In this document: positions 1 to 37,570 of the stretch, piece by piece
Layout of the letters: each line of letters opens with the position of its first letter
Numbering within the stretch: position 1 is the first letter of the stretch
Source of the DNA: a virus
DNA length: 37,570 bases
IMG/VR virus record: IMGVR_UViG_3300025671_000188
Span: 1 to 37,570 of that record
Reading direction: 5' to 3' (one strand)
Notes under the pieces: model-generated
The model's database searches: none
What the model was told of the DNA's origin: nothing
The model's input: the letters and a program-made list of their open reading frames with translations, nothing else
Translations under genes and position numbers: made by a program

Positions 1-12
1 ACTCTTTTCTTT

Positions 13-681
13 TTAATAAAGTCTAATATTATCTCCTCTTACAACTTTACTGGAGACATATTGAGAACTTCCTGATTCATATGGTAAGAGGTTGTCCATA
101 TCATCAAGAACAAGATTAATATATTGATCTTTTAGAACATAGATATTTCTTCTTTTATTCTGAAGTCTTTCTTCATAAATGTAATTTGTGACTTCATCAG
201 TAATTTGAGTAGCTGTTCTTTCGGTATTTGTTCCTGGATCATAAAAGGTTATAGAATAATTCTGAGGGACTTCTAAACCTTTTGGAAGAACAACTCTTCC
301 TTGTGAATTCTTCACTTCTTTTGATTCATAATGATGAGAAGAGTATATTTTTTCTTCATCTCCATATTTTGAGATGAGATAATTATAGAAAGATTGTTGA
401 GTCAATGGCCATTCGGTTTCAAGATTAACAATATTGTTTGACATCATAATTAACCAGTCAAAGTTAGAGTCATTATACACCTTGAAGGCTACATTATCTG
501 GTCTTTCATCTCCAATAATTGTATATTTTGTAAAATAAGAAGCATCATTAAAGATGTCTGGTCTTACTTGAAGTCTCTTGAAGAGATTTTTGACTCTGAC
601 ATAATCTCCAATACGTTTAGCTCCCTGAAGACGGCTAACGTAATCGAAATCTGGAACATATCTGAAAAAAGGTTTAGCCAT
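13..681 (-). CDS. 53: Baseplate wedge subunit gp53
   Basis: This 222-residue protein is the likely gp53 baseplate wedge subunit, which in T4 joins wedges around the hub. Its N-terminus (KPFFRYVPDFDYVSR) and the segments GDERPDNVAFKVY (about residues 58-70) and LDDMDNLLPYESGSSQYVS near the C-terminus read like the gp53 family of marine T4-like phages. The WLIMMSNNI segment (76-84) followed by TEWPLT is a typical gp53 core. No signal peptide or membrane helix is seen. It starts two bases after the stop of the gp48 gene on the same strand, so the two are surely co-transcribed and probably translationally coupled. The T4 protein is about 196 residues, so the length is normal. Confidence 0.85.
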   Translation of the reverse strand: MAKPFFRYVPDFDYVSRLQGAKRIGDYVRVKNLFKRLQVRPDIFNDASYFTKYTIIGDERPDNVAFKVYNDSNFDWLIMMSNNIVNLETEWPLTQQSFYNYLISKYGDEEKIYSSHHYESKEVKNSQGRVVLPKGLEVPQNYSITFYDPGTNTERTATQITDEVTNYIYEERLQNKRRNIYVLKDQYINLVLDDMDNLLPYESGSSQYVSSKVVRGDNIRLY

Positions 682-683
682 TT

Positions 684-2183
684 TTAGTACCCCATACCGG
701 ATGTTTGATCTTCTTCATAAATTGGTTCGATTTCACCGAAACTTAGTGATAAATTATATGCTGTCATAGAAGGAACATCTTTATAAGTCATATAAGAACC
801 ATCAGGTGTGTAATCGACACTGAGATTTGTTAGTGCACATGGTTTAAATTTATGCATGAATGGATGTTGCCCACTTCCTTGATAAATATATTCTAATTTA
901 AATATATCTGGAAATTTCAAGAAAAGTTTCCCTTCAGTTTTCTTTGGTGCTGAAGCTCTTTTAAGTGTTAAGATAATATCACGAATTACTTGAGCTTCTG
1001 CTGGTTCTCTAGGAGTAAGTTTAAAGTTGAATTTAAATTGTCTAAGTCGAGGGCCATTAAATAACAACTCAAGATTGGGATTAATGACCTGTCCAGTTTT
1101 TCTTCCCGTTACATTAGTACCGACTATTTTTCCAGCAAAATAGGCTTTTACAAAATCTTCTAGATTTTGTTCATTCAAATATCCCGAAACATCTTGTCCG
1201 GCTCTTTTAAAGGTATCAATCATAGTTTGATATGCCTGTTTAATACCTTGTGATTGTCCTGCAGCTCCCAATGCACCCATAATAACATCAGAGGCTGTTC
1301 TTTCTAATTCATTTAAGGTGTCACCACCCCAATTAATAGAAGTTGTTTCACTTAAAGCTGGTTGCATTGGTAAGTAGATAGTTCCTTGACTTTGTGAATT
1401 TCGATACCTTCCTTGCCCACCTCCTGCACTAAGAGAAGGTATGTATTTGATAATGTCAATTTTTATATAATCTAAACCAACAGGATCATTTAATGGATAA
1501 CTTAAACGACCTCCACCACCACTACTTGCAGGAGCTCCCCCAGCCCCACCTTGATCAAAAAAGTTTTGATTTAAATCAAACTCTGAACCATCTCCAAAAA
1601 AAGTACTATCTGGAACAGTAGAAGGAGATCCTATATCTCCACTTTGATCGAAAAAGTTTTGATTTAAATCAAACGGAGAACCATTTTCTAATGTTTGGAA
1701 AAGTCCTCCTATATTAGGATCTGCAACTGGTGTTCCTCCACTATTAATAACTTCCCCTGTGGTTCGATTTGTTACTCCAGGAATACGACTATTAAAGTGA
1801 GATTGTCTTATATTTTCTGCATCACCGATACCATCATAATTAGCATCACTGTTAAGAATTTGAGTTCTTACTTCATTACCGAGAGCAGTTCCAGAATTAC
1901 CAAGTCCAATACCTGTAGCACCTGGAGTATTTCCGAAGAGAAATTGTTGTGAAAATTCAAGTGGTGTTAATTGATTTGTTGCACCTGGTCTTGAATTATA
2001 AGCATTTACAAATTCAGTTTCATTTGGAAATTCCCAATTTTTTGCAGGATTATTTGATCCAGCAGAAGTTGCCCATATTGTACCTGATGTTGGATCTCTC
2101 CAAGTTGTATTTCCTGTGGCTGGATCAGTTCCAATTTCGACTCTCAGACCATTCCATGTAGTTATTTGTTTTACTTCTGCCAT
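684..2183 (-). CDS. 48: Baseplate tail-tube cap gp48
   Basis: The C-terminal half (about residues 230-499) looks like gp48, the protein that caps the hub and starts tail-tube growth. The segments RLSYPLNDPVGLDYIKIDI, GTIYLPMQPALSETTSINW, NLELLFNGPRLRQFKFNFKL and a C-terminus ending in LSFGEIEPIYEEDQTSGMGY are in the expected order. The N-terminal 220 residues are low-complexity, rich in Asn, Gly and Ser, and contain a duplicated peptide FDLNQNFFDQ about 31 residues apart, an extension T4 gp48 does not have. A GATAAATA late promoter lies just upstream on the minus strand. gp48 and gp54 share a tail-tube fold, so a gp54 label cannot be wholly excluded, but gene order next to 53 favours gp48. 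Confidence 0.8.
   Translation of the reverse strand: MAEVKQITTWNGLRVEIGTDPATGNTTWRDPTSGTIWATSAGSNNPAKNWEFPNETEFVNAYNSRPGATNQLTPLEFSQQFLFGNTPGATGIGLGNSGTALGNEVRTQILNSDANYDGIGDAENIRQSHFNSRIPGVTNRTTGEVINSGGTPVADPNIGGLFQTLENGSPFDLNQNFFDQSGDIGSPSTVPDSTFFGDGSEFDLNQNFFDQGGAGGAPASSGGGGRLSYPLNDPVGLDYIKIDIIKYIPSLSAGGGQGRYRNSQSQGTIYLPMQPALSETTSINWGGDTLNELERTASDVIMGALGAAGQSQGIKQAYQTMIDTFKRAGQDVSGYLNEQNLEDFVKAYFAGKIVGTNVTGRKTGQVINPNLELLFNGPRLRQFKFNFKLTPREPAEAQVIRDIILTLKRASAPKKTEGKLFLKFPDIFKLEYIYQGSGQHPFMHKFKPCALTNLSVDYTPDGSYMTYKDVPSMTAYNLSLSFGEIEPIYEEDQTSGMGY
1551..1674. repeat. Duplicated 31-bp segment with 16-bp palindrome inside gene 48
   Basis: Two 31-bp copies differing at one base occupy 1551-1581 and 1644-1674, 93 bp apart and in frame. 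Each holds the perfect 16-bp palindrome TTTGATTTAAATCAAA (1565-1580 and 1658-1673). At protein level the copies encode the repeated FDLNQNFFDQ peptide of gp48. A recent in-frame duplication explains this most simply. Confidence 0.85.
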
Positions 2184-2208
2184 TTGATATGCATAAAACT
2201 GGTCTAGT

Positions 2209-2592
2209 TTAGTTATTTATCTTGAACTTTTGATATGGAATTGACCTTAAATCTTCCAATTCCATAGGATAAACTACATGAAGATTTCCAATGACTTCTG
2301 TCCATCTATAATTTCTATAATCTCCCCAGTGATAATTTATTCCTCTAAATCCCCATCTGAAAAGACCAACACAAGCGATTAGTGGATGTTCATCATATTC
2401 TATTCTTGGAGTGATGGGTTTATATATGAATGTATAATATCTACCAACATCAGGGACAACAACAGTATCTGTCAGAGTTTCTATGATCGTAAGCATCATA
2501 TCATCAGGGTCTGTTGTTCCTGATAATATGTCTATTAATTTCTCTGTTCTATCTGTTTCGTTTCTTAGATACTCTTCTTGTTCTTTGTCCAT
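2209..2592 (-). CDS. Conserved-looking hypothetical protein between genes 4 and 48
   Basis: I do not recognise a named function for this 127-residue protein. It is acidic at the N-terminus (DKEQEEYLRNETDRTEKLIDIL, probably helical). Its core is rich in Tyr, Trp and Arg (RWGFRGINYHWGDYRNYRW, about 79-97), like a folded virion or assembly protein. Its start lies 44 bases inside gene 4 in another frame, and its stop is followed after 25 bases by the start of gene 48, so it belongs to the 4-48-53 transcription unit. The late promoter for gene 48 lies over its last codons. A small baseplate or head-assembly factor is a reasonable guess from position only. Confidence 0.75.
   Translation of the reverse strand: MDKEQEEYLRNETDRTEKLIDILSGTTDPDDMMLTIIETLTDTVVVPDVGRYYTFIYKPITPRIEYDEHPLIACVGLFRWGFRGINYHWGDYRNYRWTEVIGNLHVVYPMELEDLRSIPYQKFKINN
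2214..2221 (-). promoter_or_regulatory. Late promoter (GATAAATA) for genes 48-53
   Basis: Read on the minus strand the sequence is GATAAATA, the T4-type late -10 element, 31 bases before the gene 48 start. It overlaps the last codons of the hypothetical gene upstream. Confidence 0.6.
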
Positions 2593-3046
2593 AAGGTTTG
2601 ATACCTAAATCGTTTTCTGTAAGAACTTTGAACTCTAAAGAGTTATCTTCTGCAAACTCTCGAGCATATTTCCACTTAGCTTGATTTACAGCATATGTTT
2701 TCACTTCATTGATATAAGTTTTAGTTACTCTAGAAGGTTTTTTTGGTTCTAGAGTTTGTCTCAGAGGTTTAATTTCAACAATATATTTCTTTATCTCACC
2801 ATTTGAATGTTTAACCTTAACAAAACCATCAGGATAGTATCTATGAACTCTATTATCTACGGGTGAAACATAGGGAATTGAGAATTCTTCACTGGCATAC
2901 TCTAAAACATTATCATTTCTATCACACCATTGAAGAAAATGTAATTCCCAAGAACTTCTATAAACAATATTATTAGGATCTCCTAGATATTTGTTTGGAT
3001 TCTGTGGGTGAAATTTTCCTTGATGCCATTTACTATCTTTCGGCAT
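2549..3046 (-). CDS. 4: Head completion protein gp4 (PD-(D/E)xK nuclease-like fold)
   Basis: This 165-residue protein matches gp4 (also called gp50/65), which acts after DNA packaging to finish the head for tail joining. The family has a TnsA-like nuclease fold and the key residues are visible: YRSSWELHFLQW with Glu34, YPDG with Asp73, and the ExK pair in VEIKP (Glu91, Lys93). The protein ends in a basic tail (RTRRVSKKRNR), in line with DNA contact. The length is close to the T4 protein (about 150 residues). A TATAAATA late promoter lies about 30 bases upstream on the minus strand. It is the first gene of the minus-strand unit and diverges from the gp54-like gene. Confidence 0.88.
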   Translation of the reverse strand: MPKDSKWHQGKFHPQNPNKYLGDPNNIVYRSSWELHFLQWCDRNDNVLEYASEEFSIPYVSPVDNRVHRYYPDGFVKVKHSNGEIKKYIVEIKPLRQTLEPKKPSRVTKTYINEVKTYAVNQAKWKYAREFAEDNSLEFKVLTENDLGIKPYGQRTRRVSKKRNR

Positions 3047-3074
3047 TTCATATACATAGTAATATCAATAAGAG

Positions 3075-3082
3075 TATTTATA
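3075..3082 (-). promoter_or_regulatory. Late promoter (TATAAATA) for gene 4
   Basis: The minus strand carries TATAAATA, a perfect match to the T4 late promoter consensus, ending about 28 bases before the gene 4 start. On the plus strand the same bases lie between the likely ribosome binding site and the start codon of the divergent gp54-like gene. Confidence 0.75.
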
Positions 3083-3083
3083 G

Positions 3084-3722
3084 ATGCCAGGACCAAGTCC
3101 AAATAGGTTTTCAGCTTCTCAGATAAAAAGTAGATTATTACATAATGCTCAGACATCTGTTTATCAAGTAAGATTGACACCACCTGATTCTGTTATTGGT
3201 TTTTTAAGCAGTAGGGGATTTAGTTATTTTGGTCAGGGTGAAGATGTTGAATTGAGATGTGAATCAGCTTCTTTACCTGGAAGTTCATTTTCAACACACT
3301 CACAAGAAAATGACTATCATGGTGTGAGTGAGAAAATGGCATATAGAAGGTTATATGATTCGACCACTGATTTTACCTTCTATGTTGGTAGAGATTATGG
3401 TGTCATTGAAATGTTTGATGGTTGGATGGATTACATCGCTAATGTTAATCCATTGGATGAATTTAGAGGTCAATACGCTCACCATAGAATGAATTATCCT
3501 CTTGGTGGAACTGGATATCAGAGTAATGTTTTTGTTAGTAAGTTTGAGAAAGATTTAGATCGACCAGGATACAATAGTAGAAGATACTTAGAATATGAAT
3601 TTGTAAGAGCATTTCCACTGAATATGATTGCAACTCCAGTTTCATATGCACCAAGTGACACACTAAGATGTACAGTTTCTATGTCATATATTCGTTATGT
3701 AAAACAAAGAAAAAATGGCTAA
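3084..3722 (+). CDS. 54: Tail-tube-fold baseplate protein, probably gp54 (tail-tube initiator)
   Basis: This 212-residue protein looks like a tail-tube (gp19) family member. Segments such as RCESASLPGSSFSTHS, FTFYVGRDYGVIEMFDGWMDYI (about 112-133) and LEYEFVRAFPLNMIATPVSY followed by a final beta strand give the alternating beta pattern of that fold. In T4-like genomes the proteins of this fold are gp19, gp48 and gp54. gp48 is already present next door and gp19 normally sits beside the tail sheath gene, so gp54, which nucleates the tail tube on the baseplate, is the best choice by context. T4 gp54 is longer (about 320 residues), so this would be a compact form. Purines at 3070-3074 (AAGAG) may serve as ribosome binding site. 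Confidence 0.55.
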   Translation: MPGPSPNRFSASQIKSRLLHNAQTSVYQVRLTPPDSVIGFLSSRGFSYFGQGEDVELRCESASLPGSSFSTHSQENDYHGVSEKMAYRRLYDSTTDFTFYVGRDYGVIEMFDGWMDYIANVNPLDEFRGQYAHHRMNYPLGGTGYQSNVFVSKFEKDLDRPGYNSRRYLEYEFVRAFPLNMIATPVSYAPSDTLRCTVSMSYIRYVKQRKNG

Positions 3723-3730
3723 TAAGTTGA

Positions 3731-3738
3731 AATAAATA
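3731..3738 (+). promoter_or_regulatory. Late promoter candidate (AATAAATA) for gene 26
   Basis: AATAAATA lies in the 44-base gap after the gp54-like gene and 28 bases before the gene 26 start, at the distance seen for the other late elements in this window. It probably drives the long tail/hub unit starting with gene 26. Confidence 0.5.
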
Positions 3739-3766
3739 AAACAACTGAACTTGTTATCAAGACATC

Positions 3767-4486
3767 ATGCCATTACCAAAAATTGCTACACCAACATATG
3801 AGTTGGAATTGCCTTCTACAAAAAGTACGATTAAGTATAGACCATTTTTAGTTAAGGAAGAAAAACTCCTGGTTCTTGCATTGGAAAGTGAGGATACAAA
3901 AGAAATTACGACAGCAATTAAATCTGTTATTAAGAATTGTATTCAGACAAGAGGAATTAAAGTAGAAACACTTCCTACATTTGATATTGAATATTTGTTC
4001 TTGAATATTCGTGGTAAATCAGTTGGTGAAGAGGTTGAGGTTAATATCATTGCACCAGATGATGGTGAGACACAAATTTCTGTAACTATTGCTCTCAATG
4101 ATATTAAAGTTGTAGAACACGAAGATCATAACAAACAAATTAAACTTGATGATAATTTAATGATGGAGATGAAGTATCCTTCTCTCGATCAATTTATCAA
4201 GAATAATTTTGATTTTGACCAAAGAAATAATATTGATCAATCATTTGAATTGATTTCTACTTGTATTGATAAGATTTATAATGAAGATGAAGTTTGGTCT
4301 ACTTCTGATGTTTCAAAGAAAGAAGTTATTGAATTCTTAGAACAGATGAATTCTCTTCAGTTCAAACAGATTGAGAAGTTTTTTGAGACGATGCCTAAAC
4401 TTTCACATACTTTGAATGTTGTGAATCCAAAAACAAAAGTGAAGAGTAGTGTCGTTCTGGAGGGATTATCTAGTTTTTTCGCATAG
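3767..4486 (+). CDS. 26: Baseplate hub/tail assembly chaperone gp26
   Basis: This 239-residue protein resembles the gp26 family of marine T4-like phages. It starts MPLPKIATPTYELELPST, followed by the conserved stretch YRPFLVKEEKLLVLALESED (25-44), and ends with LNVVNPKTKVKSSVVLEGLSSFFA. In T4, genes 26 and 51 act in hub assembly and lie side by side, as here. The stop codon at 4484 is preceded by a T-TTT-TTC heptamer in the correct phase for -1 slippage. A fraction of ribosomes may therefore make a longer gp26-gp51 fusion of about 301 residues, as lambda does with gpG and gpGT. The tape-measure-like genes follow directly, which fits a tail assembly chaperone role. Confidence 0.8.
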   Translation: MPLPKIATPTYELELPSTKSTIKYRPFLVKEEKLLVLALESEDTKEITTAIKSVIKNCIQTRGIKVETLPTFDIEYLFLNIRGKSVGEEVEVNIIAPDDGETQISVTIALNDIKVVEHEDHNKQIKLDDNLMMEMKYPSLDQFIKNNFDFDQRNNIDQSFELISTCIDKIYNEDEVWSTSDVSKKEVIEFLEQMNSLQFKQIEKFFETMPKLSHTLNVVNPKTKVKSSVVLEGLSSFFA

Positions 4487-4504
4487 GATTGATCCATATG
4501 GATC
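4474..4504 (+). promoter_or_regulatory. Candidate programmed -1 frameshift site (gp26 to gp51)
   Basis: The heptamer TTTTTTC at 4474-4480 is phased T-TTT-TTC in the gp26 frame, a canonical X-XXY-YYZ slippery sequence. It lies one codon before the gp26 stop (TAG, 4484-4486). Ten bases after it comes GATCCATATGGATC (4491-4504), a perfect palindrome that could form a 5-bp RNA hairpin. After slipping back one base the ribosome reads the 4489-4671 frame without a stop, giving a fusion of about 238 + 63 residues. Confidence 0.65.
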
Positions 4505-4671
4505 TTGAGAACTACTTCAGATTAAATTTTGCTCTGATGCAGTACCATAAATATTCATTGACTGAGATTGAAAATATGATGCCATGGGAACGTGACATCT
4601 ATGTTATATTACTTCAACAGCATCTTGAGGAAGAAGAACTGAAACAAAAACAACGAAATGGCACGACGTAA
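4498..4671 (+). CDS. 51: gp51-like hub assembly factor / frameshift extension of gp26
   Basis: This reading frame gives 57 residues from the ATG at 4498. The open frame reaches upstream through TTG 4489 to the slippery site. The protein contains LTEIENMMPWERDIYVILLQQHLEEEE, a helical segment with the MPWERDIY motif typical of the second half of tail assembly chaperones in other phages. T4 gp51 is far longer (about 249 residues), so the name rests on position between gene 26 and the large tail genes. It may be made by internal start (AGGA at 4485-4488, nine bases before ATG), by -1 frameshift from gp26, or both. It overlaps the next gene by 14 bases. Confidence 0.6.
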   Translation: MDLENYFRLNFALMQYHKYSLTEIENMMPWERDIYVILLQQHLEEEELKQKQRNGTT

Positions 4672-7600
4672 TTTACGAAAAGCTTACGAGTTCAAACTTG
4701 GTAAAGAACGTGCCAGTAAATTGTCTGATGAGCAAATAAATTTGCTCTCAAAGTATTACAACTCTTTAAGTGAATCTGAACAGAGTTCGATTGATAATGC
4801 CATTTCACAAGGAAGAACTAATGATCTTTCCGAAATGGCTGATGTATTTATTGCGGAGAGTGAAGAAAGTGTTGTAACTGAATCTCCGGAAGAAACTATT
4901 CCAGAAGGTCTTGATGACCTTTTGAATGAAGTTAAGGGAAATGAAAATAATGAGGAAGAAACCATTCCAGAAGGTCTTGATGATCTTCTCAAAAGTATAC
5001 AAGAAGTCAAAGAAAAAGTAGAAGATAAACCAGAAGATAAATCAAGTGCTCTTGTTACATATGAACCAACAAGAGATGAAGAACTAGTTGATGAAGAAGT
5101 AGATGAGAGAATTTTAAATATTCTTGGTTTAGATGATGTAGTAGGTATTGACTACGGAACTTATAAAACTCTTCTCAAAGAGAAGATGATTGCTGGTAGA
5201 ATGACTGATAGTCAAATGCCAACAGAAGAAGTAGAACTTCTCACAAATGAATATAAAAGAGTTAAGTCAGAAACTGGTAGATTTAAGATTAGAAAGAAGA
5301 AAATATCTGTAGAATCTTTTACTGAAGAACCACAAAAATCAGAAACAAAACCACAAAAGGCTCAAGTAACTCCTCTTCTTCCTGGTGTTAACTTAAAAAG
5401 GGAAGAAGAGGAAAAGGAAGATCAGAAAGAAGAAGATAAAAAACAGACAGATTCAATTGAAGATTTAAAGACATTTGTAGAAAGATCTCTCGTCCCTGCC
5501 TTATCAAAAGTAGAAAAGAATTTAGAAGGAATCATTTCCACTATAGAAAAACAAGTTGAACTTGAATCCAAACAAGAGAAAAAAGAAAGAATTGCTGCTG
5601 AAAAAACTAAAAAGAGAGTAAGAGAAGAAAAATCGGAAACACCAAAAGAAAATAAGTTTGCAAAAACTCTTGACAAAATTGCAAAACCTGTAAAAGGATT
5701 CATTGAAAGAATTATAGAAATTCTTAGTTCTTTTCTTATTGGTTCTGGTCTCTTACGATTGATTGATATTCTCAAGGATCCAATGGGATATCTTGATAGA
5801 ATAGTTGATTGGACAAATGGAATTATAAAAGGTATAGAGGATCAGATTAAAAAAATAATATCTCCCTTTTATGATGCTGTTAATTTTGTAATATCACAAA
5901 TCAATAATATAGGACAAAAAATTGAAGATACTTTGAATTCTGTTAGGAGTCTTTTTGGTCAACAACCTGATGACAATATTTTTACTCCCATTGATCCTGT
6001 AAAAGTTCCGGATAAAATTCTTCCAAGAATACCAGACCCAAATCCAGAAACTGGACCTGATGCTAAAAATCCTCAACAACCTAGTAGCCAACCAGCTCAA
6101 CCACAATCATCTAGTAGCCAACCAGCTCAACAATTGGCTGGTGGTGGTGAAGTGATTAATATTCAAAATATTTCTTATCAAGGTGGTGGAGATGTAAATA
6201 AAGATTCTGGAATCACCATTACTGGAATGGGTCCCGACACTCAACTCATTGCAGCACAACCTGGTGAAATTGTAATGAGTAAGAAGGCAGTTGATGCCTA
6301 TGGTGCTGATACTCTTCTTTCTATGAATAAAGAAGCTGGAGGCACTAATATACCTCGTATGGGAAATGTCGGTATTCCTGGATATAAGGATGGTGGTATA
6401 GTTGCTGGTGCTCCATTTGATGTCCTCATTCCACTAGACCACACTAAAAAGGCTAGAACCATTCCTGACACACCTAACGGTAATACCTTTGTAGCGTCTA
6501 ACCAGACTGGTGCGATGGGTGAGGAGAGGAAAGGTCAGGACCCTGCTGTTCGTATTATTAAACAGAGACTAGAAGAGCTTGGAGTAAGAACAAAAATTTA
6601 TACACCAGAGATGGCAGGTGACTATCAAACTTATGACAGATATATCAGAAATATGGCATCGAAGGGTGTCAACATCATACCTATCCACTTCGATGCTGGT
6701 ATTGACTATAACCCCAACAATCCCACGTATGGTAAGCAAGTTGGAACAGGGTTCATGACTATCACTGGTGAGGGTGATAGTGGTGATGCTGCTTTGGCTG
6801 AATCTATTGCCGATGTATTGAAATCCTTCCAGTCAAAAAATCCTGATCTTGGTGACTTTGAAGAAAATAGTCAAGGTAATCTTACTGTCAATCTGTCTGG
6901 CAAAACACCCGCAACTCTTATTGAGTTAGGTATCATGGAGTATTGGAGAAAGAAATACGGAAATGATTTTACATCCACACCAGAGTTCACTAACTTTGCT
7001 AAAGATATTGCTGATGCTATCGCAAAAGGTGTAGGAGCTGATCCTAATAATAAAAGTGTAGGTGATAATCTTAATGATAAGAGTGGAGGAAGTGTGATAA
7101 CCACCTCTAAAGAAGCCCATGACGAATTTAAAAAGTTGAAACCTGGTAGTGGGGATAAAATTAGTGTCCCAGGTGTGGGTAGTATTGTGGCCGGTAGGAG
7201 TATTTTCCAGACGCCTATGGTGAAATACTTTAATAAAAATGGTGAACAAGTCACTAAATTTGAGTGGGAAAAAGGATTTAAAAAAGTTAATCCAACACTA
7301 CCATCTACATCACCTAAATCTACTACTCCTAATGCTAAACCTGGTGCTGGTATGTGGACACCAGATGGTTTCCTAACACCTGAAGAACTGACAGAGAGGA
7401 TGTTAACAACACCTCAACCACCAGCACAACCACCAGCACAACCACCAGCACAAGTAAGACCACCAGCACAAGTAAGACCACCAGCACAACCACCAGCACA
7501 ACCACCAGCACAACCACCAGCACAAGTAAGACCACCACAACCTCCAAGTAGGACTATTACACCACCTAGTAGTAGAAGTAGAGTAATTCCACTTCCTATT

Positions 7601-7747
7601 CCTTCTGCTGGTGGAGGTTCACAAAAAAGTCCAATTCTTAGTGGTTCTGGGGCTAATCAAAAACAAGCACCATCATTTAGTTCTACAGATGTAAACAATC
7701 CTGAACTTATCGTCGTTAAAGCAATATACAACATAGTAGGTAATTAA
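4658..7747 (+). CDS. Tape-measure-like tail protein with N-acetylmuramoyl-L-alanine amidase (Amidase_3) domain
   Basis: The 1029 residues fall into clear parts. There is an acidic start with two copies of EETIPEGLDDLL, then a long charged coiled-coil region (about 200-345), then a hydrophobic helix ILSSFLIGSGLLRLIDIL (about 353-371). A tape-measure-like motif follows (AAQPGEIVMSKKAVDAYGADTL). Residues about 582-790 look like an amidase domain, with possible zinc and catalytic residues His595 (LDHTKK), Glu622/623, His677 (IPIHFDA) and Glu756 (TLIELG). A Pro-Pro-Ala-Gln linker and a Gly/Ser-rich tail end it. Such an enzyme cuts the amide bond between muramic acid and peptide. The gene follows a chaperone pair with a slippery site, the usual place of a tape-measure gene. 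I infer that it helps set tail length and opens the cell wall during injection. Confidence 0.65.
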   Translation: MARRNLRKAYEFKLGKERASKLSDEQINLLSKYYNSLSESEQSSIDNAISQGRTNDLSEMADVFIAESEESVVTESPEETIPEGLDDLLNEVKGNENNEEETIPEGLDDLLKSIQEVKEKVEDKPEDKSSALVTYEPTRDEELVDEEVDERILNILGLDDVVGIDYGTYKTLLKEKMIAGRMTDSQMPTEEVELLTNEYKRVKSETGRFKIRKKKISVESFTEEPQKSETKPQKAQVTPLLPGVNLKREEEEKEDQKEEDKKQTDSIEDLKTFVERSLVPALSKVEKNLEGIISTIEKQVELESKQEKKERIAAEKTKKRVREEKSETPKENKFAKTLDKIAKPVKGFIERIIEILSSFLIGSGLLRLIDILKDPMGYLDRIVDWTNGIIKGIEDQIKKIISPFYDAVNFVISQINNIGQKIEDTLNSVRSLFGQQPDDNIFTPIDPVKVPDKILPRIPDPNPETGPDAKNPQQPSSQPAQPQSSSSQPAQQLAGGGEVINIQNISYQGGGDVNKDSGITITGMGPDTQLIAAQPGEIVMSKKAVDAYGADTLLSMNKEAGGTNIPRMGNVGIPGYKDGGIVAGAPFDVLIPLDHTKKARTIPDTPNGNTFVASNQTGAMGEERKGQDPAVRIIKQRLEELGVRTKIYTPEMAGDYQTYDRYIRNMASKGVNIIPIHFDAGIDYNPNNPTYGKQVGTGFMTITGEGDSGDAALAESIADVLKSFQSKNPDLGDFEENSQGNLTVNLSGKTPATLIELGIMEYWRKKYGNDFTSTPEFTNFAKDIADAIAKGVGADPNNKSVGDNLNDKSGGSVITTSKEAHDEFKKLKPGSGDKISVPGVGSIVAGRSIFQTPMVKYFNKNGEQVTKFEWEKGFKKVNPTLPSTSPKSTTPNAKPGAGMWTPDGFLTPEELTERMLTTPQPPAQPPAQPPAQVRPPAQVRPPAQPPAQPPAQPPAQVRPPQPPSRTITPPSSRSRVIPLPIPSAGGGSQKSPILSGSGANQKQAPSFSSTDVNNPELIVVKAIYNIVGN
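7414..7545 (+). repeat. Pro-Pro-Ala-Gln coding tandem repeat
   Basis: A 12-bp unit (CCACCAGCACAA, with GTAAGA insertions) is repeated about ten times and codes for a PPAQ / PPAQVR linker near the C-terminus of the amidase-bearing protein. The same unit recurs at 11092-11163 in the next gene. Its low complexity also opens the reverse strand, which explains a false minus-strand reading frame here. Confidence 0.85.
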
Positions 7748-7749
7748 TC

Positions 7750-10700
7750 ATGGTGTTACCACTTCTTCTCCGAGTAGCTACTTCCAGTATTGTAAAGTCA
7801 ACGGCTAAAAACGCTGTAAAAGGTGCTGTAAAGAGTAAAGCAAAAGATTTTATAAGAGGAAAATCTAAGAAGAAATCTAGTGCCATTGTGAAAGAGGGTG
7901 CCTCAAAAACTGAAGTAAGACCAATATCATCTGCTCTGGTTCCTATCAAAAAGATAGATGAAAAACCAGATATTGTAGATACTCCAACAAAATCAAAAGT
8001 ATCAAAAACTGAATCAAGAACTGATGTTATTGAGAAACAACTCAATAACATTGTAAATCTGACTTCGACACTTAATTCACTTGTATTATCACAATATAAT
8101 CAAAAGAAGAAAACGGAAGAGAAGAGAAGAAAAAAATTAGAAAAGGAAAAGAAAAGAAAAAGAGAAGAAGAACAAGAAACAGAAAAACCCGGTAGTGGGA
8201 TTGTTGGTGGAGCTGTATCAAAGGCAAAACAATTTAATATTTTTGATGCTCTCTTAAATTTCTTTCTTGGAGCTGGTCTTTTAAGATTAATATCTTTCTT
8301 AAAAGGTAATGTTGATGAAAATGGAAAACCAAAAGGATTATTTAAATCATTATCTGAAGGACTTGGAAATGTTCGAAATTTATTTTATGGTTTTAAATTA
8401 GCTAAAGCTGCTCTTGGTTCTTTAGTAAATGCCATTGGTAGGGGATTTAAAGCAATTCCAAATTTATTTAAATCTGTTGTTGGTGTTGCAACAAAAGCTG
8501 TAAAAGGAATTGGTGGTTCTTTAGTAAAAGGTTTTAAAGGATTACTCGGTGGTAATGGAAAAATATTTACTTTTTTTAAAGGAATTGTCGATAAGGCTAA
8601 AAAACTTGCATCAGCTGCAGCAAGACTTAGCGGAATTGATACAAGAACGGATGATGTAAAAAATGCCAGAAAACGTTTGAAGGAATTAGAGAAATTAAGA
8701 AAATTAGATTCTCAAATTTCAAGAACTCTTTCAAAACCTGGAGTAAGTAGAGTTGGTGATCTTGGACGTACTTTAGGAGATAGTAAATCTGGTTATAGAT
8801 CTCCTGATAGATATCGTGCTCCTGGACAAGCTCGTGCTGGTGGATTTCAATTAGAACAAGCACGTAAGGCACGTCAGGCCCTCTCACAAACTGCTCAACC
8901 AACTGTTCCAAAAGCAGGAAATCTTGCTGGAGGTATTAAAGGAAGTTCTTTAACATCTAGAGGTCTTAAAAATGTTCCTGGTCGTCTTGCAACAAGGGTC
9001 ATTGGAAGAGGTGGAAGAGAAACTTTAAGAGGAGTATCGAGAACTGTTAGTCCTGCACTAAAATTTGGTAAAAGAGCTCTGAGTAGAGCACCTCTCATTG
9101 GACCATTACTCGTTGCACTTGAAACATACTTTGAAGATGCTGATGGTGATGGTGAACCAGACAGAAATCTTACTAAAACTTTTTTCACATCGATTGGATC
9201 TTTTGCTGGTGGTGCTCTTGGTGCTGCTTTAGTTGGTGGTGCCACTGTTGGATTTGGAGCAATTCTTGGTGGAATTGTTGGTGAATATATTGGAAAATAT
9301 CTAGGTGAACTTCTTTATATTGCGTTTAAAGGTGGTGGAGTTGGAGAAGTTGGTAAAAAAATAAAGGAGGATATGACTAATGCCTTAACTGAAGGTGCTA
9401 AGTATGCTAGAATGATAAAAGATTGGGCTAAAAAAGGATTTGGAAGATTATATGAAAGTCTTCCAAAAACTAGTTTTTATATTCCATTCAATCCTTTTGG
9501 TATAAACGATATGGAATTTCTTGAACCCAATTTGATAAAAATTATATTCAGTGCCGTGATGAACATTCCAAAAGCATTTTTCAGTGATGATCCTATGAAA
9601 CCAGGTGAAGTTGACAAAAAGGATGATAAGAAAAATAACAAAAAGAATGAAAATGTAAAACGTAAAGTAGGAACTAAGGCTATTTTAGGTGGAAAACCTG
9701 TAATTTGGGCAGGTGATAATTATGGGTGGCAATCTCCTGAGAGTTATAAGAAATTATATCCTTCCGAAACACCATCAGGACCAACATCTTCTGGGAGATC
9801 CCCTCAAGGTTATAATTCAACATTGATGCCTTCATCCAAAGCAAGTAATCTATACAGTAAATTACGTATTACTGCATCACAGTGGAAAACTTATAAGGAT
9901 ACACTTGCTTCAATTGAGACTAGTGGATTTAGTTTGAAAGAATCTTATAGGGTGATTGGGGGGACTGATCAACGTCATGATGGTCGTTATCAAATGGGTG
10001 AAGATTCAAAGAAAGATGCTGCAAGAATTTTAGGAATTCCCGTCCCTTCAAGAGAACAATTTAGAAATGATGCTCAACTCCAAGAGGATATGTTTCTGGC
10101 TTATACTGCAGCAAATGATGGATATCTTTCAGGACCAAGAGGATCAACACGATATAAAAAATCAGGTGGAATTGAAAGACTTACGTATCTAGGATTTGCT
10201 CACAATCAAGGTTGGGCTAATGCAGCAAACTGGTTAGACAGTAACATGACGAAGGATCCAACCCGTGATGGATTTGGAACTTCGGGCACTGAATTCACTA
10301 AGGCGTTGAGAAAGGCTTTTGGTTCACAATCCTCCACAACTCAACAAACACTATTAACACCATCTTCAACATCTTCGCCTAATCCTACTCAAGGACCAAC
10401 AAATCTTTTGAATATATTTGCACGTGCTGGTAGTACACAAGCACAACAAATCCAATCACAACTTACACCACAACAAGCACAACCATCAACACCCCCAGTT
10501 CCTCAACAAACACCATTAACACCCCCAGTTCCTCAACAACCACAACTTGGAAGTACAGGTCAAAATTTACCTGGCATTATAAAAAAGAAAGGATCTACGA
10601 CTGGAACAAATTATGATGATTTGATCAGTGGTTTCCCAGTAACATCTCCATATAGATCTCCGCGCAGACCAGACCACAAGGGTATTGACATCGGAACACC

Positions 10701-11397
10701 AGTGGGAACATATGTTGCATTGGATGTTGATGTTGAAATTGTGTTTGCAGGATTGCATGGAAGAGGACCAGGAAACGGTTACGGAAATGTTGTTGATGCA
10801 TGGGCACCATCTCTTGGATTACAATTTAGACTTGCACACTTAAATAAAATACTTGTAAGAAAAGGACAAAGGATACCTGCTGGTGTTCCTCTTGGTCAAA
10901 CTGGTGGAGCAAAAGGTGATGTAGGTAGAGGTAGTTCTTCTGGACCTCACCTTCACTTTGAGGTTGATAATAAGAAAGATGGTACCAATTATGGTGGAAT
11001 GGGAAATCCTTCACCATATGTTGGTCACTTGATCTTGAGTAGTTCCCCACCAACTGGTCAGACACCTGGAGGAACATCACAAGTAGTACCACCAACACAA
11101 CCACCAGCACAAGTAAGACCACCAGCACAACTACCAGCACAAGTAGTACCACCAGCACAAGTAACACCAAGAGGAACATCACAAAATACTGAAGTTCTGG
11201 AACAATATGCAGAATATGAAAATGGTGGAGAAGAAAATGTAGTTGTCCCAATTCCTGTTGGTGGTGGAGGTTCACCAGTTATTATTGGCGGTGGTGGTGA
11301 ACAAGTTCCTTTAATCACTCCAGGAGGGTCTCCAGAAACTATGGTAAATAATTGGTGGAGAGTACAACTCTTAGGTTTCTTATATAAACAAGGATAA
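7750..11397 (+). CDS. Tape-measure-like tail protein with lytic transglycosylase-like and M23 endopeptidase domains
   Basis: This 1215-residue protein has a basic coiled-coil region (about 115-145, KKTEEKRRKKLEKEKKRKRE) and a hydrophobic segment LLNFFLGAGLLRLISFL (about 171-187) related to that in the preceding gene. A glycine-zipper hydrophobic region follows (about 478-518). Residues about 707-830 look like a lytic transglycosylase: Glu723 in SIETSG, then HDGRYQMG and PSREQF. Residues about 965-1090 are an M23/LytM peptidase with His976 and Asp980 (HKGID), His1030 (LAHL) and the HLH pair His1067/His1069. The two enzymes would cut glycan strands and peptide cross-links. PPAQ linkers separate the C-terminal part. 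It starts two bases after the preceding stop and ends in a TAATG overlap with gene 27. It is probably a tape-measure or hub-associated protein. Confidence 0.7.
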   Translation: MVLPLLLRVATSSIVKSTAKNAVKGAVKSKAKDFIRGKSKKKSSAIVKEGASKTEVRPISSALVPIKKIDEKPDIVDTPTKSKVSKTESRTDVIEKQLNNIVNLTSTLNSLVLSQYNQKKKTEEKRRKKLEKEKKRKREEEQETEKPGSGIVGGAVSKAKQFNIFDALLNFFLGAGLLRLISFLKGNVDENGKPKGLFKSLSEGLGNVRNLFYGFKLAKAALGSLVNAIGRGFKAIPNLFKSVVGVATKAVKGIGGSLVKGFKGLLGGNGKIFTFFKGIVDKAKKLASAAARLSGIDTRTDDVKNARKRLKELEKLRKLDSQISRTLSKPGVSRVGDLGRTLGDSKSGYRSPDRYRAPGQARAGGFQLEQARKARQALSQTAQPTVPKAGNLAGGIKGSSLTSRGLKNVPGRLATRVIGRGGRETLRGVSRTVSPALKFGKRALSRAPLIGPLLVALETYFEDADGDGEPDRNLTKTFFTSIGSFAGGALGAALVGGATVGFGAILGGIVGEYIGKYLGELLYIAFKGGGVGEVGKKIKEDMTNALTEGAKYARMIKDWAKKGFGRLYESLPKTSFYIPFNPFGINDMEFLEPNLIKIIFSAVMNIPKAFFSDDPMKPGEVDKKDDKKNNKKNENVKRKVGTKAILGGKPVIWAGDNYGWQSPESYKKLYPSETPSGPTSSGRSPQGYNSTLMPSSKASNLYSKLRITASQWKTYKDTLASIETSGFSLKESYRVIGGTDQRHDGRYQMGEDSKKDAARILGIPVPSREQFRNDAQLQEDMFLAYTAANDGYLSGPRGSTRYKKSGGIERLTYLGFAHNQGWANAANWLDSNMTKDPTRDGFGTSGTEFTKALRKAFGSQSSTTQQTLLTPSSTSSPNPTQGPTNLLNIFARAGSTQAQQIQSQLTPQQAQPSTPPVPQQTPLTPPVPQQPQLGSTGQNLPGIIKKKGSTTGTNYDDLISGFPVTSPYRSPRRPDHKGIDIGTPVGTYVALDVDVEIVFAGLHGRGPGNGYGNVVDAWAPSLGLQFRLAHLNKILVRKGQRIPAGVPLGQTGGAKGDVGRGSSSGPHLHFEVDNKKDGTNYGGMGNPSPYVGHLILSSSPPTGQTPGGTSQVVPPTQPPAQVRPPAQLPAQVVPPAQVTPRGTSQNTEVLEQYAEYENGGEENVVVPIPVGGGGSPVIIGGGGEQVPLITPGGSPETMVNNWWRVQLLGFLYKQG
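11092..11163 (+). repeat. Second Pro-Pro-Ala-Gln coding repeat
   Basis: About six imperfect copies of the CCACCAGCACAA unit code for a PPAQ-type linker just after the M23 domain. The units are close to those at 7414-7545, which suggests exchange or shared ancestry of the two large genes. Confidence 0.8.
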
Positions 11398-12803
11398 TGA
11401 CAAACGGTAGACCAGTAACAGCGGCTAATCCAGGTGATATCAAAAGGTTTGAAATTTTTTCAAACGTTGGTGAAGGATCTGTAGATGTAAGTTCTGGAGT
11501 TGCTGAATTCAGTTATTATGAAAGTATTCTTTCAAATAACTACACAGCAAATGCAGTTATAATGGATACTGGATTTAAAGGTAGTAGTAGGGAACTTAAT
11601 GAGATGATATCGGAAGCTGGTGTCATTGATGCCCTTCCAATGAGAGGTGGTGAAAGATGTTTAATCGAAGTAGAAGACGCACAAGGAAATGTTCTTAACT
11701 TCAATCCTGGTGAAATTTATATCAACAGAGTGAGAGATAATTCTGTTGATAGTCAAAAAGAACTTTTTCAACTTGACTTTTTTTCGAAAGATGCGGTTTC
11801 TAATCACCTTACAAGAGTGGTAAGACGATATGAAGGTAAAATTAATCTTCATGTTGAAGATATTTTGAGGAATGTTCTGGAAACATCAATGCCTCTCAAT
11901 ATTGATGAGACAATAGGAACTGGTCATAATGCTGATTATAATTTTATAGGTAATGATAGAAAACCATTTTACACTTGTACTTGGTTAGCACAGAAATCTG
12001 TTCCTCCTTTAACCAATACTGGTGGTGGTGATGGTGAGGGAACAAATTCTGCACCACCAGAAGGAGAAGGAAATAAAACAGCTGGATATTTGTTTTATCA
12101 AACTCATGATGAATTTTGTTTTAAGTCAATTGATTTATTATTTGACCAAACTCCGGTGAAAAAATACATCTATCATGATGTTGAAAAAATTCCAGAAGGA
12201 TATGATGACAATATTATGCAAGTGACAGTTGATAGTGATGTTGATATTCATAATAACTTATCACTTGGAATGTATCATAATAGATCAATTTTCTTTGATT
12301 TTTGGGCAATGAACTATATTGTAAGAGAATACAATGTTGATTGGCAAGAGAGTGGTATTAATCCAGCTGGTCCTAAGTTTGTTGGTTTGATTGTTGATGA
12401 AAAACTTAGAGAATCACCATCTAGATTAATGTCTCATGTGTTAGATGTTGGAACTCATCCAGATAAAGTTGGTGATGAACAACTTGATTATTGGAAACAA
12501 GATCCATATAAACCAAACTATGATGCTGCTAATAGGATGGTTCAGGGAGTTATGAGATATAATGAACTGTTTACGGTTAAGATTGATATTACAATTCCTG
12601 GTGATTTTAGTTTAAGAGCTGGACAATTAGTTGAATGTGATTTCCCAAAACTGTCTCAAACCACAGAAGAGGAAGAGACAAGAGGTATATATATGATATG
12701 CAGTGTGTGTCATAGATGTACACCAAGAGACACTTTCACATCTCTTACTTTAGTCAGAGATTCATTTGATAAAAAAACTGGACTTAACCGTAGAATTTCA
12801 TGA
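11397..12803 (+). CDS. 27: Baseplate hub subunit gp27
   Basis: The 468-residue protein fits gp27, which forms the trimeric cup of the central hub that holds gp5 and carries the tail tube. Visible family features are an N-terminal beta domain (DIKRFEIFSNVGEGSVDVSSG and FSYYESILSNNYTANAVIMD) and the segment FQLDFFSKDAVSNHLTRVVRRYEGKI. A late part (TVKIDITIPGDFSLRAGQLVECDFP) is like the LysM/gpD-type domain of VgrG and gpD proteins. It contains a flexible Gly/Glu insertion at about 205-225. It is longer than T4 gp27 (391 residues). It begins on the last base of the preceding stop codon and overlaps gene 5 by four bases (ATGA), so translation is probably coupled and the two products are partners. 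Confidence 0.8.
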   Translation: MTNGRPVTAANPGDIKRFEIFSNVGEGSVDVSSGVAEFSYYESILSNNYTANAVIMDTGFKGSSRELNEMISEAGVIDALPMRGGERCLIEVEDAQGNVLNFNPGEIYINRVRDNSVDSQKELFQLDFFSKDAVSNHLTRVVRRYEGKINLHVEDILRNVLETSMPLNIDETIGTGHNADYNFIGNDRKPFYTCTWLAQKSVPPLTNTGGGDGEGTNSAPPEGEGNKTAGYLFYQTHDEFCFKSIDLLFDQTPVKKYIYHDVEKIPEGYDDNIMQVTVDSDVDIHNNLSLGMYHNRSIFFDFWAMNYIVREYNVDWQESGINPAGPKFVGLIVDEKLRESPSRLMSHVLDVGTHPDKVGDEQLDYWKQDPYKPNYDAANRMVQGVMRYNELFTVKIDITIPGDFSLRAGQLVECDFPKLSQTTEEEETRGIYMICSVCHRCTPRDTFTSLTLVRDSFDKKTGLNRRIS

Positions 12804-14467
12804 TAGAACAAGGACTATTTAAAAGACACTTTGTCGGTAGAGATGGTTTCTATTGGTGGATAGGGCAGATTGCTCCAGAAGAAACTTGGAAAAATAATTT
12901 ACCAGGAATTCCTAGTCCAAGTAATGCGGCTCAAAGAGGATTTGGTGAGAGATATCGTGTCCGTATTATGGGACATCATACTGCATGTCCAGGTGATGGA
13001 CTTCCTGATGAAGTTCTTCCATGGGCCCATGTGATGTACCCACCTACTGCTGGAAGTGGTAATAGAGATTCTTCTCAATCAGCTAACTTAGCACAAGGTG
13101 ATTTTGTATTTGGATTTTTCCTAGATGGTGAAGATGCTCAACAACCTATTATAATGGGTTGTTTGGGGAATAATGATTACCAAGCGGTAATGAAAAATAT
13201 TCCACCTTGTCGTTTTATTCCATTTAGTGGTTATTTGGTAGATGAAACTAGATCGACCAGTGGTGTGAAAAAAACCCCCGATGAAGGTCTTGTTGCTCAA
13301 AACGAACATAGTGCTCAAAATCAGAGTGGTATTATTAATTCCATCTCACATGAATCTGTAAATTCCACTACAACCATCAGTTCTCTGGCTGATGATGCTG
13401 CTCGTAGAATTGGTGAACAATCAACTACATTACCAAAAACAGAAGAATGTGAGAAACTTCCTTTAGGTAAAATTCAAAAAGAAATTCAAAGAATAATTCA
13501 GTTAATTGAAAATGTTCAGAAAAGTGTCTCTGATTACAGATACATTTTGACAGGACTTCAGGGACAAGCAGAGGCAAAGATTAACTTTTATATTAACGAA
13601 GCTTCTAGAAGAATATCTGGTGCTTTGAAATGGGTATTTGGACAAATAGAAAAATATGTCTTAAACAAAGTAAATGAAAATTTAAAGAATTTTTATTATT
13701 TTCTATTTCCCGATCAACGACCAGGACTTAAATTTACTGTTGAAACTGTCAATGATTTAATCGCTTGTGCTTTTAAGAAATTGATTGCATCTTTATTTGA
13801 TATGGTTTCTAAATTTATTGCAAGCTCTATTTCAAAGGCAGTGAATATTGGAACTTCTTTTGTTGGAGGATTTTTAGGTCAAATACTTGGACAAATAGGT
13901 GGTGTCTTAAAAGGTGTTATTCAATCAGCTTTAGGACCTTTTAATTCTCTCGTTGGTCAAGTTGCAAATTTATCTGGAGGTGTACTTGGAACCATTACTG
14001 GTGTTCTAAAGTTTTTATTATGTGAAGAAAGGCCCAAATGTGCAACTATTGACCAATGGAGTCCTTGGTTAGGTGGTAATCAATCATCAAAATTTAACCT
14101 TGATTCTATTATCAATCAAGCAAACTCAATAGCCGAAACTTTTAATGATACTGTAGATGGTGTACAAACTACTATTGAAAATTTTGAATTTAATGTTGAT
14201 TTTGAGTCCTCTTTCAACACTTCTGTTGAAATTGCTAAAAATCAGGCAAACAGTATTATCAATAACGCACCAAACAATGCTGTCAATCTTATAAATTCTA
14301 CTGGACCTTCTATACTCTCCAGAGCATTTGCGGAGGGAACTCCAGCACAAACAACTTCAAATTTAGCAACTGCATCTGCAGTTACTCCTGACGGAACAAC
14401 TACTACCGTAAATCCTTCGGCTGCATTTGCAATTGGTGCTGGTGCTGCTGAAACTAATACTAATTGA
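12800..14467 (+). CDS. 5: Baseplate hub protein gp5 (OB-fold part, no lysozyme domain)
   Basis: The first 130 residues look like the gp5/VgrG OB-fold: FVGRDGFYWWIGQIAPEE, YRVRIMGHHTACPGD, LPWAHVMYPPTAG and GDFVFGFFLDGEDAQQPIIMG. In T4 a lysozyme domain and a beta-helix needle follow. Here I see neither. The rest is a helical region (about 220-300) and a hydrophobic Gly-rich stretch (FVGGFLGQILGQIGGVLKG, about 354-372), then an Asn-rich tail. The lysozyme role seems to have moved to the two large upstream proteins, and a needle-like part to a separate protein downstream (15596-16357). The start overlaps gene 27 by ATGA. Confidence 0.75.
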   Translation: MIEQGLFKRHFVGRDGFYWWIGQIAPEETWKNNLPGIPSPSNAAQRGFGERYRVRIMGHHTACPGDGLPDEVLPWAHVMYPPTAGSGNRDSSQSANLAQGDFVFGFFLDGEDAQQPIIMGCLGNNDYQAVMKNIPPCRFIPFSGYLVDETRSTSGVKKTPDEGLVAQNEHSAQNQSGIINSISHESVNSTTTISSLADDAARRIGEQSTTLPKTEECEKLPLGKIQKEIQRIIQLIENVQKSVSDYRYILTGLQGQAEAKINFYINEASRRISGALKWVFGQIEKYVLNKVNENLKNFYYFLFPDQRPGLKFTVETVNDLIACAFKKLIASLFDMVSKFIASSISKAVNIGTSFVGGFLGQILGQIGGVLKGVIQSALGPFNSLVGQVANLSGGVLGTITGVLKFLLCEERPKCATIDQWSPWLGGNQSSKFNLDSIINQANSIAETFNDTVDGVQTTIENFEFNVDFESSFNTSVEIAKNQANSIINNAPNNAVNLINSTGPSILSRAFAEGTPAQTTSNLATASAVTPDGTTTTVNPSAAFAIGAGAAETNTN

Positions 14468-14474
14468 GATAGAT

Positions 14475-15596
14475 ATGGAAATTAAAACAGTACAAACAAA
14501 AACACCACCAGCTACAGTTATTCCAACTGTCTCACCTGGTTTAAATCCAACAGGTGCACGTGCATGTGGTCCTCCGATTGCTGTATTTGTTGATAGTGAA
14601 GGTGAAGGTGCTTCTGGAAATTTGATTATTTCACCTTCGGGAGAAATTATATCTTATGATGTGATTAGTACTGGTGTAAATTATACTCCATTTACACTTG
14701 GATATGCAAAAGATGACTGTGGTAAAGGAAGGGGTGGAGCATTAACACCAATTTTAGGACCAGTCAAAGTCACAAAAGACCCAGAGAAAAATTATTGGGT
14801 GGATGAAAATGGATTTTTGATTGTAGATAGTGAAGGTCTTCCTATTACGGTTCTTGATTATGATGGGAATGTAATTACCGATCAGGGTGAAACGAGAGGA
14901 GTTATAGGTATCTTGATAGAAGAATCAGGAACAGATTATCTTACACAACCTGATGGTAGTTTTGGTGGAGATGGTAGAACTTGGTCAAACCCTGAAGATA
15001 CTATTTTAGAGAGAGTGGATAAAACTCTAGAAGTTATTCCTCCTGGAAGAATTGTAGATCTCATTCAGAATGATATAATCACTCTCCCACCAAGAACTTT
15101 GGAAGTAACTGAACCACTTGAAGATTCTGAAGATTCTGGTGGTGAGGAGATTAGAGGAGGTGCACCATATCTCATGAAGAAATCAGGAAGAATTACAACA
15201 CCTTCCGTTACTTATGAGAAAGGTGAAAGTCCATATCCAATTAGTTCAAATGGTTCATATCCTGTAGTTCTTTATCTTTGTAGAGTATTTGTCAAACAAT
15301 CCGGAATATATTATAATGAAGGTGACGAGATTGTGATAGAACCAAATCATGGAGCAAAAGCTGTTCCTGTTCTTGGTGAATCTGGTCAAGTATTATCCGT
15401 AAAGGTTACAGAACCTGGAGAAGGATTTACTGAAAGACCCAGAATTTATATTCGTTCTGAGACTGGATTTAATGCAGTTCTCATTCCAAAATTCTGTATA
15501 GATAGAATAGGTCAAGATCAACTCAAAGAACCATCTGAAGTTGAAAGACTTCAAGGAAAACTTATTTCTGTAATAGATTGTGTAGGTAAGGTTTAA
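14475..15596 (+). CDS. Virion structural protein of the hub region, unknown
   Basis: I do not recognise a named family. I chose the ATG at 14475 (373 residues) over an upstream ATG at 14427 because the upstream part lies inside gene 5 and encodes an unlikely Leu/Ile-rich peptide. The protein is beta-rich, with glycine turns in segments such as GNLIISPSGEIISYDVIS and GVNYTPFTLGY. Two related stretches (SEGEGASGNL..ISTGVNYTPF and PVLGESGQVLSVKVTEPGEGFTERP) look like a repeated small beta unit seen in phage fibre and spike proteins. It ends on the first base of the next start codon (TAATG). The position between gp5 and a beta-helical protein suggests a tail-tip or hub component. Confidence 0.7.
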   Translation: MEIKTVQTKTPPATVIPTVSPGLNPTGARACGPPIAVFVDSEGEGASGNLIISPSGEIISYDVISTGVNYTPFTLGYAKDDCGKGRGGALTPILGPVKVTKDPEKNYWVDENGFLIVDSEGLPITVLDYDGNVITDQGETRGVIGILIEESGTDYLTQPDGSFGGDGRTWSNPEDTILERVDKTLEVIPPGRIVDLIQNDIITLPPRTLEVTEPLEDSEDSGGEEIRGGAPYLMKKSGRITTPSVTYEKGESPYPISSNGSYPVVLYLCRVFVKQSGIYYNEGDEIVIEPNHGAKAVPVLGESGQVLSVKVTEPGEGFTERPRIYIRSETGFNAVLIPKFCIDRIGQDQLKEPSEVERLQGKLISVIDCVGKV

Positions 15597-16357
15597 TGCA
15601 AAAGAATTATCATCAAATAAGGTATGGAACTAAAGATGGTGAAATACAATTTGGCCATCTACACGATGATAATAATTTATCATCAGTTATGTTAAGAAAT
15701 GGGCATAATGACAATCATTACATTTCTCTTGATGTAACAGGACCAGAACATCGTAAAGATTCTACGATGTGTATGTCTCCTGGTTCTTTTCAGGTAAGAG
15801 CTGGTCTTAATCCTCTTATAGATGGATATACCCTTGAAGAGGGAGCTGAGTCTATTGGACTAGCAGCTACTGGATTGGGAAATGAAGATAAACCAGGTGT
15901 TCCGGCAATATTCTTAGATGCGGAGAGTGGTGATGTTGTCATTAGAGCTCCAAATGGTAGAATTAGAATGGAAGCCATTGATGTACATATCAAGGCTAGT
16001 GGATCAAATAATGAAAGAGGAGTTCTCACTTTAGAGGGAAATGAAAAGATTATAGCCATAAGTCAACATATTGAACTTGATGCAAAAGTTTCTGCAAGAA
16101 TTTTCTCAGAAAAAACTGTGGATATAATTGGAAATGCTCTGTTAGACATTTATGGTGGATTCGTTGATATTGCTGATGGAGCAACTAAAGTCAAAGGATC
16201 AAAAGGTGGTTCCACAAATGAAATTAAAAATGGTGCATCAGCAATAGGATCAGCAGCAGTAGATGGAGATGGTGCATCAGCAATAGGAGCAGCAGGAGCA
16301 GTAGATGGAGATGGTGCATCAGCAATAGGAGCAGCAGCAGGAGGAGTAGGATTGTAA
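15596..16357 (+). CDS. Beta-helical tail-spike-like protein (possible separate gp5 needle)
   Basis: Residues about 100-200 show short repeating beta strands (DVVIRAPNGRIRMEAIDVHI, VLTLEGNEKIIAISQHIEL, DIIGNALLDIYGGFVDI), the pattern of the central spike beta-helix of gp5, gpV and VgrG proteins. The gene lies close after a gp5 that has no such part, so I infer that the spike is encoded on its own gene here. The C-terminus carries three near-perfect copies of GASAIGxAxxVDGD, a flexible low-complexity tail that could hold a tip protein. The start shares one base with the previous stop. A different tail structural role is possible. Confidence 0.6.
   Translation: MQKNYHQIRYGTKDGEIQFGHLHDDNNLSSVMLRNGHNDNHYISLDVTGPEHRKDSTMCMSPGSFQVRAGLNPLIDGYTLEEGAESIGLAATGLGNEDKPGVPAIFLDAESGDVVIRAPNGRIRMEAIDVHIKASGSNNERGVLTLEGNEKIIAISQHIELDAKVSARIFSEKTVDIIGNALLDIYGGFVDIADGATKVKGSKGGSTNEIKNGASAIGSAAVDGDGASAIGAAGAVDGDGASAIGAAAGGVGL
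16232..16345 (+). repeat. Tandem repeat coding for GASAIG..VDGD
   Basis: Three direct copies start with GGTGCATCAGCAATAGGA at 16232, 16271 and 16313, with units of 39 and 42 bp and a shortened third. They code for the Gly-Ala-Ser tail of the spike-like protein. Copy number is likely to vary between relatives by slippage. Confidence 0.9.
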
Positions 16358-16360
16358 TTT

Positions 16361-17125
16361 ATGACTAAACTATCAGACGTATATGTAGGGAAAAGACTTT
16401 TTACAGGAACAAGTCTTATTCCTCAAACCAACTTAGGTGTAGGGCCAACTGAAGCTAGAGGTTCTGCATACTTTGAAGGACCTACGGTTACTGGACTTTT
16501 TCCAAGTTCGTGGCCATACGCAGCAAGTATGGTTGGTCCTAATGTAAATTTAGATGCACCATTCACATATACACCGGGAGGATTGTATAATCCATATTCT
16601 CAAATGGTGTTAGGTAACGCAGGTGTATTGGGAAATTATGATGTTGGTAACAAGATTACCGCAAGAGGAGTAATCGTTGGACTAGATGTTGTCTCTATTA
16701 TTAATGGAAGAAGATTATCTACCTGTAAGACATTTGACATTTCTCACCCATCAAAAAAAGATTATAGGTTGAGACATAGTTGTCCAGAAGGTCCACAAAA
16801 TGATGTCTATATTCGTGGGAAATTGAAGAATAAAAAGGAAATTACCCTCCCAGAATATTGGAAAGATCTTGTAGATATTCAATCTATTAGTGTTACTATC
16901 ACTCCAATTGGTGCACCACAAGATATCTTTGTTAAGAGAATTGACAAAGATAAAGTTTATTTACAAACTAATAGTGGTATTCCAATTAATTGTTATTATC
17001 ATATATTTGGTGAGAGAAAAGATGTCACTAAACTAATCCCAGAATATAAAGGAGAAACTCCAGCAGATTATCCAGGCAATAATGATGAATATTCAATTGC
17101 CGGATATCATTACGATGTTAAGTAG
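16361..17125 (+). CDS. Tail-tip/fibre-associated structural protein with a C-terminal 'DISHP...LRHSCPEGP' domain
   Basis: The C-terminal half (about residues 120-225) has the pattern FDISHPSKKDYRLRHSCPEGP, then DVYIRGKL, EITLPEYWKDL, SVTITPIGAPQDIFV and a final INCYYHIFGERKDV. I know this arrangement from a widespread, unnamed domain at the ends of phage and bacterial tail-fibre-like proteins. The N-terminal half is Gly/Pro-rich and beta-like. The last residues (TPADYPGNNDEYSIAGYHYDVK) look like a conserved tail. It starts three bases after the previous gene. It is probably a virion protein at the fibre attachment or tail tip; the exact role is unknown. Confidence 0.65.
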   Translation: MTKLSDVYVGKRLFTGTSLIPQTNLGVGPTEARGSAYFEGPTVTGLFPSSWPYAASMVGPNVNLDAPFTYTPGGLYNPYSQMVLGNAGVLGNYDVGNKITARGVIVGLDVVSIINGRRLSTCKTFDISHPSKKDYRLRHSCPEGPQNDVYIRGKLKNKKEITLPEYWKDLVDIQSISVTITPIGAPQDIFVKRIDKDKVYLQTNSGIPINCYYHIFGERKDVTKLIPEYKGETPADYPGNNDEYSIAGYHYDVK

Positions 17126-17133
17126 AGGAAATT

Positions 17134-17889
17134 ATGTCAGTTAATGAAAATCAAAAAAATAAATTAGAACAAAACACTACTAGAACTCCTGATCCAAAGG
17201 AGGTAGAGGACAATAGTCAACTTTCTGATGATTATATTGATGAAATTGATGTTCAACTTAAAGGTTTTAAACCTGTAAAAATTGATGAAACTTGTCCAAG
17301 TGATACTCAGAACTGGGGTGATTCTTCTACAATTTACTCTTACATTTTTAAGGGTCAATTAAGTCAAGAAGATCATGCAAAATCTGGAAACCCTTGTGAT
17401 CCATGGATTCATACGACTGCAAAGATTGATAGTTTGAGAATTCTTACCGACATTCAAGGACCTGATGGAACTGGTGCATTTGGTGTAAACTCTACTAATG
17501 TTACTTTCAGTGATGATATTACAGTTACTGGGGTTATATATGCAGATGTAACTGGAAATGTAACCGGTGATTTGACTGGGGATGTAACTGGAACTATATC
17601 TGGAAATGCTGGAACTGCAACCGCACTAGAAACTGCTAGATCAATTGGTGGAGTTTCTTTTGATGGAACTACTGATATCAATTTACCAGGTGTTAATGCA
17701 TCTGGAAATCAAGATACTTCTGGTTCTGCAGGAGGATTGACTGCTAGTGCGGATATTTCAACAGACACAACAGATGATCCAACTAATAATAAAGAGATTG
17801 TCTTCAATTATGTAAATGACACTACACTCAAAATTAAGATGAGGGGTGCTGATGGAACTGTAAGATCTGTTGACCTGACTCTGGCTTGA
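17134..17889 (+). CDS. Short tail-fibre-like protein
   Basis: The N-terminal 100 residues are acidic and unlike known families. From about residue 130 the protein has the repeat ADVTGNVTGDLTGDVTGTIS followed by GNAGTATALETARSIGG and VSFDGTTDINLPGVN. This is a motif series common in shafts of phage tail fibres. The C-terminus is beta-rich (NNKEIVFNYVNDTTLKIKMRG). A good ribosome binding site (GAGGAAA, 17124-17130) precedes the ATG. It closes the late hub block; the -35 box of the following early promoter covers its stop codon. Confidence 0.65.
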   Translation: MSVNENQKNKLEQNTTRTPDPKEVEDNSQLSDDYIDEIDVQLKGFKPVKIDETCPSDTQNWGDSSTIYSYIFKGQLSQEDHAKSGNPCDPWIHTTAKIDSLRILTDIQGPDGTGAFGVNSTNVTFSDDITVTGVIYADVTGNVTGDLTGDVTGTISGNAGTATALETARSIGGVSFDGTTDINLPGVNASGNQDTSGSAGGLTASADISTDTTDDPTNNKEIVFNYVNDTTLKIKMRGADGTVRSVDLTLA

Positions 17890-17914
17890 CAAGGGTCCTG
17901 GTCTCCTCTATACT
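17886..17914 (+). promoter_or_regulatory. Early sigma-70 promoter TTGACA-17-TATACT
   Basis: TTGACA at 17886-17891 and TATACT at 17909-17914 are separated by exactly 17 bases, a near-consensus host-type promoter. It would drive the small genes at 17938-18582 and the tRNA. It overlaps the stop codon of the fibre-like gene upstream. Confidence 0.75.
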
Positions 17915-17937
17915 AAAAAAGTCGTCAAATTCATTCA

Positions 17938-18153
17938 ATGTCATTTCAAGAAAGTCAAGAAGACGAGTATCTGACTCGTGTTGTAATCGATACCTGTTCT
18001 AGAAAATTTTATCTCTATTCGAATGAAGGTGACGACCGAGTTGTAGATTGTGATAACGTTGATGAGTTCATGAATGTTCTAGAACTCGTTCGAAGAGTTG
18101 TTGATGAGGATATTATCGCTTACAGTGGACCACTAGTATCAAATCAAAAATGA
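17938..18153 (+). CDS. Small acidic hypothetical protein
   Basis: I do not recognise this 71-residue protein. It is acidic, with segments LTRVVIDTCSRKFYLYSNEG and DEFMNVLELVRRVVDEDIIAY that suggest a small alpha/beta fold. It is the first gene after the early promoter at 17886, with a start about 17 bases after the expected transcript start and no clear Shine-Dalgarno sequence. Its stop overlaps the next ATG (ATGA). Confidence 0.65.
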   Translation: MSFQESQEDEYLTRVVIDTCSRKFYLYSNEGDDRVVDCDNVDEFMNVLELVRRVVDEDIIAYSGPLVSNQK

Positions 18154-18305
18154 GAAAAGAAACTCGTCAGTCAATGGAAATGTTATTTTCATCTAAATGG
18201 AATATTCCTAAAGCAGCTAAAAACTGTGGATTGACAAATAAAGAGATGAAGATTACATTCAATGAATACTGTCGTCTCAATCAACCAACGTATGAAACTG
18301 AATAA
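18150..18305 (+). CDS. 51-residue basic protein, possibly helix-turn-helix
   Basis: The frame runs MRKETRQSMEMLFSSKWNIP to CRLNQPTYETE and starts with an ATGA overlap on the preceding stop, typical of real genes in this region. The centre WNIPKAAKNCGLTNKEMKITF could form two helices with a turn at NCGLT, resembling a DNA-binding helix-turn-helix. I see no proof of DNA binding. Confidence 0.6.
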   Translation: MRKETRQSMEMLFSSKWNIPKAAKNCGLTNKEMKITFNEYCRLNQPTYETE

Positions 18306-18582
18306 TCTAAAAATCTATTGTCAAAATCAAGAGGATCAATCTGAAGTTTTTGATTTTATTTTTTACGAATATCAAAATGATGTTTCCATTGTAACTTGGG
18401 AGCCAGATGGTGATGATGAAAATCCTGGATCATGGGGAATGTTTGTTGATGATTTTCCTTTAGAACTATGGGATAAATTAGTAAATTATCTTGACAGTGA
18501 TGATTCTTGGACTATTGATGAATCGGTAGAGATGGTTTTGGAATGTGAAGAACCCAAGATTTATAAAGAATATGGGTTCTGA
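18292..18582 (+). CDS. Small acidic hypothetical protein
   Basis: This gives 96 residues from the ATG at 18292. An upstream in-frame ATG at 18262 is possible but would overlap the preceding small gene by 44 bases rather than 14. The protein is acidic and rich in Asp, Glu and Trp (VTWEPDGDDENPGSWGMFVDDFP). It could be a small folded inhibitor or DNA mimic, but I recognise no family. It ends two bases before the tRNA, so gene and tRNA probably share one early transcript. Confidence 0.6.
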   Translation: MKLNNLKIYCQNQEDQSEVFDFIFYEYQNDVSIVTWEPDGDDENPGSWGMFVDDFPLELWDKLVNYLDSDDSWTIDESVEMVLECEEPKIYKEYGF

Positions 18583-18584
18583 AT

Positions 18585-18669
18585 GGGAGTGTGGTGGAAT
18601 CGGTAGACACACCAGACTTAAAATCTGTTGACCATTACGGTCGTGGGGGTTCAAGTCCCCCCACTCCTA
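18585..18669 (+). tRNA. tRNA-Leu (anticodon UAA)
   Basis: The acceptor stem pairs GGGAGTG (18585-18591) with CACTCCT (18662-18668), followed by discriminator A. The anticodon loop is CTTAAAA with TAA as anticodon. A long variable arm, as expected for leucine, and the T arm GGGGGTTCAAGTCCCCC are visible. CCA is not encoded. The tRNA reads UUA, a codon frequent in this AT-rich phage and rarer in GC-richer Synechococcus hosts, so it may help late translation. Confidence 0.93.
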
Positions 18670-18693
18670 CTTACTTAATCTTAAGAGGTAAAA

Positions 18694-18864
18694 ATGAAGA
18701 TCAATCTTTGGTACAGCAAACACTCAAAAGAATGGAGATGGACACTTACATCTGAAGAGGATGTGCATCTCCAAGAAAGTGGTGGTCGTTGTCATTTAGA
18801 AGATGCTATGTCTGATGTAGCAAAAACAGTTAAATATGTACTTGACAACCAACTACCAGAATGA
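18694..18864 (+). CDS. 56-residue hypothetical protein
   Basis: The frame begins MKINLWYSKHSKEWRWTLTS and ends KYVLDNQLPE. It has a good Shine-Dalgarno sequence (AAGAGGT, 18684-18689) five bases before the ATG. It is rich in Trp, His and Glu, with a probable C-terminal helix. No function can be named. It follows the tRNA, and a second sigma-70 promoter is embedded in its last codons. Confidence 0.65.
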   Translation: MKINLWYSKHSKEWRWTLTSEEDVHLQESGGRCHLEDAMSDVAKTVKYVLDNQLPE

Positions 18865-18870
18865 TAAAAT
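18842..18870 (+). promoter_or_regulatory. Sigma-70 promoter TTGACA-17-TAAAAT
   Basis: TTGACA at 18842-18847 and TAAAAT at 18865-18870 are spaced by 17 bases. The predicted transcript would start near 18877 and meet an intrinsic terminator at 18915-18941, with no gene in between. Confidence 0.6.
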
Positions 18871-18876
18871 ATAAGT

Positions 18877-18941
18877 TCCTTCCGTGTGAAATAGTGCCAC
18901 ATTGTGGACATCTTAACCTCCTCTCTTGAGGAGGTTTTTTT
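18877..18941 (+). ncRNA. Candidate small non-coding RNA (about 65 nt)
   Basis: A strong promoter (18842-18870) is followed after about 45 bases by an intrinsic terminator (18915-18941). No open frame with a start lies in the interval. The 5' part contains a short CCAC-ATT-GTGG stem (18897-18907). This is the layout of a free-standing small RNA. It could instead be only a leader that allows read-through into the giant fibre gene. Confidence 0.4.
18915..18941 (+). terminator. Intrinsic terminator
   Basis: A perfect 9-bp stem, AACCTCCTC (18915-18923) with GAGGAGGTT (18928-18936), has a TCTT loop and is followed by a run of T. It closes the early island before the late fibre genes. Confidence 0.9.
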
Positions 18942-18944
18942 GTG

Positions 18945-18952
18945 GATAAATA
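18945..18952 (+). promoter_or_regulatory. Late promoter (GATAAATA) for the giant fibre genes
   Basis: GATAAATA lies just after the terminator and 29 bases before the start of the 1949-residue fibre gene, the same distance as at gene 48. Confidence 0.65.
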
Positions 18953-18981
18953 ATCCATAATAGATTTATAGTGCGAGTAAA

Positions 18982-21900
18982 ATGCCTCTCAGTCGCTTAG
19001 ATAATTTCCTGAAAAACGTTCGTGGTAACATTCTCTACGTTGACCCAAACAGTTTAGATTCTACTGATGTTGTTGAAAATCAAGGCAACTCAATGGCACG
19101 TCCATTTAAGACGTTGCAAAGAGCACTCATTGAAGCTTCGAGATTTTCATATCAAAAAGGATTAGATAATGATAGATTTGAGAAAACTACTATCATGTTA
19201 TCTCCAGGTAATCATTATATTGATAATAGACCTGGTTTAATTCCTGATGGATCTAATAATTTTAGAACCAGGGCAGGGACAACAACTGATGACTTAGCTC
19301 CATTTACATCATCTTCTGTATTTGATATTTTTGACAGTAACAATATTCTCTATAAGTTAAACAGTATCTACGGTGGTATAGTTGTACCAAGAGGTGTTTC
19401 GATTGTTGGACAGGACTTAAGAAAGTGTAAGATTCGTCCTTTATATGTTCCAAGTCCAACTAATGATGATATCGAAAGATCTGCTATTTTTAGAGTAACT
19501 GGTGCAACTTATTTTAATTCTTTTTCAATATTTGATGCTGATCCAACCAAGAATGTTTACACTGATTATACTACATCACAATTAGCTCCTAATTTTTCAC
19601 ACCATAAATTAACAGCATTTGAATACGCTGATGGTGCAAATGATGTATCTATCGATGACGCTTTTATCACAGATTACAAAACTGATAGAAGTGATTTAAC
19701 GATGTATTATGAGAAGGTTGGTCTTGTTTATGGACCAGGTTCTGGTAGAGAAATTGAACCTGATTATCCATCTTCTGGTGTTGATATTCAAACAAAAACT
19801 GATGAGTTTCGTATTGTTGGACCAACAGGTGGTTCAATCGGAATTACCAGTATCAAAGCTGGTGATGGTTCTACATCAACTGAAACAATTACGGTTAATC
19901 TTGAAGAAGGTCTAAATGGTCTTAATGTTGACACTAGAGTCATCATTGATGGTGTTACAAGTTCTGGATATAATGGTTCTTTCCTCGTTACAGAAGTTCT
20001 GACGGTTGATGACGATGGTGATCCGACTTCATTTACATATGATGCACCAAATCCACCAACAAACGCATTACCTTCACCATCTGGTTCTACAGTATCACTT
20101 TCCACTAATACCGTATCTTCTGCTTCTCCATATATCTTCAATATCTCAATGAGATCTGTTCTTGGTCTCTGTGGAATGCATGCAGATGGTTCAAAGGTGA
20201 CCGGATTTAAGTCCATGTCTGTTGCTCAATTTACTGGGGTAAGTCTTCAGACAGACAATAATGCTTTTGTAAAATATAATTCTACTTCCGGCTCTTATGA
20301 TGATAGTACAACAGTAGATAATTTACAGAATGATTCTGGTGCAAGATATAAGCCATCTTATTCCAATTACCATATCAAAGCATCAAATAAAGCTTTTATT
20401 CAGTTAGTTTCTATATTTGCTATTGGTTTTTCCGAACAATTTGTTGTTGAATCTGGTGGTGACTTTTCGGTAACAAACTCCAACTCAAACTTTGGACAAA
20501 GTGCACTTCGAGGTGAAGGATTTAGAGATGAGGCTTTCACTCAAGATGATGTTGGATATATTACAAATATTATTCCACCACAACAAAACATTGCCGAAGA
20601 TACAACTTTAGAATATAATTCAATTGATGTATCAAAAACTGTAAGTGTTGGTGATACTACCAGATTATATCTTTACAATGAAACTAACTTAGATGCACCA
20701 CCATCATCAGTAATTCAGGGATATAGAATCGGTGCAAAAGTTGATGATAAAATTAATCTTCTTATTCCAAGTGGTGGTTCTCTGAATAATTATTATGCAA
20801 AAATCATAATGCCAGATACTCAATCTGGTATTAGTTCTGTAACTTCTGTCAAAGTTTCTACTGTTGGTAGAAATGTATCGACAGGTAATAGTATTAGTGG
20901 AAATACTTTAACATTTACTGAAGATCATAATTTCTTGAATGGTGAAACTGTTAGAATTTTTAGTGACAATACAAGAATTCCTGATGGATTAGAAAATAAT
21001 AGAGTATATTTTGCAATTACTGATGGAGTTAATTCTGATCAGATAAAATTTGCTCAAACATTTACAGACGCTGTTAATGGAAATCAAATTAATATCAATA
21101 ATTTTGGTGGAATTTTAACTGTCGAAAGTAGAGTGAGTGATAAGAAAAGTGGAGATCTTGGTCATCCTCTTCAATATGACACTACAAATAATCAATGGTA
21201 TTTAAATGTATCAGATTCACCTACAGACAATACTCTGTTCTCTATCATTGATAGTCTTGGAGTAAGTGGGTTAGGTGAGGCTACATCAAGAACTTACATT
21301 GAAAGAACACCTGACAAAAGAGGTTCTGAAGATAGAATTTATAAGTATCGTTATGTTATCCCATCTCAGTCTGGAATTACTTCGGCTAGACCACCTCAAG
21401 ATGGATTTATCTTAGAGAAGTCGAATGATGTGACTGGTGCTACTGACACCGAAGTTGAACTTCAGTTCAACCCCAATGTTGTTACTATGAATAATTTGTC
21501 TGAAATGAGAAACTTTAGTTTCTTATCTGGGGCTGAAGCTTCTTCTGGAAGTATAGAGTTCCAAACTGAACTCCCACACAAACTTTCTATTGGAAACAAA
21601 GTTACAATTAATAATGTAACAAGTACAAACTTTACTGTAGGAACTGCTGGTTCTGGTTTCAATGGTGAATATACTGTCACTGGTATCAGTAGTGCAAAGT
21701 CATTTACAGTTTCTACAGATAAAACTGGAATAGGATCATTTACCAATAACACTTCACAAAGAACTACATCTCTTCCAACATTTAAGATATCAAATCTTCA
21801 AGATAATTTTTATATTTACAGATCTCAACAGGTTAGTGAGTATATCAAAGGAGAGCAAGATGGTGTCTATTATCTAACGTTGTTGAATTCTTCCAACAAA

Positions 21901-24831
21901 CCATCAGTATCACCATTTAACGACGACTTTTATAATTTCAGTCAACCAGTCTCAAATCTTTATCCACAATATGATAGAGATAATCCAAATTCTGATCCTG
22001 AACCTTCTATCTCATATTCACTTCCAGATAGACTCGGAGAAGTAGTTATTAATGATCCCAAAGATAGTATTACTAATGAAACTGTTCAAAAATATTATTT
22101 TGACACTAAAGTTGGTACTGCAATCACCGATTTTGTAGTTAATACAACTGGAACTGGTGGAACGATATTTACTTCCATTGATCATGGAATGAATCGTATT
22201 ACTAAAGTTAGTATCGCTTCTAGTGGAAGTAATTATGGTAATGGAACTGGTTTATCAGAAAACTTATATAACGCAAAACTCACAGGTTCTTCTACAGGTG
22301 TAAATGCTACCGCAAGAGTTACAGTTGATTCTTCTGGTGGACTTACAGATGTTGAAATTATGGACGGTGGTACATCTTATGTTGTTGGTGACACTCTTTC
22401 GGTTGTAGGTGTTGCAACTACAACAGGTTTTACTGCAGGAACTGTTACTGTTGATAATATCTATAATAATGTTGGTGATGCACTAGTAGTTCAAGGTATC
22501 ACATCTACTTCATATTCACAATACAACCAGGTTTACAAAATTACTGGTATTAGTACAAGTAGAGAAATACAAGTCAATACATCCAGTACAATAACAACAG
22601 GAATATCTGGTTTTGGAATTGGAAATACTGTTACGAGTGAATCACTATCTTATTTGGTTGGCCCCACTTTAGATATTATTGATCTTACATATGATAGTAG
22701 TACTGGAATTTCTACCGTAAGAACATCCCAAAGACATGGACTTAGGTCTAATAATAAAATTAAGATTTCTGGAAGAAGTAGTGAAATCTTAAATGATGAA
22801 TTCTTAGTTTTAAGTGTTGACAATGATTTCCCACTGACCAGATTCCAAATTAATGTTGGTGTCACAACAACCACTGTTACAACTGGAACTGGTGGAACTG
22901 TTTTCCCTCTTGGACTTTCGGCTCAGGGTGGTTCTCTTGGACTGTATGATGAAAACTTTGGTGGTAGAGTTGTCAATACTTACGCTGGAATTACAACAGC
23001 ACTTTCTGTTCAGGTTACTTCTACAACATCTGATCAAATTTCTATTGAAAATTTAGATGATTTTGACTTTAAGATTGGTGATTATTTGAGAATTGATGAC
23101 GAGATTATGAGAATCAAGTCAACTGTTACAACTAATCCTGTAAGTGTTTTTAGAGGTATTTTTGGAACTATTCCATCAACACATGATAGATTTAGTACGG
23201 TCAGAAAAATCAATATTGAACCAATTGAATTCCGTAGACCATCAATCATTCGTGCTTCTGGACATACATTTGAATATCTCGGTTTTGGCCCTGGTAACTA
23301 TTCCACAGCATTACCACAGAAACAGGATAGAGAATTAACATTAAAAGAAGAACTGAACGCACAAGCACTTCAAACTAATGGAGGTATTACTAACTTCACT
23401 GGAATGAATGATGATGGTGACTTCTTTATTGGTAATAAGAAGACATCTTCTGTTACAGGTACTGAAGAAGTTTATGACACTCCGGTTCAAACTGTTACTG
23501 GTGAAGATGTAAGTTCTATCGGTGTTCAAGAAGGTTCTTCCTTTAATGTTGGTAATTTCTCATCACTTGCTGTTTCCAATAGTATTAAAATTGAAGGTGG
23601 AAGAAATAAGACACTTCTTTCTGAATTTGATGGACCAGTTGTGTTCACTGAGAAAGTTACTTCTACTTCAGAAAAAGGTATTGAAGCCAACTCTATTTTC
23701 TTACAAGGTGATACGACAGTTTCAAGAAATGTTACCGTAGGTATTTCAACACCTACAAGTTCAGGTAATCCTGGAGATGTTGTTTTTAACGCTAACCCAA
23801 CAAGAGGAAATGAAGTTGGTTGGGTTTATACTCTAGAAAATGACTGGTATCCATTTGGTAATATCAATGTCAATACTGAAATAAATTCAGTAACCTTTGA
23901 CAGTGTTGGAATTGCTACAACATCATCCGGTGATTGTACTCTTAAAGTTGGTTCTGGAACTTCATTGTTCTGTGTCGATTCTACTGGTGTTGGTATTGGA
24001 ACTACCGCTAATGGTTATAAGTTACATGTAGATGGAACTATAAAAGGTTCATTTGTTGGTGATGGTTCCGGAATTCTCAATCTTCCAACAGATTCCCTTT
24101 GGACTTTAGATTCTGGTAACATTTATCCAAATGAAAATCGTGAGGTTGGTATTGGAACAACAGTACCAACAGGACTTTATTCTCTTGAACTTGGAACAAC
24201 TGGAACTGGTAAAACAGATCTTTATGTAAGGAACAAATCTAGATTTATTGGTGAGGTTAATTTTGAAGATAAAGTTACCATTGATGGAAAACTAACTTCT
24301 AGTAGTTTTGATCTTGATGATACAAGTGGAGATATTAGAACTGGAATTATTACAACAACAACTCTCAAAGTTGGAACTTCTGATCTTTTAGCAGGATCAT
24401 CTGGTGTTGGAATTGGAACAGGCACTGTAAGATCCGCAAAACTTGATATTGAAGGAGCTACAAGATTTAAAACATATTATGAAATCCCAAGAACAGTTTC
24501 TTCATCGAGTGGTGTTGTTACAGTTGATCTCTCATTAGCTCAAACATTCTTAGTTACAACAACTGAAAATATTACTCAGTTTAGATTAATCAATGTTCCA
24601 TCTTCATCATCAACAGCTTTTACTATTAAAATCACTCAGGGATCAACTGGTAGGACAGTTGATATAGATAACTTTAGAGATGCTTCATCATCTCCAATTT
24701 CACTTTATTGGCCAGGTGGAGTTGCACCAACTGTCACGATTACAGGTGGAGCAACTGACATTTATTCGTTTATGACGTTTGATGGTGGTAATTCTCTCTA
24801 CGGTGTTGTCGGAGGTCAGAACTTCTCATGA
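18982..24831 (+). CDS. Giant tail-fibre/spike virion protein (1949 residues)
   Basis: The N-terminus reads RGNILYVDPNSLDSTDVVENQGNSMARPFKTLQRALIEAS and then TIMLSPGNHYIDNRPG. This is the usual start of a right-handed parallel beta-helix (pectate-lyase-like fold), often found in phage fibres and tailspikes. The body consists of many Ser/Thr/Gly-rich beta units, including SSGSNYGNGTGLS and similar turns. Near the C-terminus are fibre motifs [27 protein letters not shown], then an end domain with ISLYWPGGVAPTVTITGGA and FMTFDGGNSLYGVVGGQNF. No enzyme active site is evident. A late promoter precedes it, and it overlaps the next gene by four bases (ATGA). It is probably a long fibre or baseplate-attached adhesin used for host contact. 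Confidence 0.75.
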   Translation: MPLSRLDNFLKNVRGNILYVDPNSLDSTDVVENQGNSMARPFKTLQRALIEASRFSYQKGLDNDRFEKTTIMLSPGNHYIDNRPGLIPDGSNNFRTRAGTTTDDLAPFTSSSVFDIFDSNNILYKLNSIYGGIVVPRGVSIVGQDLRKCKIRPLYVPSPTNDDIERSAIFRVTGATYFNSFSIFDADPTKNVYTDYTTSQLAPNFSHHKLTAFEYADGANDVSIDDAFITDYKTDRSDLTMYYEKVGLVYGPGSGREIEPDYPSSGVDIQTKTDEFRIVGPTGGSIGITSIKAGDGSTSTETITVNLEEGLNGLNVDTRVIIDGVTSSGYNGSFLVTEVLTVDDDGDPTSFTYDAPNPPTNALPSPSGSTVSLSTNTVSSASPYIFNISMRSVLGLCGMHADGSKVTGFKSMSVAQFTGVSLQTDNNAFVKYNSTSGSYDDSTTVDNLQNDSGARYKPSYSNYHIKASNKAFIQLVSIFAIGFSEQFVVESGGDFSVTNSNSNFGQSALRGEGFRDEAFTQDDVGYITNIIPPQQNIAEDTTLEYNSIDVSKTVSVGDTTRLYLYNETNLDAPPSSVIQGYRIGAKVDDKINLLIPSGGSLNNYYAKIIMPDTQSGISSVTSVKVSTVGRNVSTGNSISGNTLTFTEDHNFLNGETVRIFSDNTRIPDGLENNRVYFAITDGVNSDQIKFAQTFTDAVNGNQININNFGGILTVESRVSDKKSGDLGHPLQYDTTNNQWYLNVSDSPTDNTLFSIIDSLGVSGLGEATSRTYIERTPDKRGSEDRIYKYRYVIPSQSGITSARPPQDGFILEKSNDVTGATDTEVELQFNPNVVTMNNLSEMRNFSFLSGAEASSGSIEFQTELPHKLSIGNKVTINNVTSTNFTVGTAGSGFNGEYTVTGISSAKSFTVSTDKTGIGSFTNNTSQRTTSLPTFKISNLQDNFYIYRSQQVSEYIKGEQDGVYYLTLLNSSNKPSVSPFNDDFYNFSQPVSNLYPQYDRDNPNSDPEPSISYSLPDRLGEVVINDPKDSITNETVQKYYFDTKVGTAITDFVVNTTGTGGTIFTSIDHGMNRITKVSIASSGSNYGNGTGLSENLYNAKLTGSSTGVNATARVTVDSSGGLTDVEIMDGGTSYVVGDTLSVVGVATTTGFTAGTVTVDNIYNNVGDALVVQGITSTSYSQYNQVYKITGISTSREIQVNTSSTITTGISGFGIGNTVTSESLSYLVGPTLDIIDLTYDSSTGISTVRTSQRHGLRSNNKIKISGRSSEILNDEFLVLSVDNDFPLTRFQINVGVTTTTVTTGTGGTVFPLGLSAQGGSLGLYDENFGGRVVNTYAGITTALSVQVTSTTSDQISIENLDDFDFKIGDYLRIDDEIMRIKSTVTTNPVSVFRGIFGTIPSTHDRFSTVRKINIEPIEFRRPSIIRASGHTFEYLGFGPGNYSTALPQKQDRELTLKEELNAQALQTNGGITNFTGMNDDGDFFIGNKKTSSVTGTEEVYDTPVQTVTGEDVSSIGVQEGSSFNVGNFSSLAVSNSIKIEGGRNKTLLSEFDGPVVFTEKVTSTSEKGIEANSIFLQGDTTVSRNVTVGISTPTSSGNPGDVVFNANPTRGNEVGWVYTLENDWYPFGNINVNTEINSVTFDSVGIATTSSGDCTLKVGSGTSLFCVDSTGVGIGTTANGYKLHVDGTIKGSFVGDGSGILNLPTDSLWTLDSGNIYPNENREVGIGTTVPTGLYSLELGTTGTGKTDLYVRNKSRFIGEVNFEDKVTIDGKLTSSSFDLDDTSGDIRTGIITTTTLKVGTSDLLAGSSGVGIGTGTVRSAKLDIEGATRFKTYYEIPRTVSSSSGVVTVDLSLAQTFLVTTTENITQFRLINVPSSSSTAFTIKITQGSTGRTVDIDNFRDASSSPISLYWPGGVAPTVTITGGATDIYSFMTFDGGNSLYGVVGGQNFS

Positions 24832-26462
24832 GTCCTATTTCAATAAACGTTTTTAGAAAAATTAAAACTCAACTGGAGTTAGATCCACCGGAATTATCAT
24901 TTTCATCACAACCAACATCACAGTCAAATGATCCTGGTGAAAGTGTAACATTTACAGGAACTGCAATAGCTTCTGGTGACGGAACAATTTCATATCAATG
25001 GTATGAAAATGGAACTGCATTGAGTGATGGTGGAAGAATATCAGGTTCTTCCACCAATTCATTGACAATTACCGACTTACAAAGTCCTAGTGATAATGGT
25101 AGATCATTTGTTCTTAGAACAACTTATGTTCCTGGAGCAACTTCAGGTAATGCTACAAATAGTCCTCTAGATTCAAATGCAGTTTCACTAACTGTTTGGC
25201 CATCACTTTCCATCACAACACAACCAATAGATCAAACAACAGCTGTAGACACTACGGCTACATTTTCAGTGGTTGCTTCAATTTCTGACAGTTCTTATGG
25301 ATCCATCAATTATCTTTGGACAAGAGATGGAACTACAATTCAAAATAGTACGAGTAATAGTGTTACCATTACTCCAACAACAGCAGGAACATCTACCATC
25401 CAAGTAACTGCCTATGTTGATACTACTGGTGGTAGAAAACAAGTAGTATCTAATACTGCAACATTAACTAGTGTATCAAATAGAAATATATTATCTATTG
25501 AGGCTTTCAAGTCAAGTGGAACAGATATCTCAACATCTGAAGTTGATTTTGATCCAGAGGGAACTGAATTTACTCTCAATAAAGATACTTTTGGTAGTGA
25601 TTATAGTATCATTCAATTTTATGCAAAAGAGAAAGATCTCACTGTAGATTTAACCATGAGAGGTGCTGCTGGTAGTGGTGATTCAGTTTTTTATTTTGGG
25701 AGATTCCGAACACCAGGAGAAGGTGGTGTTTCTACAATTAGATTCACCATGCAAAAGGATGTAGAATATACACTTTTAGGAATATCACCATCTTCAGCAC
25801 TATTTCTTTACAGGGGATCAAACTTAATTGCAGTTGTTGGTCAAGGTGGTAATAAAGAGAATTCAGGAGATGGAAGTGGTGGAGATGGTGGTGGAGTGAA
25901 CATATCGGGGGGAAGGGGGACGAGTGTTTTTTCTTCCGGTGGGTTTGCTGATGGTGGTTCTTTAATCCCACCCGGAAATCTTTCACTAAATGGTATTTGG
26001 GGTTCCAACTCTAATTTCAATGAAGATAATCTCCAACCTGGTGACACCATTGCCAGTACCAGTAATGGTGGTCGAACAATCTCATGTACTAAAGGAACTT
26101 ATTGGTTAAATCAAGGAATATCACCTTGTTCAAACAATAGTTCATCAAAAATTAAATATAGAGATATCAATGGTAATGAAGTAAGTGGAAGTTCGTCATT
26201 AACAAGAGGATTTAAACCAGGATATACGATTACTAATACTGCTGGTAAAAAAATAGTTAAATCATCTAGTTGGAGTCTTACTACAAGAGGTTCTAATGGT
26301 GGAAACGGAGCTACAGGAGGAGACGGATCAGAATATGGATCTGGTGGTGGAGGAGGAAGTGGTTATACAAATGGTGAAGTCATCATTGTTGAAACACAAC
26401 AAGGTGGTAATTCCTCTACAACATCTTCAGTAACTTTCACAATATTAGAAGAAAATAAATAA
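24828..26462 (+). CDS. Ig-like domain and glycine-rich adhesin/fibre protein
   Basis: Residues about 17-120 and 123-215 are two Ig-like domains: SQPTSQSNDPGESVTFTGTA with ISYQWYENGTALSDGG, and TQPIDQTTAVDTTATFSV with INYLWTRDGTTI. They lack the disulfide cysteines, as many phage Ig folds do. A central beta domain follows, then glycine-rich segments (GGNKENSGDGSGGDGGG and GGNGATGGDGSEYGSGGGGG) like the glycine-rich motifs of phage adhesins such as gp38. Phage Ig-like domains are thought to bind surface sugars. The start overlaps the preceding fibre gene, so the two are translated together and may assemble together. A decoration or receptor-binding role is inferred. Confidence 0.7.
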   Translation: MSPISINVFRKIKTQLELDPPELSFSSQPTSQSNDPGESVTFTGTAIASGDGTISYQWYENGTALSDGGRISGSSTNSLTITDLQSPSDNGRSFVLRTTYVPGATSGNATNSPLDSNAVSLTVWPSLSITTQPIDQTTAVDTTATFSVVASISDSSYGSINYLWTRDGTTIQNSTSNSVTITPTTAGTSTIQVTAYVDTTGGRKQVVSNTATLTSVSNRNILSIEAFKSSGTDISTSEVDFDPEGTEFTLNKDTFGSDYSIIQFYAKEKDLTVDLTMRGAAGSGDSVFYFGRFRTPGEGGVSTIRFTMQKDVEYTLLGISPSSALFLYRGSNLIAVVGQGGNKENSGDGSGGDGGGVNISGGRGTSVFSSGGFADGGSLIPPGNLSLNGIWGSNSNFNEDNLQPGDTIASTSNGGRTISCTKGTYWLNQGISPCSNNSSSKIKYRDINGNEVSGSSSLTRGFKPGYTITNTAGKKIVKSSSWSLTTRGSNGGNGATGGDGSEYGSGGGGGSGYTNGEVIIVETQQGGNSSTTSSVTFTILEENK

Positions 26463-26466
26463 TAAC

Positions 26467-26474
26467 TCTAAATA
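26467..26474 (+). promoter_or_regulatory. Late promoter (TCTAAATA) for the collagen-like fibre gene
   Basis: CTAAATA at 26468-26474, in the 53-base gap before the start at 26516, matches the late element variant also seen at 33541. GGTGAGGAG (26492-26500) lies 15 bases from the start and may add to ribosome binding. Confidence 0.55.
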
Positions 26475-26515
26475 AAAGGGTATAACTCTAAGGTGAGGAG
26501 TGCTCCCTTTCTACT

Positions 26516-29500
26516 ATGTCGATTAATAAGAAATTTGTCGTTAAGTACGGAATTGATGTAGCTGATGAACTTTTAATCGCATCTACAGATCTTGGAGGAG
26601 TTGGAATTGGTTCAACTCTTCCAAAGGCAAATTTAGATGTCGCTAACAACATGAGAGGTGTAGATGGTCTCTACACTGGTATTTTGACTGCCAATAATGA
26701 TTTTCATGTTGGTTCTGGTGGAACTGTCTTAACTGTTGACGGTGGAACTGGAAATGCTGGATTTGGAATAACAAATTCTGACTATAAATTATCTGTAGTT
26801 TCATCAGGTAACACAGCTCTTTATGTTGATGGTTCTGTTGAAGTCACCGAAGAATTAAAAATTACTGGACTAATTACATTCAATAGTGGTTTAATAGTTG
26901 TAAGTGGTGTTTCTACATTAGGTGTAACAACTGCCACCAATTTAACACTACAACAACTTACAGTCTCTGGTGTTTCTACATTAGGTGTAACAACTCTCAC
27001 TGATTTAACGTCACAACAAGTTATTGTAAGTGGTGTTTCTACATTTACAGGAAATATTGACGCTAATGGTAATTTAGATGTAGATGGACATACAGAACTT
27101 GATGACTTAAATGTATCTGGAGTATCTACATATTCTGGAATTGTTGATATGGATGGTGGTGGAAGATCCACAACATTCAAAGTAGAAGATTTGACAGATA
27201 ATCGTGTTGTGATATCTGGAACTGGTGGTGAGTTAGAAGATAGTGCAAATTTAACATTTGATGGAACTACACTTGCAATAACAGGAAATCAAACTGTTAG
27301 TGGCACTATTGATATAGATGGTCAGGCGATCTTTGATGATATTACTGTATCGGCAGCATCAACATTTACTGGTAACATTGATGCTAATGGTGACTTAGAT
27401 GTTGATGGTAGAACTGAATTAGACATCACAAATATTAGTGAAACCTTAAACGTCACCGGTATCGCCACGTTTGCTAATAACATTGATGCTAATGGTGACT
27501 TAGATGTTAATGGTCATACAGAACTGGATAATGTAAACGTTTCGGGTGTTTTGACTTCATCTGAAATTAAAGTAGGTTCAGCAGTTACTATTAACCCTTC
27601 AGGTCTAAATGTTGTCGGAACTGTAACAGCGACTGCTTTTGTTGGTGATGGTTCTGGATTGACCGGTGTTGCTAATACTGATGTTATCACTTCAGACTTT
27701 ATTCTAACTGGCATTATAACTGCTAAAAATAACATATATGTTGGTAATCCAGTTAGTCCAGGTATTGGAATTACTCTTAATGCCAATGGTAGTGCTGTTT
27801 ATGCTGGATCTATTACAGCATCTTCATTTGTTGGAGATGGTTCTGGATTATCAGGTATAACTGCTGGATATTGGGAACAAACAGATGCTGGTATTAACAC
27901 AACATCAAGTGTTGGCATCGGAACCACAAATCCAACTAGAACTTTAGATGTTGATGGTGATATTAGAGTTCGTGGAGCTTTTTATGACACTAATAATCAT
28001 GTAGGCACTGCTGGTTCTGTCATAGCTTCTACTGGTTCAGGTTGGGAATGGGTAGTAGCTGGTACTGGTCCTACTGGTCCTCAAGGAACAACAGGATCTA
28101 CTGGCCCACAAGGAACCACAGGAACAACAGGTCCTCAAGGAACAACAGGTTCTGCAGGTCCTACTGGCCCACAAGGAACCACAGGTTCTGTAGGTCCTAC
28201 TGGTCCTCAAGGAACCACAGGTTCTGCAGGTCCTACTGGCCCACAAGGCACTACAGGTAACACTGGTCCTACAGGTCCTCAAGGAACAACAGGATCTACA
28301 GGTCCTGCAGGTAGCACTGGTCCACAAGGTACTACAGGCACTACAGGTAACACTGGTCCTACAGGTCCTCAAGGAACCACAGGATCTACAGGTCCTGCAG
28401 GTAGCACTGGTCCACAAGGTACTACAGGAGATACAGGTTCTCAAGGAACCACAGGATCTACAGGTCCTGCAGGTAGCACTGGCCCACAAGGTACTACAGG
28501 ATCTACAGGTCCTGCAGGTAGCACTGGTCCACAAGGAACCACAGGATCTACAGGTCCTGCAGGTAGCACTGGTCCTCAAGGAACAACAGGTTCTACAGGT
28601 AGCACTGGTCCTACAGGTCCTCAAGGTACACAAGGTAGGCAAGGAACAACAGGTTCTACAGGTGGCACTGGCCCAACAGGTCCTCAAGGAACAACAGGTT
28701 CTACAGGTAGCACTGGTCCTACAGGTCCTCAAGGTACACAAGGTAGGCAAGGAACAACAGGTTCTACAGGTGGCACTGGCCCTACAGGTCCTACAGGTCC
28801 TCAAGGAACAACAGGTTCTACAGGTGGCACTGGTCCTACAGGTCCTACAGGTCCTCAAGGTACACAAGGTACACAAGGTACACAAGGTACTACAGGACCT
28901 GGTAATTCTATTACAGTATCTTCAACAACTGATTCAACAACATATCCAGTTCTTGTGGGTTCTTCCACTGCAGGAACCAAAACACCTCTTGTAGGAAATC
29001 TTTTCGAATTCAACGAATCGGTTGGTGATTTTGAAGCTAATCGTTACTTATATGCTGGTTCTACAACTAGTGGTCGTATTAGTATTGGTCAAGGTAATGT
29101 AAAAATTAAAGCACTCTCAGGTGCTACAACATCAACACCAATTCAATTTGAAACTGAAGCCAGTACCATTAGAGGTTCTATTTCTTGGGATGGTACTTAC
29201 ATATACTTTAATAGTGGTACAAGTAGGTCAATCGGTCTATTCCCTTCTAGTGGTCAATCAGTTATTTCAAACGCAGTTTTTGCTCCTGCGGTTGATAACT
29301 CTTATACTTGTGGTGCTAATGGTTTTAGATGGACTCAAATATGGGCAACCAACGGAACAATTCAAACATCAGACCAAAGATTAAAAAATACAATTACTTC
29401 AAGTAATCTTGGATTGAACTTTATCACTAGATTGAATCCGGTTTCGTATAAGTGGAATGAAGGTAAAAGAATACCCACATATGATGATGATGGAAAAGCA

Positions 29501-29770
29501 GTTATGGATGATAATGGAAATGTTACTTCAACTTCAATAGCAGGTGTGAGAACTCATTATGGTCTAATTGCACAAGAAGTTAAATCAACATTAGATGAAC
29601 TTGGAATTGAAGACTTTGCTGGTTGGATCCTTTCAGATTTAAGTGATTCTAATTCTGAACAAGGTCTTAATTATGGACAGTTCATTTCTCCATTGATTAA
29701 AGCGATTCAAGAACAACAAACAACCATCGAATCACTTACATCAAGAATCGAAGCACTTGAAGGTTCTTAA
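26516..29770 (+). CDS. Collagen-like tail fibre with C-terminal peptidase S74 chaperone
   Basis: The 1084 residues form three parts. The first 510 carry repeated fibre units ([45 protein letters not shown]). Residues about 516-797 are collagen-like Gly-X-Y triplets ([19 protein letters not shown]). Residues about 946-1084 are the intramolecular chaperone/peptidase S74: [10 protein letters not shown], then [27 protein letters not shown] and a coiled-coil end ([19 protein letters not shown]). In this family the chaperone domain trimerises the fibre and then cuts itself off just before the Ser of the SDxxLK motif, which is intact here. Collagen-like parts form rigid triple helices. It is probably a distal receptor-binding fibre. 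An intrinsic terminator follows. Confidence 0.85.
28063..28905 (+). repeat. Collagen-like coding repeats
   Basis: About 280 residues of Gly-X-Y are coded by highly similar 9-bp and longer units such as GGTCCTCAAGGAACAACA. Blocks of about 60-100 bp recur almost unchanged, for example TCTACAGGTCCTGCAGGTAG near 28300, 28387, 28456 and 28500. Length changes by recombination are to be expected. The repeat structure also keeps other frames open, producing spurious Cys-rich and Arg-rich reading frames. Confidence 0.95.
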
Positions 29771-29792
29771 ACCACTTCATAAACCGTCTACA

Positions 29793-29823
29793 AGAACCCT
29801 CACAGTCTTCTGTGGGGGTTTTA
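29793..29823 (+). terminator. Intrinsic terminator after the fibre genes
   Basis: AACCCTCACAG (29795-29805) pairs with CTGTGGGGGTT (29810-29820) around a TCTT loop, with one wobble, and is followed by a short T run. The rest of the 230-base gene-free gap holds a second copy of the 3' arm (29868-29880), an early promoter and a leader element. Confidence 0.8.
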
Positions 29824-29890
29824 TAGTATCTGAGTCCTATCATTCTCTGAGAGGTCTCTATGGTCGTCTGTGAGGGTTCTAATCATTCTC

Positions 29891-29919
29891 TTGACAAGTA
29901 TCATTATCATGAGTAGAAT
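29891..29919 (+). promoter_or_regulatory. Early sigma-70 promoter TTGACA-17-TAGAAT
   Basis: TTGACA at 29891-29896 and TAGAAT at 29914-29919 have the ideal 17-base spacer. It would transcribe the chain of small genes from 30001 on. A second promoter-like element (29958-30000) follows before the first gene. Confidence 0.75.
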
Positions 29920-29957
29920 ACCTTTGTTAGGGATGATAAGAATGGCTTTGCGTTATT

Positions 29958-30000
29958 GTTAGTAACCTCTAAAGTTCTCCTGTAATGTATCCAACTGACT
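29958..30000 (+). promoter_or_regulatory. Shared leader/promoter element, copy A
   Basis: GTTAGTAACCTCTAAAGTTC opens this element, with TGTAAT at 29981-29986 in the place of a -10 box, ending directly at the ATG at 30001. It is one of three copies in the window (others at 34212 and 35700) and is three bases shorter than they are. No Shine-Dalgarno sequence is present. I infer a middle-type promoter with a bound activator. Confidence 0.6.
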
Positions 30001-30195
30001 ATGAAACCTAAATTCATTTGTGTTCAACCAAAATCAAGTAAAGCAAAGAACAGATTTGCTAACTTGATGTATAATCTACATTCGTGTAGAATTGAACAAG
30101 AAGATGGTGATAAGATTTTTCTTTCATCTATCACTGGTAAATACCACTTCTGGATGAACAAAACCAACGATGAAAACTGGACGGTAATCAAATGA
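30001..30195 (+). CDS. Small basic hypothetical protein
   Basis: This 64-residue protein is not recognised. It is basic at the N-terminus (KPKFICVQPKSSKAKNRFANLM) and reads like a small beta-rich fold with ITGKYHFWMNK in its second half. It is the first gene behind an early promoter and leader element copy A. Its stop overlaps the next start (AATGA), so it is coupled to the following gene. Confidence 0.65.
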   Translation: MKPKFICVQPKSSKAKNRFANLMYNLHSCRIEQEDGDKIFLSSITGKYHFWMNKTNDENWTVIK

Positions 30196-30551
30196 CCATT
30201 TCATACAACAAAACTTGGGAAGTAATGAATGGTTTAGAAGAATCATTCAATCGAATCTCAGCTATAGAGTTTATGATTGAACAACTGGGAGAAGCAGTTG
30301 ATAACGAAGATCAACGATCAGTGATTAATTTGACTCGTGCTCTTCAAAGTTTCATGCCTGTTTATGTTAATCAGTATGAAAAAGCATCACAACGAGCATG
30401 GAACAACACTGTTGGTGAAGTTCGTAAACTAGATAATCCTTATCATAGTTACGAAACTGAAGATTTTGAAGTTGATTATGAAGAACTTCAAAAGTTCTTT
30501 GAAGATGACATCACTGAACCAACTCCTGAACCAACTCCTGAACAAGAATGA
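30192..30551 (+). CDS. Helical hypothetical protein with Pro-Glu-Thr tail
   Basis: This 119-residue protein is mostly helical by composition (WEVMNGLEESFNRISAIEFMIEQLGEAVDNED and LTRALQSFMPVYVNQYEKASQRAW). It ends in an acidic tail with EPTPEPTPEQE, a short repeat. It has no motif I can name. It overlaps both neighbours by ATGA junctions. Confidence 0.65.
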   Translation: MTISYNKTWEVMNGLEESFNRISAIEFMIEQLGEAVDNEDQRSVINLTRALQSFMPVYVNQYEKASQRAWNNTVGEVRKLDNPYHSYETEDFEVDYEELQKFFEDDITEPTPEPTPEQE

Positions 30552-30697
30552 TTAACCATCGTATCTTTGAACACATTGAGCCTCAAGATGTTGAGGCTTT
30601 TCTTGAAGATTGTTCCAATGAAGCCAATAAACTTGGAATCAATCTTGAACATTACATTGAGGAATATGTAATCATCGAGGAAATTACTCATGACTAA
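30548..30697 (+). CDS. 49-residue acidic protein
   Basis: The frame MINHRIFEHIEPQDVEAFLE to EYVIIEEITHD starts inside the preceding stop (ATGA) and overlaps the next start by eight bases. It is acidic and probably helical. No function is recognised; the overlaps are the main reason to accept it. Confidence 0.6.
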   Translation: MINHRIFEHIEPQDVEAFLEDCSNEANKLGINLEHYIEEYVIIEEITHD

Positions 30698-30857
30698 AGT
30701 TCAAGACATTATTATTTCACTCAATCAAATTGAAAATTTGGTAAAACTTCTTGAAGACAATCCACAAAAAACATTTCTTTACAATCAATTGATTCCTGTG
30801 AAGTATGAACTTCAGAGACAACTTCAAAGTACAAAAAAAGAAGTTGACATTGATTGA
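30690..30857 (+). CDS. 55-residue helical protein
   Basis: The frame MTKVQDIIISLNQIENLVKL to STKKEVDID is predicted to be a helical hairpin with heptad-like Leu/Ile spacing and may be a small coiled coil. It overlaps the previous gene by eight bases. TTGACA (30844-30849) in its last codons, with TAGAGT 17 bases on, might be a weak promoter for the next gene. Confidence 0.6.
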   Translation: MTKVQDIIISLNQIENLVKLLEDNPQKTFLYNQLIPVKYELQRQLQSTKKEVDID

Positions 30858-30894
30858 TTTTTAAGTTAGAGTTAGATTGTAATTTCTTTTACTG

Positions 30895-31128
30895 ATGAAA
30901 CACCTTTTTGTTGTTAACCATTTTGTTCCATTTCCAATTTCCGAATATGGAGGAATTTGGACTGTAATTGCTAAAGATGAGGAAGAATGTTTTGATCTAA
31001 TTTCACATCATGATGATGCATTTAACTTTGAGTTTTATGGAAAATTAAGGGAAAATATCAAAAAATCCCCTAAATATTCTCTGGTTGATGAACTAGAATC
31101 AAAAATCGTAACCTCATTCCTTACCTAA
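30895..31128 (+). CDS. Small hypothetical protein
   Basis: The 77 residues (MKHLFVVNHFVPFPISEYGG, then IWTVIAKDEEECFDLISHHDDAFN) suggest a small alpha/beta fold. The N-terminal stretch is hydrophobic but contains His, Asn and Pro and is not a convincing signal peptide. No family is recognised. One base separates its stop from the next ATG. Confidence 0.65.
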   Translation: MKHLFVVNHFVPFPISEYGGIWTVIAKDEEECFDLISHHDDAFNFEFYGKLRENIKKSPKYSLVDELESKIVTSFLT

Positions 31129-31129
31129 T

Positions 31130-31291
31130 ATGGAAAGCACAAGAGCAATGTCCATCATTCAACAACTTCACTTTCATGTTGCAGAGTTGGAAGAAAAAAT
31201 TGTGTCACAAAAAGAGGAGATTTTAGAACTTGAAAATCTTATCAAATTACTTCGAGCAGATATGCCAGACAATAAGGAGTTCGATGAATGA
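31130..31291 (+). CDS. 53-residue coiled-coil protein
   Basis: The frame MESTRAMSIIQQLHFHVAEL to RADMPDNKEFDE has a clear heptad pattern (LHFHVAELEEKIVSQKEEIL and LENLIKLLRADM), so it is a likely two-stranded coiled coil. It ends in ATGA overlap with the next gene. The function is unknown; small phage coiled coils often bind host proteins. Confidence 0.6.
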   Translation: MESTRAMSIIQQLHFHVAELEEKIVSQKEEILELENLIKLLRADMPDNKEFDE

Positions 31292-31470
31292 CTGAAAAGG
31301 AAAAACTTGCTCTTGGTTTAATGATTGAGAGTGTTTTGAAACCTGATACAAAACTTCGAAGTTGTGCATTCAATCAAGGATGTTATGATGAGTTGATGGA
31401 GTGGAGGAAGAAAATTCTGAATCTACTCTATCAACACGAAGTTCATGAAAATTCTTTTGATAATCGATGA
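31288..31470 (+). CDS. 60-residue helical protein
   Basis: It starts MTEKEKLALGLMIESVLKPD and contains CAFNQGCYDELMEWRKKILNLL, two likely helices around a short Cys-containing loop. It overlaps both neighbours by ATGA. No function is recognised. Confidence 0.6.
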   Translation: MTEKEKLALGLMIESVLKPDTKLRSCAFNQGCYDELMEWRKKILNLLYQHEVHENSFDNR

Positions 31471-31748
31471 AATTTCCTTTCAAAGCTCCTCTAAACTATG
31501 AATATTGGACAGATGATTATTCTGAAACCATTACAAGAGTATGGATAAAGAATAAAACAATGGAGTTTACTTTTGGTGATGAAAAACACCCAAGTTCTGT
31601 TTGGGGATTTTGGGATAAAAAGAAAAAAGTTTTTTTGTCACCAATTAATCATAAAAAACCTGGCAAAGTTGTAGATATTGAAAATTGCACTCCATATTCT
31701 GCAATGCAACTTAATCTGAATCCACTGATGTCAGCTTTTAACTCATGA
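31467..31748 (+). CDS. Small basic, aromatic-rich hypothetical protein
   Basis: This 93-residue protein has alternating aromatic and charged residues (YEYWTDDYSETITRVWIKN and SSVWGFWDKKKKVFLSPINH), like a small beta barrel. I recognise no family. It is linked to its neighbours by ATGA overlaps on both sides. Confidence 0.65.
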   Translation: MKFPFKAPLNYEYWTDDYSETITRVWIKNKTMEFTFGDEKHPSSVWGFWDKKKKVFLSPINHKKPGKVVDIENCTPYSAMQLNLNPLMSAFNS

Positions 31749-31984
31749 CAAAATACGAGCCAGAAGTAAATGATTATGTTCATTGGAGACAACATCAAGG
31801 ATGGGTTTATTTTAAGGATGAAGAATATATCACCATTGAAATTGGTGTCAAAGAAAAACCACATTGTGAATATGTAAAAAATAGTTTACATTGTAAAGAC
31901 CACATTTTGATTGTTTGTCAAAATTGGTATTGGCATGAACTTAAATATGTAAGATCAAGAAATTCAATTTATGAGGAACAATGA
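31745..31984 (+). CDS. Conserved-looking small protein (DYVHW...GWVYFKDEEYITIEI)
   Basis: The 79 residues have the pattern NDYVHWRQHQGWVYFKDEEY, then ITIEI, HCKDHILIVCQNWYWHELKYV. I associate this arrangement with small proteins common in marine T4-like phages. It looks like a single SH3-like beta barrel with paired His/Cys residues that might bind a metal. The function is unknown. Confidence 0.65.
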   Translation: MTKYEPEVNDYVHWRQHQGWVYFKDEEYITIEIGVKEKPHCEYVKNSLHCKDHILIVCQNWYWHELKYVRSRNSIYEEQ

Positions 31985-32205
31985 AATCATCCGATATAGA
32001 GTTGTCAACAACATATAGACAATTTGCCTTTGAAAAAATCTCAAGAGAGATTGAGAGTTGTAATGATATTGTAATTCTAAAAGAAGCTCTTCGTTCTTAC
32101 GTTAAATTGTTTTTCAAACAACAGGAAACATTATCAAGTATTGATGATTATAATGTAAACATTGGTGGTGATGTTCCTCCAGAATTTGATGACCCTTTGA
32201 TGTAA
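31981..32205 (+). CDS. Small helical protein, weak NblA-like pattern
   Basis: This 74-residue protein begins DIELSTTYRQFAFEKISREI and continues KEALRSYVKLFFKQQETL, two helices. The layout loosely recalls NblA (FELS..., helix, then LY.QM..RE), the small adaptor that directs breakdown of phycobilisomes, and some cyanophages carry NblA. The match is weak, and I would call it hypothetical without a profile search. It overlaps the gene before it by ATGA and is followed closely by the secreted protease gene. Confidence 0.55.
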   Translation: MKSSDIELSTTYRQFAFEKISREIESCNDIVILKEALRSYVKLFFKQQETLSSIDDYNVNIGGDVPPEFDDPLM

Positions 32206-32209
32206 AAAA

Positions 32210-32914
32210 ATGAAAAAAACTTTATTTGGAATTGGTATTTTATTGGCATCTTTATCGATGCCAACAATTAGTAGTGCAAATAATCAAAATGATTTTCAAC
32301 AGAACCCACTTGAATATCCTAATGATTACTATTCTATGCATTCGTTGGGTTGTTTACTTCTCCAAGAATGTAAAGGTGGTATTACAAAAGTTACCTCACA
32401 GTCGGATCTGGAAAATTATTATGATTATACCATTAATGTTGGGGAAGAACTTAATCAGATGTTTAAGTCTTTCAACAAGTTAGGAATCGAAGTTTATATT
32501 GCACCTGAGGAATATTTCCCTGTTGGGCATCGTGGTGTTTATCATACGGTTTCAAATAATTTTTATTTGAATGAAAGATATATGTCTAAACCTCATGTTT
32601 TGATGTCTGTAATTAGGCATGAAGGTTGGCATGCTGCTCAAGATTGTATGGCTGGAAGTTTAGATAATACTTTTATTGCAGTCATTAAAAACGACAATGA
32701 AATTCCTCAGTTATGGAAAGACATTGCAAAAAACACATATCCTTCAAGTGCACTTCCTTGGGAACAAGAAGCGATGTGGGCAGGTAAAGTGGAAAATATG
32801 ACTGCAAATGCTCTAAAAGCATGTGAAACTGGTGCTATGTGGGACCAACCTGGATACTCTCCCACACCATTAACTAAAAAGTTTTTAATTGACAAAGGTT
32901 ATATTAAGGAGTAA
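32210..32914 (+). CDS. Secreted or periplasmic HExxH metalloprotease candidate
   Basis: Residues 1-23 (MKKTLFGIGILLASLSMPTI, then SSA) are a clear Sec signal peptide with cleavage likely after SSA. The mature part holds HEGWH (His137, Glu138, His141), an HExxH zinc-binding motif in a helix VLMSVIRHEGWHAAQDC. Glu185 or Glu187 (LPWEQEA) is a possible third ligand, as in gluzincins. Several cysteines fit an oxidising compartment. The family name is not known to me. It would act in the periplasm or envelope of the infected cell, perhaps in lysis, superinfection exclusion or virion release. It lies in the early chain, and its stop overlaps the next start. Confidence 0.65.
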   Translation: MKKTLFGIGILLASLSMPTISSANNQNDFQQNPLEYPNDYYSMHSLGCLLLQECKGGITKVTSQSDLENYYDYTINVGEELNQMFKSFNKLGIEVYIAPEEYFPVGHRGVYHTVSNNFYLNERYMSKPHVLMSVIRHEGWHAAQDCMAGSLDNTFIAVIKNDNEIPQLWKDIAKNTYPSSALPWEQEAMWAGKVENMTANALKACETGAMWDQPGYSPTPLTKKFLIDKGYIKE

Positions 32915-33135
32915 TGTGGAGAATTTGGTGTTACGCCTTAGGCAAAAAGGAAGGTAGAGATGATAAAGATGCAGATAAGATTGCATTTGTCAGAACCATA
33001 ATTATGGTTCAGTTAGTAATCACTAACATGTTCATCATTTCTGGTAACATAAAATACTTATGGTTTGATAATTTACCTAGATGTATTATACATAGTCAAA
33101 ATGTGACACTTTCTGAAGTGTCCACGACCCCTTGA
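32914..33135 (+). CDS. Small membrane protein
   Basis: The 73 residues start MWRIWCYALGKKEGRDDKDA and contain one hydrophobic helix (VRTIIMVQLVITNMFIISG, about 26-44). The short N-terminal pattern WRIWCYALGKKE followed by Asp-rich residues is one I associate with a common small membrane protein of marine T4-like phages. The start shares a base with the preceding stop (TAATG). It could work with the secreted protease at the membrane. The last residues read into the promoter module at 33104-33136, so the C-terminus may vary between relatives. Confidence 0.65.
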   Translation: MWRIWCYALGKKEGRDDKDADKIAFVRTIIMVQLVITNMFIISGNIKYLWFDNLPRCIIHSQNVTLSEVSTTP

Positions 33136-33160
33136 CTTCTAGGTTATTATCCAATATATT
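33104..33160 (+). promoter_or_regulatory. Early promoter TTGACT-17-TATATT with conserved upstream module
   Basis: TTGACT (33132-33137) and TATATT (33155-33160) are 17 bases apart. The 33 bases 33104-33136, ending in the -35 box, match 36275-36307 at 30 of 33 positions. They include an imperfect inverted repeat (GTGACACTT / AAGTGTCCAC), which may be a binding site for a regulator. It drives the genes at 33188 and 33365. Confidence 0.65.
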
Positions 33161-33187
33161 ATCAAAGTAGTCACCAGGAGTTCAACC

Positions 33188-33358
33188 ATGTCCTTCACTT
33201 ACATTCCACAAAAGTCAAAGTATCGAGTTACTCTTGAAATTGATGCAATGGATGATTTCAACCCTCATCAAATTGATTGGGAAAAAATTCTTGACCTTCA
33301 AGGTTCTGAAAAAGTTGAATCTTATGTAGAGGATCTGAGCACTCCTGATTTCTGGTAA
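33188..33358 (+). CDS. 56-residue hypothetical protein
   Basis: The frame MSFTYIPQKSKYRVTLEIDA to VEDLSTPDFW has a strong Shine-Dalgarno sequence (AGGAG, 33176-33180) seven bases before its ATG and lies just after an early promoter. It seems to have a beta start and a helix (HQIDWEKILDLQG). The function is unknown; an early host-directed protein is plausible. Confidence 0.65.
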   Translation: MSFTYIPQKSKYRVTLEIDAMDDFNPHQIDWEKILDLQGSEKVESYVEDLSTPDFW

Positions 33359-33364
33359 TTTACT

Positions 33365-33523
33365 ATGAACACTATCACTATTCAAAATCCTATGTTTGAT
33401 GAAATTAAGGATCTTCCTGGTGAGATCTTCGACATTGATGAATCTGTTTTTGATGACATTGAAAGTGAAGTCATTACAGATGACTGGTCAAATGTGATTG
33501 AAGTTGATTTCAATCAAGACTGA
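33365..33523 (+). CDS. 52-residue highly acidic protein
   Basis: The frame MNTITIQNPMFDEIKDLPGE to WSNVIEVDFNQD is strongly acidic (about one third Asp/Glu, few Lys). Such small acidic phage proteins sometimes act as DNA mimics against host nucleases or polymerase. That is only a guess. It follows the 33188 gene by six bases, in the same transcript. Confidence 0.6.
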   Translation: MNTITIQNPMFDEIKDLPGEIFDIDESVFDDIESEVITDDWSNVIEVDFNQD

Positions 33524-33532
33524 TAAAAACAA

Positions 33533-33568
33533 GAGGAGAACTAAATAGATCTAGGTTTAGTTCTCCTC
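33533..33568 (+). promoter_or_regulatory. Perfect 13-bp hairpin with embedded late promoter
   Basis: GAGGAGAACTAAA (33533-33545) and TTTAGTTCTCCTC (33556-33568) are perfect reverse complements around a 10-base loop. The stem ends two bases before the ATG at 33571. ACTAAATA (33540-33547), a late promoter, spans the end of the 5' arm, so late transcripts would start near 33553-33555, after the 5' arm. Only read-through early RNA would form the hairpin, which would bury the purine-rich GAGGAG and crowd the start codon. Confidence 0.7.
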
Positions 33569-33570
33569 CA

Positions 33571-34200
33571 ATGAAAACTTTTTCACAATTTATGATCGAA
33601 GCAAATTATGATCCTGAAATTCAGGGTCGTAGTCAAATTCGTAAATCTGGAGAAGGTGGAAGATTATATCCTTCAAAGAAAAAAACTGAACCTGAAATCC
33701 GCAGAATGAAAGCGGTTGGTGGCGGGAAAATGGAACCGGTAAAATATAAAGATAGAAAAGATATTGGTCAACAAAAACCAAAAAGTCAAACTCAACAACA
33801 ACCTCAACAAGAAAGAGGTAGTAAAGAAGTCAAACAAACATACGCAGATAAGATAAAAGCTGAAAGAAGAGCTGCAGCAAAAGCAAGAGCAGCAGCTAAG
33901 AAATCTGGTGGTGAAGTTCAGAAACCTAAAACATCTTCAAAGGAGACTGAAAAACAAGCTACAAAACTCCTGAGTACAAAGAAACCTGAGAAGAAAGTAT
34001 CACCTAACTATAAACCCCAGAAAGCGTCAGGATATACACGTCAGGAACGCATGAAGATTACTCGTGCTGGTGAAAGAGAACTCTCCAAAGAGTTCAAGAG
34101 ACAAGAGTTAGGTAAAGTTGAGAAAGAAACTGGTAAAAAGGCAACTGGTAAGTTGAAGACTATTGCCCTCGCTCGTGCACATCAAAGAATGAGTACATGA
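33571..34200 (+). CDS. Candidate internal (injected) head protein with capsid-targeting sequence
   Basis: The N-terminus MKTFSQFMIEA is very close to MKTYQEFIAEA, the start of T4 internal proteins such as IPIII. In T4 those ten residues send the protein into the prohead and are then removed by the gp21 protease after Glu10. The rest of this 209-residue protein is very basic and low-complexity, with AADKIKAERRAAAKARAAAKK-like helices and Gln/Lys/Pro-rich linkers. That composition suits packing with DNA and injection into the host. It also suits a scaffold or DNA-binding structural protein. A late promoter lies in the hairpin just upstream. No catalytic motif is seen. Confidence 0.55.
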   Translation: MKTFSQFMIEANYDPEIQGRSQIRKSGEGGRLYPSKKKTEPEIRRMKAVGGGKMEPVKYKDRKDIGQQKPKSQTQQQPQQERGSKEVKQTYADKIKAERRAAAKARAAAKKSGGEVQKPKTSSKETEKQATKLLSTKKPEKKVSPNYKPQKASGYTRQERMKITRAGERELSKEFKRQELGKVEKETGKKATGKLKTIALARAHQRMST

Positions 34201-34211
34201 TTTGAATTAAA

Positions 34212-34257
34212 GTTAGTAACCTCCAAAGTTCTTCTATAGTGTAACCACCACTAAATC
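34212..34257 (+). promoter_or_regulatory. Shared leader/promoter element, copy B
   Basis: GTTAGTAACCTCCAAAGTTC opens the element, TATAGT at 34235-34240 is the -10-like box, and CCACCACTAAATC leads to the ATG at 34258. It is almost identical to copy C (35700-35745), with differences only around the -10 box. With copy C it brackets the nuclease and methyltransferase genes. There is no Shine-Dalgarno sequence. Confidence 0.7.
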
Positions 34258-34833
34258 ATGACCACATCACAAATTCTTCCCGAAGTTAATCAAGAATATG
34301 ACATTGACCTAAAAGATGAGATGGATGTTGAACACTTCGTTGATAACTATGGTTTCTACAAGATCGCTGATGTAGATCTGAAGGATATTAATAGGTTCAT
34401 CAAAAACCCAGAAGTGAATCCTATTGAATACATTCCTGTCAAAGGGTTAGAAGAAAAATACAATGAATACCGCGAATTGATTTATATCATCGCCATTGAT
34501 GGTAAAGTTGTAAAGATTGGTGGAACATATGTTGGTATGAAAGGACGCCATCAGTCATACAATTGTGGCACTAGAAAGGCAAGAAAGAAGGGAACTTGTT
34601 CTGTTACTAACTACAACATTACAGAAACCCAATACACCGCATTTATGAACGGTAGCAAGGTGGAATGGTATGTCTTCGATGTTCCTTCCGCAGAGATGGT
34701 TATTGATGTCTTCGGAGAGTCTGTTAGGTATAATACAAAGACTTTCTATAAGTATGAATCTTCTCTGTGTGAACGTTATAATACTATGGTGGGTCATTTC
34801 CCTCCCCTTTCTGTCAATTCTGGAGTAGAATGA
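34258..34833 (+). CDS. GIY-YIG family endonuclease
   Basis: The C-terminal part of this 191-residue protein shows the GIY-YIG core in order: LIYIIAI (74-80) and KVVKIGGT (83-90) for the two name-giving strands, Arg97 and Tyr101 (GRHQSYNC), and SVTNYNI (115-121). Glu168 in YESSLCERYN is the likely metal-binding glutamate, and the end FPPLSVNSG recalls the usual final motif. Enzymes of this fold cut DNA as homing endonucleases, repair nucleases or type II restriction enzymes such as Eco29kI. The first 70 residues may recognise DNA. The stop overlaps the start of an adenine methyltransferase by ATGA, so a restriction-modification-like pair is my first idea. A host-DNA-degrading or competitor-excluding nuclease is the alternative. 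Confidence 0.65.
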   Translation: MTTSQILPEVNQEYDIDLKDEMDVEHFVDNYGFYKIADVDLKDINRFIKNPEVNPIEYIPVKGLEEKYNEYRELIYIIAIDGKVVKIGGTYVGMKGRHQSYNCGTRKARKKGTCSVTNYNITETQYTAFMNGSKVEWYVFDVPSAEMVIDVFGESVRYNTKTFYKYESSLCERYNTMVGHFPPLSVNSGVE

Positions 34834-35732
34834 GCAAATCAAGAGAACTAGATAAGTTTTACACCTCTCCTAAGATTGCAGGGGAGTTTGTCGATAAAAT
34901 CAATGAACTCTTCCCTCTTTCTTCTTATGAACAGGTGATAGAACCTGCAGCAGGGTGTGGGAACATTTTACAATTCCTTCCTGACGGTGCTGTAGGGATG
35001 GATATATCACCAGAGAATGATAATATCATCAAACAAGACTTTCTGTCATATGTGAGTGATTCGTCCCCACTCTTTGGATATAAAAGGATATCAGTGGTGA
35101 CAAATCCACCCTTTGGTAAAGGGTACATGAATCCACTTGCTGTTAAGTTCTTCAACAAATCCGCAGAGTTTGCTGAACTTATTGCGATGATAGTTCCTGC
35201 AGTTTGGCATACATCCTGGAAAGTACAGTTTCAATTGGATGATAGGTTTGGATTGTACTATAGTGAAGTTTTGCCCAAGAATAGTTTCTTACTTGATGGT
35301 GAGAAATATGATGTGAACTGTTGTATGCAAATCTATTCGAAGGTTCCACACCCAACTATCCCAGATCTTAGGATGAGAAAGAGACCACCAACCAAACATA
35401 TTGATTTTGATATGTTTTTGACTGGTGATAACGTGCCATCTCGCCCTATTGTTCAGGAACAAATCAGGAACAATGAGTATTGGGACTTTGCAATTAAGTA
35501 CTGGGGAAATATTTCTATTTGTGAGATTGAGGAAGTTCCAGTAGAATCAACCTCACACTTTTTGATTAAAGCTCACCAACCGTATGTGAGAGACATGATG
35601 GAGATTGTTGTTAAGGATTGGAAGAAGTATGTGACAGCAATGGGAGCACCAAATCTTGGTGGCAAATCTAATCTTATCAAAATGTATGAAGAGGTTAAAG
35701 TTAGTAACCTCCAAAGTTCTACTGTATTGTAA
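34830..35732 (+). CDS. DNA N6-adenine methyltransferase (gamma-type motif order)
   Basis: The 300-residue protein has methyltransferase motifs in the order X-I-II-III-IV: KFYTSP (9-14), EPAAGCGNI (38-46, binds S-adenosylmethionine), GMDISP (56-61), KQDFL (68-72) and the catalytic TNPPFGKG (91-98). NPPF points to methylation of an exocyclic amino group, most likely N6 of adenine. The rest, about 190 residues, would contain the DNA-recognition part. It overlaps the nuclease gene by ATGA, so the two are co-made. It could protect phage DNA from the partner nuclease or from a host enzyme. The last codons (KVSNLQSSTVL) are coded by leader element copy C, so the C-terminus has been shaped by that repeat. 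Confidence 0.8.
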   Translation: MSKSRELDKFYTSPKIAGEFVDKINELFPLSSYEQVIEPAAGCGNILQFLPDGAVGMDISPENDNIIKQDFLSYVSDSSPLFGYKRISVVTNPPFGKGYMNPLAVKFFNKSAEFAELIAMIVPAVWHTSWKVQFQLDDRFGLYYSEVLPKNSFLLDGEKYDVNCCMQIYSKVPHPTIPDLRMRKRPPTKHIDFDMFLTGDNVPSRPIVQEQIRNNEYWDFAIKYWGNISICEIEEVPVESTSHFLIKAHQPYVRDMMEIVVKDWKKYVTAMGAPNLGGKSNLIKMYEEVKVSNLQSSTVL

Positions 35733-35745
35733 CCACCACTAAATC
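35700..35745 (+). promoter_or_regulatory. Shared leader/promoter element, copy C
   Basis: This copy has the same 20-base opening as copy B, TGTATT at 35723-35728 as -10-like box, and the same CCACCACTAAATC before the ATG at 35746. It overlaps the last codons and stop of the methyltransferase gene. Confidence 0.7.
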
Positions 35746-35946
35746 ATGAACAATTCTTCTCAAATCCTTCGTGAACTTCAAGATCTCAAGAAAACTCACA
35801 AAGTTCAGGGATTTCGTTATACAAATGAACAACAGGAACGCTATGATGAACTGATGGGTCTTCGTCGGGCTTTCATTCAATACTGGAATGAAAATGGTAT
35901 GGTCTGGGTTGGTCCTTCTAACGCTGGAAGTAATTTTGAAGAGTGA
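35746..35946 (+). CDS. Small hypothetical protein behind leader copy C
   Basis: The 66 residues (ILRELQDLKKTHKVQGFRYT, QQERYDELMGLRRAFIQYW, then NGMVWVGPSNAG) suggest two helices and a short end strand. No function is recognised. It has no Shine-Dalgarno sequence and is controlled by the repeated leader. It may have been the original neighbour of the 33571 gene before the nuclease-methyltransferase pair came in. Confidence 0.65.
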   Translation: MNNSSQILRELQDLKKTHKVQGFRYTNEQQERYDELMGLRRAFIQYWNENGMVWVGPSNAGSNFEE

Positions 35947-35971
35947 TTGAAAACCTTATCTGAATAAAATT

Positions 35972-36277
35972 ATGAAATTTAACACTAAAAAGTGTGACGT
36001 TTTCCAAGACGGAGAACATCTGTTTGAATTCAATCATCAAAGAATTAAATATCTTTCGAAAGATATTTTGAAAAGTTATCAAAAACAACTTGATAAACTT
36101 GCAAAAAGATACAAAAAATGTAACAGTAGTTCAAAATTTGAAAGAGCTGAAGACATGGCATCATTGTATTATGAATGGAACGCAACCACTGATGGAAGTA
36201 TCATTTACATCGTACAATCAAAAGATGATCCAAATACTTTCACCTATGTTGAAACTGGAGATGAACTTTACGTCTGA
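35972..36277 (+). CDS. Hypothetical protein, basic helical centre
   Basis: The 101 residues have a beta start (KKCDVFQDGEHLFEFNHQRI), a basic helix (LKSYQKQLDKLAKRYKKC) and a beta end (GSIIYIVQSKDDPNTFTYV). I know no family for it. Its stop overlaps the promoter/terminator module before the helicase gene. Confidence 0.65.
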   Translation: MKFNTKKCDVFQDGEHLFEFNHQRIKYLSKDILKSYQKQLDKLAKRYKKCNSSSKFERAEDMASLYYEWNATTDGSIIYIVQSKDDPNTFTYVETGDELYV

Positions 36278-36331
36278 CACTTTCTAAACTGTCCACCACC
36301 CCTTGACGGGGGTGGTTTTTTCATGTATATT
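36275..36331 (+). promoter_or_regulatory. Early promoter TTGACG-17-TATATT, conserved module, -35 in a terminator loop
   Basis: TTGACG (36303-36308) and TATATT (36326-36331) have 17-base spacing. The 33 bases before and into the -35 box match the module at 33104-33136. The -35 box is the loop of the terminator stem at 36295-36316. The transcript would start near 36338 and serve the helicase gene. Confidence 0.65.
36295..36321 (+). terminator. Intrinsic terminator before the helicase gene
   Basis: ACCACCCC (36295-36302) pairs with GGGGTGGT (36309-36316) around the loop TTGACG, followed by a T run. It ends the small-gene transcript while the same DNA supplies the next promoter's -35 box. Confidence 0.75.
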
Positions 36332-36352
36332 GATTTTATTGATTGATTTTTG

Positions 36353-37546
36353 ATGACTGTTTCTCTTCGTCCTCACCAGAAAGAAGCTCTTGAAGCCTTG
36401 ATGAGTAATGATAAAGGACAAATCTTGGTTCCAACTGGTGGCGGTAAGACATTGGTCGGAATTATGGATGCAAAGAAACGATTTGAGTCTGATACTCCTC
36501 GGACTATTGTTGTTGTTGCTCCTCGTATTCTGTTGGCAGAACAACTGTCTTCAGAGTATCTGGAACATATTACTAATGCAAATGTTCTTCACGTTCACAG
36601 TGGAGAGACTAAACATTTCAGTACCACTAAACCTGAACGGATCAAAATTGCAGTTGATAGTCCAATTTACCAAAATATGGGTGTTCATTTTCATTCTCTA
36701 ATCTTTACTACTTACAATTCCCTCCATCGTGTTCAGGAGTCTGGAATTGATGTAGATACGATTTACTTTGACGAGGCACATAACAGTGTCAAACGTAACT
36801 TCTTCGGTCCTACAGAGTATTTCTCTGGTCATGCAGATCGTTGTTTCTTCTTTACAGCAACTCGTAAGACTTCTGTCACTATTAACAAACCAGGAATGAA
36901 TGATCGTGAAGTCTATGGTGATGTGATTTCTCGTGTTTCTGCACCTACACTTGTTCAGGGTGGATATATTCTTCCCCCTAAAGTGAAAGTGATTGACATG
37001 GAAAAACATTCCACTAAAGCTATCACTCCTGATATTGACAATGATAACATTTTGACCACGATTGATGATATTGGAATCAAAAAGATTCTGGTATGTGTGA
37101 AGACCTCTAAACAACTCATCAATCTGTTTCAAACTGACTTTGCAAAGGAGTTGACTCAACGGGGTTATTCTTACCTTTATATCACCTCTCGCACTGGGGC
37201 AATTATCGATGGTGTCAAAGTGTCCCGTGAAGAGTTTTTTAATACTCTGAATGCATGGGGAAAAGACAAATCTAAAAAGTTTGTGTGTCTTCACCGATCT
37301 ATTCTCAGTGAGGGTATCAATGTGTCTGAACTCGAAGCTGTTATCTTCCTTCGTAGCATGAACGCGATTGAGATGCTCCAAACCATTGGCCGTGTCATCA
37401 GGGTTGGATCTTCCACCAAGACTTATGGTATGCTATGCGTGCCAGTCTATAACAACGTTGGAGTTTCCACTGAGAAAGCCCTTCAACGTTGTGTAGATAT
37501 TGTGTTTGAAAAAGGTGAGATGTATGATTCTGTAACTCGTCGCTAA
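36353..37546 (+). CDS. SF2 DEAH-box DNA/RNA helicase, UvsW/ResIII-like
   Basis: This protein has all main superfamily 2 motifs: LRPHQKEAL (5-13), Walker A PTGGGKT (27-33), APRILLAEQ (motif Ia), DEAH (140-143), TAT (168-170) and QTIGRVIRVG (343-352, motif VI). It uses ATP to move on or unwind nucleic acid. T4 UvsW, which drives recombination-dependent replication and removes R-loops, is the closest role, but it is about 100 residues longer at the N-terminus. This one may be a second, shorter ResIII-like helicase. I chose the ATG at 36353 over a TTG three bases upstream. It has its own early promoter. Confidence 0.8.
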   Translation: MTVSLRPHQKEALEALMSNDKGQILVPTGGGKTLVGIMDAKKRFESDTPRTIVVVAPRILLAEQLSSEYLEHITNANVLHVHSGETKHFSTTKPERIKIAVDSPIYQNMGVHFHSLIFTTYNSLHRVQESGIDVDTIYFDEAHNSVKRNFFGPTEYFSGHADRCFFFTATRKTSVTINKPGMNDREVYGDVISRVSAPTLVQGGYILPPKVKVIDMEKHSTKAITPDIDNDNILTTIDDIGIKKILVCVKTSKQLINLFQTDFAKELTQRGYSYLYITSRTGAIIDGVKVSREEFFNTLNAWGKDKSKKFVCLHRSILSEGINVSELEAVIFLRSMNAIEMLQTIGRVIRVGSSTKTYGMLCVPVYNNVGVSTEKALQRCVDIVFEKGEMYDSVTRR

Positions 37547-37549
37547 ATA
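37542..37549 (+). promoter_or_regulatory. Late promoter candidate (GCTAAATA) at the window end
   Basis: CTAAATA overlaps the stop codon of the helicase gene, like other late elements here that lie at gene ends. The gene it would serve is beyond the window. Confidence 0.35.
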
Positions 37550-37570
37550 GACTGGGCAGTCAACATTGAG

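Follow-up and report, generated by a model that had tools for sequence, protein, structure and literature searches.

Comparative evidence for a −1 frameshift linking gp26 and gp51 as a proposed tail assembly chaperone locus in T4-like phages

Organization of the gp26-gp51 locus

The DNA analysed here is the 37,570-base IMG/VR virus record IMGVR_UViG_3300025671_000188, positions 1 to 37,570, hereafter called the window, and it comes from a marine relative of phage T4. Family profile matches indicated that it carries T4-type baseplate, tail and head genes, and the families around the locus (baseplate wedge, tail tube cap, DNA end protector and head closure) are those of a T4-type setting. The nearest named-phage records to its gp26 are those of Synechococcus and Prochlorococcus phages, with identity up to 83.7%. 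The features of the locus are listed in Table 1.

Table 1 Features of the gp26-gp51 locus in the window and the evidence on which each assignment is based
Feature	Position	Strand	Evidence
Tail tube protein gene, directly upstream of gp26	3084-3722	+	phrog_45 5.9e-25; PF23849 5e-9
gp26-like gene, proposed short tail assembly chaperone (TAC-N), 239 aa	3767-4486	+	PF12322 T4_baseplate 2.5e-74; phrog_150 1.7e-79
TAG closing the −1 frame, directly 5' of the heptamer	4471-4473	+	Sequence
Slippery heptamer T_TTT_TTC, two Phe codons that would re-pair as TTT TTT	4474-4480	+	Sequence, relatives
−1 extension, heptamer through gp51 (proposed TAC-C), stop 4669-4671	4474-4671	+	phrog_634 1.1e-29, conserved pre-AUG residues, fusion length
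gp26 stop TAG	4484-4486	+	Sequence
Stem-loop GATCC-ATAT-GGATC, 10 nt 3' of the heptamer	4491-4504	+	Covariation and codon-preserving folding test in relatives
AUG conventionally taken as gp51 start, within the stem-loop	4498-4500	+	AUG in 78/81 close relatives (window included)
1029-aa protein, candidate tape measure, overlapping the gp51 end	4658-7747	+	Weak tape-measure family matches, position

The gp26-like reading frame ends in AGT TTT TTC GCA TAG, which places T_TTT_TTC in the X_XXY_YYZ phase with the single codon GCA between the heptamer and the stop. An earlier note on this DNA had described a heptamer in the right phase one codon before the gp26 stop, and the sequence and its open reading frames confirmed this description. 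The −1 frame opens at the heptamer, reads FF-RIGLIH-MDLENYF...MPWERDIY... and is in frame with the gp51-like ORF, as the same note had claimed when it followed this frame into a gp51-like segment with the motif MPWERDIY. The predicted length of the shifted gp26-51 product is 301 aa.

Conservation of the slip site

A first set consisted of the window and its best 80 IMG/VR relatives, which share 71-98% identity, and the in-phase TTTTTTC was found in all 81 sequences. For a wider set, 160 loci were added via the gp26 proteins of syn9 and P-SSM2 (best-80 lists), and the resulting 241 sequences were reduced to 183 distinct sites by removing 54 duplicates and four sequences that were too short (L059, L166, L230 and L275). 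Among the matches listed, TTTTTTC stands exactly 10 nt before the gp26 stop in 183/183 distinct IMG/VR sites, giving each the in-phase X_XXY_YYZ heptamer near the upstream stop that is expected of a frameshift cassette; because the sequences are related and were drawn from best-80 lists, these counts represent neither independent events nor a census. The codon before the heptamer is AGT at 120 of the sites, TCT at 47, AAT at nine, GCT at five and GGT at two, always with a final T, and the gp26 stop codon varies (TAG 106, TAA 67, TGA 10).

The codon choice was also compared with that of other genes. Across 336 ORFs, the 81 sequences contain 266 further Phe-Phe pairs, 6 of which use T_TTT_TTC, as against 81/81 at the site itself, and gp26 codons 237 and 238, both within the heptamer, are the sole columns of the 231 scored that are without synonymous variation. 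Some slippery heptamer lies within the last 12 codons of 21 out of 255 other genes, so that one sequence alone would not decide the matter. Upstream of the heptamer, the −1 frame is closed within 30 nt in 70 of the 81 sequences.

Diverged phages and outlying loci

Among 14 diverged named phages, 12 carry T_TTT_TTY, eight of them as T_TTT_TTC and four as T_TTT_TTT. The heptamer-bearing phages include those of Pelagibacter, Caulobacter, Pseudomonas, Stenotrophomonas and Delftia together with four Straboviridae (AS-yj, VmeM-32, ValKK3 and Ci1), and the conservation in relatives that the earlier note had proposed to check is borne out in these phages as at the IMG/VR sites listed. In 14/14, the Vibrio phages K448 and K476 included, the −1 frame runs without a stop into the gp51 domain. 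These two (L089 and L092) are the members of the 14 without the heptamer, the corresponding letters being A_CTT_TTC and G_CTT_TTT, and both have an AUG that overlaps the stop of gp26. The same overlapping AUG is found, despite the heptamer, in ValKK3, YB07, W-14 and Cr30. K448 and K476 may have switched to restart, or may use another slip.

Scans with gp26 yielded two loci for ValKK3, four for AS-yj, 11 for HTVC008M and six for T4. In a comparison of 20 outlying loci, the heptamer was present in all 15 that are intact and not of T4 type (L098-L105, L107-L112 and L114), several of which are identical or nearly so to named phages already counted, and no open −1 extension was found in four T4-type loci (L115-L117 and L119). 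The counts omit L106, which has an in-frame stop inside gp26, and the truncated L113, L118 and L120; L096 was also omitted.

Of the 14 named phage regions with an annotated gp26 gene that were compared, none records a joined gp26-gp51 product. In S-CAM4, VmeM-32 and AS-yj (L095, L085 and L088) gp51 is unannotated, and in HTVC008M, syn9, Ci1 and K448 (L082, L094, L091 and L089) the next annotated ORF lies about 47 or more bases past the gp26 stop. The missing or late annotation of gp51 is likely due to the need of gene callers for a start codon.

A downstream RNA stem-loop in some lineages

A hairpin 3' of the heptamer had also been part of the earlier note. It covaries in the window's clade, and it is not significant in the window alone. 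In the 80-sequence alignment, all five pairs of the hairpin at 4491-4504 show changes on both sides, and 86.8% of cells are paired. Double-change cells number 43 compared with 11.1 in shuffles, and 0/500 shuffles reach 43. Every covariation measure falls when the partner is shifted by 1 to 3 columns, and RNAalifold recovers four of the same pairs unaided.

In a codon-preserving folding test, synonymous codons of the −1 frame were resampled and the 39 nt after the heptamer were folded. Over the 183 sites the mean z was −2.42, with 62% of sites at p 0.05 or less, and seven other offsets gave mean z values of −0.04 to −0.89. The earlier test on 80 sequences was weaker: the site gave −1.69, and of the two control offsets, 51 gave −0.43 and 90 gave −1.21, so that one control was negative as well. 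For the window itself the hairpin is predicted over 39 nt, and 10.5% of the codon-resampled sequences fold as well.

Fifteen sequences were further folded singly over 50 nt against dinucleotide shuffles. Five were significant, namely P-SSM2 (z −4.11), L103 (−4.04), Cr30 (−3.85), L114 (−2.38) and S-CAM4 (−2.30). The other ten were not: pf16 (−1.48), ValKK3 (−1.46), the window (−1.28, with a different pairing preferred), YB07 (−0.89), HTVC008M (−0.87), VmeM-32 (−0.15), AS-yj (−0.10), syn9 (0.10), Ci1 (0.20) and W-14 (1.59), the last of which folds worse than its own shuffles. Therefore the case for the stem-loop rests on the relatives of the window, and the stem-loop belongs to some lineages and is not universal. 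Covariation and the codon-preserving test both speak for a structure downstream of the heptamer, as distinct from a stimulatory effect. A longer stem drawn by hand was mis-registered, with 33.9% of cells paired, and was abandoned as unsupported.

The stem-loop would presumably stimulate slippage. We tentatively consider a further role, which we regard as possible but somewhat less than an even bet: in cyanophage-type T4 relatives the stem-loop may both stimulate the −1 shift and, in the window's clade, hide the gp51 AUG in its loop, leaving the C-domain solely in the long chaperone. The AUG occupies the loop and the first 3' stem base. On this reading, lineages would have exchanged the pairings of the stem and retained its position, so that structure, not sequence, would be under selection.

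Translation of the −1 frame and the start of gp51

The gp51 family profile phrog_634 matches the −1 reading from the heptamer (1.1e-29) somewhat better than the AUG-started reading (2.9e-27). Ahead of the conventional AUG, the 81 sequences of the first set encode residues of the pattern FFR[IVL][AGSV][ML]x[HY]. Across the 183 sites, those before codon 9 are F, F, R (178 sites), I/V/L, mostly S/A/G, M/L, a variable residue and, at codon 8, His in 180 sites or Tyr in three. At codon 9, where the window's clade has its AUG, 84 of the 183 sites encode Met and 69 encode Glu. Mean entropies at the three positions of the −1 frame, with stop-codon columns omitted, are 1.09, 0.55 and 1.36 bits over the 183 sites; second positions are thus the least variable, as is expected of coding sequence, in what are few columns. 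As in a frameshift cassette, the −1 frame stays open after the heptamer, and its protein reading is conserved.

Of the 183 sites, 125 have their first −1-frame Met at codon 6 and 31 have it at codon 9; in 23 it does not occur before codon 21. The last group has no Met in codons 3-20, where GTG or TTG is present in 6 of the 23 and absent in 17. As the position of the first Met varies, no start position is common to all, whereas the fused reading is. Since Met stands at codon 6 in 125/183 sites and at codon 9 in 78/81 close relatives (window included), restart is possible as a second route.

Both routes might accordingly be used, with frameshifting yielding the fusion and reinitiation at a near-stop AUG yielding some free gp51 domain, in a mix that depends on lineage. 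Such a mix is compatible with our main reading and agrees with the joint occurrence of heptamer and near-stop Met in many relatives, yet we think it rather unlikely, as the Met shifts between lineages while the fused reading is kept and as the AUG is inside the stem-loop in the window's close relatives.

If gp51 were made only as a separate protein, by coupled termination-reinitiation or from its own AUG, the T-run would be a by-product of a conserved Phe-Phe pair. The window has an AUG 11 nt past the gp26 stop with AGGA upstream, the Met codons at positions 6 and 9 are common, and the stop-overlapping AUG of K448, K476, ValKK3, YB07, W-14 and Cr30 would suit this route. However, the codon-9 AUG has a Shine-Dalgarno core (at least 4 nt) ahead of it in 10/78 cases compared with 50/81 at the gp26 start, the Met-less sites number 23/183, and the codon choice of the Phe pair is invariant at the site and rare elsewhere. 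The residues before the AUG are moreover conserved in the −1 frame, and T4 has the in-frame fusion described below. We therefore regard separate gp51 alone as improbable.

Transcriptional slippage on the T-run could also make a fusion message, and the run is six T long in the window and seven or eight in some diverged relatives. The constant TTTTTTC in all 183 sites, the kept codon phase and the covarying RNA stem-loop in the window's clade would fit ribosomal slippage better, and we regard the transcriptional route as very improbable. A chance heptamer was rejected as the main account on the 81/81 occurrence at the site against 6/266 at other Phe-Phe pairs.

Short and long forms in T4

The earlier note held genes 26 and 51 to be separate in T4. 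They are indeed separate, on opposite strands and 50 bases apart (L081), but they do not correspond to two halves of one product. Residues 3-248 of T4 gp51 (249 aa) match the gp26 family and residues 147-246 the gp51 family, whereas T4 gp26 has a match to the former family and none to the latter. When 13 proposed fusions are aligned with the T4 proteins, T4 gp51 continues in a single frame across the junction, just past which T4 gp26 ends. T4 gp51 thus consists of a 26-like domain and a 51 domain, which implies that T4 encodes the short and the long form as separate genes. The domains are homologous to those of the window and T4 gp51 spans both, but the T4 genes, being on opposite strands, are linked by no frameshift such as that proposed for the window. 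A short and a long form with a common N-domain are present as coding potential, and the T4 homologue is fused in frame. The two T4 genes have the look of copies of one gene that have diverged.

Predicted fold of gp26

A structural model of gp26 was built from a 28-row alignment (pLDDT 86.2, pTM 0.81). A Foldseek search of the model against the PDB gave no match at E 0.001 or better; the entries that lead the VIA comparison below had E values of 1.8-1.9, with 2ob9, the HK97 tail assembly chaperone, at 1.8. In the VIA comparison, three matches within residues 1-96 were tied at the top: 2ob9 (Z 8.0, rmsd 3.8 over 84), 3fgx (Z 8.0, rmsd 4.2 over 86) and 3klu (Z 7.2, rmsd 4.2 over 86), where a Z of about 8 is a common best score even for unmatched models; the next row has Z 4.9. 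We take 3fgx and 3klu to be chaperone-type proteins of the same group as 2ob9. As such Z values are common, the likeness to the HK97 chaperone fold counts as support, not proof, and the model, with borderline scores, suggests a chaperone-like fold for the gp26 N-domain.

When the gp26 model was compared with predicted structures of viral proteins, gp26-type proteins ranked first (best E 1.5e-19). The matches also include a protein from Acinetobacter phage ZZ1 that is labelled gp51 (E 2.3e-5), in agreement with a gp26-like domain in T4-type gp51. A sequence search for solved relatives of gp26 and T4 gp51 found none, and a lone match at E 0.65 was taken as chance. The fourth VIA match, over residues 6-90 of the model, is ORF19 of a PICI-like element of Vibrio cholerae (5ir0, Z 4.9); a satellite ORF19 resembling a tail chaperone would fit interference with tail assembly, and we mention it as a lead only.

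A proposed tail assembly chaperone locus

Comparison of the sequences gives us high confidence that gp26-gp51 has a functional −1 frameshift. We consider it very probable that gp26-gp51 is one tail assembly chaperone locus, with gp26 as the short form and gp26-51, made by the −1 shift, as the long form, as in lambda G/GT. The earlier note had put forward the same shift and the same parallel, and the comparative tests uphold both, with the fold comparison as supporting, borderline evidence.

Under this scheme most ribosomes would end at the gp26 stop to give the short form (TAC-N), the slip presumably being the minority event. The remaining ribosomes would pause at UUU-UUC, where both tRNA-Phe could re-pair one base back on UUU-UUU, and −1 translation would then continue through gp51 to the 301-aa long form (TAC-NC). 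In many cyanophage-type members the mRNA stem-loop just downstream would promote the slip. By analogy with lambda gpG and gpGT, the short and long forms may cover the tape measure protein and bring in tube subunits. Slippage itself, its minority share, its rate and the binding of tape measure and tube are all inferred here.

For lambda, a 2016 review (PMC5009743) describes how a −1 shift, close to where the upstream gene ends, links two chaperone forms acting on the tape measure protein, the same arrangement as proposed here, and calls the G-T frameshift widely conserved in long-tailed phages 'except T4'. gpG/gpGT differs from gp26-gp51 in sequence, and the lambda heptamer differs from the window's T_TTT_TTC as well. 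In a review of the T4 tail (PMC3004832), both gp26 and gp51 are named as hub assembly chaperones. In our reading, the label 'baseplate hub' for gp26 is probably wrong.

The earlier note had held that a frameshift-linked version would connect T4 with the G/GT phages. The link holds, but it is already in print, to judge from what later papers cite of Vladimirov et al. 2022. The PRFect paper (PMC10885494) refers to Vladimirov, Gautam and Davidson 2022 for T4-like phages that instead have a short gene together with a longer, fused one, and the phage Adele paper (PMC12846349) refers to Vladimirov et al. 2022 for poly-T signals of frameshifting within the TAC-N genes that T4-like phages carry; as cited there, these are tail assembly chaperone frameshift signals of the kind described here. 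The Adele paper's account of its own TAC locus in Vandenendeviridae (PMC12846349) likewise has a −1 shift at the end of TAC-N, with the downstream ORF re-read as TAC-C, but in another phage family and with a conserved GTTTTT motif. Since frameshift signals of T4-like phages have been cited in print, the phenomenon is known, and the window is a new, uncultivated member. The work of Vladimirov, Gautam and Davidson in Virology 566:9-15 reportedly concerns genes 26 and 51 and is said to find the shift kept in several T4-like groups.

What the present analysis provides is quantitative comparative support for the G/GT scheme reaching deep into the T4 superfamily, with the covarying stem-loop as an added feature of the gp26-gp51 locus. 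In the text covered by our literature search, which had subscription journals mostly outside its coverage, no report was found of the covarying stem-loop or of the gp26-gp51 locus in cyanophages.

Neighbouring genes

The tail tube gene lies directly 5' of gp26, and the gene order would be tube - chaperone - tape measure, the matches of the downstream gene to tape measures being weak. The earlier note had called this gene tape-measure-like. For the 1029-aa protein the best match to a named tape-measure family is 4.9e-5, one of several weak family matches, and relatives were found in 14 phage records at the limit used; its position suggests that it may be the tape measure, and to that limited extent the earlier assignment stands.

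A proline-rich PPAQ stretch of low complexity is similar (BLASTP 4e-8) in the large proteins encoded at 4658-7747 and 7750-11397, which also share a weak likeness (0.001) around a segment ending in GLLRLIxxLK. The protein at 7750-11397 has an M23 peptidase domain. On the minus strand, the DNA end protector (gp2-like) ORF at 2209-2592 encodes 127 aa that match positions 23-110 of a 210-position profile, and is a short or damaged version.
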